DNA from: a virus
DNA: 44,911 bases
Virus record (IMG/VR): IMGVR_UViG_3300037245_001170
Span: 1 to 44,911 of that record
Strand: one strand, 5' to 3'
A program made the translations under genes and the position numbers. Positions 1-44,911 of the stretch are shown here, one piece after another (positions within the stretch are counted from its first letter, which is position 1; every line of letters begins with the position of its first letter). The notes under the pieces were generated by a model that made no database searches, was not told the origin of the DNA, and saw only the letters and a list, made by a program, of their open reading frames with translations.

Positions 1-1125
1 GGCCGTTCCGACAACTCCGAAAAAGTCTCAATCGACGACATCGAAGATAACCTGATCGCCAACGAGACGAAGGCTCCAATACAGATTCTTGAGTGCTGGA
101 CTCCGACGCGAAAGATAGTTGTCGGCCCGAGCGATGTGCTGCTCAATCCAAGCACCAAAGATAATCCCGAGCGCGACAAGAATCCGTTCCCGCGTATCCC
201 GTTCTTCGATCTTCCACATCTGCCGACCGGCCACAAGTTGTTTGGCATTGGCACAAATGAGCCGGTAACGACGATCCAAAAAGGGATCAACAAAATCCAT
301 AATCTGCATCTCGATAACCTGAACATCCAGGTGCATAAGATGTTTCTCGTGTCGGAAGACGCGGTACGCAATCCAGGCGACATAGTAGCTCGACCGGGCG
401 GATACATCCGAGTTAAGGCCGGACGCGACCTGGATAGCGCAGTGAAGGAATTGAGCAAGCAACCGCTCCCAATGGAATCTCAAATAGAGATGGATACGCT
501 GGAACGCATGAACGAGACTGCTACCGGCGTGAATGAACCAGCCAAGGGGATAGAGCGTAGGAGCGGTAAGGGAGAGACGGCGACAAAGACAAGAATATCG
601 GCGGCCGGAGCGTCAGTCCGTTTCGGAGTTGAGCTTATCCTGGTCGAACCAAAGATTCAGGAAGTCCTTGAATTCATGCACTCACTGAATCAGCTTTTCT
701 TCGATTTCCCCCGCGAACTTACCGGTGGCGGCACAGTAGGCCCGGAGAATGTTGAGCCAGATTTCAAGTTCAAGATGGAACTCTCCCCAATACAGGGCGA
801 CGAGAGGGTGCAAAGACTCATTATGGTCTCTCAACAGTCTGGGCAGAATCCGCAGACAGCGCTGAGAACCAATTGGTCGGAATTCCAGAGACGCCTTGCC
901 GATGCGGCTGACATAAGGAATCCGAACGCGCTCTTCGGAGACCAGTTCATCGAGCAGAACGTGCAGGTGATGATGATGGGGCAACCGCCACAAGGGGGTA
1001 CACCGGGCGGCGGCGAGAACGGGCCAGCGACGAATCCGCAGGTGGGCGCGGCAAACGCTCAGAGGCGTGCGCCCCAACCGACAGCGGCAGACGCACGCCG
1101 CGACATATTCTCACAGGTGGGCTAA
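1..1125 (+). CDS. Portal protein, C-terminal part
   Basis: This is the 3' portion (374 codons plus stop) of the gene that starts at 44020. The frame is open from base 1 and continues exactly in phase across the 127-bp terminal overlap, giving a joined protein of about 629 aa. The portal is the dodecameric ring through which DNA enters and leaves the head. The family call rests on position directly after the large terminase and before scaffold and capsid, on the length, and on a portal-like segment in the N-terminal part. The C-terminal tail is rich in Gly, Pro, Gln and Asn. The stop abuts the next start (TAAATG). Confidence 0.85.
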   Translation, partial: GRSDNSEKVSIDDIEDNLIANETKAPIQILECWTPTRKIVVGPSDVLLNPSTKDNPERDKNPFPRIPFFDLPHLPTGHKLFGIGTNEPVTTIQKGINKIHNLHLDNLNIQVHKMFLVSEDAVRNPGDIVARPGGYIRVKAGRDLDSAVKELSKQPLPMESQIEMDTLERMNETATGVNEPAKGIERRSGKGETATKTRISAAGASVRFGVELILVEPKIQEVLEFMHSLNQLFFDFPRELTGGGTVGPENVEPDFKFKMELSPIQGDERVQRLIMVSQQSGQNPQTALRTNWSEFQRRLADAADIRNPNALFGDQFIEQNVQVMMMGQPPQGGTPGGGENGPATNPQVGAANAQRRAPQPTAADARRDIFSQVG

Positions 1126-1461
1126 ATGGAAAATTTTGATGAAAGAATCAGTGAACTAGAAGGTGTCCTGAAGGATTTTGATGACGATACCGCAGCGGGT
1201 GATTCGCCTCATTGGGCGCCGATAACTCGCATATTCAGACTTCGCCGAGAATTTCTTATTGCTGCGGTTCTAGAATCGGACGATGACGCCGCCAAACAGA
1301 ACCGACTAAAAGGGCGCGCACAAGAGAACGACTATTATCTTGGATTCATCGAAAGAATACAAGTGGGAAAGTTGGACATTGAAGTTGAAATCAGGACGTT
1401 AAAAGAGTATCTACTTAGGGAACAGGCAGCCGATTTGGCGGCCGGACAAGGAGACTACTAA
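1126..1461 (+). CDS. Small acidic protein between portal and scaffold
   Basis: An unrecognised 111-aa acidic protein starts at the ATG immediately after the portal stop and overlaps the next start as TAATG. It is Glu/Asp rich with predicted helical stretches (MENFDERISELEGVLKDF at the start, then KLDIEVEIRTLKEYLL). Its conserved-looking position suggests a head-assembly helper, but no motif shows this. Confidence 0.7.
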   Translation: MENFDERISELEGVLKDFDDDTAAGDSPHWAPITRIFRLRREFLIAAVLESDDDAAKQNRLKGRAQENDYYLGFIERIQVGKLDIEVEIRTLKEYLLREQAADLAAGQGDY

Positions 1462-2417
1462 TGCCTGAAGAAGCAGTATCAGAGGACAATCTGTTCGACG
1501 TGGACGCTTCGATTGAAGAGGAATCGATAGAGGTCGCTCCTGAGACTTTGGCCGAGTTGAAGGAAGCCGGTGTCGATACTTCCAGCATCGAACCACCGTC
1601 CACGGAAGAATCAGAAGAGATAGTCGCAAGCGAAACCGACGAGGCTCCTGCCGAGCAGGAACACCCTCCGGTTGAGCCAGAAGGAGAAGCGCAGGAAGAA
1701 ACGCCGTTGATCGCAGGGAAGTACAAGACGCAAGACGACCTTGTGAAAGGCTATGAAGAGGCGCAGCGCAAACTTCATGAGCAAGCCCAATCGGGCCAGA
1801 GGCTTGGCGAGCTTGAGGGAGCTTTCGATGTGATGACGAAAGACCCTGAAGGCGCGAAGCTGATTATGAGGGTAATGAGCGGACAGCCCGCGCAACCGCA
1901 AGGCCCACAGATTCCGACCGGAGAGCTGTTCGACGAATGGCTCGGTAAAAATCTGGAAGGAAACCTTGGGCAATTCGTCGATCACAGAAGCCAACAGATC
2001 GGCGGCGAGGTTGCACAGCTACGAGCGCAAATCGGGCAGATGTACGCATACCTGGAGAATCAGGCCACCGTACAAAGACACGGTGATACCCTAAACGACC
2101 TCCAGCCGTACATCGAGCAGGTTTCGCAAGAGCTTGGGCAAAACGCGCAGTACTACCCGCGAGAGCAGTTAATCCTCATGGCCGAGGGCACAAGGGCTCG
2201 TGAGGCGGCTGCGACGACGGCGACTCAAGAACAAACGACCAAACAACAGGAACAAGCGAAGCAAGACCATCGTGGAAAGGTGATTGCGGCCTCCGTCGAG
2301 CCAGCTAACGGCACGGCCAAAGTCGCGCCGAAGATCGTGAATACGGACGACATGACCATAGACGAGTTGGAGGCGTTCATCATCTCGCAAGGAGCGAAAG
2401 TAGTCACCCACGATTAA
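1461..2417 (+). CDS. Putative capsid scaffolding protein
   Basis: 318 aa, lying directly upstream of the major capsid gene. The first 90 residues are extremely acidic (runs such as DASIEEESIEVAPE). The middle and C-terminal parts are Gln/Ala/Glu rich and likely coiled-coil. Composition and place are typical of phage scaffold proteins, which template procapsid assembly and then leave. No protease domain is visible. The start overlaps the preceding stop (TAATG), implying translational coupling. Inferred from context and composition rather than from a sequence signature. Confidence 0.75.
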   Translation: MPEEAVSEDNLFDVDASIEEESIEVAPETLAELKEAGVDTSSIEPPSTEESEEIVASETDEAPAEQEHPPVEPEGEAQEETPLIAGKYKTQDDLVKGYEEAQRKLHEQAQSGQRLGELEGAFDVMTKDPEGAKLIMRVMSGQPAQPQGPQIPTGELFDEWLGKNLEGNLGQFVDHRSQQIGGEVAQLRAQIGQMYAYLENQATVQRHGDTLNDLQPYIEQVSQELGQNAQYYPREQLILMAEGTRAREAAATTATQEQTTKQQEQAKQDHRGKVIAASVEPANGTAKVAPKIVNTDDMTIDELEAFIISQGAKVVTHD

Positions 2418-2430
2418 GGGGTTGAAGTAG

Positions 2431-3504
2431 ATGGCAATTTCGAGTACCACTACACTATCAGAACTCATTATGGAGTATCACGAGAGACGGCTGTTGCAAA
2501 TGCTGAAGCCGATGCTCGTGCTCTATGAGGACGCCGTGAAGAAACCACTCCCGAGAGATTCGGGTGTGACCATCAAGTTCTCGCGCTATCAGCAGTTCGG
2601 CGTGGCCGAGTTGCTGACTGAAGGAACAGCGCCCACGGCGGCTGCTCTGAGCGCAGAGAACGTGTCGAGCAAGATATATCAGCTTGGCAAACATACAGTC
2701 CTGACCGATCTGATCGAGGCGACCTCGATTGACAATTCCGTCAAGGAAGCGACGATGGTTCTGGCGTTGGCGGCTCGTAAGGCCGTTGACAGCGCTATCG
2801 GCCGCATGATCCTGTGGCGTAAAACGTCGTTGTCCGCCACGCTCGGCCTCGGTGGAGCGGGTGTGGGTTTCGGGCTCTCGGGCATTGGACAGCTTTCGTC
2901 CACTCAGTTTGAGATTCCGCTGATCCGTAACGGCACCGGCAACTGCAACATCCTGGCGATGTCTGGTATCCACTCCTCTTCGACGCTGACCGTGACCCTG
3001 CTCAGACAGGCGCGGAAGTTCCTTGAGGGCATGGATTGCCCGAAGTTCCCGGATGGATCGTTCCACGCGGTATCGCATCCCGACGCGCTGAATGTGCTCC
3101 AGTCCACTTCGGGCTGGGTCGATCTGAACAAGTATACGAACACCAAGCCACTCACCGGCGAGCTTGGGAAGGTTCAGAACATTCGGTTCAAGGGGAGCAC
3201 GAACATGCCGACAATCGAGTCGGCAGGCGCGAAGGTTTCGGCGTATGGTGGCGGAACCGTTCACATCACGTACATCTATGGGCCTCTCGCCTATGGCGTG
3301 ACCGAGATTTCGTCCTTGCGCGGTGGCAAGTCCGGGGCGCAGTTGATTCTAAAGACCAGCGGCAAGCAGACACTCGCCGATCCGCTGAATCAGACTCCGC
3401 ATACACTCGGTTACAAGTACACCGGCGCCTGCAAGGTGCTGAACAACAGTTGCATCATCGGCGTTCTGACCGGCAAGGGCGACGACTCGCTCGTGCCCGT
3501 CTAA
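2431..3504 (+). CDS. Major capsid protein, N4-gp56 family
   Basis: 357 aa. The N-terminal third has the pattern of the N4-gp56 family: a helical start (LSELIMEYHERRLLQMLKP), then LPRDSGVTIKFSRYQQF, then ELLTEGTAP, then the YQLGKHTVLTDLIEATS segment. The protein would form the HK97-like icosahedral shell. The start has a spaced purine-rich site (AAGGGGTTGAAGTAG). It follows the scaffold gene by 13 bp. This is one of the firmest calls in the window and argues for a podovirus-like virion. Confidence 0.92.
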   Translation: MAISSTTTLSELIMEYHERRLLQMLKPMLVLYEDAVKKPLPRDSGVTIKFSRYQQFGVAELLTEGTAPTAAALSAENVSSKIYQLGKHTVLTDLIEATSIDNSVKEATMVLALAARKAVDSAIGRMILWRKTSLSATLGLGGAGVGFGLSGIGQLSSTQFEIPLIRNGTGNCNILAMSGIHSSSTLTVTLLRQARKFLEGMDCPKFPDGSFHAVSHPDALNVLQSTSGWVDLNKYTNTKPLTGELGKVQNIRFKGSTNMPTIESAGAKVSAYGGGTVHITYIYGPLAYGVTEISSLRGGKSGAQLILKTSGKQTLADPLNQTPHTLGYKYTGACKVLNNSCIIGVLTGKGDDSLVPV

Positions 3505-3532
3505 TCGGGTGAGTAACTAACGGAGGCTAACT

Positions 3533-3682
3533 ATGTCAGCGAAGACCGAAACCTGCCCCAACAAAAAGTGCCCGTATAGGGAATCGGATGGCAACCTTCA
3601 ACACGTCGCTTACGATAGGAAGCACGTTGACGGCAACTGTCACCTGTGCCCTCACTGCGAGAGCCGGATGAAGGAGCAGTAG
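3533..3682 (+). CDS. 49-aa zinc-ribbon microprotein
   Basis: Small ORF with a good ribosome site (CGGAGG, 3521-3526) ahead of the ATG. Its protein carries Cys8 and Cys13, then Cys36, Cys39 and Cys42 with flanking His residues (CHLCPHC), the layout of a small zinc knuckle. It sits between the capsid gene and a GC-rich hairpin. Function is unknown. The ribosome site and the metal-ligand pattern make it credible despite its size. Confidence 0.65.
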   Translation: MSAKTETCPNKKCPYRESDGNLQHVAYDRKHVDGNCHLCPHCESRMKEQ

Positions 3683-3694
3683 CGTAACGGCGAT

Positions 3695-3732
3695 GGGCGG
3701 GTGGGGCTTTCGTTCCTTTCGACCGCCCGCCC
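3695..3732 (+). terminator. GC-rich hairpin after capsid cluster
   Basis: Arms 3695-3704 and 3723-3732 form a 10-bp stem with one G-T wobble around an 18-nt loop. There is no clear T-run after it, so it is a weak terminator, processing site or mRNA-stability element rather than a strong stop. It separates the capsid genes from the sugar genes and may lower expression of the latter. It also argues against the upstream GTG at 3701 as the start of the next gene, since that codon lies in the stem. Confidence 0.45.
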
Positions 3733-3751
3733 AGACCGCCACCGGAGACAC

Positions 3752-4357
3752 ATGCACGAGCTGACGAAAATAGCGAAGCGGATAGGGCATACCGATAAGG
3801 TGGGCAGCCACTGCTACACCGAGTTCTATGGGCCGTTCCTGAATCCGCGCAGAGAGAGCGTCAAGCGGTTGCTGGAGATCGGCATATCCGAGGGCGGTAG
3901 CATAGCGATGTGGGCCGAATTCTTCCCCAACGCTGAGATATATGGCGTGGACATAGACCAGAGCAAGGTCGCTCTTAATGGGGAACTTGACGATAATCCA
4001 AGGGTTCACCTGTTCTTCGAGGATGCGTACAAGCCTAAATTCATCAACAAGCTGAAGGGCTTGAAGTTTGACATCATTATCGACGATGGTCTCCATTCTG
4101 TGCCTGCGTGGATGTGGTTTTTGAAGAGGTACCCGAAGCTCTTGGCCGATGACGGAATCCTGATGATCGAGGATATCTATTCGCCAGAACACGCGCAGCA
4201 CTTGATAGACAACTTCAAGGGCGACAAGGACAGATTGAGCATCATCGACCGGCGAACGATACCGGGCGCATACCGCCACGTTGTAGATTTCACATTTGAC
4301 GATGGCCGGAAGAAGTCTGAATTCATCACAAACGAAATTGTACTGATATATATGTGA
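3752..4357 (+). CDS. Class I SAM-dependent methyltransferase
   Basis: 201 aa from the ATG at 3752, preceded by CCGGAG. An upstream in-frame GTG at 3701 lies in a hairpin and adds only basic, non-conserved residues. The glycine-rich SAM-binding motif I is LLEIGISEGGS. It is followed by an acidic residue ending beta-2 (IYGVDID), then DIIIDDG, and a second core motif around GILMIEDIY. The fold resembles sugar or macrolide O-methyltransferases related to MycE/CmcI-type enzymes. With an epimerase and three glycosyltransferases downstream, the likely substrate is a glycan, but the acceptor cannot be read from the sequence. Confidence 0.8.
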   Translation: MHELTKIAKRIGHTDKVGSHCYTEFYGPFLNPRRESVKRLLEIGISEGGSIAMWAEFFPNAEIYGVDIDQSKVALNGELDDNPRVHLFFEDAYKPKFINKLKGLKFDIIIDDGLHSVPAWMWFLKRYPKLLADDGILMIEDIYSPEHAQHLIDNFKGDKDRLSIIDRRTIPGAYRHVVDFTFDDGRKKSEFITNEIVLIYM

Positions 4358-4363
4358 GGTCAC

Positions 4364-5377
4364 ATGACAACAGTAAGCATAATTGGTAACCGCCCGCAAC
4401 TCCTGAAATTAATTCCTGAGCTGGCTGATACCGTCTTGTGGACAGGGCAGCACTATTCTCCAGCCCTGAGAGACGCATACACGAAACAGATTGATAAGTG
4501 TGGGGAAGTCATTGATGTGGGACAGACAGAGCTTGGCGACATGACGGATGCGCTACATGGACATCTTATGGGGCTGATGCCAGACCTGATTGCCGTTTAC
4601 GGCGATACGGACAGTACTCTAGCGGGTGTCTTAGCGGCCATGAAATTCCAAGCAGGGTATGGCGAACGATGGCTTGTTCATGTCGAGGCCGGGTTGCGAT
4701 GCGGCAATCTGCTGTTGCCGGAAGAACGGAATAGGATAGCCGTGGACTGGTTAAGCACTTTTAACTTTATGACTACGGAAGCGTCCCGCAGACATGCGAC
4801 AGGCTTTGTGGTCGGCGACATCATGCAGGAGCGTCTGTATGAGTTCTGGCAAGATGAGATGGGCAAGCAGATACCATCGAACAAGAGCGACAAATGGATT
4901 TGCACCGTTCATCGGGCGGAGAACAGCGGTGACGCCGAGATGATGAGCGTCATCAAGAATATCAACACCTACGTTAAGAGGCCGCGCATTTTTCTGCACC
5001 CCAAAGGGGAACACCTATTCAGGGAATCCGAGAAGACGAGGTTGCCCGCGATTGAGAGCGCAATCACCTACCACCAAATGATGAAGGAGTTGTGGAATTG
5101 CGAAGGCGTGATTACCGACAGCGGAGGACTGATGCGAGAGGCGGCGTGGCTGGGAAAGCCGTGCATCGTCCTCCGAAACGAGTGCGAGTTTCCCGAACTC
5201 GTAGAGGCCAATCGAATCAAGCTGGTCGGTCGCAGCGAAAGTAAGCTGCGCGACGCGCTAGAAGCAAGGGATTGGGGCTGCAAGGTGGAGCTTGAGAATC
5301 CCAACACGACGCAACGTATTTTGGATCATCTTGGCATCGAAAGGAAAGAGAGGGAACATGAAGAAACAAAGAGCTAA
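4364..5377 (+). CDS. UDP-GlcNAc 2-epimerase-like enzyme
   Basis: 337 aa. It has the WecB/MnaA/WbpI family hallmarks in order: GNRPQ near residue 8 (family GTRPE), YGDTDST near 80, HVEAGLR at 106-112, LPEERNR near 118, an HRAEN motif, HPKG, and ITDSGGLMREAAWLGKPC followed by FPELVEA. The family interconverts UDP-GlcNAc-type and UDP-ManNAc-type sugars by C2 epimerisation in the cytoplasm. The catalytic acid/base positions known for the family are matched by the D, E, E and H of these motifs. It is slightly short for the family and has an unusual N instead of T in the first motif. It follows the methyltransferase by 6 bp. Confidence 0.88.
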   Translation: MTTVSIIGNRPQLLKLIPELADTVLWTGQHYSPALRDAYTKQIDKCGEVIDVGQTELGDMTDALHGHLMGLMPDLIAVYGDTDSTLAGVLAAMKFQAGYGERWLVHVEAGLRCGNLLLPEERNRIAVDWLSTFNFMTTEASRRHATGFVVGDIMQERLYEFWQDEMGKQIPSNKSDKWICTVHRAENSGDAEMMSVIKNINTYVKRPRIFLHPKGEHLFRESEKTRLPAIESAITYHQMMKELWNCEGVITDSGGLMREAAWLGKPCIVLRNECEFPELVEANRIKLVGRSESKLRDALEARDWGCKVELENPNTTQRILDHLGIERKEREHEETKS

Positions 5378-5606
5378 ATGGGAAGTGGGCGTCGCACAGT
5401 GCAGCGAATGCGGAGAGCCAAGCAGAGTGTGCTTATGGGAAGAGTTGTCAGGCGTAGGCGACCCGCTAAATCAACGGACAACCTGTTTTGATTGCCTCTG
5501 GGAGTCATACTTAAAGCTCAAGGCACTACTTTTCAAGCTGGAGACGACAGGTACAGAGATAGCCGAAACGATTGCGCTCCTTAAAGAAGAGAAGGAGGGC
5601 GCATGA
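5358..5606 (+). CDS. 82-aa zinc-ribbon protein
   Basis: Start chosen at the ATG at 5358, preceded by AGAGGGA, inside the 3' end of the epimerase gene. A longer frame from 5292 would overlap that gene more. Cys15/Cys18 and Cys43/Cys46 form two CXXC pairs (CSEC, CFDC) typical of a zinc ribbon. The remainder is a helical tail (LKLKALLFKLE). It overlaps the next gene by 4 bp. Function unknown. The position within the sugar operon may be incidental, since this genome carries many such proteins. Confidence 0.7.
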   Translation: MKKQRAKWEVGVAQCSECGEPSRVCLWEELSGVGDPLNQRTTCFDCLWESYLKLKALLFKLETTGTEIAETIALLKEEKEGA

Positions 5607-7066
5607 AGAAGAACCCGAAAATCAGCCTTGTAGTGCCAGCGTATAAGGCGGCGAAGACGATAGGCAAGGCGCTGGAAAGCCTGTTCGATCAGGACTACAA
5701 GAACTTCGAGGTGCTTGTGGCTCTGGACGGCAAGGACGGATACGACGACGGAGCGTATAAGGTGGCTCAGGACTCCGCAAACAAGGCCATCGAAGCTGGG
5801 CAGATAAAGAGCGGCCAGTATAAGATTTGCGTTATCGACGAGCATGTCGGCGCGTGTGCCGCCCGCAACACAGGTGGGGAGAAGGCCACTGGCGACATCA
5901 TCTCGTTTTTCTCGGCCGATTTCGTCGCGGAGCCGGGGATGCTGCGCCGATGGGTAGAAGCGTTCGAGGACAACCCTGATGCCGACATGATCTATGGCGG
6001 ATACCGCTTCTGGGATTTGGATAGCAAGCCGGGATTCTATTCCGAGCCATTCGATCTGTACGCGCTCACCTGCTACAACTACATCGATGGCGGGTTCCCG
6101 GTCAAACGCGAGTGGTGGGAGAAGCACAAATGGGATGAAGATTTCAAGAGCCTGAACGATTGGGAATGGGTGCTTCGGATGGCTCTCGACGGCATGAAGC
6201 CCGTAATGATTCCCGACTTCACGTATTCGGCGCAATCGCCTCAAAAGGGTGGCCTGAGCGACGACAGTTCAAGCAATTGGCTTGAGCGTGTGAAGCAGAT
6301 CAAGGAGAAGCACGGAATCCCCGCCAGGCCAATATGTTTCTGTTCGCTCGAATATCCCAATGAAGCCAAGAAGCTCGCCAGGGCGACCGGGCAAGACGTG
6401 CAGATCAACCCTGCATTCAAGCCCAACGAATACAAGCTGGTCTACATGATCGGGTTCAACTTGGCGGCCGCGAATCAATGCGCGGAGATGTTGGCTGTCG
6501 GCGTGGATACCGCAAAGATTGTCCATTGGATGCCCGCCGACGTGAGAAAACTGAAGAGAGGCAAGATTTGCGACCTGGAGGAATTGGGCGCCAGCTTCCG
6601 CGAGTTCGGCATACAGAGTTTCGCGTGTACCACAGAGGACGTGAAATTTCTTCAGCAGTATGGGTTCCACGTGAAACTAAAGTATTACTTCGCGTGGACA
6701 GACCATCACGTCAACGGCTCTCCGTTCAAGGTGTATGTGCCGCCCGGCTTCGAGGACATCGAAAAGGGGATGCCCGACATACCGACGACACGGAACAAAC
6801 GAGAGGCTGCGGCTGAACTGCTGATGGATGCCCCTTGGGGAGAGGTGGCGGAAGCGATACTGGCGGGCAAGCAGGTAATCAGCAACGCGCCGTATGACGG
6901 CGTGTGGACGATACCGCCACAGAAGACGCACCCCGAGCTAAAGGCCGCGATCATCAACCGGCTTCGCATCGCCAAGCAGGTCAAGAATCCGGTTATGCCT
7001 CGCCTCCCCCGAGAGGTCACGAACGCAGCGAAATTCAGAAAGGAACTGGATAGATTATGCCGATAG
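5603..7066 (+). CDS. Two-part glycosyltransferase (GT2 plus C-terminal domain)
   Basis: 487 aa. Residues 1-225 are a family 2 GT-A domain: ISLVVPAYKAAKTIGKALESL at the start, LVALDG near 38-43, GACAARNTGG at 83-92, and the SADF metal-site position at 104-107. The C-terminal half (about 235-487) is a separate domain with PPGFEDIEKGMPD and a Rossmann-like LVYMIGFNLAAANQ, perhaps a degenerate GT-B-like domain. It would transfer a sugar from a nucleotide donor to a glycan or protein. The canonical DXD is replaced by A-D, so its activity deserves a check. It overlaps its neighbours by 4 and 10 bp, indicating one co-translated unit. Confidence 0.83.
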   Translation: MKKNPKISLVVPAYKAAKTIGKALESLFDQDYKNFEVLVALDGKDGYDDGAYKVAQDSANKAIEAGQIKSGQYKICVIDEHVGACAARNTGGEKATGDIISFFSADFVAEPGMLRRWVEAFEDNPDADMIYGGYRFWDLDSKPGFYSEPFDLYALTCYNYIDGGFPVKREWWEKHKWDEDFKSLNDWEWVLRMALDGMKPVMIPDFTYSAQSPQKGGLSDDSSSNWLERVKQIKEKHGIPARPICFCSLEYPNEAKKLARATGQDVQINPAFKPNEYKLVYMIGFNLAAANQCAEMLAVGVDTAKIVHWMPADVRKLKRGKICDLEELGASFREFGIQSFACTTEDVKFLQQYGFHVKLKYYFAWTDHHVNGSPFKVYVPPGFEDIEKGMPDIPTTRNKREAAAELLMDAPWGEVAEAILAGKQVISNAPYDGVWTIPPQKTHPELKAAIINRLRIAKQVKNPVMPRLPREVTNAAKFRKELDRLCR

Positions 7067-7740
7067 CATCATTCATCTGCCCGACATACGAGGGCGCCGG
7101 ATACATCGCTGAGACGATTGACAGTATCCAACGTCAGACCGTCAAAGATTGGGAGCTAATCATCGTCGATGATGGCAACGATCCCAAGGCCGACACTACC
7201 GGCCTGTATCTGGGTTGGCTGCTGAAAGAGGATAAGCGCGTCAGGGTCGTTCGCCTGAAGAAGAACAAGGGCTGCGCCGAGGCCCGCAACGTCGGGGTCA
7301 AGGCGGCGCGGTCTGACTTGATCCTCGTGATCGACCACGACGACATATGCCATATGCATCGGCTGAGGGAGACGTTAAAGCATTTCAGAAATAACCCCGA
7401 TACCGACATCTTTCATGGGGGCTGGGTGGAATGCGATGTTACGGGCAACCCCATGTCGGAAGCGTTCAAACCGATGCGATTGACCAAAAAGAAATTCGAG
7501 CAGGGCGACATCCTGTTCTGTCATTCGACCGCAGCGATGCCGAAAGATGTCGCCATGAAGCATCCGTATCGGCTCGTAGAGGGACGCACAGACGATCATG
7601 TCGCTCTCGATGACTGGCTGACGGCTGGCTTGAAGTTTCGGACTACCAGCAAGACGCTGTGCGGCGTGAGACGCCTCCCAATGGGCCAGATGCAGGCGAT
7701 GCGTGCGGCCAAGGGCTTACCGCCAAGCTGGAGGGAATAG
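7057..7740 (+). CDS. Family 2 glycosyltransferase
   Basis: 227 aa, a compact GT-A enzyme. The nucleotide-binding IIVDDG is at about 35-40, GCAEARNVG at 72-80, and the DXD-type motif IDHDD at 92-96, so all elements for an active inverting transferase are present. It overlaps the preceding glycosyltransferase by 10 bp and is followed 2 bp later by the third one. No membrane segment is seen, so it should act in the cytoplasm on a soluble or membrane-surface acceptor. Confidence 0.87.
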   Translation: MPIASFICPTYEGAGYIAETIDSIQRQTVKDWELIIVDDGNDPKADTTGLYLGWLLKEDKRVRVVRLKKNKGCAEARNVGVKAARSDLILVIDHDDICHMHRLRETLKHFRNNPDTDIFHGGWVECDVTGNPMSEAFKPMRLTKKKFEQGDILFCHSTAAMPKDVAMKHPYRLVEGRTDDHVALDDWLTAGLKFRTTSKTLCGVRRLPMGQMQAMRAAKGLPPSWRE

Positions 7741-7742
7741 GC

Positions 7743-8843
7743 ATGAAAATCTTTATGATGCACAGCTTGGTGCCGGGCGTTCGCTATTACCGGATGGTGC
7801 TGCCCGGCGATGAGATGTCCAAGCAGTTCAAGCACAACATCTACTGTGAGGACACGAGCCTTGACGGGCTCGATCAGTCCATGTGGCAGTCGAGGGCTCT
7901 GACGCCGGAATTTGGAGAGATGATGGAAAAGCTGCTCGTAGGGATAGATGTTATCTCGGCGCAGTTGGTTCATACGGACGAGGGAATCTGTGCGCTACAG
8001 GGTATCCGCGAGTTTTTCAATATCCCCATAGTTCTCGATGTGGACGACAACGTAGAGGATGTCCCCCATTACAATCAGGGAGCGCAGGCGTACAGGCCGA
8101 ACTCCGGCTTGAGCCTGATTACGACCGACCTTGTGAAGACGGCGGACGCTGTGACGGTCACGACCGAACACCTGAAAAAGATTCTCAGCAAATACAACGA
8201 CAACATCTATGTTCTGCCCAACAGCCTCGACTTCGATCTGTGGGAAAAGAAGATCGAGATGCCCAAGAGAAGCAAGAAGCAGATTCGCATTGGTTGGATG
8301 GGGGCACAGACGCACGAAGACGATTTCAGGATGGTACTGCCCGCCATCATGGACATTCTGAATAAACACAAGAACGTGCATTTCTATGTCGTTGGGGGTG
8401 TACCCCAGTGTGTCCACGCTCTCGACCATAAGCGAATTCACTGCATGAGCCAGTGGTACGACATCCTGCATTATCCGTCGCGTATGAGGATGTGGCAATT
8501 CGACATAGGGATCGCGCCGTTGAGGGACAACGCCTTCAACCGCAGCAAATCGAATCTGCGGTGGCTGGAATATTCGGCCATGAGCGTTCCGTCAGTCGTC
8601 TCGCGGGTGGAACCTTTCAACCGGTCGGTCGTAGACGGCAAGACGGGCCTGTTCGCATATGAGACCGACGAATGGTTCGAGCAGTTGAACCGGTTGGTCG
8701 AGGATGCCGCCCTGCGGCAGAAGATCGGAGCCGCCGCGAACGCCGAAGTCAAAAGGCATTTCGACATACGCAAGAACGCGAAAATGTGGGATAAGGCATA
8801 CAAGAAGGTTCTGAAAAAGTACAAGGCGGAGGTGAAGATATGA
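7743..8843 (+). CDS. GT-B glycosyltransferase (group 1 / GT4-like)
   Basis: 366 aa from the ATG at 7743, two bases after the previous stop. An in-frame ATG at 7659 would run back inside the preceding gene. The C-terminal donor-binding half shows IRIGWMGAQTHEDDF, VHFYVVGGV, FDIGIAPLRDNAFN, and then KSNLRWLEYSAMSVPSVVS followed by GKTGLF, the expected group 1 order. The E of the EX7E-type region is represented by the YSAM segment. It is the third transferase in a row, suggesting assembly of a branched or three-sugar glycan. Confidence 0.85.
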   Translation: MKIFMMHSLVPGVRYYRMVLPGDEMSKQFKHNIYCEDTSLDGLDQSMWQSRALTPEFGEMMEKLLVGIDVISAQLVHTDEGICALQGIREFFNIPIVLDVDDNVEDVPHYNQGAQAYRPNSGLSLITTDLVKTADAVTVTTEHLKKILSKYNDNIYVLPNSLDFDLWEKKIEMPKRSKKQIRIGWMGAQTHEDDFRMVLPAIMDILNKHKNVHFYVVGGVPQCVHALDHKRIHCMSQWYDILHYPSRMRMWQFDIGIAPLRDNAFNRSKSNLRWLEYSAMSVPSVVSRVEPFNRSVVDGKTGLFAYETDEWFEQLNRLVEDAALRQKIGAAANAEVKRHFDIRKNAKMWDKAYKKVLKKYKAEVKI

Positions 8844-9160
8844 GACATGCGGCGGCCTCACTTCAGGATATGCTCAAAGAGTATACCGAGAGGAAACTCT
8901 TATACAAAAAATCCGACATAGACTCAGCCCAAAAAGCAGGCGTTGTTTTTACTCTACAAGAAGAAAGAGAAATACAGGCGGAGTTGGAGATATACCAGAA
9001 GGTGATCGACCACCCCACCGTAGCGACAGCTATCGAGCATGTCGAGGTTTCATTTGATTGGGCGAGTCTTCCGGCGCGAACTGAAAAGGCCAAGGCAAAC
9101 AAGGAGAAATGCTCTCTGGCCGCTCTTCATGAGGCTTATGGGCATACAGGAGTATTGTAA
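8840..9160 (+). CDS. Helical protein of unknown function
   Basis: 106 aa, starting in a 4-bp ATGA overlap with the glycosyltransferase and ending in a TAATG overlap with the adaptor gene. It is charged and largely helical (LQDMLKEYTERKLLYKK, LQEEREIQAELEIYQK), with no recognised motif. The overlaps show translational coupling between the sugar island and the tail genes. Confidence 0.65.
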   Translation: MRHAAASLQDMLKEYTERKLLYKKSDIDSAQKAGVVFTLQEEREIQAELEIYQKVIDHPTVATAIEHVEVSFDWASLPARTEKAKANKEKCSLAALHEAYGHTGVL

Positions 9161-9888
9161 TGCCAGTCTATGCTATAAATTTCGAGGCGATGATGGATGA
9201 TGTGGCCGATATGCTTGAGGTGGAGCGGCCAGACGACTATCATACGGATGCCCGCTTGAGCAGCTACATCAATAAGGGTCTTATCGAGACTGCGAAGCGC
9301 ACGAGAGCAGTCCAGGTGACGAAGTTCCTGTTTCTGTCGGCGGGCGTGGCTCGTTATTCGTTGCCTGACGATTCGCTGAGAGGGCAGATCAGTCAAGTGC
9401 TGTACCTCAAGAACGGGAGTCTGTCAGGGGCGCAGTACTCGCTGAAGAAACTCGACCGCCGAGGGCTCCTGGCGGTGACTACACCGGCCAGCAGTGGGGC
9501 TCTGTCGAGCGTATCCTATGTAACACCTGCGCCGGGAAGCCCACTCTATTATCTGCTCGATGGCCCTGTGATCGAGTTTAGGCCGATCCCCACGAGCGCA
9601 ACGGCTGGCGCAAACAGGATATGTTTCAAGGCGCCGGGCATCCCCGACATGCTAACGGCTTTGAGCGCGGTTCCCGAGATGGCCCTGGAGCATCGGAATC
9701 TGCCAATCCTGTATGCGACACATCTGGGACTGTTCAAAGACAAAGACCCTCGCGCCGACGATATGCTGGCGCAGTTCAAGGGCGAATGCGAACAGGTCAA
9801 CAGCGACATCAAGTGGGCCGATCAGGAAGACCCGCCCGCGATGCAGCCGGAAGATTGGTATCCAAGGGATAAGTGGAGCATCAAGTAG
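9160..9888 (+). CDS. Head-tail adaptor-like protein
   Basis: 242 aa. The N-terminal helix pattern (FEAMMDDVADMLEVERPDD, then DARLSSYINKGLIETAKRTR) and a beta-rich middle resemble adaptor proteins found in podoviruses with N4-gp56-type capsids, such as the SU10 adaptor group. Such proteins bind the portal ring and attach the tail nozzle. The C-terminal region (MALEHRNLPILYATHLGLFKD) is helical. Its place before the 574-aa nozzle-like protein supports the role. The assignment rests on resemblance and order. Confidence 0.65.
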   Translation: MPVYAINFEAMMDDVADMLEVERPDDYHTDARLSSYINKGLIETAKRTRAVQVTKFLFLSAGVARYSLPDDSLRGQISQVLYLKNGSLSGAQYSLKKLDRRGLLAVTTPASSGALSSVSYVTPAPGSPLYYLLDGPVIEFRPIPTSATAGANRICFKAPGIPDMLTALSAVPEMALEHRNLPILYATHLGLFKDKDPRADDMLAQFKGECEQVNSDIKWADQEDPPAMQPEDWYPRDKWSIK

Positions 9889-11613
9889 ATGGGACAAAGA
9901 GGCACATTAAGACGCGAGATAATGAAGTTTTACTCGCTTCGTCGATTTGATGGCGGCCTGAACAATGCGTTCGCCGATCATATGCTTTTGGACAATCAGG
10001 CGGCGGACATCCTGAATTTCGACCTGACCACACGCGGCAATATCAGGGTTCGCAATGGCTTCTCTCGGCTGAACACAAGCGCGTTGAGAGATATATCTGC
10101 GAGAACGTCAGCCACTTTCAGCGCATACGGGCCGTCAGCATTTTATGTGTCTGGAGGAGTGGCCTATGTAGGTACAAGTGCGGGCACATCTGCGACGCCA
10201 ACCTCTGCAACCAGCGCGTCATTATGGCTTTTCCCTTCAGCCGCGGCCTCGTTCTATGTGCCTGTAGGCGGTTCCAAGCCAGTGCGCGGGCTGACCCGGT
10301 TCTATAACACGAGCGGGACTAATCCGTGGGTAGCCTGCTGTTCAGGGCGCGTGCATTTTGGGACGGCCTCGCTGAGTTCATATCTGACACAGACGTTCAC
10401 GGTAGACGCCGACATGGAGTTTACCGTCTTCAGGGATACGTTGTTGATTGTCAACGGAGTGGAAAAATTCAAGAGCAGATTAAGGAGCGCTTCAGACTCG
10501 TCCGCATGGGCAAACGCGCCTATCATGAATACTGTTATTTCGTGGCAGGATAGGCTTTGGGGTGTTCCCACCGCTAGCGCTTATGTCGTTAGGCACACGT
10601 CGGCGATTGGCTCTACAGAGGGGTGGGACGCAGCCAGCTTTTTTACTGTCGGCAAGCAGGACGGCGGCGATATCCTCGCCCTTGCGGTTCTCTTTGGAAA
10701 TCTGGTGATCCTGAAGACGACGGGAATATATGTGTTGGCCGGCACAACTCCCGAGAATTATCAGCTTGACCGCATGAGCCAGCACGGTTGCATATCGAGG
10801 CGGTCAGTGGAGGTCGGAGACACCGGTATTATCTATCTGGCTCCTGATGGCGTTCGCATTTTTGATGGGATAAACTCGATACTGCTATCCGAGACCGAGC
10901 AATTCAAGGTCAAGATTATCGGCGACATCAACATGAATAAGGTCAACAATGCGGCTGGGGTATACTTTGACCGCAAATACATTTTGGCGTATGACGATGT
11001 GGGCGCTGGAGAGGTGAGGAATAATCGTGCGTTCGTTTTCAATTTCTTGACAGGCACATGGACTAAGTACACGCTTCCTGCAAATGCGTTATTCAAGACA
11101 CTTGGGTCGAACGAGTCGTTGGACTTGTATTTTGGAAGCAGCGTCAGCGGCTTCGTCTACAAGATGTTTACAGGCACGACAGATGACGGGGTGGGCGCCA
11201 CGAGCGCGACCAAGGCGATCTCAGCCAATTACAAGACCAAAGGATTCGATTTTAGCGATAGATTCAACGACCTCGCAACGACTGAAAAGCAGTTTCGCAA
11301 GGTGATTGTCAAGGGGTCGGTTGCCTCGTCGTACATCGGCGTGTCGGCGGAAGTAGATGCTGGTGCGGGGATCACGAGGAGTTGGAGCATTGACTCACAG
11401 GCGATAGCGTCATTCATTCTAGGGACAGACGACGCCGTTCTCGGAATAAGCCGGTTGGGTGGAGGCATTGCAACCCTCAGTAATGAACAGTCTTTGCCCG
11501 TCAGGGCAAAAGGCAAGACAATATCGCTCAAAATCACATCGAACAGAAAGAGCCAGGAGACAGAAATCAACGCGGTCAGCTTTGGGTACAGGCGCAGAAG
11601 GGTGAGGGGTTAG
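9889..11613 (+). CDS. Tail nozzle-like virion protein
   Basis: 574 aa. The start region (FDGGLNNAF, then LLDNQAADILNFDLTTRGNIRVRNGF) matches the opening of large beta-rich virion proteins that form podovirus tail nozzles or stabilisation rings. The rest is beta-strand and Ser/Thr rich with recurrent aromatic-glycine turns (RIFDGINSILL, YILAYDDVG, VFNFLTGTWTKY), consistent with a beta-propeller. The first ATG follows the previous stop directly. An internal ATG at 9922 (MKFYSLRRFDGG) is an equally possible start because the homologous part begins there. Confidence 0.62.
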   Translation: MGQRGTLRREIMKFYSLRRFDGGLNNAFADHMLLDNQAADILNFDLTTRGNIRVRNGFSRLNTSALRDISARTSATFSAYGPSAFYVSGGVAYVGTSAGTSATPTSATSASLWLFPSAAASFYVPVGGSKPVRGLTRFYNTSGTNPWVACCSGRVHFGTASLSSYLTQTFTVDADMEFTVFRDTLLIVNGVEKFKSRLRSASDSSAWANAPIMNTVISWQDRLWGVPTASAYVVRHTSAIGSTEGWDAASFFTVGKQDGGDILALAVLFGNLVILKTTGIYVLAGTTPENYQLDRMSQHGCISRRSVEVGDTGIIYLAPDGVRIFDGINSILLSETEQFKVKIIGDINMNKVNNAAGVYFDRKYILAYDDVGAGEVRNNRAFVFNFLTGTWTKYTLPANALFKTLGSNESLDLYFGSSVSGFVYKMFTGTTDDGVGATSATKAISANYKTKGFDFSDRFNDLATTEKQFRKVIVKGSVASSYIGVSAEVDAGAGITRSWSIDSQAIASFILGTDDAVLGISRLGGGIATLSNEQSLPVRAKGKTISLKITSNRKSQETEINAVSFGYRRRRVRG

Positions 11614-11616
11614 GAT

Positions 11617-12549
11617 ATGGGTTTAATAAGTCAACTCACGACCTGGATCAACCTTCAGGTCTTGACGCACACAGACCTGAACGCCGAGTTCGCGCAGATC
11701 ATTAATACGGTCAACGCGCTTGGCAATGCGAATTGGTCGGCGGCGGGCGTGGATAATCTCGACGGGCAGAAAGTCGATGTTAAGACAAACTCGACATTCC
11801 TTGTTGAGCATTCGGCTGTCGGAACGCATGTTGCCTTTGCCGCCTGTAACTTGGATATGGGGTATCTTGCCAGAAACTCAGGCTCTCCCGACAGCAAGGT
11901 TGACATCACATTCAATCGAGCCACAGTCTACAACTCGGACAACTATAACACACGTGGCAGGAGATTGGCGCGGACGACAACAGCTTCATCGAGAACCGCC
12001 GACATAGGAGCCGCCAATGGCGCAGGCGGGCTAGATACTGGCTCGGTAGCCGCCTCGACGGAATATTTTGTGTGGCTGATCTTCGATGGCACTAACGATG
12101 TAGCAGCCGCGATGCTGTCGTTGGAGAAAACGATAGCGGGTCTGACGTTCCCGACTGACTATACCTACGGGCTGCTCTTTGGGAGCGTGGACACAGACGC
12201 CGACAGCGATTTTCTTGCGCCGAAACCGATCCCCGGTGCTGGCATAGCCGAAACGAACCCCGTCTTTGAGAACGCGAAAGACTTGTCGGAAGACGGATAC
12301 ATACACTTCGGGAATGGTCTGATAATGCAGTGGGGCGCCGATACCGTCGCTGGTGACGACGATGAGGTTGTCACGTTGCCCTTAGAGTATCCTAACGCCC
12401 ATTTGATCGCCGTTGCCTCCCAAGGCGATAGTTTCAACGTCGCTGTCGAGAATAGCGCAGGTTGCCATACTCTAACGGTGACACAATTAACGCTTCGCAA
12501 TGGCTCTCCCACCTCACAAACATTGCGGTGGTTCTCAATAGGACACTGA
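11617..12549 (+). CDS. Tail fibre or appendage protein, gp53-like C-terminus
   Basis: 310 aa. The N-terminal 40 residues are helical (LTHTDLNAEFAQIINTVNAL), a common way for fibres to attach. A Ser/Thr/Gly/Asp-rich beta section follows. The last 80 residues (FGNGLIMQWGAD, then VVTLPLEYPNAHLIAVASQ and a WFSIGH end) resemble the C-terminal knob domain of gp53-like tail fibres. It likely contacts the host surface. The start lies 3 bp after the preceding stop. Confidence 0.68.
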   Translation: MGLISQLTTWINLQVLTHTDLNAEFAQIINTVNALGNANWSAAGVDNLDGQKVDVKTNSTFLVEHSAVGTHVAFAACNLDMGYLARNSGSPDSKVDITFNRATVYNSDNYNTRGRRLARTTTASSRTADIGAANGAGGLDTGSVAASTEYFVWLIFDGTNDVAAAMLSLEKTIAGLTFPTDYTYGLLFGSVDTDADSDFLAPKPIPGAGIAETNPVFENAKDLSEDGYIHFGNGLIMQWGADTVAGDDDEVVTLPLEYPNAHLIAVASQGDSFNVAVENSAGCHTLTVTQLTLRNGSPTSQTLRWFSIGH

Positions 12550-12552
12550 GAA

Positions 12553-12765
12553 ATGACTGACAATAATGCTGGCCGAAAAGAGTTGGAACGCATCAGGAAC
12601 CGGATGCTGGATTTCAACCCTGAAATACAGACCGTCTCGGCGGCAACGGATACTGGCGTCAAGGGAGTAGACAACGCGCATGTCATGCTATCGGCCGGAA
12701 TAAATAACTTTGTCGTTCGTATAAAGGGCGTGCCGTACAAGGTGGCATTGACCAGCGCATTTTAA
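12553..12765 (+). CDS. 70-aa protein of unknown function
   Basis: Starts 3 bp after the fibre gene with GAGAA before the ATG. It has a mixed charged N-terminus (GRKELERIRNRMLDF) and a beta-like C-terminus (NNFVVRIKGVPYKVAL). No motif is recognised. The tight spacing on both sides makes a real gene likely. It could be a fibre chaperone or minor virion protein, but nothing shows this. Confidence 0.55.
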   Translation: MTDNNAGRKELERIRNRMLDFNPEIQTVSAATDTGVKGVDNAHVMLSAGINNFVVRIKGVPYKVALTSAF

Positions 12766-12779
12766 GGGAGTGATGGCAG

Positions 12780-13325
12780 ATGGGTCTTTTCGGTGGAGGC
12801 GGCGTAAGCCATAGGCGAGTCACATTAGGGCAGGACGAAACAGACGCTTTGCAGCCGGGTCTGTTCGACGCGTGGAACGCTCTGCGAGGTTTGGGGGGTA
12901 TCCCCGGTGGCGGCGACCTGCAATCGCAGATCAACGACGCATACTCTCGGGCCGCTCAAGAGGCGGGAGCGCTTGCACCGGGCGGCGCTGGCTTCTCCAT
13001 AGGCTCCGACGTTGCGAGGCGAGGTGGGATCGGCAATGCCTTACTCCAGGGGAACATCGGCTTGCAGGGTCAACGTAACTTACAGAACATAACCGGCCAG
13101 CAGGCGGGCTACCTCGGCGCGTTGACTGCTGGAAGGCCGCAATTCGCCGCAACGTCAGAGCCAGATGCCTTGTCGCGGGCAGGGTCTTTGTTAAGTTTTG
13201 GCGGTCGCGCTCTTCTGGGAGTTGGAAGAGCCATGCCGGATACGACACAGCAGGTTGACCCCTTCGGTCTGATGGGGCCGGGGGCGGGGCGGGGCGATCC
13301 GTTTGCAGGTGCAAGAACTTTCTAG
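12780..13325 (+). CDS. Gly/Ala-rich putative internal virion protein
   Basis: 181 aa beginning MGLFGGGGVSHRR. It is low in complexity and rich in Gly, Ala, Gln and Leu, with a helical middle containing repeated Q-G-N units (LLQGNIGLQGQRNLQNITGQQ). Together with the next two genes it forms a series of Gln/Ala/Gly-rich proteins before a very large protein, the arrangement of podovirus DNA-ejection or internal core proteins. Inferred from composition and position. Confidence 0.55.
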   Translation: MGLFGGGGVSHRRVTLGQDETDALQPGLFDAWNALRGLGGIPGGGDLQSQINDAYSRAAQEAGALAPGGAGFSIGSDVARRGGIGNALLQGNIGLQGQRNLQNITGQQAGYLGALTAGRPQFAATSEPDALSRAGSLLSFGGRALLGVGRAMPDTTQQVDPFGLMGPGAGRGDPFAGARTF

Positions 13326-13337
13326 GAGGTCAAAGCA

Positions 13338-13808
13338 ATGTCACTATTAATTGCGGCTGGATTGGGACTAGCGGCGGCAGGGGCAGGGGCTTCAATGTTT
13401 GGCGGGAGCCAGGGCGGTTTTTCCAATACATTCACACCCGCCCCTTTTAATTTCGAGAGGGGCGCCTTGAATCCAGCTATATGGGGTAGCCTGAATCGGC
13501 AGATGACGGGCCAACCGACTCCCGCTGATTGGCGCAACCGCGTTGCAGGCCAACAGGCTGTACGCCAGAGATGGCTCGACAATAGGCGTTTTGCTGGGTT
13601 GGACTTCGGGGCGCGTGGTTTGGGCGATAGCGGCTTTCAGCTTAAGAGGCAGGGGCAACTGCTCAACCAGAGGGCCGCAGGTGAGGCCGACGTGAATAAC
13701 CAGTTCTTCCAGAACATCCTTGCTCGTCGGCTGCAAGCGACAGGGCAGACGGCACAACTTCTGGCTGGCGCGAGAGCCGGTAGCGGCACATTCAGGACGG
13801 AGGGGTAG
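13338..13808 (+). CDS. Putative internal virion protein with hydrophobic N-terminus
   Basis: 156 aa with a strong ribosome site (TAGGAGGTC). The N-terminus is hydrophobic and small-residue rich (LLIAAGLGLAAAGAGASMFGG), as in ejection proteins that insert into the host envelope. The middle is Arg/Gln/Asn rich (RQMTGQPTPADWRNRVAGQQ). It resembles its upstream neighbour in composition and shares the GGSQGGF-like glycine motif style. Function inferred. Confidence 0.55.
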   Translation: MSLLIAAGLGLAAAGAGASMFGGSQGGFSNTFTPAPFNFERGALNPAIWGSLNRQMTGQPTPADWRNRVAGQQAVRQRWLDNRRFAGLDFGARGLGDSGFQLKRQGQLLNQRAAGEADVNNQFFQNILARRLQATGQTAQLLAGARAGSGTFRTEG

Positions 13809-13813
13809 GGCTC

Positions 13814-14695
13814 ATGGCCGATATTCTACAGGGCATAGGGAACACTGGCAGATTCTTGGGCGAGTTGGCTCAGAATATAGCCGATCCACAGCGTCAGCAG
13901 TTCCAGCGGCAACAGCAGTTGCTACGGCAAAAGGCTCTATTCGACGCCCAATCGGAGTTCCAACGGGGGAGCGCACTGAACGCTGCGAACCTTGAGAGAC
14001 AGGAAGGCATCAACGCCGCCACCATAGAGGCCGCGAACATCAAGGCGCAGGCTGATAGGCAGACTGCGCTTGGAAAGATCGCTGGAGACACCTCGCTACC
14101 TCCGTGGATGCAAGAGGAGGCATGGCTAGGTTTGGGCGTCCCTGCGGATCGGATTCCACGCTTAGAGGGTTTGGGGCCACGCCAGAGAGACCCTGCGGCA
14201 TTCCAGCAGCAGTTGTCGCCGCTGGATTTCTCAACGATAGGAAGAGAGAGTGCCGAGACGGCAAATCTTCTCTCGCAGACTGACGCCCGTCGTCCACCTG
14301 AGCCGAGAGCAAGAACAAAGTTTGACTTCTTCCCGCCTGATTTCCAGTTTACGGGGCAGCAGGCCGCACAGGCTGGCGGTGGCATCTTCAATCCTCCAGC
14401 CGGAAGCAGAAACCTCAATCCGGCAGGGTTGCCAGTCAACCAGGAATTGCAGGGACTCTTCAGAGCGTTGAAGAGTTCAGAACCGGAGCTGATCTTAGAC
14501 CAGTTCGGCCGGTCAACAGGAGAATTCACACCAGCTACTGTTCCCCTTAATGAGGCCACAAAGGCGGCTTACCAGCAGAGGATAATGGAGATTATCATGC
14601 CAGGGCTGACACCACAGGCCGGGGCGCAAGGCGCGCCCGCCGCTCCAGCAAGATCACTCGACAGTATTCTCGCTGACACAGAACAAAGGTTCTAA
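13814..14695 (+). CDS. Coiled-coil putative ejection protein
   Basis: 293 aa with a good ribosome site (ACGGAGGGG). Residues 25-85 are a Gln/Ala/Arg-rich amphipathic helix (PQRQQFQRQQQLLRQKALF, then EAANIKAQADRQ). The remainder is Pro/Gly/Gln rich with little structure. The stop is contiguous with the next ATG (TAAATG). It is probably a core protein injected with the DNA, judged by order and composition only. Confidence 0.55.
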   Translation: MADILQGIGNTGRFLGELAQNIADPQRQQFQRQQQLLRQKALFDAQSEFQRGSALNAANLERQEGINAATIEAANIKAQADRQTALGKIAGDTSLPPWMQEEAWLGLGVPADRIPRLEGLGPRQRDPAAFQQQLSPLDFSTIGRESAETANLLSQTDARRPPEPRARTKFDFFPPDFQFTGQQAAQAGGGIFNPPAGSRNLNPAGLPVNQELQGLFRALKSSEPELILDQFGRSTGEFTPATVPLNEATKAAYQQRIMEIIMPGLTPQAGAQGAPAAPARSLDSILADTEQRF

Positions 14696-17600
14696 ATGCC
14701 GCCTCTCGATCCACAAGCCATAAAGGATGCAGGATTCCTCGATACGGAGAAGGTGCGCCGGTTTACCGAGACTGCCCGAGGACAAGGGCATTCGGCGGCT
14801 GACATCGAGACGTACATTGGCACCCGCAAGGCTGACTTCCGATGGAAGCCACAGGCGCAACCCGTGGGATCGGGGCTCGCGCAGTTGCCGGGAGCGATTA
14901 AGGATGAGGTGCTTGGTGGCGGTGCAAGGGGTTTGCGTGCCTTTGGGCAAGGGGTTAAAGAGTCCGAGTCCGAGTTCTTCTATCCGTTATTGGGGAACAT
15001 TGCCGCTTTGGGGGAGAGGGGTGCTGCTGCGGTATCACCACTCCCAGAGGGACAAGAATCTGGCATCCAGACTATCTTTCGCAAAGGGCGTGAACTGGCA
15101 GAGCGGGGCAGCGAATTAACGGCGGTCAGACCAGAAGACAGATTAAGAGGCGAAGGCATAACCGAAAAGGTGATAAGGGGTGCTGGCGCGGCTCCTGTGA
15201 CGCTTGGCACATACGCGGCTGCTACAGCCCTTACTGGCAATCCTGTCACGGCTATGGCCGCCGTAGACGCTCTCAGGGCTTCTGATAGGGGAGTAGCCCC
15301 AGCCCTAGAAGGCGGTGTGCGGGGAGCCTTGTTTGGTAAAGCCTTAAAAGCAACGGAAGTTCTGAAGCCTCTGATGCGTTCCAGTGCCTTGGCAACCCTC
15401 TTCGGCGGTTCAGCTGCCGCTGAAGGTGGAGACGCAAGCGATATAACAACTCAAGGGATATTAGGTTTTGGGTTAGGACAGTTGGGTGGCAGGAGCGTTC
15501 GCCCCAGAGGTCGAGAGTTCAATATTTTAGATAAATCGAGAGCCACGGCGCGGGAGAACATTCCGCCCATCGGGAAGAAGGCTGCAGCCATTGAGCCTTT
15601 CGTCCCCTTTGGGCCGCGTAGAGGACTATTCCCTCTTGACCCGCGTGGCAGCATTGAAGGACGTGGGCCAGCCGTTACTCCCGACACACAGGCAGCCAAC
15701 ATTAAACTCTTAGAGGATGTGCCTTTAGCCACGGAGAGGGGCGCGCTGACCGAGCCCATACGCAACAAGGGTGCTGTGCGGCTGGGCTTCGAGGTGGACA
15801 AGGGCACACAAAGGCTACGGGAAGTATTCAATGCACCCGATGTCCGCACGCCCACATACCAGAAAACGATCAAAGCTGTCGAGGACTGGCGCATTGGAAG
15901 GAACGCCGCTGCCCTGCAATCTCAGCAAGTGCGAAAGCTGGCGAACAAAATCGTGCCAGATAAGGCGCGACAAGCTCTTGTGCGTGACGCCATAGATGAT
16001 CCTGCTCTAGTCAAAGAGTTGGCGACCCCTCAGGAGCGGCACCTATACAATTCCGCGAGGATGATGTTCAAGAACTATGAGAGCGTCTTGGCGCAAGAGG
16101 GCATACTGGGCAGCTTCCACGAGAATTATGTCAACCGTATAATCTTGGAATCGCCGAAAGGGGAAGCCCCAGGAGGAGTGGGGGCTGGCGGTAAGCTCGG
16201 AACCAAGCCGGGATTCACGAGACAGCGCGTACTCAAAGATGACGGTACGCCCTACACCACACGAGAGCTTAAAGGGTTTGGGTACAAGACGGTTGATGAT
16301 CTCGGACAGTTGATGGGGTGGTACAAGCTGACGGCGGAACAGGCGCTTGCCAATAAGCGACTTGTGAAATTCTTGGAGAACGCGAAAGCTCCTGACGGCA
16401 CACCTGCTCTCAAGGCAAGAAGCGAGATTCCCCCAAATGAGCTAACGACGAAGCGATACAAACCCATCCAAGAGGCTGCGTTGCAAAAGTGGAGTGGCCG
16501 CACCTTGGACAAGAGGACGACAACCTTATTCAAGGAAGATGTGTTCTTGCACAGGGACGTATGGGAGACCGTAGATAATGTCATCGGGAAAGAGTTCGGG
16601 GCGAACAGCGAATTTTATAAGGGATTATCTCGTGGTAGGGCTAATGTCAGGCGGGTGATAATGTATAATCCGCTTATTCATGGGAATAACGTCGAGTCTC
16701 AGGTGATTATGACGTTAGGACATAGATACCCTAAGCGTTTTTCCTTTCTCCGCAATCTGGGAGAGGAGGGCGTAGAGAGACTGAAGACAGAGATGGTGCA
16801 GGGCGGAGTCGAACTTGAGGGTTTATTCGACAAACAGATGCAGTTGACGCAAGATGTATCCAAGTTCAAGGTATCGCCTGAGTCTGTCTCCAAGAACCCT
16901 CTCGTGCTGCTCAGGGATGCAAGCGACCGATTCTTGTGGGAGAAGTGGATAGGATCGGGGCAGATGATTGTGTTCGCTGACCTGAAGGCAAAGTTTATGA
17001 GGAAGGGGATGCCTGAACAAGAGGCGATTCAATCGGCTGGCAACATGACGAATGACTTGATGGGTTCCCTACCGAAAACATGGTTCACAAAGCCACAGAG
17101 GACGATGCTATCCAACCTCATGTTCGCCCGCAACTGGACGGTATCGAATCTGCGGACACTGACAGGCGCCCTCGGTACCAAGTCCAAGTCAGGGCTGGTA
17201 CCTAAACCGCTACGCTTTGAGGGTCTTAACGACGCCCAACTGAAAGCGATGGGACAACAGTATCGCAAGATCATCCTGAAGGGAGTTGTCGGGTCTATCG
17301 TATCAGCAAACATGCTACAGGCGATGTTCCTGAAAGCCAACGATCAGCCGTTCCATCCAACGTGGGAGAACGAAGAAGGACATCGGATGGACATAGACAC
17401 CGGCACGAGCTTCCCTACAGGCGGCGAGCGCTTCATCAGAAATTGGTTGTTCAGACAAATAGACGATTATGCCAAGCTACTGGAAGGTGATATAGATAAA
17501 TTCACGCTGTCGAAGATGGAACCGATCATGAGAACGCTCATTGAGGAGGTAGGGAACACAAAGCTCCACGCTGGCGAGAGGATCAGAAAAAGAGGAATGA

Positions 17601-18151
17601 CCACGGCAGAGAAGGCAGAGGCCACGGCTAAACATATTGTGGGTGGTATAACCCCATTGCAGTCGTTCACAGGCCGAGAAGATCGCGTGAGGGATTGGAT
17701 AGACATAGCGCTCCCGTTCACGGGAACGTGGTTACGCAGTGGCATACCGACAGGCAGCCACGATCCTGCGCTTGCTGATGCTCTACAAGCCTTTTACGAA
17801 TGGCGCGACAGAGAGGGTTTGTCAGGCGACAAGGTGAAGACAGCGATCAGCCTTGAATTCCAGAAGGGTAACGAAGAGAAGGCTCTCGAATTATACAGGA
17901 AGTCAGACCTCTCGCCACAGCAGTTGAATAATATCCGCAACAGAACGGAAGACCCATTCTTCTATCGGACGGCAACATTCTCAAAAGCCCAGGCCAGGAA
18001 GGGCGAACTTCCTTGGAAGCTGAAGAAAGACTTCTTACTATTCCTTGATTCGCTACCAGAGGAACAGCAAGCCGAATATGAGGCAGCCGTAGAGCGAGAG
18101 GCCAGCCGCCGGAAACAGGAACGAGGATTGGCCGATGGCTTCAATAGATGA
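14696..18151 (+). CDS. Large (1151 aa) virion/ejection protein
   Basis: The largest protein of the genome. The N-terminal 200 residues are Gly/Ala rich with hydrophobic stretches (TYAAATALTGNPVTAMAAV). A long helical middle (380-900) includes PLIHGNNVESQVIM and FARNWTVSNLRTLTGAL, patterns seen in very large virion proteins of podoviruses and polyvalent proteins of mobile elements. The C-terminus is charged and helical, ending RKQERGLADGFNR. It is probably carried in the capsid and ejected into the host. No lytic transglycosylase or nuclease motif is obvious. The 3' end overlaps the next gene by 17 bp. Confidence 0.65.
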   Translation: MPPLDPQAIKDAGFLDTEKVRRFTETARGQGHSAADIETYIGTRKADFRWKPQAQPVGSGLAQLPGAIKDEVLGGGARGLRAFGQGVKESESEFFYPLLGNIAALGERGAAAVSPLPEGQESGIQTIFRKGRELAERGSELTAVRPEDRLRGEGITEKVIRGAGAAPVTLGTYAAATALTGNPVTAMAAVDALRASDRGVAPALEGGVRGALFGKALKATEVLKPLMRSSALATLFGGSAAAEGGDASDITTQGILGFGLGQLGGRSVRPRGREFNILDKSRATARENIPPIGKKAAAIEPFVPFGPRRGLFPLDPRGSIEGRGPAVTPDTQAANIKLLEDVPLATERGALTEPIRNKGAVRLGFEVDKGTQRLREVFNAPDVRTPTYQKTIKAVEDWRIGRNAAALQSQQVRKLANKIVPDKARQALVRDAIDDPALVKELATPQERHLYNSARMMFKNYESVLAQEGILGSFHENYVNRIILESPKGEAPGGVGAGGKLGTKPGFTRQRVLKDDGTPYTTRELKGFGYKTVDDLGQLMGWYKLTAEQALANKRLVKFLENAKAPDGTPALKARSEIPPNELTTKRYKPIQEAALQKWSGRTLDKRTTTLFKEDVFLHRDVWETVDNVIGKEFGANSEFYKGLSRGRANVRRVIMYNPLIHGNNVESQVIMTLGHRYPKRFSFLRNLGEEGVERLKTEMVQGGVELEGLFDKQMQLTQDVSKFKVSPESVSKNPLVLLRDASDRFLWEKWIGSGQMIVFADLKAKFMRKGMPEQEAIQSAGNMTNDLMGSLPKTWFTKPQRTMLSNLMFARNWTVSNLRTLTGALGTKSKSGLVPKPLRFEGLNDAQLKAMGQQYRKIILKGVVGSIVSANMLQAMFLKANDQPFHPTWENEEGHRMDIDTGTSFPTGGERFIRNWLFRQIDDYAKLLEGDIDKFTLSKMEPIMRTLIEEVGNTKLHAGERIRKRGMTTAEKAEATAKHIVGGITPLQSFTGREDRVRDWIDIALPFTGTWLRSGIPTGSHDPALADALQAFYEWRDREGLSGDKVKTAISLEFQKGNEEKALELYRKSDLSPQQLNNIRNRTEDPFFYRTATFSKAQARKGELPWKLKKDFLLFLDSLPEEQQAEYEAAVEREASRRKQERGLADGFNR

Positions 18152-18491
18152 GAGCGACAAGAGCGGCCTATGGCGTGATGGGTCTGTATGGAATTGGGGA
18201 GATCCCGGCATCTGGTTCGGGCTCGGCTTCTTATTCTGGGGTCTGATATTCCCTTATAGCGAGGGCGTGTATTCTGATGATGAAGGTGATAAGAGCGGCT
18301 TGTGGCGCGATGGGTCTGTGTGGAATTGGGGAGACCCCGGCATCTGGTTCGGGCTCGGTTTCCTGTTCTGGGGGCTGATATTCCCCTATAGTGAGGGCGT
18401 ATATTCTACGGAGACCGTACAGGCGGAATGGGGCTACGAACATAGTGAAGGTGTTTATTCAACAGAGGTCGTACAGGCGGAATGGGGCTAA
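18135..18491 (+). CDS. Trp-rich tandem-repeat membrane protein
   Basis: 118 aa with two near-identical 44-aa repeats (DKSGLWRDGSVWNWGDPG, then an aromatic membrane-like stretch IWFGLGFLFWGLIFPY, then SEGVYS). They are followed by two copies of an 18-aa unit ending TVQAEWG or VVQAEWG. Each long repeat would place one hydrophobic hairpin or helix in a membrane or a hydrophobic surface in the particle. Its overlap with the large ejection gene suggests a partner of that protein. No known family was recognised. Confidence 0.6.
   Translation: MASIDESDKSGLWRDGSVWNWGDPGIWFGLGFLFWGLIFPYSEGVYSDDEGDKSGLWRDGSVWNWGDPGIWFGLGFLFWGLIFPYSEGVYSTETVQAEWGYEHSEGVYSTEVVQAEWG
18156..18407 (+). repeat. Tandem 132-bp coding duplication
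   Basis: Unit 1 starts at 18156 and unit 2 at 18288. The DNA copies are highly similar and differ mostly at third codon positions (for example CTA against TTG, ATC against ACC contexts), which indicates selection on the protein after duplication. A second, shorter 54-bp duplication follows to about 18488. Confidence 0.85.
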
Positions 18492-18493
18492 GA

Positions 18494-20323
18494 ATGAGAA
18501 AGATATTTCTGGCGATAGCGATATTGGTGTTGTTGGTGTGTCCGGCATACGCTGAGATTTTCTACACTTTCACCAACTCGCCGAATACTCCGGCTCCGGT
18601 CACGCCGTCAAACTACGAGATCGTCTATGGCACGCCAGCCACCCCCTCGTCGATCAATGATAAGTTCTACCATATAGACCTCCGCCTGGACGATAGAGAG
18701 ACAGGTAGCTCGGAATGGGACTCAGAGGCCAGACTTGAAGCCCATTGGGGCGTCGATATTTTTACCACTATCGGCAACGACTGGACAGAGGCGGAGTTGG
18801 AAGCGGGCTTATCCGACGTACTGAATGTCATTATAGCGGCAGAGATAAATACGTTCGCGCTGATACAGGCGTTGGTGGCCGACAAGACGCTGGTGAATGA
18901 GGAAGACTCGCCGGACTTCTCGGTGGCCACCAGTCTACGGATTCCAAGCGCCGCCGACGTGTCGGCCAATATTCTGGACGGTATGATCTCGTGGAACAAT
19001 ATACTCAAGACGCTATATATTGGCGACGGCACTAATGCGATTCCTTTTGGTGGCGGCTCGGAAATCCTTAATGAACTTACGATCAATTACACAGTCCCCT
19101 CAACCGCGTCGTCGGTATTTGCGGCTCTCAATATTCAGTTGGACGTCGGCAGTGGCCCACTTGATGCATCGTCTGAGGTTCATGGCATATGTATCGCGGC
19201 GACCGGCGCCACCAGTGGCCATATTACAGGCTTAGGAACGCACGGGGCCGTTCACCCTATCCACCAGCACATTGGCACCTTTTTAACGCCAGACCAATCG
19301 ACTCCCGACGCATACGCTGGATTGTTCCCTGATGGGGGGTCGTTTGATGATGGCGTAGATGGGAAGACTGTACTTCCAGGTGACGACGACGAGATATATT
19401 TTGGCTCCGCCACTGTGTTCAGTGAATTGGAAGTGATATTGTCCACGCCTTCAAGCTCTCACATCAGCCAGTCCGGTGGCATCGTTATCGAATATCAACA
19501 CACGGACACAACATGGGACAGCTTCATACCTGTAGACGGCACAAATGGCTTCCAGCAAAATGGCATTATTGTTTGGAATTCGGGAGACTTGACTAACTGG
19601 AAAAGCGATTCTGACCCTGGTGGTGGCGACACTGCGGCTGGATACTGGATACGCATTCGGAGAACAAGGAACAACATAGGCACCGACGCGATAGCGACAA
19701 CGATCAAGACGCTGGAGCCTGACGAGATGGGGTGGGACGATAATGCCGACCTCACTGTCGAGGGCATAAACGCAGCTGGCGTGGTAGATTTCGGGGATGC
19801 CACCAGCACTGAGATAGTAAACGCTGAGGGCGACGCCACACTCACAGCTTTAGGACAAGTGGCGATAGATGGAGTTGAAGATGCTATTGCCATAGACTTT
19901 GGCGCAGGCGGCGAGATACAGGGCGAGGCGCAGATAAGTGGCCTAAACACAATCCATATTCCAATACTCCTTCCGGGCAATTGGTTCGCTACAAGCTCGA
20001 CTGTTTTCCTATTCACAATAGGGAAGGAAGCACCGAACGGCATTATTATTGACCAATGGACTCTGTCTTGCAATGTTGATCCCGATGTAGAGATCAACGC
20101 GAACTTGAAATATGCGGACGCATGGATTGGGCTGGCTAATGCTGTCGTCATAGATGTATTGGATACGACCAATGGGACCTCATCTGAGGACACCGACGCC
20201 GATATTAATGGGGGTGCGGTAGTTCCCAATGGCAAAGTTGTCTATCTGGAATTTGATGCCGATCCTACTGGTACATGCGTTCAGATGATATTCGAGATGG
20301 TGGAACATAGGGAAGAAGATTAA
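18494..20323 (+). CDS. Secreted beta-rich protein with Sec signal peptide
   Basis: 609 aa from the ATG at 18494; an in-frame ATG at 18482 lies upstream of the previous stop. The N-terminus is a textbook signal peptide: MRK, a hydrophobic core IFLAIAILVLLV, then CPAYA before EIF. The mature part is Ser/Thr/Asp/Gly rich and beta-stranded, similar in style to fibre or adhesin shafts (DLTVEGINAAGVVDFGDA). The middle holds a His-rich segment (GTHGAVHPIHQHIG). A signal peptide is odd for a virion protein, so it may be exported to the cell surface or periplasm. Confidence 0.7.
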   Translation: MRKIFLAIAILVLLVCPAYAEIFYTFTNSPNTPAPVTPSNYEIVYGTPATPSSINDKFYHIDLRLDDRETGSSEWDSEARLEAHWGVDIFTTIGNDWTEAELEAGLSDVLNVIIAAEINTFALIQALVADKTLVNEEDSPDFSVATSLRIPSAADVSANILDGMISWNNILKTLYIGDGTNAIPFGGGSEILNELTINYTVPSTASSVFAALNIQLDVGSGPLDASSEVHGICIAATGATSGHITGLGTHGAVHPIHQHIGTFLTPDQSTPDAYAGLFPDGGSFDDGVDGKTVLPGDDDEIYFGSATVFSELEVILSTPSSSHISQSGGIVIEYQHTDTTWDSFIPVDGTNGFQQNGIIVWNSGDLTNWKSDSDPGGGDTAAGYWIRIRRTRNNIGTDAIATTIKTLEPDEMGWDDNADLTVEGINAAGVVDFGDATSTEIVNAEGDATLTALGQVAIDGVEDAIAIDFGAGGEIQGEAQISGLNTIHIPILLPGNWFATSSTVFLFTIGKEAPNGIIIDQWTLSCNVDPDVEINANLKYADAWIGLANAVVIDVLDTTNGTSSEDTDADINGGAVVPNGKVVYLEFDADPTGTCVQMIFEMVEHREED

Positions 20324-20325
20324 TC

Positions 20326-21093
20326 ATGAGAAAGCTGGTCATTCCTTTCTACATCCTTTTGTGGGCGGCCGCAATGATCCTCGCCGCGAGTGTCCCGGCT
20401 CACGCCATAGATATCTTCATCAGCGATCAGGGCGGTTCTCATGTCGGTAGCTGTGAGGATAACAATATTCAAGGCCCACCAGCTTTTAATGTTTTCAATT
20501 TCAACTATGGGGCGAGAGATGTAGGCACGGTTGGCGAAACTACTCTTGGGGCGGGGTCAAGAACCAGAATAATACAACGCTACGATATAACGCTAATCCC
20601 TGACAGCGCGACTATCCAATTAGCGGAAATCGTCATGGAGGCTACGATAATAAATGGCAGTGGCGATACTCCCCGGCCCCGTCAGATTTCTACAGCCAAC
20701 AACGATTGGGTGGAAGGCACTGCCAATGGAGCCACGCAGGCGGGTTCGTCTTGTTGGAACGATTATGCCTACCAGAATATCACTGAATGGGCTGGAGCAC
20801 CGGGATTAAACACTGCCACCACTGACTATATTAACGTAATAATTACAAACGAACCGGCAATTTCCACGACTGGGACAAAGACATTCACTTTCAATGGGGC
20901 TGGGATTACTGCGCTACAAGGGCAGTTGGTGGATAATGATTTTGAAGTTGTATTCCGTAACACCACAACGACCTCAAACAATTTCATCACATTCGCCTCA
21001 TCGGAGAACGCGACTGTCGCTTTCCGTCCGTACCTGAAGGTTACATTTACAGTGGAGACAGAGGGCGCATCGATGATTATTATGCGTCGTTAA
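20326..21093 (+). CDS. Secreted DNRLRE-like domain protein
   Basis: 255 aa. A Sec signal (MRKLVIPFYILLWAAAMILAASVPAHA) is cut before IDIFISDQGG. The mature part has the features of DNRLRE-type carbohydrate-binding domains: TRIIQRYDITLIPDSATIQLAEIVM, then NNDWVEGTANG, then the W-N-D-Y region and a final AFRPYLKVTF strand. Such domains usually decorate surface enzymes or adhesins. It follows the previous exported protein by 2 bp, so both are made together. The exact ligand is unknown. Confidence 0.68.
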   Translation: MRKLVIPFYILLWAAAMILAASVPAHAIDIFISDQGGSHVGSCEDNNIQGPPAFNVFNFNYGARDVGTVGETTLGAGSRTRIIQRYDITLIPDSATIQLAEIVMEATIINGSGDTPRPRQISTANNDWVEGTANGATQAGSSCWNDYAYQNITEWAGAPGLNTATTDYINVIITNEPAISTTGTKTFTFNGAGITALQGQLVDNDFEVVFRNTTTTSNNFITFASSENATVAFRPYLKVTFTVETEGASMIIMRR

Positions 21094-21659
21094 GGGGATA
21101 AGGCGGGGGACGACCATGAACCGGGTTCCTTCACGTCGTATTTATCGAACAGGTAAGGGTAGCCATCGAGCGTGATATGTGCTCCATCAAGGTCGTAGAT
21201 AGCAAGGGTCTCAAGCATATGCTTCATAGGGATAACAATGATAGAGGCGTTCGGGAATTTCTGGTGGGCTCGTTTGCGTATCGCTTCTTGACGTTCGGCG
21301 CATTCGTCAAGGGAGAGCTTGTTGAAGAAAGGTTCCACGATACCACCAAGAATAATTACGGTCTTATAATCGCCGCCACGGTGGCTGTTTATCAGATATT
21401 TGATTTCCTGAAACGATGCACTGTAGACGACATGCTTTTCGGCGTCAAGCTGCGAGAGTTCCAACCACGAGTCGCCGAATGCGACAGTGGCGCGTGGCAG
21501 CGGCGAGGTGGCCTTGGCGGGCGCGCAGGCAGCCAGTTCGTTATAGAAGTGACCCGTGCGCGTGTAATATTGTCGTGTTTCATAATGTTGACCCAGGGCT
21601 ATGAATAGTAAGAAACCGAAGATGCTGAGGAATATTCCTCTGAGTAGTAGTTTTTTCAT
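21090..21659 (-). CDS. Membrane-anchored SGNH/GDSL-like hydrolase
   Basis: 189 aa from the ATG at 21659. The N-terminus is a single membrane anchor (KKLLLRGIFLSIFGFLLFIALG). The outer part shows block I FGDSWL with the nucleophile Ser, a central ILGGI block, and a block V-like DGAHITLDGY supplying Asp and His. The family removes acyl or acetyl groups from lipids or glycans. It is the only reverse-strand gene in the late region and has its own promoter right at the start codon, both signs of a lysogenic-conversion or defence cassette. The block III Asn is not obvious. Confidence 0.7.
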   Translation of the reverse strand: MKKLLLRGIFLSIFGFLLFIALGQHYETRQYYTRTGHFYNELAACAPAKATSPLPRATVAFGDSWLELSQLDAEKHVVYSASFQEIKYLINSHRGGDYKTVIILGGIVEPFFNKLSLDECAERQEAIRKRAHQKFPNASIIVIPMKHMLETLAIYDLDGAHITLDGYPYLFDKYDVKEPGSWSSPALSP

Positions 21660-21665
21660 ACAATA

Positions 21666-21694
21666 ATTATACCACAGAATCGAGGACTTGTGAA
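21666..21694 (-). promoter_or_regulatory. Sigma-70 promoter for SGNH gene
   Basis: On the minus strand TTCACA (21694-21689), a 17-bp spacer ending in TGG, then TATAAT (21671-21666). The predicted start of transcription lies at or next to the ATG at 21659, so the mRNA would be leaderless or nearly so. The -35 box overlaps the ribosome site region of the divergent gene at 21695. Confidence 0.75.
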
Positions 21695-21922
21695 GTGAAC
21701 AATAAGAGCATTGGCGGGACATGCCCCGTACATGACGATGGATGCACTGAATTTCAGGTGCTTGTCAATGAGATGGAGGCAGAAAGGAAGTTGAACAAGA
21801 TCATGTTCAAGCGCGTTGACAGTTTGGAAGCTAAGTTTTGGGCCATCATCTTAATGCAGGTGGGTGTGCTCGGAAGCGTCGCAACTGGCGTCGTAATTCT
21901 TTTGCTCAGAGCGCAGGGGTGA
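21695..21922 (+). CDS. Coiled-coil protein with C-terminal TM (XhlA/holin-like)
   Basis: 75 aa, GTG start with GAGGA 8 bp upstream. The N-terminal half is soluble and helical (EMEAERKLNKIMFKRVDSLEAKF). The C-terminus is one transmembrane helix (WAIILMQVGVLGSVATGVVILLL) with a short basic end. This layout and the place directly before the endolysin match haemolysin XhlA-like or class III-type holin accessory proteins. Confidence 0.65.
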   Translation: MNNKSIGGTCPVHDDGCTEFQVLVNEMEAERKLNKIMFKRVDSLEAKFWAIILMQVGVLGSVATGVVILLLRAQG

Positions 21923-21926
21923 CACA

Positions 21927-22511
21927 ATGAAGACGCGAGCCGACTACAAGCGGTTGACTGAGAACTTCTCGTCCAAGGAACTTCTCGTGTCGAAAGATCA
22001 TCCGCAGCTCGCGCAGAAGTTGAGGCCGGACTATTATCATCTCTCGAATCTGCACATGCTGTGCGTGACGATCCTGCAGCCGGTGCGCACGTTCTTCGGG
22101 GTGCCGTTATATCCGACGTCGGGCTACCGCGACCCGCCCCTCAATATGGCGGTCGGTGGACACCCCGAGTCCGGGCACCTGGAGGCGAAGATGGCGGACT
22201 TCACGACTCCAGACGTGACGATGCTGCCAGCAATGTTCGAGTACATACGGGACAAGCTCCCATTCGCGTGGTGGCAGTTGATCTACTACTCGGAACGGAA
22301 TTTCGTACACGTGGGCATCCCGCATCTCGGGGCTCCGAGCATATGTGAGGTCAGAGGATGGGGCAACACAAAACAATTTGGAGGAGGACGAGCATATGGA
22401 ACTGTTGACAGGACTTGCGCAGGCGCATCCGCTGGTCGCGCTTGTGACGGCGGCTCTCTCGGCTCTCGGCTTGTTCAGCGTGATCGCCAGCATGACGCCA
22501 TCGACGACTGA
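21927..22511 (+). CDS. Endolysin, peptidase M15 family
   Basis: 194 aa. The M15 (D-Ala-D-Ala carboxypeptidase/VanY-like) core is visible: TSGYRDPPLN at 64-73, VGGHPESGHLEAKMAD at 77-91 giving zinc ligands His84 and Asp91, and FVHVGIP with His128. It would cleave peptidoglycan cross-links at lysis. Residues from about 157 onward are read through the next gene in another frame and look unlike protein (RTCAGASAGRACDGGSLGSR), so the ancestral end probably lay near 22390. It follows the holin-like gene by 4 bp. Confidence 0.82.
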   Translation: MKTRADYKRLTENFSSKELLVSKDHPQLAQKLRPDYYHLSNLHMLCVTILQPVRTFFGVPLYPTSGYRDPPLNMAVGGHPESGHLEAKMADFTTPDVTMLPAMFEYIRDKLPFAWWQLIYYSERNFVHVGIPHLGAPSICEVRGWGNTKQFGGGRAYGTVDRTCAGASAGRACDGGSLGSRLVQRDRQHDAIDD

Positions 22512-22596
22512 CGATGATTTTGCGAAGGAATTACGGACGGCTCTCTTCAAGCTGATCCACACAATTGGACTGAACTCCAAAGGAAAGGGGAAATAA
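22396..22596 (+). CDS. Small one-TM membrane protein (holin candidate)
   Basis: 66 aa from the ATG at 22396, which has a very strong ribosome site (GAGGAGG, 22381-22387). An earlier in-frame ATG at 22345 would lie in the endolysin. Residues 10-33 are one hydrophobic helix (PLVALVTAALSALGLFSVIASM), followed by a charged amphipathic tail ending KGKGK. It overlaps the endolysin 3' end by 116 bp in another frame. A holin or antiholin role is inferred from position. Confidence 0.7.
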   Translation: MELLTGLAQAHPLVALVTAALSALGLFSVIASMTPSTTDDDFAKELRTALFKLIHTIGLNSKGKGK

Positions 22597-22597
22597 C

Positions 22598-22981
22598 ATG
22601 AAACGAATAACGATTCTGTTGGTGCTGTGTCTGATGGTTCTGCCGCTGATGGGGTGCGCGACGCAGACGGCAGCCGTCGAGACTATGCACACGACATCGA
22701 CCGAAGCCGGGTATCCGATGACAACGGTGATGCACGCGGAAAAGACCGAGCAGGGCTTACACCTCCAGGTGGGGCCGGATCAGGCGACGCTACTTCAGCT
22801 TTTTCTGGGGACGGAGGACATATTCGCTAACTTTACTACAGCTCCGCTGGGTGATGATTCCTTCATATGGGAACACGTTAATCGTCTGGATGCCGATGCC
22901 GCTCAGATCGATGGATCGGTCAACGGACGAACCTTAATCCGCGTCGATGCGCCGGGGTATCTGGGGCCATTGCGGGAGTAG
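22598..22981 (+). CDS. Lipoprotein, possible spanin component
   Basis: 127 aa. The signal peptide carries a lipobox (LMVLPLMGC), so Cys20 should be lipidated and the protein held at a membrane. The mature part is soluble and mixed (LHLQVGPDQATLLQLFLGTED). Being last in the lysis cassette, it could be an outer-membrane spanin partner, but it lacks the Pro-rich composition of Rz1, and no clear Rz-like partner is seen. A superinfection-exclusion role is equally possible. Confidence 0.68.
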   Translation: MKRITILLVLCLMVLPLMGCATQTAAVETMHTTSTEAGYPMTTVMHAEKTEQGLHLQVGPDQATLLQLFLGTEDIFANFTTAPLGDDSFIWEHVNRLDADAAQIDGSVNGRTLIRVDAPGYLGPLRE

Positions 22982-23053
22982 TTAGCGGCGGGCTAGCAGA
23001 TACCCGAGGGTGAAGCAAACGACAACAAATGTCACAATCTCTACGGCTTCCAT
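22982..23053 (-). CDS. 23-aa hydrophobic membrane peptide
   Basis: ATG at 23053 preceded by GGAGGATGTT on the minus strand. The peptide MEAVEIVTFVVVCFTLGYLL followed by ARR is a single transmembrane helix with a positive end. It is the last reading frame of the leftward unit and its stop abuts the convergent lipoprotein stop. It is too short for statistical support, but the ribosome site and membrane-helix pattern are good. Confidence 0.5.
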   Translation of the reverse strand: MEAVEIVTFVVVCFTLGYLLARR

Positions 23054-23067
23054 AACATCCTCCTTCC

Positions 23068-23095
23068 GGGGGCGGCGGCTACCGCCCCCTTGTTT
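23068..23095 (+). terminator. Terminator after the lysis cassette
   Basis: GGGGGCGG (23068-23075) and CCGCCCCC (23082-23089) form a perfect 8-bp stem with a 6-nt loop, followed by TTGTTTG. It is oriented to stop rightward late transcription about 90 bp after the lipoprotein gene. Confidence 0.72.
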
Positions 23096-23102
23096 GTGGT
23101 GG

Positions 23103-23252
23103 CTAACCTGTGATAAACTGGTAGGCGTAGCGCAATACTGGCAATGCGATGAAATATCCTATCGCCAACAGCCCTCCAATATATAGGGCTACTATGGCGA
23201 TATACGCTAAGATTGTGCCACCGACCACGCCAGCTAACTCAGAAGTTTTCAT
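23103..23252 (-). CDS. 49-aa membrane protein
   Basis: ATG at 23252 with AAGGAGGTGAAGA just before it on the minus strand. The protein is almost wholly hydrophobic (VVGGTILAYIAIVALYIGG, LLAIGYFIALPVL), likely two short membrane helices, with a short MKTSEL head. Function unknown. It is one of two tiny membrane proteins at the end of the leftward operon. Confidence 0.65.
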   Translation of the reverse strand: MKTSELAGVVGGTILAYIAIVALYIGGLLAIGYFIALPVLRYAYQFITG

Positions 23253-23323
23253 TCTTCACCTCCTTCCATCTTCCCATGCAACGCCTTGTCGAGTTCGCGG
23301 ACTTTGGCGATGAGGGCACCCAC
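23249..23323 (-). CDS. Possible 24-aa coupled peptide
   Basis: A GTG at 23323 opens a frame of 24 codons (ALIAKVRELDKALHGKMEGG within it) whose stop overlaps the ATG of the 49-aa membrane gene, and whose end encodes that gene's ribosome site. No good ribosome site of its own is close to the GTG. It may be a leader peptide or chance. A 7-bp inverted repeat (23315-23321 with 23371-23377) surrounds its start region. Confidence 0.25.
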   Translation of the reverse strand: MGALIAKVRELDKALHGKMEGGEE

Positions 23324-23382
23324 CTAAATCGCTCTACGGGCCTCCTAGACCCCTTCAGCGGGATGTGAGGGGGTGCCAACCA

Positions 23383-23835
23383 CTACGTATTCCCCATTAT
23401 TTGCCGCCTCGCATATTCGGCCAAGCACAGGGCATCGGCCACGCCGCTATCTTTCTTGCGGGTCAGCGGCGCATCGGGCCATCGACGCTTGGCGAACGCC
23501 ATCCGATGCTCGGGTGAGCGATCCCCTGAATCAAGAACAGTCTTCATCCAGCGTTGTGGCGTGATTAGCTCATACGGGATCGACAGCGCATCCATCACGC
23601 CTTGCCACCAGCCGAAATTCTCCCCGAACTTGAACATGGACGACACGCCATTGCCGGGCATGGAGTGTACCTTTTCGAGACAAGCCAACTCGAACCTATA
23701 GGCCGCATTGTTGATACAACGGTTTTCTGTGAAATCGGCCTCTGAGAACAGGTGCCCATCAACAAAGCCTATGTCCTCATCAATGATTGCCCACCCACCC
23801 GATTGTCCTGGGTCTATTCCTAGAAAGAATCTCAT
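23383..23835 (-). CDS. RuvC-like Holliday junction resolvase
   Basis: 150 aa. The RNase H-fold start FFLGIDPGQSGGWAI carries the first catalytic Asp (residue 8). The C-terminal part, KKDSGVADALCLAEYARR, supplies the last acidic pair. The middle contains a FGENFGWWQGVMDAL segment typical of phage RuvC-like resolvases. It would cut branched DNA before packaging or after recombination. It overlaps the upstream gene's stop by 4 bp. Confidence 0.82.
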   Translation of the reverse strand: MRFFLGIDPGQSGGWAIIDEDIGFVDGHLFSEADFTENRCINNAAYRFELACLEKVHSMPGNGVSSMFKFGENFGWWQGVMDALSIPYELITPQRWMKTVLDSGDRSPEHRMAFAKRRWPDAPLTRKKDSGVADALCLAEYARRQIMGNT

Positions 23836-24182
23836 TCCACCACCCAGCCGATCACGATATCTAACACCTTGACCACGACATTGGGCGACGGCTCGGAGTG
23901 GTCGGACTCGTTCCCAACTTTGTCGGTGGCTGTCAGGGTCAGGATGTTCTCACCCTCGAATAAGGGGGCGAGTCGCGTTACGGTGCCATCGGGGGTGATG
24001 GTCGCCAGCTTGCGAAGTCCTTGAGTATACAACGTATAAAACGCCACGTCCGACTCCAAGCTTGCCGACCATTGGATTGTGAACGTGTCGCCGGATTGAA
24101 CTTGCAATTCCGCGCTGGCCGATCCAGACAGAAGAACTAAAGTCACGATTGCGAATGCGGCGATTAGGGTTTTGGTTTTCAT
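23832..24182 (-). CDS. Secreted fibronectin III-like protein
   Basis: 116 aa from the ATG at 24182 (AAAGGAGCC upstream). The signal peptide MKTKTLIAAFAIVTLVLLSG with SASA before ELQVQ is followed by one small beta-sandwich: FTIQWSASLESDVAFYTLYT, GEN-ILTLTATDKVGNES, then VVVKVLDIVIGW. It resembles a single FN3/Ig-like module with the conserved W and Y positions. It is exported, yet lies in the early replication operon, which suggests a cell-surface or periplasmic role during infection. Confidence 0.68.
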   Translation of the reverse strand: MKTKTLIAAFAIVTLVLLSGSASAELQVQSGDTFTIQWSASLESDVAFYTLYTQGLRKLATITPDGTVTRLAPLFEGENILTLTATDKVGNESDHSEPSPNVVVKVLDIVIGWVVE

Positions 24183-24279
24183 GGTTTTGGCTCCTTTATT
24201 TGGGTTGTATAGCGAAAAGGAATAAAGCTGTAGCACAGAGAAGTGCGCCTACAACGATAGTAAAAATATCCTACATCTC

Positions 24280-24585
24280 TCATCTCCCTTCCCTTAGTGC
24301 GTCGATTTTGGTGAGGAGGTCTTTGGCTCTTCTGGAATGATCTGGCGCAGTGTGGTTTCTTACAAACTCCTCCATCTCCCTCCACAGTTTATCCCGGTTG
24401 AGGTAATACCGGAAGACGCCAACAATCATTTGTAGAAGGCCATCCGGTTCCGCTACCAAGTTTTCGATAGTCTTTCCAGTAGGCCCATAGTTTACGATCA
24501 TCGTGGCTCGACACTCGCCAATTACTCTATCAGCGTCCTTGTTGGATTCTTCAAGTTCTTTGACCTGTTCCCATATTGGCTTCAT
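24280..24585 (-). CDS. Helical protein of unknown function
   Basis: 101 aa from the ATG at 24585, which has a strong AAGGAGGTGAGAG site. The longer frame from 24657 would overlap the upstream gene. It is charged and helical (IWEQVKELEESNKDADRVIG, RDKLWREMEEFVRN). No motif. The stop overlaps a short ATGAGAGATG stretch. Confidence 0.65.
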   Translation of the reverse strand: MKPIWEQVKELEESNKDADRVIGECRATMIVNYGPTGKTIENLVAEPDGLLQMIVGVFRYYLNRDKLWREMEEFVRNHTAPDHSRRAKDLLTKIDALREGR

Positions 24586-24598
24586 CACTCTCACCTCC

Positions 24599-24868
24599 TT
24601 ATACATGCGCCAACATTCTGAACTCTGCGTCGGGCATGACTTCGTATGTGTCGCCACGTTTGATTATCCAAGCATCCGGGCAGACAAAGACGAGTTCTCC
24701 GGCGATTAGAATCTCGCCATGTTTAGTCATTTCACTTTCTTTGGCACAGCGCCGACAGCGAAGCACGCCATATCCGGTTTCCACAACCCCCGGACAATCT
24801 CCTGGCTTATTCCATTGCCACGCTTCGACGGTGGGGTCTTTGAGGGTGTAGGTTTTAAGATCCGTCAT
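24599..24868 (-). CDS. Small beta-rich phage protein
   Basis: 89 aa from the ATG at 24868 (AGGAGA upstream). It contains VEAWQWNKPGDCPGVVETGY, a CRRC pair, HGEILIAGELVFVCPDAWII and a GDTYEVMPDAEF tail. This combination, W-x-W then CP-D-W-I-I then a P-D-x-F end, is frequent in small proteins of siphoviruses and podoviruses with no assigned function. Confidence 0.65.
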   Translation of the reverse strand: MTDLKTYTLKDPTVEAWQWNKPGDCPGVVETGYGVLRCRRCAKESEMTKHGEILIAGELVFVCPDAWIIKRGDTYEVMPDAEFRMLAHV

Positions 24869-25028
24869 CGTGCTTCTCCTGCCAATGCTTACATAAACCT
24901 CCAGCGACTTCAAAAAACCATCCCATCTTCTGAATCTCTGTCATGTTTTTACTCAGAAAAGCATCCAGATTCTCGAAGTGAGAACATACTTCATTGTGGT
25001 TGCAGTTTAGGCATGACATCTTTTCCAT
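24855..25028 (-). CDS. 57-aa Cys/His zinc-binding protein
   Basis: ATG at 25028, 8 bp after GGAGGAGGG on the minus strand. The protein has Cys6, Cys9, Cys15, His17 and Cys46 (MSCLNCNHNEVCSHF, GGLCKHW), a plausible zinc site, plus a helical middle. It overlaps the start of the downstream gene by 14 bp, and its ribosome site lies in the 3' end of the upstream gene. Function unknown. Confidence 0.6.
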   Translation of the reverse strand: MEKMSCLNCNHNEVCSHFENLDAFLSKNMTEIQKMGWFFEVAGGLCKHWQEKHDDGS

Positions 25029-25032
25029 CTGC

Positions 25033-25503
25033 TCATCCCTCCTCCTGGCTTTCGCCGGGCTGTGGCGTTGAATCTATCTCGTCTAAAAAGCTCATCACGG
25101 TGTTGATGTCGTCGGTTATTAGGTCAGCGAAACCATACATCACATCAAACTCGCCCTTTGGGAATTCCTCTTGCCATATGATGAGCTTCTTGCCACAGCC
25201 TACGGCGTAGCCGGCCTCCAGGTGGGATGACTTGCCGGCGGGAAGAATCAGCAAACAGACATCGGCCCAGTCGAGCCATTTTTTGTCTTCGGTAAACGCC
25301 TTCTGGCTCCGTTTATCTTCGAGGAAGTTGATGGCGTCCAGCTTGGTTACGTCGCCAATCTCGGAGAAATGAAAGACAAACCTACCGTTGATTCCCCTGT
25401 CGCAGAAGGCGTCAACTTCATCTCCACAGAACCGGAGGCGCTTGGCCCAGCTAAGAACAAGGGCTTCATTTTTCCAACTCGATGCAAGATAAATTTTCTT
25501 CAT
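25033..25503 (-). CDS. Nucleoside 2-deoxyribosyltransferase-like protein
   Basis: 156 aa from the ATG at 25503 (CGGAGGAAA upstream); the frame upstream of it is non-conserved. The start KKIYLASSWKN, the acidic DWADVCLLILPAGKSSHLEAGYA and GCGKKLIIW are the signature order of the nucleoside 2-deoxyribosyltransferase superfamily, with the Glu of HLEAGYA at the catalytic position. It may act in nucleotide salvage or base modification, or bind nucleotides. The C-terminal tail (TPQPGESQEEG) resembles that of the upstream gene. Confidence 0.75.
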   Translation of the reverse strand: MKKIYLASSWKNEALVLSWAKRLRFCGDEVDAFCDRGINGRFVFHFSEIGDVTKLDAINFLEDKRSQKAFTEDKKWLDWADVCLLILPAGKSSHLEAGYAVGCGKKLIIWQEEFPKGEFDVMYGFADLITDDINTVMSFLDEIDSTPQPGESQEEG

Positions 25504-26000
25504 GGACTTTCCTCCGATTCGCCAGGTTGTGGGTTGTCGGCGGTGAGGATTTTGACGATATCCGCGAAGCACTCCTCAAGCGGCCAATCTTTCTTATCCA
25601 AGTCGGATAAGCTTTTCATTTGGTCTTCGTAACGTCTAGCTTCCTTCCCCGCCGCGTCGATGCGGGCTTGTTTGTCCACGCAGTCCTCACAGGGATGCTC
25701 TTTGAAATAGCGATTAAACATACAAACCACGCACTCTTCCCCATCGTCTGTGATACAGCAGCATGGGTCATCGTCGTCGCCCCACCTGACAAAATCCATT
25801 GCCTTCTTGACAAGAGGTTCAAGCTCGTCAATGCGGAACAGAGCATCACGAAGCCTATTAGAGAGATGTAGCATGTGGCTTTCAATAGCAGCTTTGAATT
25901 CCGATGCCTCCAACTCCTCAACCCGCTTCTCGGCGGCGGCGAGCTTCCGTGCGCTGCTCTCACAAAGCTCACAATGTCGAGACGTGTCCTCTTTCATCAT
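25500..26000 (-). CDS. Coiled-coil Cys-rich protein
   Basis: 166 aa with a GGAGGAGGAG ribosome site and two adjacent Met codons. Residues 10-60 are coiled-coil (ARKLAAAEKRVEELEASEF). The middle is Cys rich (DPCCCITDDGEECVVCMF, HPCEDC), perhaps metal-binding. The tail ADNPQPGESEESP is similar to the end of the downstream gene. It overlaps both neighbours by 4 bp. Confidence 0.65.
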   Translation of the reverse strand: MMKEDTSRHCELCESSARKLAAAEKRVEELEASEFKAAIESHMLHLSNRLRDALFRIDELEPLVKKAMDFVRWGDDDDPCCCITDDGEECVVCMFNRYFKEHPCEDCVDKQARIDAAGKEARRYEDQMKSLSDLDKKDWPLEECFADIVKILTADNPQPGESEESP

Positions 26001-26125
26001 GTGTCTCCTCCTCCATTGGCAGCAGATGCAGGAGCCGCAGCGACGGGCGGCGGCCCCTCTCCCTCAATGACCACATCTTGAGGGTCTGCACCTGCATCTG
26101 GCATGAAGCGCGGGATAATCGTCAT
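25997..26125 (-). CDS. 42-aa Pro/Ala-rich peptide
   Basis: ATG at 26125 with TAAGGAGGC 10 bp upstream. Its stop overlaps the next start (ATGATG). The start overlaps the CHC2 gene stop as ATGA. The sequence is MTIIPRFMPDAGADPQDVVI, then an acidic turn and a Pro/Ala/Gly-rich tail. No function is recognised. Its support is the ribosome site and tight overlaps on both sides. Confidence 0.5.
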   Translation of the reverse strand: MTIIPRFMPDAGADPQDVVIEGEGPPPVAAAPASAANGGGDT

Positions 26126-26688
26126 GGTGCCAGCCTCCTTACCGCGGCGGGGAACGATGCGCCGCTCAGGCGGCGGTATAGGGCTATCACGTCACCCTTC
26201 TGGCCACATGAGAAGCAATTGAATCGGTTGTTGTAGATGCTCATGCTCGGGCGTGTGTCATCATGGAACGGGCACAGGCATTTGTTGTGGCGACCTATGA
26301 CTATCCCGTACTCGGCCAGCACATTCTCGATGGGATACTCACGCGCCTTCAGCTTCATGGCGTGTGTTATGTCGCCTTTCGTGGGGGGCCTCAATCGCTT
26401 GACTCTCCTTATCTCTCTCAGGATACCCTTCATTTGGTCGAGCCACACGATCCCCATAATCGGGCCTTCCGTGTCGCTATACACTTGCGCCAGCCTACGC
26501 ATCTCTTGCCACAGGTAGGCGATGCGCCCCTTCTTGGTCCACCACTCGTGCTGCTGCTCATACTTCATCTCCGCGAGAGCTATGCAGTCTTCGGCTCTCA
26601 GGTGGTTGTCATCGTAGTAGGGCTTCTCTCGGCTCCAACGGAGGCCGGTCCAGGTGACGTGGCCCCCAAAGTCGGATAGCACTCTCAT
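26122..26688 (-). CDS. CHC2 zinc-finger primase-like protein without catalytic domain
   Basis: 188 aa. The C-terminal 50 residues are a DnaG-type CHC2 zinc finger: CPFH (Cys139, His142), then RFNCFSCGQKGDVI (Cys158, Cys161), followed by LYRRLSG. In DnaG this finger is N-terminal and is followed by the RNA-polymerase/TOPRIM core; here it ends the protein, after about 125 residues of unrelated helical sequence. It could be a DNA-binding or host-primase-recruiting factor beside the helicase and initiator. No TOPRIM gene was seen nearby. Confidence 0.75.
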   Translation of the reverse strand: MRVLSDFGGHVTWTGLRWSREKPYYDDNHLRAEDCIALAEMKYEQQHEWWTKKGRIAYLWQEMRRLAQVYSDTEGPIMGIVWLDQMKGILREIRRVKRLRPPTKGDITHAMKLKAREYPIENVLAEYGIVIGRHNKCLCPFHDDTRPSMSIYNNRFNCFSCGQKGDVIALYRRLSGASFPAAVRRLAP

Positions 26689-27473
26689 TTGGATTCTCTT
26701 TCGAGGTTGGCGATGTAGTCTAGCTTGTCTTGTAAGGCGTTTCTCTTTCCATCAACGTATGCCCCACAGCCGTTCTCCAACACTTTCAAGGTGTACTCGA
26801 TATTGCTCTTAATCCTTTCCACCATGTCTTCCTTCCCCAACACTTCCCCTAGCATCTTGTAGGCTTCTTCGGGGTTGGTGGCGAGAGGTTTCAAATCCTT
26901 TCTGTTGTAGACTTGCTTAATCCCATTACTCGTGTGGGTTGTTTTTGCCCACACACCATCATGACCAATGACATATCTAAGCTCCTGACCGTGTACAGCG
27001 TTCCACACTGCCACATACGACTTGAACTCTTCCTTCTTCGGGGGTGGAGGGGTTAGGGAGTAGCCACTGCCATCTTTGAGTCTAGAGCCGGGATGCCCAT
27101 TTTCTGACGTAAAGCGGACATACCCGTCGCTTTCTGATGTTACGCGCCTTTTCACGCCGTCATGGGGGAAGCCAACACACCAAATATCATACTCCTCAAA
27201 CGGCACCACCAACCCCAACTTCTCCCAAGCCTCGGGGGAAAGGTTCTCGTGGATGTAGGTGAGTTCGGCGGGGGTGTATTCTGGGGAGCGGAGCATTTTG
27301 AGCATCAGGTCATAGACCTTTGTGCCGGGGAGCGCCTTGGATCGACCCACTTCTGTGCCCGTTAGGCATCCGTCCCAGAAAGACCAACACTTCTCACGTA
27401 TCTGCTCCTCACTGAATATTCCATACTCCTTGTTGGCCTCCAACAACTTCGCCCTGATTGTGTCGTCGCTCAT
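26685..27473 (-). CDS. 262-aa protein of unknown function
   Basis: AAAGGAGC precedes the ATG at 27473. The N-terminal 60 residues are helical (LLEANKEYGIFSEEQIREK). The middle contains a turn-rich YDIWCVGFPHDGVKRRV and a PPPPKKEE linker, then WNAVHGQELRYVIGHDGVW, and the end is helical. No known family was recognised. It lies between the helicase and the CHC2 protein. Confidence 0.65.
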   Translation of the reverse strand: MSDDTIRAKLLEANKEYGIFSEEQIREKCWSFWDGCLTGTEVGRSKALPGTKVYDLMLKMLRSPEYTPAELTYIHENLSPEAWEKLGLVVPFEEYDIWCVGFPHDGVKRRVTSESDGYVRFTSENGHPGSRLKDGSGYSLTPPPPKKEEFKSYVAVWNAVHGQELRYVIGHDGVWAKTTHTSNGIKQVYNRKDLKPLATNPEEAYKMLGEVLGKEDMVERIKSNIEYTLKVLENGCGAYVDGKRNALQDKLDYIANLERESK

Positions 27474-27552
27474 GTTAAGCTCCTTTCACACCTCTTCCAA
27501 GAATGGCCCCTGTTTCTGTGCATAGATTTTCTTGTCGAACACGCCGAATTGG

Positions 27553-28398
27553 TTAATATTCCCCGCCGAACGCGGGAACCTTCCGTGGCCCTTCATCTTC
27601 CAGATCATCCACAAGGTACTGCCCTTCCAGCCTCACCCTGATATGCTCGCCAGTAGCCGGGCCGTGAGTAACGCCCTCGCGGCGGTTATGAATGACCCGA
27701 ATCCTCGACTCAGTAGAGCCGCTGACCGCTTTATCTCCGCGATATAGACCCAACATTGTGTCGCATTCATATACAATGACGCCCGAGTCGCGGACATCCT
27801 CACTCTCAGGGATATTGTGTTGAACCTTCTGCATAAGCACGACCATGAATAGGGCCACATTCATCTCTTCTATCGCGGTCACGAGTGCGCTAACTATCGC
27901 GCCGAGTTGAATCGCGGGATTCTCTAATTGCATCATATTGGCGAGCCGATGGAGATGATCCAAGAATACGGCCTTTGCATCATACTTGGCGACGGCCTCT
28001 TTCATACGCTCGGTCACCCATTTCCATGAGCCGGGCTTGAGTTGGCGTGGGATATTGAACTTGATGTCGTCGCCGAACCCTCTTATGAATTTCGCGCCGC
28101 CCGCCTCAAAGGGTATCCACAGCGTTTCTATCCCCTGCTCATAGAGGTTCTTGGTGATCGTCTTCAAGAGCGTCGTTTTGCCAGCCTCCGTCTTGCCGGT
28201 GACAAGGATCAGCTCGCCTCCCTCGACATCGTTCAACACCCTATCCAGGTGTCCTATGCCTGTCTTTAGGACGGTATACGGGCGACTCGCCTGACGCTTC
28301 GATAGCTCCTCCCTCATCTCGTCGGACGTGATAACCCTATCATCTCCCTGATAATCGCCTGGATGCTTGGGATCGAATATTTGGTTGCGGTCAGTCAT
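27553..28398 (-). CDS. DnaB-like/RecA-fold replicative helicase ATPase
   Basis: 281 aa, a RecA-fold domain with Walker A GKTEAGKTT (68-76) and Walker B KAVFLDHLHRL (Asp147). They are followed by a sensor-like VALFMVVLMQKVQ and an arginine-rich C-terminal VIHNRREGVTHGP, as in the DnaB C-terminal domain. The DnaB N-terminal collar domain is missing, so it is close to a core-only form. It would unwind DNA in phage replication with the O-like initiator upstream. The start has GAGGAG and overlaps the upstream stop by 4 bp. Confidence 0.82.
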   Translation of the reverse strand: MTDRNQIFDPKHPGDYQGDDRVITSDEMREELSKRQASRPYTVLKTGIGHLDRVLNDVEGGELILVTGKTEAGKTTLLKTITKNLYEQGIETLWIPFEAGGAKFIRGFGDDIKFNIPRQLKPGSWKWVTERMKEAVAKYDAKAVFLDHLHRLANMMQLENPAIQLGAIVSALVTAIEEMNVALFMVVLMQKVQHNIPESEDVRDSGVIVYECDTMLGLYRGDKAVSGSTESRIRVIHNRREGVTHGPATGEHIRVRLEGQYLVDDLEDEGPRKVPAFGGEY

Positions 28399-28646
28399 TC
28401 AATCTCCTCGATGGTCACGCGCAGTTTGACAACCTCTTCGCCAAGATCGGGATATGCGGCCCCGGCAGCATCCCGCTTCAACTTAAACAGCACAGGGCCG
28501 TCATCGCACGCTGTCCCTATGTTCCAATTATCGCGCTTAAGCCACTTCCCCCCAATCTTAAGAATACCCAAACCCTCGCGGAATTTTGTGGTAACGTCTA
28601 AGGGGGCCGCAGCTATCCCCCAATACGTCTTCACAATCTTAGCCAT
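28395..28646 (-). CDS. 83-aa protein of unknown function
   Basis: AGGAGGCATAAG precedes the ATG. It is a basic, beta-like protein (GLGILKIGGKWLKRDNWNIG) with an acidic helical tail. It sits between the initiator and the helicase, a place where helicase loaders occur in lambda-like phages, but no loader motif or ATPase signature is visible. Confidence 0.62.
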   Translation of the reverse strand: MAKIVKTYWGIAAAPLDVTTKFREGLGILKIGGKWLKRDNWNIGTACDDGPVLFKLKRDAAGAAYPDLGEEVVKLRVTIEEIE

Positions 28647-28656
28647 CTTATGCCTC

Positions 28657-29349
28657 CTAAAAGTTCATGTCTCCCTGTGAATGGTTCCCCAGTTTCAGTG
28701 TCAGTTGATCGTAATGTTTGCGTAATTTGGCCGTTGATAGAATGTTGTTCTGCCAGAACTCGTCGGACTGGCATGACTTGATTATGCCCTCGATCTCGGC
28801 GGATGTATGCCCATCAATCCGAGAGAGCTTATTAATGTGCTCTGCCCATGTTTGCTCATTCGGGAGAGAGAGTCTCTTCTGCTTCGGGTTTCTCTTCCGT
28901 ATCAGGCTGTCCAATAATAGGGCTAGTCGTAACTCGTCAGAAGTTGCGACGAAAGAAGTTTCTTTTGTAAGAGTTTCTTTTGTATCCCTCAATTTTGAGG
29001 ACCCCTTCGATCCAATATTGGAACCCCGTTCCTTTTTTGGGACAGGTACCCATTTACGGTAATCCGTTTGGACGCCATAGGTTACCCCTATAAGTGTTTC
29101 TTTTTTGAGGATAGCCCTCTTTTGTAATAGCTTGTTTAGGGCTCGTGAGACGCCGCCCCTTCCAAGGCCAGTCGCTTGTGTGAATTGGCTTATTGAGATT
29201 ACGTCCATCTTTTTGTTCCATCCCCAGGTCTTGCGTAAGATCACGCAGAACACTTGCCACTCTTCGCCTGAAATCCGAATTCTTGCTAACGCTTCAAGAA
29301 TCTCGTTGGATATGCGCGTGTATCCGTCTTCAAGTTGTGGTGACGCCAT
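28657..29349 (-). CDS. Replication initiator, phage protein O-like
   Basis: 230 aa. The N-terminus matches the phage replication protein O domain: DGYTRISNEILEALARIRIS, then EWQVFCVILRKTWGWNKK and a winged-helix ISQFTQATGLGRGGVSRALN. This domain binds origin repeats. The C-terminal part is linked by a low-complexity Ser/Lys region (SNIGSKGSSKLRDTKETLT) and would contact the helicase. The promoter at 29476-29504 and an unusually structured leader precede it, so initiation is probably tightly controlled. The only ribosome-site candidate is AGGG at 29359-29362. Confidence 0.83.
   Translation of the reverse strand: MASPQLEDGYTRISNEILEALARIRISGEEWQVFCVILRKTWGWNKKMDVISISQFTQATGLGRGGVSRALNKLLQKRAILKKETLIGVTYGVQTDYRKWVPVPKKERGSNIGSKGSSKLRDTKETLTKETSFVATSDELRLALLLDSLIRKRNPKQKRLSLPNEQTWAEHINKLSRIDGHTSAEIEGIIKSCQSDEFWQNNILSTAKLRKHYDQLTLKLGNHSQGDMNF
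28957..29000. repeat. Repeats and palindrome inside the initiator gene
   Basis: A 13-bp sequence, AGTTTCTTTTGTA (plus strand), occurs at 28957-28969 and 28972-28984, 15 bp apart. A CCTCAA-TT-TTGAGG palindrome follows at 28987-29000. The surroundings are AT-rich. Lambda-type origins lie in the equivalent linker region of gene O, so this may be an O-binding origin. Confidence 0.45.
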
Positions 29350-29356
29350 AGGCGGA

Positions 29357-29471
29357 GGCCCTAAAAAGACAAGCCCGGCTCACACAATTAGTGCATGGCC
29401 CCAAGATTAGAAGGGACACTCCTCGTGTGAACCGGAACTTGAAAGATAAGCATATGATTCTTAGGGCCATG
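29357..29471 (-). promoter_or_regulatory. Structured leader of the initiator mRNA (RNA switch candidate)
   Basis: On the minus strand the leader begins with CATGGCCCTAA (29471-29461). Its CATGGCCC can pair with GGGCCATG (29401-29394). The overlapping GGCCCTAA can instead pair with TTAGGGCC (29364-29357), which holds the ribosome-site candidate of the initiator gene. A further 11-bp stem joins 29435-29425 to 29385-29375 (one G-U pair). The first pairing is interleaved with this stem, while the second encloses it, so two alternative folds are possible. Confidence 0.6.
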
Positions 29472-29475
29472 ATGT

Positions 29476-29504
29476 ATTATATCACCCATTCGGGATTGTG
29501 TCAA
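29476..29504 (-). promoter_or_regulatory. Consensus sigma-70 promoter for the initiator gene
   Basis: TTGACA (29504-29499), a 17-bp spacer ending TGA, then TATAAT (29481-29476): a full-consensus extended -10 promoter on the minus strand, directly after the SSB gene. The expected transcript starts near 29469, at the first paired stretch of the leader. Confidence 0.85.
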
Positions 29505-29508
29505 GGGA

Positions 29509-29904
29509 CTAGAACGGGATATCGTCGTCGTCGATTCCTGCCGCGCGTGCGTCTGCCTCTGGGTCGTTGGTCGGAGATTGGGGTGGCACGCCCTTATTGC
29601 CGCCGGTGAACTCGAAGCCAAGAACAATAATCTTGTGCTTGCTTCGCTTCTTGCCGTCGCCATCCTCCCAGGTGTCGAGAGTGAGCTTGCCCTCGACATA
29701 AATAAGGTCGCCTTTGCCAAAGAATTTGGCGATATTTTCGCCCGTCTTGCCGAACGCGATGCACTCGTTCCAGGCGGTAGTCTCAGTGTCCCTGTATTTC
29801 TCGTTGGTGACAACGCCAAACTTGGTCAGTGTGCCGGTTTTGGTTTCTATTGTCTCGGGGGCGCGGGTCAGCCTGCATAGCCCGTGTATCTTCAAGTGAC
29901 TCAT
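29509..29904 (-). CDS. ssb: Single-stranded DNA-binding protein
   Basis: 131 aa. The OB-fold begins LKIHGLCRLTRAPETIETKTGT, and the core has WNECIAFGKTGENIAKFFGKGDLIYVEGKL. The disordered tail ends in the acidic DDDDIPF tip that recruits replication partners in bacterial SSBs. It would coat single-stranded DNA for replication and ERF annealing. CTAAGGAGG precedes the ATG, which overlaps the upstream stop. Confidence 0.93.
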   Translation of the reverse strand: MSHLKIHGLCRLTRAPETIETKTGTLTKFGVVTNEKYRDTETTAWNECIAFGKTGENIAKFFGKGDLIYVEGKLTLDTWEDGDGKKRSKHKIIVLGFEFTGGNKGVPPQSPTNDPEADARAAGIDDDDIPF

Positions 29905-30605
29905 TCTTTCGCCTCCTTAGTCGTCAACTGCTCTTTTAGTATACGCAGATCGCGGAGAAATCCTATCGCCATTTCACGCGACATATCTTTTATGGCGAGC
30001 CCTTGGTATGGCTTCCCGCTGTATATTTCCGCGACACCAGCCGTTCCTTGTTCAAGAGCCTCAACCTCTGCGATTAAATCACTAAGAGCCTTGGCCTGAG
30101 CCTCAATTTCTTCGGAGGTGCGCTCCACGAGCTTATCAGCCTTTGGCTCGACTTCGATATGGTCGGAGTCCCCCTCGTCCTGTCCCTTCACAGGGATACA
30201 GAAGGTTTGGAACGCCATGTATTTGTAGGCCGCGCTCATGGCTTTGTTGGTGGCCTTGTCGGACGTGTCGGTAGCCTCGCCGTAGAATGGGCCAGCAGTT
30301 ACGGTGCTCCCGTCTTCGACACAGATAAAATTGTATTCTATATCGACTATGGCGCGGTGGCTGGCCTTGCCGTCCTTTGTTGTTCGCTCTTCTCCGAAGC
30401 ATTGCAATCCTACCGGTAGAATCACCAGCCCATGCTTCACCAATAGAGGTGACAACGCACACATCAAGGCGTCGATGCCCCTGAAATTGTACTTTTGAAA
30501 GGCATTTTTTTCGTCTTTCGCAAGCCCCATCTTCGATAGGTCGGCTTGCACGGCTGCTATCGCCGCATATACTTTTGGGACTTCTACTTTTGGCTCATCA
30601 CTCAT
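29901..30605 (-). CDS. ERF-family single-strand annealing protein
   Basis: 234 aa from the ATG at 30605 (GAAAGGAGC upstream). The ERF core is clear: VYAAIAAVQADLSKMGLAKD, AFQKYNFRGIDALMCALSPLL, then a beta-strand run, and TDTSDKATNKAMSAAYKYM, ending FCIP. ERF proteins anneal complementary strands in phage recombination and work with SSB, encoded next. The C-terminal third is charged and helical. Confidence 0.88.
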   Translation of the reverse strand: MSDEPKVEVPKVYAAIAAVQADLSKMGLAKDEKNAFQKYNFRGIDALMCALSPLLVKHGLVILPVGLQCFGEERTTKDGKASHRAIVDIEYNFICVEDGSTVTAGPFYGEATDTSDKATNKAMSAAYKYMAFQTFCIPVKGQDEGDSDHIEVEPKADKLVERTSEEIEAQAKALSDLIAEVEALEQGTAGVAEIYSGKPYQGLAIKDMSREMAIGFLRDLRILKEQLTTKEAKE

Positions 30606-30690
30606 CTTCTTGCTCCTTTCGTTCGTACATCGGGCACCAATCACAGCCGTATGGCCGCTTCTTGCAGTTGTCGCAGGGGTCAGGCTTCAT
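30598..30690 (-). CDS. 30-aa zinc-knuckle peptide
   Basis: ATG at 30690 overlaps the upstream stop as ATGA, and the stop lies inside the ERF start, so it is translationally coupled on both sides. Cys6, Cys9, Cys16 and Cys19 (CDNC, CDWC) form two CXXC pairs in 30 residues. It also encodes the ERF ribosome site. Function unknown. Confidence 0.52.
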   Translation of the reverse strand: MKPDPCDNCKKRPYGCDWCPMYERKEQEDE

Positions 30691-30944
30691 GAGGCTTGTG
30701 GTTCTTCTCCCAATTCCATCTGGTCACTTTTTACCGTCTCTGTCGCGGGCTTTTCGTCGCACTCGCACTTGCACCCACCCAGCCGCACACGCACCTCTTC
30801 AGTCGATATGCGCTCGACGGTCAGACCCTCGCTTATAAAGCCCGCGACATCCTTCCCAACCTGTTTCGCGTGTTCTGGCATGTCCATAGTAGCCGCAACG
30901 ACGCAGCCGCACTTCTTGATGCCTATGTAAGCGTGCTCGCTCAT
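30687..30944 (-). CDS. 85-aa protein with Cys cluster
   Basis: Starts MSEHAYIGIKKCGCVVAATM and contains a helical middle and a GGCKCECDEK cluster, so it may bind metal. The acidic tail ends MELGEEPQAS. It overlaps its upstream and downstream neighbours by 4 bp. No known family was recognised. Confidence 0.62.
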   Translation of the reverse strand: MSEHAYIGIKKCGCVVAATMDMPEHAKQVGKDVAGFISEGLTVERISTEEVRVRLGGCKCECDEKPATETVKSDQMELGEEPQAS

Positions 30945-31279
30945 GATCCCGCCTCCTCTACGGCCCTATTGCCAGCCGCGCTCGTCTCTTCGATGTCCTT
31001 CATCGTCACAGGCTTATGCGGCCTCTTGAGCTTGACGACGGCGAGCACGCCACGTATATTATGCTTGCGCTTTTCGATAAGCCGAAACACGCCTTCGGAG
31101 CTATCCCGATTAGGGACGACGTGAATGGTAGTTGTCTCGCGCCCGCGCTTGTCGGAGACATCGCCCTCCTCGATCTCAATCCGACACCCACGCGCCTCGA
31201 TGACGATACGGCCTTTTTTCACCTCGACCACTCGCGGTGCCTTTATCCAGCAGCGTCTGAACCGGTCACGTAGTCTCAT
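30941..31279 (-). CDS. Basic 112-aa protein of unknown function
   Basis: GAGAGGAGG precedes the ATG. It is highly basic and beta-like (VVEVKKGRIVIEARGCRIEI), followed by a Lys/Arg-rich stretch (RLIEKRKHNIRGVLAVVKLKR), which suggests nucleic-acid contact. It overlaps the upstream gene by 14 bp. No motif was recognised. Confidence 0.6.
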   Translation of the reverse strand: MRLRDRFRRCWIKAPRVVEVKKGRIVIEARGCRIEIEEGDVSDKRGRETTTIHVVPNRDSSEGVFRLIEKRKHNIRGVLAVVKLKRPHKPVTMKDIEETSAAGNRAVEEAGS

Positions 31280-31619
31280 TGTCAGCCTCCTCTCTAAACA
31301 TCTCTCGGGCTATGGCGTTGCCGACGTTCTGAGCCGCTACCCGGAAGCGTTTCTCGAAGGGCCCTCCGCTGTGGTGCAAGCGACATTGTATTTTATATCC
31401 ATGTCGGCCCCAACATACCTCGCAGAATGGGCCAAGCGCCATAGCCATATCCGTCCCGGGGTTCTGCGCTCGATATTCGGGAGTTCTGTCTGCATAATAC
31501 ATGCGCCATTCGAGAGAGCGCTGATCCTTGGGGCACAAATCTTTATCGCAGATGACGCATGCGTCGGTCGCTTTGGCCTCGTTGCAATGGCCGCATATGT
31601 TCATGGTCTTCCTGGGCAT
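31266..31619 (-). CDS. Zinc-finger protein with two Cys clusters
   Basis: 117 aa. Cys9/Cys12 and Cys21/Cys24/Cys29 (NICGHC, CVICDKDLC) form a B-box or treble-clef-like pattern. A second set lies at FCEVCW and IQCRLH. The C-terminus is a basic amphipathic helix (FEKRFRVAAQNVGNAIARE). GGAAGG precedes the ATG. It is probably a DNA- or protein-binding host-takeover factor, by analogy only. Confidence 0.65.
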   Translation of the reverse strand: MPRKTMNICGHCNEAKATDACVICDKDLCPKDQRSLEWRMYYADRTPEYRAQNPGTDMAMALGPFCEVCWGRHGYKIQCRLHHSGGPFEKRFRVAAQNVGNAIAREMFREEADNETT

Positions 31620-31634
31620 GTGTCGCCTTCCTTT

Positions 31635-31814
31635 CTAAATCCTTCTCGGGTAGGTGCCAAGCCATAGCCTTTCCCGCCGTTGAGCCTTCCGAAAGATTTG
31701 CCGTACCCGTTCGCGTGAGATGCTGTGGCGTTCTCCGAGCTTCTTGTATGTCCACTTCCTCGGGTTCATAGCCCTCTTCTTAATGATATCTAGGTTCCGA
31801 TCAGTAATATTCAT
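31635..31814 (-). CDS. 59-aa HTH protein resembling sigma-70 region 4
   Basis: ATG at 31814 with AAAGGAAGG upstream. The centre, WTYKKLGERHSISRERVRQI followed by FRKAQRRERL, is nearly the textbook sigma-70 region 4 helix-turn-helix that reads the -35 box, including the SRERVRQI motif. Nothing else of a sigma factor is present. It could compete with or remodel host sigma-70 at -35 sites, or be a small repressor. Confidence 0.7.
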   Translation of the reverse strand: MNITDRNLDIIKKRAMNPRKWTYKKLGERHSISRERVRQIFRKAQRRERLWLGTYPRRI

Positions 31815-31928
31815 GGCCTTCCTTTCTAAATGCTGGCCTCCGATCCGTGGCGGATGACGGACAGAGAGGGGGACAAAGTGACGAGGTGATCCGGGACCCC
31901 GATCCGCCGCCCCTTTTTGCCAGCATGA
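31815..31928. other. 114-bp spacer with inverted repeats, possible 41-aa frame
   Basis: The spacer has ATGCTGGC (31830-31837) facing GCCAGCAT (31919-31926), an ATCCG-TGG-CGGAT mini-hairpin near 31845, and CGATCCG repeats. On the minus strand a 41-codon frame (MLAKRGGGSGSRIT start) opens at 31926, 2 bp after the upstream stop, but it has no good ribosome site and a poor composition. I favour a structured intergenic element over a gene. Confidence 0.4.
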
Positions 31929-32174
31929 CTATCCGTACTTGCTTTTGAGATAGACTCCATATAGGTACTCGCGCTTGGTCTCGCCTTCATCATCCCAATC
32001 GAAATCATGGATGAGTGCGAGCTGCTCGGACGTGAAGTGCTTGACTAGCCAGGCGATGAACGCTCTCCTGTCATCCAGCCCAAGCTTGTCGATGTTGCGT
32101 TTCCACGCCTCGCATTCATCTTTCACCTTGCCGGCGGCACGAGACTCTTTGCGTATGCTCTCCAGCTTACTCAT
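31929..32174 (-). CDS. 81-aa helical protein
   Basis: GCGGAGGCCC precedes the ATG at 32174. The N-terminal half is a charged helix (LESIRKESRAAGKVKDECEAW) and the second half is acidic with aromatic residues (HDFDWDDEGETKREYLYG). No motif. It overlaps the upstream gene by 8 bp. Confidence 0.62.
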   Translation of the reverse strand: MSKLESIRKESRAAGKVKDECEAWKRNIDKLGLDDRRAFIAWLVKHFTSEQLALIHDFDWDDEGETKREYLYGVYLKSKYG

Positions 32175-32499
32175 GACGGGCCTCCGCTGCCCATCGGGCG
32201 AGTTCGACTTCGAGCTTGTCGATCAGGGCGAGCTTGTTCTCTTCGACGACCAATAAATTAACTTCCCCCATAAAAGTGAAGCAATTGTCTTTGTCGAGAG
32301 CCCCAGTGGTAGGCCAGGTAAGGCACTGGTCGCAATCATGCTGGGCGTCTTCCCGCGCACCGCAAGCCGCGCATAAGGGACAGCGTTGTGGGTGAGACGA
32401 ACTGTATTCGTTGAGTGATGCCTCGCTATCCACGGCCAACCTTTTCCGATAGTCGGCTAGATGCGTCTTGATACGCTTTGCGGCTGTGATCCTTTTCAT
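32167..32499 (-). CDS. 110-aa zinc-ribbon-like protein
   Basis: GGGGAGGCCC precedes the ATG. A basic helix (ITAAKRIKTHLADYRKRLA) leads to a dense Cys block, RCPLCAACG then HDCDQC, likely one zinc site. It ends with a helical stretch (LALIDKLEVELARWA). It overlaps both neighbours. Function unknown. Confidence 0.63.
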   Translation of the reverse strand: MKRITAAKRIKTHLADYRKRLAVDSEASLNEYSSSHPQRCPLCAACGAREDAQHDCDQCLTWPTTGALDKDNCFTFMGEVNLLVVEENKLALIDKLEVELARWAAEARHE

Positions 32500-32777
32500 G
32501 CCGGGCCTCCCCTCTTTGTCTTCTTTCTGCGCTTGGGCCGGAGATGCTTGTGCGCGAAGTCATAAGCGTCATTCGCCGCCTGATCTTCATAATCCGCCGT
32601 ATGCGCCGCCTTAATAATAATGTCGGTGTCCCGGCGTGAGCGGTACATGCTTATCTTCCAGAGCCAATGATCTGAATCAGTGCGCGTCAGGACTGCTTTC
32701 ATATTGGGAGACATTTCTCTAATCCGCCCCAAGCACTCAGCGGTTGACTTCCACGACTTAGGCGTTTTGGCTGGCAT
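32496..32777 (-). CDS. Basic 93-aa protein
   Basis: The ATG at 32777 (CCGGAGGAGG upstream) was chosen; the open frame to 33035 overlaps the next gene and is not protein-like. The sequence KSTAECLGRIREMSP, then DSDHWLWKISMYR, ends in a strongly basic tail (LRPKRRKKTKRG), suggesting nucleic-acid binding. No family was recognised. Confidence 0.6.
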   Translation of the reverse strand: MPAKTPKSWKSTAECLGRIREMSPNMKAVLTRTDSDHWLWKISMYRSRRDTDIIIKAAHTADYEDQAANDAYDFAHKHLRPKRRKKTKRGGPA

Positions 32778-33045
32778 CGGGTGTTCCTCCTCCGGCTTTG
32801 GAGTCAGAGAGAATATCAAGAGCTTTAGCAACGTCCGTGGTGAGCTCGCCGCCATAATGCCCGTCGAGTAGGGCACTCTCCGCCGCGTCGATACAGGCCA
32901 CAAGGATTCCAATTGCGACAGACCGGAATGCAGATTGAAGCAAGAGCGCCTTGCCAGCGGCGATATAGGCCTTGCCGCAATCATAGCAAAGGCCCCCCTG
33001 TGGGTGAGTCGGGCGTCCACAATTATCGCACTCAATTTCGCTCAT
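32758..33045 (-). CDS. 95-aa zinc-ribbon protein
   Basis: AGAGGAGGCCC precedes the ATG. Cys6/Cys9 and Cys20/Cys23 (CDNCGRPTHPQGGLCYDCG) make a classic zinc ribbon. The rest is a hydrophobic helical domain (ALLLQSAFRSVAIGILVACI) that may dimerise or touch a membrane. It overlaps the downstream gene by 20 bp. Confidence 0.67.
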   Translation of the reverse strand: MSEIECDNCGRPTHPQGGLCYDCGKAYIAAGKALLLQSAFRSVAIGILVACIDAAESALLDGHYGGELTTDVAKALDILSDSKAGGGTPDASQNA

Positions 33046-33066
33046 CAGGGCCTCCTCTGGCGCCGT

Positions 33067-33414
33067 CTATCTGTTTGAAGTTGTCGGCTGCCACTGTAGC
33101 CCAAGATACGCCAAATAATGTTCACCGCCCTGGGAGAAGCACTGATTGCAGATAAGGGACTTCTCCGCGTATCCCCAATAGACATATCCACACTCCCGGC
33201 AACCCCACTTGTAATTCTTGTGGCTGCCGAGCGTGTACACATCTTGAGCTTCGATAGCATGGGCGGCGGATACTTCTACGGTCGCGCTCCTGTTCTGCGC
33301 CCGAAGGTCGAAGATTTCCTTCTCGACGTTCACTCTCTCAAAGGCCATGTAGATCATTACCAGCCCTGTGATTGACAGGCCTATAATGATCCCTGCAAAG
33401 TGTTTTTTTGGCAT
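33067..33414 (-). CDS. Membrane-anchored zinc-ribbon protein (paralogue A)
   Basis: 115 aa. One transmembrane helix (FAGIIIGLSITGLVMIYMAF) is followed by a coiled stretch and a C-terminal zinc ribbon with Cys72/Cys75 and Cys89/Cys92 in the pattern WGCRECGYVYW, then ICNQCFSQGGEH and YLG. The same ribbon, with the same flanking residues, appears in the protein at 37232-37648. It is probably attached to the inner membrane with the ribbon in the cytoplasm or periplasm. AGGAGG lies about 10 bp before the ATG. Confidence 0.7.
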   Translation of the reverse strand: MPKKHFAGIIIGLSITGLVMIYMAFERVNVEKEIFDLRAQNRSATVEVSAAHAIEAQDVYTLGSHKNYKWGCRECGYVYWGYAEKSLICNQCFSQGGEHYLAYLGLQWQPTTSNR

Positions 33415-33456
33415 GGTTCAGAGCCTCCTGTGGCGCCGTGCGCCGGTTCGGGGGTA

Positions 33457-33738
33457 TCAACTACCGCTTGAGCCTGCGTTCGGCTCGCCAGCGGCTCCTG
33501 TGGCTGCTGACGGGGACTCTGTGCGTGCGTCGTCGGAGTCTTCGGATACGAGGAAGTAGTTTACGCTCCTATCGAGGGCGACGGACAGGTTCGGCAAGTC
33601 ATTCGAGTTCGGCACTGAATTCCCGAGTATCCAGCTATTGATCGTCTGGCGCGTTCTGCCGATTTGCCGCCCGAGCGCACGCTCTGACATGCCCTGCTCT
33701 TTCATCGCCTGTTTCAGTTTGCTTCCTGAGAATTTCAT
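33457..33738 (-). CDS. XRE-family repressor
   Basis: 93 aa from the ATG at 33738 (GTGGAGGCG upstream). The Cro/CI helix-turn-helix is LKQAMKEQGMSERALGRQIG followed by RTRQTINSWILGNSVPN, then a short LPNLSVALDRSVNYFLV domain end and a disordered Ser/Ala tail. It would bind operators as a dimer. It is the first gene of the leftward replication unit, and a GTTGTG/CACAAC inverted repeat (33760-33765, 33780-33785) flanks its own -10 box, consistent with autoregulation. Confidence 0.82.
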   Translation of the reverse strand: MKFSGSKLKQAMKEQGMSERALGRQIGRTRQTINSWILGNSVPNSNDLPNLSVALDRSVNYFLVSEDSDDARTESPSAATGAAGEPNAGSSGS

Positions 33739-33772
33739 GGGGTCGCCTCCACGTGGTCGGTTGTGTGAGATA

Positions 33773-33801
33773 ACCTTACCACAACATCGGCGAGTTGTCA
33801 A
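33773..33801 (-). promoter_or_regulatory. Promoter of the repressor/replication operon with operator
   Basis: TTGACA (33801-33796), a 17-bp spacer ending TGG, then TAAGGT (33778-33773). A GTTGTG...CACAAC inverted repeat (33760-33785) embraces the -10 box, a likely operator. The leader to the repressor ATG is about 28 nt and contains a CCACGTGG palindrome. Confidence 0.72.
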
Positions 33802-33905
33802 GCGGTTTCTCTGCATCGGCGAAAGGTTTGTCAGTGGACGCTATACTAATGCGGTGTGAGTGTTGGGGTTAGGAGATATAAAAAGATTTGGGACGCAGGG
33901 GTTAA

Positions 33906-33986
33906 ATGGCAGAGAAACGTAACACAGCAAGGGCCGACGACGACGATGCCGCCGACCCGGATGAACTACTTAACGTAAGGCGTTAA
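33906..33986 (+). CDS. Possible 26-aa rightward peptide
   Basis: In the 168-bp gap between the repressor promoter and the next leftward gene, a plus-strand ATG at 33906 with AGGGG upstream opens MAEKRNTARADDDDAADPDE and ends LLNVRR. Its stop lies in a CTTAACG-TAAGG-CGTTAAG inverted repeat (33969-33987) that also covers the end of the convergent gene. The peptide is weakly supported. The palindrome could be an operator or a bidirectional stop. Confidence 0.3.
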   Translation: MAEKRNTARADDDDAADPDELLNVRR

Positions 33987-34194
33987 GTGCGTCTCCGCTC
34001 TTGTAGTGGTCGCCTATGTTTTTAAGGTGGGCATCGAGCGCAAAGCAGATGACTTGCGATCCCTTGGTCTGCTGGTTCTTGGGCATGCCTGCTTCGCGCT
34101 GCATTTTATTCATCTCCTGCACATATGCGATCAGCCGCTCTTCGAGTGCGGTCGGCATGACGACCGTCTTCTGTACGTGGTTCTCTTTGACCAT
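33970..34194 (-). CDS. Small helical, ribbon-helix-helix-like protein
   Basis: 74 aa from the ATG at 34194 (GAAGGGAGC upstream; overlaps the upstream stop as TAATG). A beta-strand-like VQKTVVMPTALEERLIAYVQE leads into a second helix (KGSQVICFALDAHLKNI), the order of a MetJ/Arc ribbon-helix-helix fold. If so it is a small DNA-binding repressor. The pattern is suggestive, not decisive. Confidence 0.55.
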   Translation of the reverse strand: MVKENHVQKTVVMPTALEERLIAYVQEMNKMQREAGMPKNQQTKGSQVICFALDAHLKNIGDHYKSGDALNALR

Positions 34195-34505
34195 TATTGG
34201 GCTCCCTTCTGCTTGATGTATGCGCGGACGCGCCGGACAATGTAAGTCTCTTGGCCATGCCGGCAAGGACACCTAACTAGATCACTCGCGCTGGCACAGA
34301 GCACAGGGAAAGCCTCACGACAATAGCGTCGGCACATAAGATAGTTGTCGTTGTCATCCCTCGGCCTATCGCCGAACAGAACCCTCTCGTCTATTGGGGT
34401 TTCGCCCTTCTTTCGATAGAAGGGACATTTGCCGCTCCTATTCTCCATAGCCAGCCATGCCTTGAGCAGCCGCAACGCTCTCTTTGACACTTCCAGTTCG
34501 CTCAT
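34194..34505 (-). CDS. 103-aa Cys-rich protein
   Basis: AAAGGAGCTAGG precedes the ATG. A helical start (SKRALRLLKAWLAMENRSG) leads to Cys residues at KCPFYRK, LMCRRYCREAFPVLC and RCPCRHG, with enough ligands for one or two zinc sites. It ends with a basic helix (TYIVRRVRAYIKQKG). No family was recognised. Confidence 0.62.
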   Translation of the reverse strand: MSELEVSKRALRLLKAWLAMENRSGKCPFYRKKGETPIDERVLFGDRPRDDNDNYLMCRRYCREAFPVLCASASDLVRCPCRHGQETYIVRRVRAYIKQKGAQ

Positions 34506-34508
34506 ATC

Positions 34509-34856
34509 CTAGCTCCTTTCCCTCGGCTTGGTAGCCGCCTCGTAAAAGGCTATGGCGGTGGTTTCCCTGTATTTATCCTGTAGTGCGGCTACGCCCCCAA
34601 AACTTCCCTTGAGTCGCGCCACTCTATATTCCTCGGTCGCCACGGCATCGGCCTTATTAAACTCCCTTTCTGCCTCATCGCTCAACAGCCACTCGACCGA
34701 CCAATAGAGGCCCATATGCAACTCGCAGAACGCTCGGATACAGTTCGCCTTGGTGATATAGCAGCCGTCCGGCCATTCCTTCTCGAACACGTCCACGTCA
34801 CATGCTCCAAGGTCGTGTAGCTGTGCTGCGGTTATTTTGATTCTTCGGCGTGTCAT
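34509..34856 (-). CDS. 115-aa protein of unknown function
   Basis: The ATG at 34856 follows GAGGAGG; the longer frame is antisense to the next gene and rejected. It begins TRRRIKITAAQLHDLGACDVD, with a helical SDEAEREFNKADAVATEEYR later. No motif. Its start abuts the upstream stop. Confidence 0.58.
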   Translation of the reverse strand: MTRRRIKITAAQLHDLGACDVDVFEKEWPDGCYITKANCIRAFCELHMGLYWSVEWLLSDEAEREFNKADAVATEEYRVARLKGSFGGVAALQDKYRETTAIAFYEAATKPRERS

Positions 34857-35041
34857 TATGGCATCCTCCTCATGTCCGCCAGCGCAAGCCGTCCGCAGTC
34901 TTCGACTTTCTCCGCCCACGGGATGCGTACCCATTCGAGGTCGATCCACTGCCAATTCGTGACTTCCCCGTATTGGCTCGGGAACGTGGCCTTTGTGTTT
35001 TCGAGCCATTTGGTAATCAGTGCTGCTGCTGGTACTGGCAT
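34856..35041 (-). CDS. 61-aa protein of unknown function
   Basis: The ATG at 35041 has GAGAGGAG upstream. The sequence PVPAAALITKWLENTKATFP leads to a Trp-rich WQWIDLEWVRIPWAEK and a short helix. No family was recognised. The stop overlaps the next start. Confidence 0.55.
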   Translation of the reverse strand: MPVPAAALITKWLENTKATFPSQYGEVTNWQWIDLEWVRIPWAEKVEDCGRLALADMRRMP

Positions 35042-35070
35042 GATCTCATTCTCCTCTCGCGCTCTCGCGC

Positions 35071-35178
35071 TTATCTGTTCCCGTTTACCCTCAAGCCAGC
35101 GCAATGCCGACACGACACCTCGCTTACCAGCGTCCAGTGATTGCACGTGCGGCACTGCCAGTAGTAGCGGAGCCTCAT
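35071..35178 (-). CDS. 35-aa zinc-ribbon peptide
   Basis: ATG at 35178. Cys9/Cys12 and Cys23/Cys26 (QCRTC, SCRHC) are two CXXC pairs in 35 residues. Its own ribosome site is weak, but a 7-codon frame with a good AGAGGAG site ends just upstream (start 35199) and could deliver ribosomes by coupling. Confidence 0.48.
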   Translation of the reverse strand: MRLRYYWQCRTCNHWTLVSEVSCRHCAGLRVNGNR

Positions 35179-35261
35179 CGCGTCGTGATTCTATTCATGA
35201 TATGCGCTCCTCTCGGTTGTCCGTGTGTGCGCTCCGTGGTGGCAGCGGGGGGTCGTGGGGG

Positions 35262-35516
35262 TTATCTCGCATACTCTGGAAGATCAACAGCCCAATAGTC
35301 TTGATTCGGTTCCCACGGATTGTAGATTTCGAGGTCGGCAGGCCGAGCGCCGAAGGTGTCGCCGCACGTGCATTCTTTATACCCGCAGAGCTTTTTCCAT
35401 GCTTGCTTCGCGGCTCGCTTAGAGACTTGATATTTGCCCGGGCCTGTGTTCCAATTGTCCTTGAGTAATATATCGGCTGTCGTGTTGTGGAAATCATTAT
35501 ACATACGATATTTCAT
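35262..35516 (-). CDS. 84-aa protein with Cys motif
   Basis: GAAGGAGCGAG precedes the ATG at 35516. The sequence KYRMYNDFHNTTADILLKDN, then a basic helix (SKRAAKQAWKKLCGYK) and a CTCGDTFGARPADLE segment, gives Cys44, Cys49 and Cys51. An overlapping frame ending at 35195 is its shadow. Confidence 0.6.
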   Translation of the reverse strand: MKYRMYNDFHNTTADILLKDNWNTGPGKYQVSKRAAKQAWKKLCGYKECTCGDTFGARPADLEIYNPWEPNQDYWAVDLPEYAR

Positions 35517-35547
35517 GTCTCTCGCTCCTTCTCCGCTCGTGGCGGGG

Positions 35548-35688
35548 TTACTTCCAGTCTATGCAGCCAGGCGGCACATTGCTGACCATAAATAGCATAT
35601 CCGACTCCTTGTCACAGTCTCCGCTCTGTTTGCAGGTTGCGCACAGCATGTGCTCTTGCTCCTTGAATAACCGCTCAAGCTCTGTCAT
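35548..35688 (-). CDS. 46-aa Cys-rich peptide
   Basis: ATG at 35688 with ACAGGAGC upstream. Helical start TELERLFKEQEHMLCATCK, then Cys16, Cys19, Cys25 and Cys42, a possible zinc site. The spacers before it and after it share a 28-30-bp repeat. Confidence 0.55.
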   Translation of the reverse strand: MTELERLFKEQEHMLCATCKQSGDCDKESDMLFMVSNVPPGCIDWK

Positions 35689-35725
35689 CCTATCGCTCCT
35701 GTCTCCGCTCGTGGGCGGGGTTATG

Positions 35726-35959
35726 CTAGGCTGTGCTTGCGCGCTGTAGAACGTCCAGATCAAGCACTTTGCCATGCTTGACTTGGAATTGTCCGTCAGT
35801 GCACAGTTTAATTAGCTTGAGTTGCTTATACACTGCCAAGATGTGCGCTGCCTCTCCATGCGTGAAACCACGATCTTCTACCAGGTAGTCAAGAAAACGC
35901 TGCCTTGCGTTCTCTATACGCTGGATCACTGGCCCCATCTCTTGCTTGAGGTTATCCAT
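35726..35959 (-). CDS. 77-aa protein, first gene of a leftward unit
   Basis: ATG at 35959 with GAAAGGAGT upstream, about 40 nt after the promoter at 36006-36033. Mostly helical: NLKQEMGPVIQRIENARQRF, DYLVEDRGFTHGEAAHILAV, then a short beta-like tail. The pattern could be a helix-turn-helix, but that is not convincing. Being first after the promoter, it is likely made very early. Confidence 0.6.
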   Translation of the reverse strand: MDNLKQEMGPVIQRIENARQRFLDYLVEDRGFTHGEAAHILAVYKQLKLIKLCTDGQFQVKHGKVLDLDVLQRASTA

Positions 35960-36005
35960 TGTGCTACTCCTTTCAGTTGTCCGTGTGTGCGTGTAAACTA
36001 GGGTA

Positions 36006-36033
36006 ATCTTATCACAATATGGTAGGATGTCAA
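36006..36033 (-). promoter_or_regulatory. Sigma-70 promoter beside the origin
   Basis: TTGACA (36033-36028), a 16-bp spacer ending TGA, then TAAGAT (36011-36006) on the minus strand. It shares the GCTTGACA context with the repressor promoter and fires leftward away from the origin region. Confidence 0.75.
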
Positions 36034-36995
36034 GCGATTTCTTCAAAGAATCTTTCGGGCTGGTACACCTACTAGGCGCAACCCCATAGACTAGCACGAC
36101 TTACAGCACAAAAGAAAAGTCTCGGGCGCAGGCTAGGCTAGCAGAGGAATGCGCTCGGCGACGCCTTATTATCGCCAATGAGAATAGCGCAACCCTTATT
36201 ATCGTTTCAGACGCTAAACAATAATAACGAACAACATACAGTCGTTAACTTCACCCCAGAAGCGAAAGTAGATGTTTCAGGTGAATGTGTTGCGCCTATA
36301 GAGTTATCCACATTCTATCCACAGAGTTATCCACAAGTTATCCACAGGATAAGTCGCCCAGCCTCAACATCTTCTGAAAGTTATCCACAATTTAGGCGCG
36401 CCCCTGCTACTTCTTAAAGAATAAGAAGAAAAAGAAACAACTAAATGACAAAACCTACTCCATCATCCGACAGGATGATAGCCCTGCAAGAGCGGTCGCC
36501 TCTTCTTATGCTTCTACTTCTTACGCAGCGTTGAGGATAAGAGCGGCCAGCCAGGAACTACAAACGTAATGAAACGTTACACAACGCAGGATAATAAGAA
36601 ACGTAACGTTATGTTACAATGATATGTTTAGGGGTTCCAATATTCTCTCTTGTCGTTCCTGCGCGTGTTCAATACCCCAACACTATCCTCTTCTCATCAT
36701 GAGGCGTATTGTAATGTCTCGCTGTAGGGGTGTAGGAGCGTCGTCACTGAATAAGCGCATGTTCTGGAGGGGTAACGGTAGGGGTGGAGACAATAATCGC
36801 TTAGGGAGCGACAGACATAGCTCTGGATATTATGGACGCACATAGTCTTATTAAGCGAGTGGTATGGTAGGCGCAGGAAATATATTGCAGGGAGGGATAG
36901 ACCCCTATACCCCGCCTTGGGGGGCTGTCTGGCTGTATGGTACCTGTCCCAAAGATGCAGATTTATCAAAATCAAGGTAGGTTACGAAAACGTAA
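36034..36995. other. Non-coding origin-like region
   Basis: About 960 bp with no credible gene on either strand. It contains an 11-bp direct repeat CCTTATTATCG (36164-36174, 36194-36204) with an inverted GATAATAAG at 36590-36598. It also holds the DnaA-box cluster, AT-rich stretches (36411-36455, 36590-36625), AACGTWA-type repeats between 36561 and 36615 including GTAAC-GTTAT-GTTAC, and a palindrome TTACG-AAAA-CGTAA at 36982-36995. Confidence 0.7.
36304..36389 (+). other. DnaA-box cluster (replication origin candidate)
   Basis: Perfect TTATCCACA boxes lie at 36304-36312, 36327-36335, 36338-36346 and 36381-36389, with a one-mismatch box CTATCCACA at 36315-36323. The first four are spaced 11, 12 and 11 bp apart in the same orientation, so they lie on one face of the helix. 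This is the layout of DnaA arrays in plasmid and chromosomal origins, and AT-rich DNA suitable for unwinding follows. Confidence 0.85.
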
Positions 36996-37241
36996 TTAGT
37001 CTGTACCACTGTCACCAGATAAAACTCTCACCCCAACACGCATGGCTCCAGTTCGTTTTATAGCTGCCTCCATCATATTGTCGAGAGCCTGGAGGCCCAG
37101 TTTGTGCATTATGAGTTCTGTTGCGTCTTCTGCCAGCATTATTCTTCCGTCAACACTGATTTTGCCGGTGTGTGGTTCAGCCCATGCGTTTCCTCCGGCC
37201 TTATTGTAGAGGTCGATCATGTCTACAAATGCTATTCCCAT
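36996..37241 (-). CDS. 81-aa protein of unknown function
   Basis: The ATG at 37241 has CGGGAGGAAG upstream. Sequence features: GIAFVDMIDLYNKAGGNAWA, then ISVDGRIMLAEDATELIM and an amphipathic helix (ALDNMMEAAIKRTG). No family was recognised. It is the last gene before the origin region. Confidence 0.6.
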   Translation of the reverse strand: MGIAFVDMIDLYNKAGGNAWAEPHTGKISVDGRIMLAEDATELIMHKLGLQALDNMMEAAIKRTGAMRVGVRVLSGDSGTD

Positions 37242-37648
37242 ACTTCCTCCCGAGCTTCTGGGCAATCACCAGAGATACAACGCTCCTGTTCCCCGAGATA
37301 TACCATCGGGTTGTGTTTGCCTTTGCTGAAACATTCGTGGCAGAACAGGTTTTCTCTCACCTTGCTCCAGTAGATATAACCGCACGGTACACACCCGTGT
37401 TTGTGTTCTGTGACCGTCATCCAAGAGCTAAACGAGGCGGTTATGACTCTATTTTCGATCTTGTTGGTAAAATCTATGATTATTGTGGGTTCATCTTGGG
37501 TGGGCGGTCGCGGATCGGGTATTCGCTCCAAGTCTGTATCTGGTATATATCGGGCAATACTCCGATCCAATGTCGCCTTAACAGCCAACCCGAGCAACAC
37601 AATAGCCCCTAATATTGCTGCGGCTGTGCAATAGTCTTTCCACTTCAT
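37232..37648 (-). CDS. Membrane-anchored zinc-ribbon protein (paralogue B)
   Basis: 138 aa from the ATG at 37648 (AAGGAAAAG upstream). A transmembrane helix (AAAILGAIVLLGLAV) leads to a Pro/Asp-rich linker and then a zinc ribbon with Cys86/Cys89 and Cys103/Cys106: HGCVPCGYIYW, LFCHECFSKGKHN, then YLGEQ. This is the same ribbon as in the protein at 33067-33414, including the aromatic and Gly positions. An extra CISGDC pair follows. It overlaps the downstream start by 10 bp. Confidence 0.7.
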   Translation of the reverse strand: MKWKDYCTAAAILGAIVLLGLAVKATLDRSIARYIPDTDLERIPDPRPPTQDEPTIIIDFTNKIENRVITASFSSWMTVTEHKHGCVPCGYIYWSKVRENLFCHECFSKGKHNPMVYLGEQERCISGDCPEAREEVWE

Positions 37649-37717
37649 TTTCTTTTCCTTTCGTTGTCCCAAAGATGCAGATTACATAAAAACCAAGTCA
37701 CTTACGATATTGTAAGT

Positions 37718-37969
37718 TTATCTTACTCTTGGGATTCCTCTTTGGTGTGTAGCTGCGATGGTAAGATGTGATAGCCATGGGTTGATAGGGTGATTGAATA
37801 CATCGAAGTGGTAGTTTATGCTTACCCTTCCCCATCCTGCGCTTGTGAGCCATTTATTGATTTCGTCGGCTCGCACAGTATGGGTTTGGTTTTTGTCCAT
37901 CTTGAGGTTCAAGATATGGGATTCTGGCTCTCCCCAAGCGAACACGGTTTCGCTGTCTAATATGTACAT
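37718..37969 (-). CDS. 83-aa protein of unknown function
   Basis: GGGAGGAACGAT precedes the ATG. It begins YILDSETVFAWGEPESHILN and contains VRADEINKWLTSAGWGRVS and INYHFDVFNHPINPWLSHL. A compact mixed fold with aromatic residues, no known family. Both flanking spacers hold the GATGCAGATT element. Confidence 0.6.
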   Translation of the reverse strand: MYILDSETVFAWGEPESHILNLKMDKNQTHTVRADEINKWLTSAGWGRVSINYHFDVFNHPINPWLSHLTIAATHQRGIPRVR

Positions 37970-38012
37970 ATCGTTCCTCCCAACAATGCAGATTACTGTG
38001 TTTTAACCCTTA

Positions 38013-38201
38013 TTACGTTTTCGTAATCTTCTGGTTGATCGCCTCTTGTTCTGCGATTATTCGTTTGGCTATCCTTTCTGCTGACAATGGGCCTTTCCCG
38101 GTTTTCTCGCACACCCACATGATCCCGAAGAGCGCGAGAGGTACAATCGCTAACATTGCCAATAGAATGCCAACGGAGGTTGCTATTTCGAGTCCAGACA
38201 T
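38013..38201 (-). CDS. 62-aa single-pass membrane protein
   Basis: The ATG at 38201 (GAAAGGAAA upstream) was chosen over an open frame starting at 38318. The N-terminal half is one transmembrane helix (ATSVGILLAMLAIVPLALFG) and the rest is a charged helix (SAERIAKRIIAEQEAINQK). Function unknown; it could act at the inner membrane during early infection. Confidence 0.6.
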   Translation of the reverse strand: MSGLEIATSVGILLAMLAIVPLALFGIMWVCEKTGKGPLSAERIAKRIIAEQEAINQKITKT

Positions 38202-38232
38202 ATCATTTCCTTTCGTTGCACCGAGATGCAGA

Positions 38233-38496
38233 TTACATACTTTTCCAGTAGCAGGTGTCCGAGCAGTACCTAAATTCAGTGCTATCGAATGCTCTTGTTC
38301 TTGTTTTCCCACAGACACAGCATTTGAAGGTATACCCGGCGTTGATTATCCTTGTGATATGGTTTTCAAGTTTATCCCAGTGGGGCTTCATCACACGAAC
38401 AAACTCGGCATCTTGTTCCTCACACCACTTCTTTAGGGCTTCTTCGTTTTCGGTTGCGGTGTATACCGGGTGTCCTTCAGAGTTGAGTTTCACCAT
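38233..38496 (-). CDS. 87-aa zinc-binding protein
   Basis: ATG at 38496 with AGGAGGAAG upstream, overlapping the aminotransferase stop by 7 bp. The helical start (ENEEALKKWCEEQDAEFVR) is followed by a C-terminal zinc site, FKCCVCGKTRTRAF then YCSDTC. The stop codon is embedded in the GATGCAGATT element. Function unknown. Confidence 0.63.
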   Translation of the reverse strand: MVKLNSEGHPVYTATENEEALKKWCEEQDAEFVRVMKPHWDKLENHITRIINAGYTFKCCVCGKTRTRAFDSTEFRYCSDTCYWKSM

Positions 38497-39599
38497 CTTC
38501 TTCCTCCTGATTTGATGGCATCGATCACGAATGCTCTTTGTTCGGGGGTCAGATACGGGAACATTGGGATTGCCAGTGATTGTTTTGCGGCCCGTTCGGC
38601 CTCGGGAAAGTCGCCCTCCTTGTAGCCGAGGTACGTAAAGCATTCCTGCATGTGGAGCGGCAGCGGATAGTATATCTCGGAGCTTATTTGTGCCCCAGCC
38701 AGGAACGCCTTTAGACGGTCGCGGCGGTCGGATCGAATGACGTATTGATTGAACGAGTGCCGCTGACCACGTAAGGTTGCTGGCAGGGTGAGACCATCGA
38801 TGCCTGCAAGCTCTCGGGAATAGATGCGCGCATGATCCCAACGCATCCCAACCCATCGCTCCACTTGTTTTATTCCGACCAGCAGGATCGCAGCCTGTAT
38901 GGCATCGAGGCGGCTGTTTATGCCTATCTCGGCGTGGTAATATTTGGGTCTGCTGCCGTGAGCCCGGATGAGGCGACACCTTTCGGCCAGTTCGTCGTCA
39001 GAGGTCGTAATCATCCCTCCATCTCCGAAGCCGCCAAGGTTCTTTGTGGGATAGAAGCTTAGGCATGCGATATCGCCGATAGAGCCTGCCTCCCTCCCAT
39101 CATATTCGGCTCCGAGCGATTGGGCGGCATCCTCGATGACGGCAACACCACATTGAGCAGCGACATCGTTGATCGGCCCCATCTCGGCGCATTGGCCGAA
39201 GAGGTGGACGGGGATAATCGCTTTTGTGCGTCTGTGTATCTGCTTGATGATTAGTTGCTCGTCGATGTTGAATGTGTCGGGTCGAATGTCAACGAATACG
39301 GGGGTTGCGCCCACTCGGCATATCGCGCTGACGGTTGAAAAGAACGTGTAGGGCGTCGTGATGACCTCGTCGCCTTCGCCTATGCCGAGCGCCATCAAGG
39401 CGATCAGCAGCGCATCGCTACCAGAGGCTACGCCTATCCCGTGTTTTGCGCCGACGTAAGTGGCTACCTCCGCCTCGATCTGTTGTACATTTGCCCCCAT
39501 AATGAAGTCGGCGCTGTCGATTACAGATTCGAGCGCATCCATGATGGCGGCCCTATTAGCTTTGATCTGGGGCTTTAGGTCGAGGGTTGGGACTCTCAT
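38490..39599 (-). CDS. DegT/DnrJ/EryC1-type PLP sugar aminotransferase
   Basis: 369 aa, full length for the family. Motifs in order: VASGSDALLIALMAL (57-71), TTPYTFFST (81-89), VIEDAAQSLGAEYDG with the PLP-ring Asp157 and Gln160, and SFYPTKNLGGFGDGG with the PLP lysine at 186. Then come NSRLDAIQAAIL and an FNQYVIRS segment. The enzyme transfers an amino group from glutamate to a keto-sugar nucleotide. WbpE, WlbC and GnnB are of this type. With the dehydrogenase at 40353 it could make a 3-amino-3-deoxy sugar nucleotide. GGGAG precedes the start. Confidence 0.9.
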   Translation of the reverse strand: MRVPTLDLKPQIKANRAAIMDALESVIDSADFIMGANVQQIEAEVATYVGAKHGIGVASGSDALLIALMALGIGEGDEVITTPYTFFSTVSAICRVGATPVFVDIRPDTFNIDEQLIIKQIHRRTKAIIPVHLFGQCAEMGPINDVAAQCGVAVIEDAAQSLGAEYDGREAGSIGDIACLSFYPTKNLGGFGDGGMITTSDDELAERCRLIRAHGSRPKYYHAEIGINSRLDAIQAAILLVGIKQVERWVGMRWDHARIYSRELAGIDGLTLPATLRGQRHSFNQYVIRSDRRDRLKAFLAGAQISSEIYYPLPLHMQECFTYLGYKEGDFPEAERAAKQSLAIPMFPYLTPEQRAFVIDAIKSGGRRW

Positions 39600-39611
39600 A
39601 AGGGGCTCCCA

Positions 39612-39800
39612 TTATGGGTTGATCTGCTCATCTTCTCTGTATCCGCATACGGTGCATTCGCGGGATTGGAGTTGCTGGTTGTAGTGGAATAGTTGCTTGT
39701 TTTTCCCCCAACCTTTGAAAGCACCGTATCTTTCTGTTCGGGTTTCCCATTTAGTCCAGTTGTGTGGAGGACAAAGCTGATCGCTGTCGAAGATTCCCAT
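39612..39800 (-). CDS. 62-aa zinc-binding protein
   Basis: GAAAGGAAACCAC precedes the ATG. Cys10 and His13 (LCPPHNW) pair with Cys49/Cys52 (ECTVCGYRED), a split zinc ribbon with an aromatic-rich middle (YGAFKGWGKNKQLFHY). The ribosome-site region is identical over 17 bp to that of the upstream gene. Confidence 0.62.
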   Translation of the reverse strand: MGIFDSDQLCPPHNWTKWETRTERYGAFKGWGKNKQLFHYNQQLQSRECTVCGYREDEQINP

Positions 39801-39811
39801 GTGGTTTCCTT

Positions 39812-40189
39812 TCAGGTTATGGAGCGTGGCGCCCGGGGCAGCCCAGGAGTTTTGTCAGTCTCCTCATCTACCACGAGTGGGTTGAGGCTTTTGCATCGGA
39901 TGACGCCGCCCGGCCGGTTCTGTTCGGGATGTTTTCTGAGGTATTCGAAGACTTGCTCCGTTCCGGAAGACCCTGCTATTTCGAAAGACCCTTGATCGCG
40001 TGGGAGAATAACCTTCTCCAGCCTTTCGATCTTCTCGCTGAGTCCATTGATGGCCTCGAAGATGAACATTATCCCGAAGTGTATAGGGTCACCTGATTGC
40101 ACCTTTTCTCCTGTGGAAGTGTTCTCGTAATATGAGGGTTTCCCTTGCCCTGGGGAATGCACTCGTATCAGCGGCTCTTTCTCGCTCAT
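39812..40189 (-). CDS. 125-aa protein of unknown function
   Basis: ATG at 40189 with AAAGGAAACCAC upstream. Charged N-terminus (EKEPLIRVHSPGQGK), a hydrophobic segment (FGIMFIFEAINGLSEK) leading into a coiled stretch (KIERLEKVIL), then a polar tail ending PGLPRAPRSIT. No motif. Confidence 0.58.
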   Translation of the reverse strand: MSEKEPLIRVHSPGQGKPSYYENTSTGEKVQSGDPIHFGIMFIFEAINGLSEKIERLEKVILPRDQGSFEIAGSSGTEQVFEYLRKHPEQNRPGGVIRCKSLNPLVVDEETDKTPGLPRAPRSIT

Positions 40190-40200
40190 GTGGTTTCCTT

Positions 40201-40356
40201 TCACTCCGTTGGTCTACTGTCTACCAGTTTTGCATCTACACCTATGTGTTTCATAATACACCCTTGGACATACTCAAGAGCTTCAACCCTGTCGTTGAGC
40301 AGTATCAGTTGGTTCTGGATGGCCTTGAGGGTTTCGATGATGAGGGGCTTACTCAT
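40201..40356 (-). CDS. 51-aa helical protein
   Basis: ATG at 40356, four bases overlapping the dehydrogenase stop (ATGA), with ACAGGAGAA upstream. The sequence LIIETLKAIQNQLILLNDRV followed by EALEYVQG is a continuous amphipathic, probably coiled-coil, helix. Composition, overlap and ribosome site all support a real gene. Confidence 0.58.
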   Translation of the reverse strand: MSKPLIIETLKAIQNQLILLNDRVEALEYVQGCIMKHIGVDAKLVDSRPTE

Positions 40357-41402
40357 TGGGCTTCTCCTGTATCTGAGTCGATTATCTTAATCCTATCATA
40401 TGTGAATGGTTTTCCTTGGATCGCCATTGGTGAGGGTCTGCGCTCCCATGCCTCAACCGTTGTTGGCATGCCGTCACAACCCAGTGACAGTTGAGCGGCT
40501 TCCAGCACCTTGACCACATTTGCGCCGTCGGCCCCATCTGTGAGCGGTTGCTTGTCTTCGGCGATGCAATCGACAAAATGCTGGCACTCGGCCCTGAGCG
40601 GTTCGGTCATATCGAGATTGGGGATATACACATCCCCATCTTTGTGGATGATTGTCAGTTTTCCACCGCTCTTTGTGTCGTCGAATACGGTCATCTGTTC
40701 GCTGCCGACGACCGTTAATTTTCGCACCTTCTCAGGGGCCAGCCAACTCACCTGAATCTGCGCCATCCGGCCGTCAGGCCACTTTATGTTCACGGAGACG
40801 ACATCTTCAACGCCCTCTTGCAGATACGCTCCCCCTCGGGCGCTCACGCTTTCGGGCATACCCCCGAGCAGATGCAGGGCTACGGAAATGTCGTGTGGCG
40901 CGAGGCTCCATAGCGCATTCTCGTCTTGGCGGATCGTGCCGAGATTCAGTCGCTGCGAGGATATGTAGTATGTCTCGCCCCACTCGCCGAGATTGATAAT
41001 CCTTTTCAGGTGAACGATTACGGGATGGTACAGCAGTAAGTGCCCGACCATTAGTTTGAGATTCGCGGCCTCGGCGAGCGCGACAAGTTCCTCTGCATGA
41101 TCGGCTCTCAGGGCCAACGGTTTCTCGACGAACACATGCTTACCGGCTTCGAGGGCCGCCTTGGCGAGAGCGTAGTGGGTGGGCGAGGGCGTGGATATCA
41201 CGACGGCCTGAATCGAGTCCAGCAGCAGGATATCCTCAAAGCGGCTTGTCACGCTGGTGCAGGGATATATATCAGCCATCGTCTTACATGTGGCTTTGTC
41301 AGAATCGCAGCAGTAAACCAAGTTGACATCAGGGAGTTCGTGGAACACACGGACGAGGTTCTTGCCCCATGCTCCGCATCCGACAACAGCGACTTTAATC
41401 AT
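40353..41402 (-). CDS. Gfo/Idh/MocA-family sugar-nucleotide dehydrogenase
   Basis: 349 aa, full length. The Rossmann start IKVAVVGCGAWGKNL binds NAD(P). The catalytic-lysine motif HVFVEKPLAL has Lys94. It is followed by LMVGHLLLYHP, then QDENALWSLAPHDISVALHLLG with the catalytic His, as in WbpB/WlbA and GnnA. Those enzymes oxidise C3 of UDP-GlcNAc-type sugars to feed an aminotransferase. The DegT aminotransferase sits three small genes downstream in the same unit. GGAGGAA precedes the start. Confidence 0.88.
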   Translation of the reverse strand: MIKVAVVGCGAWGKNLVRVFHELPDVNLVYCCDSDKATCKTMADIYPCTSVTSRFEDILLLDSIQAVVISTPSPTHYALAKAALEAGKHVFVEKPLALRADHAEELVALAEAANLKLMVGHLLLYHPVIVHLKRIINLGEWGETYYISSQRLNLGTIRQDENALWSLAPHDISVALHLLGGMPESVSARGGAYLQEGVEDVVSVNIKWPDGRMAQIQVSWLAPEKVRKLTVVGSEQMTVFDDTKSGGKLTIIHKDGDVYIPNLDMTEPLRAECQHFVDCIAEDKQPLTDGADGANVVKVLEAAQLSLGCDGMPTTVEAWERRPSPMAIQGKPFTYDRIKIIDSDTGEAQ

Positions 41403-41679
41403 TGGATTCCTCCGGCTGAACTTGGACTCTGGCAGCTTCTATGGGCCATAGGTCTCCATTGTCGTCCAACACGATCACGTAGTTTTCGTTGTGAAAGGCG
41501 ACCTGATAGCGCGTATCCCTCACGAATCGGTCAAATGGCGCCGCTCCCTCGACATGAGGCCATCTCTTGCGCGGCATCTCCCCAAACTCTGCCCCTTCGA
41601 CCCATCCCTCTCCTGTGACATAGGTCAATTCTGCTTGTGGTTTTACCTTCACATATCTCCCAACGAGCAGACTATTCAT
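41395..41679 (-). CDS. 94-aa protein, first gene after the structured leader
   Basis: ATG at 41679 with GAAAGGAG upstream. Beta-rich opening (LLVGRYVKVKPQAELTYVTG), then RFVRDTRYQVAFHNENYVIV and LDDNGDLWPIEAARVQV, suggesting a small barrel. No family was recognised. It overlaps the dehydrogenase start by 8 bp and is the first product of the leftward unit. Confidence 0.6.
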   Translation of the reverse strand: MNSLLVGRYVKVKPQAELTYVTGEGWVEGAEFGEMPRKRWPHVEGAAPFDRFVRDTRYQVAFHNENYVIVLDDNGDLWPIEAARVQVQPEESND

Positions 41680-41700
41680 GAGAATCTCCTTTCAAAGTAA

Positions 41701-41785
41701 AAGCCCCTGCGACATTGACGCGAGGGGAACTGGAATTCGCCGGGTCGCGTTCATCGCAGGGGCTTAATCTCGGATTCCAGTTCCC
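41701..41785 (-). promoter_or_regulatory. Leader with two interleaved perfect 12-bp inverted repeats
   Basis: Repeat pair 1: AAGCCCCTGCGA (41701-41712) and its complement at 41754-41765. Pair 2: GGGAACTGGAAT (41725-41736) and its complement at 41774-41785. On the minus-strand RNA the order is A, B, A', B', so the stems cross. The B stem is followed by TTTTACTTT (41702-41693), a terminator-like end, and the RNA is predicted to begin at stem A. The layout suits an attenuator or pseudoknot, or a protein-binding DNA site. Confidence 0.75.
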
Positions 41786-41791
41786 ATGCTA

Positions 41792-41820
41792 ATTATACCA
41801 CGCTTTCCCAATATCGTCAA
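41792..41820 (-). promoter_or_regulatory. Strong leftward sigma-70 promoter
   Basis: TTGACG (41820-41815), a 17-bp spacer ending TGG, then TATAAT (41797-41792). Transcription should start near 41785, at the first base of the structured leader. It diverges from the late promoter at 41865. Confidence 0.8.
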
Positions 41821-41864
41821 CTGCAATAAATAGACTGCTTATGTAGCATTCTGACGATGTGCTA

Positions 41865-41893
41865 TTGACAAGCGAGTATTATGGTGGTACACT
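41865..41893 (+). promoter_or_regulatory. Rightward promoter for the packaging/structural genes
   Basis: TTGACA (41865-41870), a 17-bp spacer ending TGG, then TACACT (41888-41893) just before the small terminase gene. The predicted start near 41900 leaves almost no leader before the TTG at 41903. Confidence 0.72.
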
Positions 41894-41902
41894 GTAGTCA
41901 TA

Positions 41903-42469
41903 TTGATACACTCATCGATAGATGACGTTTCCACGTATCGACCTTCAGGTACCGAGCGCCGGGCCTTGGCACAGGTCGATATCGTCCATTCGCCTGATGG
42001 CTCAATCGATATTGTGGACAATACCCCAACGAAGTGGGAACCCTCCGACAAGCAAACCGCATTCCTTGAGCATCTTCTGGACAGCGAAAGCGGCAACATG
42101 AGACCTGCTGAGGCGATGCAGGCGGTTAAAGGCACCATGCGCGAGTTAAAGTGTTGGTGTCGTAGGGAGCCGGAATTTCTTGCGTTGTTCAAGCAGAGAG
42201 CAATTGAGAGATTCGAGGTATCCGACCTGATTGCCGACCTTACTATCGCGGCCTCTCTGGAGGGTGGCAAACTCCCAACTCAAGCTGTGAGATGGGGCAT
42301 CCAGGCTCGCATGAAGACTCGGGACTTCATTCACAGACAAGAGATTCGCTATATCCAGATCAACCAGCATTTCAATGTGGGGCCACAGGCCGACGACGAC
42401 GACGAAGCGTTACAGAAAGTGATTGATGCTGCAAGCCAAACAGTCCAAGGTGCTATCGCCCAAGGATAA
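41903..42469 (+). CDS. Putative terminase small subunit
   Basis: 188 aa. The start is uncertain: the TTG at 41903 begins the frame and would be leaderless. The centre has a helix-turn-helix-like run (KWEPSDKQTAFLEHLLDS, then EAMQAVKGTMRELKCWCRR, then FLALFKQRAIERFEV) as in small terminases that recognise packaging sites, and the C-terminus is helical and acidic. It overlaps the large terminase by 44 bp. The call rests on position and general pattern. Confidence 0.65.
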   Translation: MIHSSIDDVSTYRPSGTERRALAQVDIVHSPDGSIDIVDNTPTKWEPSDKQTAFLEHLLDSESGNMRPAEAMQAVKGTMRELKCWCRREPEFLALFKQRAIERFEVSDLIADLTIAASLEGGKLPTQAVRWGIQARMKTRDFIHRQEIRYIQINQHFNVGPQADDDDEALQKVIDAASQTVQGAIAQG

Positions 42470-44027
42470 GGCGAAGATTGCCGCCGAGATTTTACGGGTG
42501 CGGAATGACTTGCCATATTTTTTGGAAGAGTATGTCTGGACTCTGGATGAGGATGCGGATACCAAGAACGGCGAAGACCCAATCAAGCGGTTCCCCTCCC
42601 GCGCTGATCGACCGGAACTCTACGAGCTTGCAGAGTTGTGGTTGAACAAAGAGGGAGACCCCGACCAAAATCGCTTAGTCATCGACAAGAGCCGTCAGAT
42701 GATGGGCACATGGGTATTCGTCGCCTGCGATTTGTGGGACACCTGTTTCCATAAGGGCGTTCGCACGTTCTTCCAGAGCAAGAAGGAGAAGGACGCGAAG
42801 AATATCCTTGAGCGTGCATGGTTCATCTACCAGAAACTCCCCAAGTTCTTGCAGATTCAGCATCAGAAGCTCGACACAGAGCTTATCTTCCCGACGCTCA
42901 ATTCGCTTATATGGGCGATCCCGCAGGGTGGCGATCATATCCGATCTTATACTGCTTCCAACATCTTCTCAGATGAAGCGGCCAAGCAGCCGGAGTTCGC
43001 AGAGGCTATGACGGCATCTATCCCAAGCATAGGCAAGCATGGGCGCCTGCACGCTCTTAGCACCGCACGCGGCAAAGCAAATGCTTTCTATCGGTTTCGC
43101 AAGATGCCTGCTGTTATCAAGAAGATTGAGGGATTCCCTCTTCTCAAGCCGAACCTGAATGCGCGAAATATGGTAACAGCGTTCCTCGATTACCGGATGA
43201 ATCCGAAATATGACGAAGAGTGGATCAAGCGGACACGCGCCTCGATGGAAGAGGCCAACTGGAACCGCGAATATGAGGGCTCGTATGAAGAGGCGGTAGG
43301 CACTCCCGTTCTGAAGGTCAATCCTCTTATCCATTTCCGGCCATTAACCCACATCAGCGGCAAGCCGCTCTTGAGAGGGTGGGACTTCGGGTATCGGCGT
43401 CCAGCCGTCATTGTGACGCAGATGAATCAGAAGGATCAGTGGTGTTGGCTGTGGGGCGAAATCGGCGAGGATGAGACTACCCGCGATTTTGCTGCTCGTG
43501 TCTTCGATATGTGCGATGCCCAATTCCCACAGGCAAAAGATGTTAATGGGCGCCCATTGAAACATCTGTGGCTGGACTTCTGCGATCCTCAAGGGACAGA
43601 GGTTTCACGTGGAACAGGAACGTCAGATATTCAGGATTTGTGCGCGGTTCACGAAGAACATTATCGCAAGATGATGGATATGAACTATCGCAAGCGCGAC
43701 TTTGAAATCGGGATAACGCTGATCCGTGAAAAGTTGAAACTTAGGAACGATGGCGAGCCGGGTATGTTGGTCAGCGATGAGTTCGAGGACTGCAAGGATG
43801 CGCTTACGGGAGGCTATTGTTTCCCCGATGATCGCAAGAGCGGAGCCAAGAACGAGTATCCGGCCGATGACGGCTATTTCATTCACCAGATGGATGCTGC
43901 CAGATACATTGCGAATTGCAGGTTCGAGCCGGCCGAGTCAAGGGTGAGGACTGACATGGTTCCTTGGCCGAAACCTTGGGAAAATATGGATGGAGCCGAA
44001 ATAGCGAGGCAGGGAGCATATGCCTGA
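42426..44027 (+). CDS. terL: Terminase large subunit
   Basis: About 533 aa from the ATG at 42426 (a TTG three bases earlier is also open). The ATPase half has a Walker A-like VIDKSRQMMGTW, then a FFQSKKEKDAKNI segment and Walker B SNIFSDEAAKQ. The nuclease half shows GWDFGYRRPAVIV with the first metal Asp, LWLDFCDPQGTE, and a final HQMDAARYI. It cuts and pumps DNA into the head through the portal encoded next (8-bp overlap). Confidence 0.9.
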   Translation: MLQAKQSKVLSPKDKAKIAAEILRVRNDLPYFLEEYVWTLDEDADTKNGEDPIKRFPSRADRPELYELAELWLNKEGDPDQNRLVIDKSRQMMGTWVFVACDLWDTCFHKGVRTFFQSKKEKDAKNILERAWFIYQKLPKFLQIQHQKLDTELIFPTLNSLIWAIPQGGDHIRSYTASNIFSDEAAKQPEFAEAMTASIPSIGKHGRLHALSTARGKANAFYRFRKMPAVIKKIEGFPLLKPNLNARNMVTAFLDYRMNPKYDEEWIKRTRASMEEANWNREYEGSYEEAVGTPVLKVNPLIHFRPLTHISGKPLLRGWDFGYRRPAVIVTQMNQKDQWCWLWGEIGEDETTRDFAARVFDMCDAQFPQAKDVNGRPLKHLWLDFCDPQGTEVSRGTGTSDIQDLCAVHEEHYRKMMDMNYRKRDFEIGITLIREKLKLRNDGEPGMLVSDEFEDCKDALTGGYCFPDDRKSGAKNEYPADDGYFIHQMDAARYIANCRFEPAESRVRTDMVPWPKPWENMDGAEIARQGAYA

Positions 44028-44911
44028 AGAAACCGGATTACAGACAATCGAAGAGCAGATAGAGTCGTATCCTGGCGTCAAGAATCAGAAGGGTCTCGCT
44101 CAGAAGGTGAGCGGCTGGTTTCAGGAAGCAAAAGACGGCCGCAGCACTCGTGACCCTAAATTGCTTGAGCAATACAAGATTTTTCGGTTCTATGGCAGAC
44201 AAGCGAAGTTCCCGTGGCGCAGCGATATCTATATCCCAATGGGACATGTCAACGTGCTCGTCAACACGGCGAAGATGGTCACGGCGATTCTTGGTTCTGA
44301 TCCGTTCTTCAGGACTACAGCGCGTTCGTTGCGGTTTGCCCAGAGTGAGGAATTCGTTGAGCAGTTGATGTACGAGCAGCTTGACGAGATGGGGTGGTCT
44401 CGCGTGCTGCATGACTGGGCTCTCGATCACTACATATTTGGGCTGGGCATCCTCAAAGGCTTCTGGAAATTCGAGGAAGTCGAGGAAGAGACGGAAGTCA
44501 CCAAGTTCCGGCCAGTATTTATTAAGGCTGGCGACCAACTAATAGAGAGCGAGCCGGAGCCGTATACGGAGATAGAGACAACGAGGAGGGTTGTCTTCGA
44601 TGGACCTGCATTCGAGGTCGTCAACATCTTCGACTTCTATCCCGACCCCCACGCCACAAGCATCAAGGATGCTCGATATGTGATCCATCGCAGAGAAGTC
44701 TCGATAGACCATTTGCGCTCGATGGCAGCGAAGGGGGTCTACAGTGAAGAAGCGGTCAACATCATTGCTGCACAGCGGATGGAGGGCCGTTCCGACAACT
44801 CCGAAAAAGTCTCAATCGACGACATCGAAGATAACCTGATCGCCAACGAGACGAAGGCTCCAATACAGATTCTTGAGTGCTGGACTCCGACGCGAAAGAT
44901 AGTTGTCGGCC
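44020..44911 (+). CDS. Portal protein, N-terminal part
   Basis: The ATG at 44020 overlaps the large terminase stop and has AGGGAGCAT upstream. The first 297 codons are in this window and continue in phase at base 1. Features are SGWFQEAKDGRSTRDPKLLEQ, then FPWRSDIYIPMGHVNVLVNT, a tail-like WALDHYIFGLGILKGFW, and FEVVNIFDFYPDPHAT followed by YVIHRREVS, typical of podovirus portals. The reading frame has no stop because the window ends inside it. Confidence 0.88.
   Translation, partial: MPEETGLQTIEEQIESYPGVKNQKGLAQKVSGWFQEAKDGRSTRDPKLLEQYKIFRFYGRQAKFPWRSDIYIPMGHVNVLVNTAKMVTAILGSDPFFRTTARSLRFAQSEEFVEQLMYEQLDEMGWSRVLHDWALDHYIFGLGILKGFWKFEEVEEETEVTKFRPVFIKAGDQLIESEPEPYTEIETTRRVVFDGPAFEVVNIFDFYPDPHATSIKDARYVIHRREVSIDHLRSMAAKGVYSEEAVNIIAAQRMEGRSDNSEKVSIDDIEDNLIANETKAPIQILECWTPTRKIVVG
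44785..44911 (+). repeat. 127-bp direct repeat of window start (assembly overlap)
   Basis: Bases 44785-44911 are identical to 1-127. The portal reading frame runs through the joint without change. A repeat of exactly 127 bp is the usual signature of a circular contig from a k=127 assembly, not necessarily a physical terminal repeat. It indicates a complete, circular or circularly permuted genome of 44,784 bp. Confidence 0.92.

Follow-up and report, generated by a model that had tools for sequence, protein, structure and literature searches.

The window, by which we mean the whole 44,911-nucleotide stretch of viral DNA that was analyzed, has a portal gene spanning its two ends (44020 to 44911 and 1 to 1125) and a repeated stretch at both ends (LIANETKA), which fits a complete phage genome that is circular or has terminal repeats. 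On the minus strand, an element termed leader 1 precedes a long leftward early operon, which begins with P0001 and includes sugar-nucleotide genes for a DegT/DnrJ-type aminotransferase and a Gfo/Idh/MocA oxidoreductase (38490 to 39599 and 40353 to 41402). The initial annotation had placed the small-terminase gene about 120 bp away, and the small-terminase open reading frame on the plus strand does start at 41903, at a distance of about 118 bp. A second element, leader 2, lies directly upstream of the gene for phage replication protein O (repO). The features of both leaders are collected in Table 1. A further strong promoter (11/12) was observed at 21666 to 21694 on the minus strand; its predicted +1 coincides with the ATG of the reading frame MKKLLLRGIFL..., which suggests a leaderless transcript.

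Table 1. Predicted elements of the two leaders in the window and the genes below them
Feature	Position	Strand	Details
Promoter P1	41792..41820	-	TTGACG, 17 bp, TATAAT; 11/12; extended -10 (TG before -10); predicted +1 = 41785
Leader 1 B' arm	41774..41785	-	RNA +1 to +12, GGGAACUGGAAU; transcript 5' end
Leader 1 A' arm	41752..41765	-	RNA +21 to +34; 5' arm of terminator-like hairpin; 14 bp including one G-U
Inner stem C (minor), 5' arm	41745..41750	-	ACGCGA
Leader 1 B arm	41725..41736	-	RNA +50 to +61; within A'A loop; complement of RNA 5' end
Inner stem C (minor), 3' arm	41718..41723	-	UCGCGU
Leader 1 A arm	41701..41714	-	RNA +72 to +85; 3' arm of terminator-like hairpin
Leader 1 U-tract	41694..41702	-	UUUUACUUU; first two bases are part of stem A
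Leader 1 Shine-Dalgarno	41686..41692	-	AAAGGAG
P0001, first gene of leader 1 transcript	41395..41679	-	Early gene, 94 aa; no family match
Promoter P2	29476..29504	-	TTGACA, 17 bp, TATAAT; 12/12; extended -10; strongest promoter of the window
Leader 2 B' arm	29459..29470	-	AUGGCCCUAAGA; begins at predicted +1 (29469/29470)
Leader 2 A' arm	29423..29436	-	
Leader 2 B arm	29395..29406	-	Inside A'A loop
Leader 2 A arm	29374..29387	-	
Leader 2 U-rich tail	29362..29373	-	CUUGUCUUUUUA
Phage replication protein O gene (repO), directly under leader 2	28657..29349	-	PF04492 (Phage_rep_O), E 8.6e-22; TIGR01610

Leader 1 contains two perfect 12-bp inverted repeats, A (41701 to 41712, AAGCCCCTGCGA, pairing with 41754 to 41765) and B (41725 to 41736, GGGAACTGGAAT, pairing with 41774 to 41785). 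The stems interleave, and when G-U pairs and one mismatch are allowed they extend to 14 bp for A and 15 bp for B; the A'A hairpin is further lengthened by the minor inner stem C. These crossing repeats, together with a strong promoter at the element, had been pointed out in the initial annotation, and both were recovered as described. The assignment of the stems had to be reversed: transcription had been thought to start at stem A and the T-rich tail to follow stem B, whereas the predicted +1 falls on stem B and the tail (TTTTACTTT, 41702 to 41694) follows stem A (41701). Because the predicted +1 of P1 is the first base of the arm at 41774 to 41785, the RNA reads B'(1-12)-A'(21-34)-B(50-61)-A(72-85), followed by UUACUUUG, AAAGGAG, and an AUG at nucleotide 107 (41679). 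We read leader 1 as an RNA-level element of the minus strand. An HDV-like ribozyme topology was also considered and rejected, since there was no P4 hairpin and no Rfam match.

The same B'-A'-B-A order and a U-rich tail were found in leader 2, which has no sequence similarity to leader 1. The B' arm of leader 2 has a third pairing option, the U-tract plus the AGGGCC that immediately precedes the start of repO, and this could influence translation. On the minus strand, no crossing structure elsewhere in the window ranks above these two leaders. The leader 1 repeats are the sole crossing pair in the 44.9-kb window with both arms of at least 9 bp; crossing pairs of 11 to 12 bp occurred in none of 40 dinucleotide shuffles, and the fold energy of leader 1 lay far under that of shuffled sequences (z -5.1). 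The two leaders scored 61.7 and 62.0, while 200 window shuffles, with about 9,000 promoter-like sites, gave no site scoring 45 or more.

Close relatives of the phage were found neither in IMG/VR nor among GenBank phages when the leader, P0001, TerS, and TerL were used as queries; the best TerL matches were at about 30 to 35%. The criteria of the architecture search were derived from the two leaders of the window and afterwards applied to independent loci. Among the TerL relatives there was one further case, L013 (score 53.3), located directly before a gene for a DnaD-like helicase loader, and about 1.9 Mb of additional sequence (80 loci of capsid relatives and the full contigs of TerL/capsid relatives) contained none of comparable strength. 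A pattern search with the A arm gave five matches, none with the second stem, which were taken as chance, and a crossing repeat in L003 was discarded as low-complexity polypurine. Promoter-independent scans of all large-loop terminators were swamped by GC-rich coding noise. Separately, the large-terminase gene of L013 (5965 to 8475) was seen to carry a long, in-frame, intein-like insertion (CYSDDTEV... to ...AHWNGN) right after the motif LLRGWDFG, and the TerL homologs of L018, L019, L020, L022, L023, and L026 are present as two separate open reading frames for the N- and C-terminal halves, which suggests that introns, inteins, or gene splits recur at one site.

With the RepO protein as bait, an independent set of 80 IMG/VR loci was obtained. 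Scanning these loci identified L305 (63.0), L322 (56.5), and the weaker L294 (43.9), all just upstream of repO, as well as a match of doubtful geometry, L318, in the same position; L308 and L291 were added by promoter-independent examination of the RepO loci. L309 has the same design ahead of a gene without assigned function. Two possible members with deviating geometry, L285 (369 to 275, minus strand) and L318 (9860 to 9990, plus strand), have a terminator hairpin loop that complements the 5' region of the leader. The element was absent from the RepO genes of the six cultured phages and of the Nitrospirota genomes that were checked.

The dimensions of the leaders were closely similar. The distance from +1 to ATG was 106 to 130 nt in seven of nine leaders, B' lies about 115 to 130 nt ahead of the ATG in L305, L322, L294, L308, L291, and L013, and the end of A is 10 to 24 nt from the ATG in 8/9. 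Stem A, of 9 to 14 bp, is followed by at least 6 U in 10 positions in leaders 1 and 2, L305, L322, L294, L308, and L013. The hairpin stands directly before a replication-initiator gene in leader 2, L305, L322, L294, L308, L291, and L013, but not in leader 1. Since wholly different arms stand before homologous repO genes, the complementarity has been kept as the sequence was replaced. Such recurrence with replaced arms would be the equivalent of compensatory change, here drawn from leaders that include no closely related pair for a direct count.

Several comparisons were made with chance expectation. A permutation test used 34 leaders that combine a promoter with a large-loop terminator hairpin, and their 5' ends were re-paired randomly with the loops. 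Pairing between loop and 5' end of -23 kcal/mol or lower was observed twice (0.002 cases expected), and of -16 kcal/mol or lower three times (0.05 expected). Just upstream of 9,142 control open reading frame starts, 68 large-loop terminators were found, and loop-to-upstream complementarity at p<=0.01 was present in four of these hairpins, all four of which precede replication initiators. A terminator hairpin was located directly upstream in only 8 of the 80 RepO loci, with complementarity at p<=0.01 in 5/8. In six RepO leaders that were chosen and ranked without using promoters, a promoter of at least 9/12 sets the +1 no more than 2 nt from B' in five, compared with a background of 1%. B adjoins A, with a gap of 0 to 10 nt, in 9/9 leaders. 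Under random placement, a B arm so consistently on the loop's 3' side has a p value of about 3e-4, though some of the nine leaders had themselves been picked up by the architecture search. Energies of long gapped duplexes were uninformative.

Like the architecture, the position of +1, and the recurrence with unrelated sequences, the order of folding in silico was shown by computation. For RNA prefixes of leader 1, the minimum-energy fold holds the entire B'B helix from about nt 60 to about nt 80 and then A'A once A is out. The initial annotation had supposed that A-A' forms first and blocks B-B'; the calculated order is the opposite, with B-B' complete first and dominating the nascent fold until A is transcribed. 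The nascent fold keeps B'B until A emerges in eight of nine leaders, and A'A takes over after A and the tail are out in seven of nine, L322 and L291 showing no swap. B' pairs with the loop segment and with neither A nor A'. By secondary-structure energies, from programs that exclude pseudoknots, A'A alone is favored over B'B alone. Classical terminator scores were borderline (leader 1, 5.2; leader 2, -7.9; L013, -5.5); the U-tracts are imperfect, and the hairpin loops are far bigger than those of typical terminators.

The reading that we prefer, with a probability of about 0.55, is that the leader may be a cis-acting RNA and attenuate transcription, with the mRNA 5' end pairing to the loop of a terminator hairpin. 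RNA polymerase would start exactly at B', and B, once transcribed, would pair with the RNA's own 5' end while sitting in the loop of the prospective terminator hairpin, 0 to 10 nt ahead of the 3' arm A. A'A could form beside the U-tract as A emerges, and transcription would stop before the Shine-Dalgarno sequence and ATG. B'-B, formed earlier and seated in the loop beside A, would gate the timely formation of A'A, either by delaying or topologically blocking it, giving read-through, or by locking it in a pseudoknot. The outcome at this gate would set expression of the downstream gene, mostly a phage replication initiator. That A'A terminates transcription, that B'-B gates A'A, and the direction of the effect are what we infer. 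The design is probably a built-in switch for making the downstream gene product, usually the starter of DNA replication. That an early transcript might open with an attenuator or a pseudoknot had been proposed from the outset, and that proposal is supported by the +1 on a stem, an A hairpin with a terminator-like tail, the Shine-Dalgarno sequence and ATG that follow, and the recurrence of the design with different sequence.

B'B and A'A are not strictly exclusive and could coexist as a pseudoknot, which leads to an alternative based on RNA stability. Here the 5'-terminal nucleotide would be stacked at the junction and the 5' triphosphate buried, so that the mRNA or the terminated leader of about 95 nt resists 5'-end-dependent decay, and termination control would be secondary. 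B' starts right at +1 and so leaves no 5' overhang; the gap between B and A is 0 to 10 nt, and the other linker, of 8 to 39 nt, is enough to span the B'B helix. These features fit simultaneous helices, so a 5'-protecting pseudoknot stays a strong rival. However, 5' protection needs neither the U-tract nor placement just before the Shine-Dalgarno sequence, the 8-nt linker of leader 1 is short for two fully stacked helices, and the energies given above, which exclude pseudoknots, put A'A alone ahead. On balance, we regard this alternative as possible, with odds well short of even. H-type pseudoknots such as the T4 gene 32 leader likewise show interleaved pairing where a phage mRNA begins, but the leaders here have stems of 8 to 12 bp, a long A'-B linker, a short B-A linker, and a terminator tail afterwards. 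The usual linker arrangement of H-type pseudoknots is the reverse.

The complementarity is particular to each leader, so that terminated leaders could in principle act in trans. There is no cross-pairing between leaders 1 and 2 (-21 to -24 kcal/mol within a leader, but -5 to -9 kcal/mol between the two), and the sequences are wholly different between phages. Terminated leaders might accumulate and pair through their exposed B loops with the initial 12 nt of newly made transcripts from their own phage. Termination would then shift, and the replication initiator would come under dosage or copy-number feedback. There are precedents in P4 CI RNA and IsrK, phage leader RNAs that act in trans (PMC4825925), but intramolecular pairing is expected to beat pairing in trans, and there was no sign of processing sites or of an independent RNA gene. 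Action of this kind seems doubtful to us.

HK022 put RNA consists of two non-crossing stem-loops and acts on RNA polymerase at distant terminators (PMC9378689). Like put, the leader is an RNA element that stands where an early phage transcript begins and may affect termination, and its location at early promoters recalls that of putL just downstream of PL (PMC9378689). A folded leader could in this way stay on RNA polymerase and allow read-through of downstream terminators in the long early operon. The stem-loops of put are, however, separate and conserved in sequence, while the stems of the leaders cross and share no sequence; moreover, the leader hairpin is itself terminator-like and stands right before the gene, and there is no Rfam match. 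Processive antitermination of the put type is improbable.

The initial annotation had also offered a packaging or terminase site as an alternative, and two dyads near the small-terminase gene might indeed be bound at the DNA level by terminase, a recombinase, or a repressor. A packaging site is disfavored by the second copy (29362 to 29470), which lies before repO, 12 kb from the terminase genes, and by the copies in other phages, which precede repO or a helicase-loader gene rather than terminase genes. Both copies in the window have arms starting at +1, followed by a U-tract and a gene, and they share no sequence, making a DNA-level site very unlikely. Independent inverted repeats without function could account at low odds for any single case, such as L013 alone, which was marginal by itself in the 34-leader permutation (chance expectation of about 0.05), but in view of the shuffle and permutation tests, the recurrence, and the specificity for replication initiators, we give chance hardly any weight.

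Returning to attenuation by the leader's own 5' end, we found no precedent for this architecture in a literature search. At the gathering threshold, Rfam gave no match in the whole window, and at E<=10 there was nothing credible at 41600 to 41960, including no P1/P4 c4/CI antisense RNA family. The closest parallels concern replication control. In the rep mRNA of pT181 and pIP501, the terminator before the rep gene has its 5' arm bound by a pre-emptor, and the outcome is decided by a counter-transcribed antisense RNA (PMC5703833). As in this plasmid copy-number control, a terminator-like hairpin directly before a replication-initiator gene would be gated by an upstream complementary leader segment; unlike in those plasmids, it is the exact 5' end of the RNA that pairs, and it pairs with the terminator loop rather than a stem arm. 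Nor is an antisense promoter evident here: none above 8/12 was found in eight of nine leaders, with 9/12 in the AT-rich L013, and antisense-RNA control was rejected because no consistent antisense promoter was seen. In phage P4, the replication genes are blocked by premature termination, with CI RNA pairing with seqA and seqC (PMC4825925). What the leaders would share with P4 CI RNA and Gifsy-1 IsrK is control of phage replication or regulatory genes by premature termination in a leader, brought about by RNA-RNA complementarity within one transcript (PMC4825925). They differ from P4 CI, a processed antisense RNA with sites on either side in a longer leader, in that all elements fit into about 100 nt and the 5' terminus serves as the complement.

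Judged from sequence, the same RNA design occupies the first ~100 bases of two messages of the window's phage and of replication-gene messages of several unrelated phages. We consider the chances about even that this is a hitherto undescribed leader class spread over phages of unrelated sequence, in which the first ~12 nt interlock with the terminator loop to form a self-contained, sequence-independent switch, or a dosage sensor in trans, through which the phage commits to replicating its DNA. Covariance-model searches would be blind to such a switch, because only geometry and self-complementarity are conserved. The simplicity of the design, a 5' end that pairs with a terminator loop, may also make it usable as a synthetic regulator. 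The lytic commitment of a phage depends on a well-timed replication initiator, and if the reading is true, a compact RNA switch before that initiator, kept through full sequence replacement, would constitute a new layer of control.
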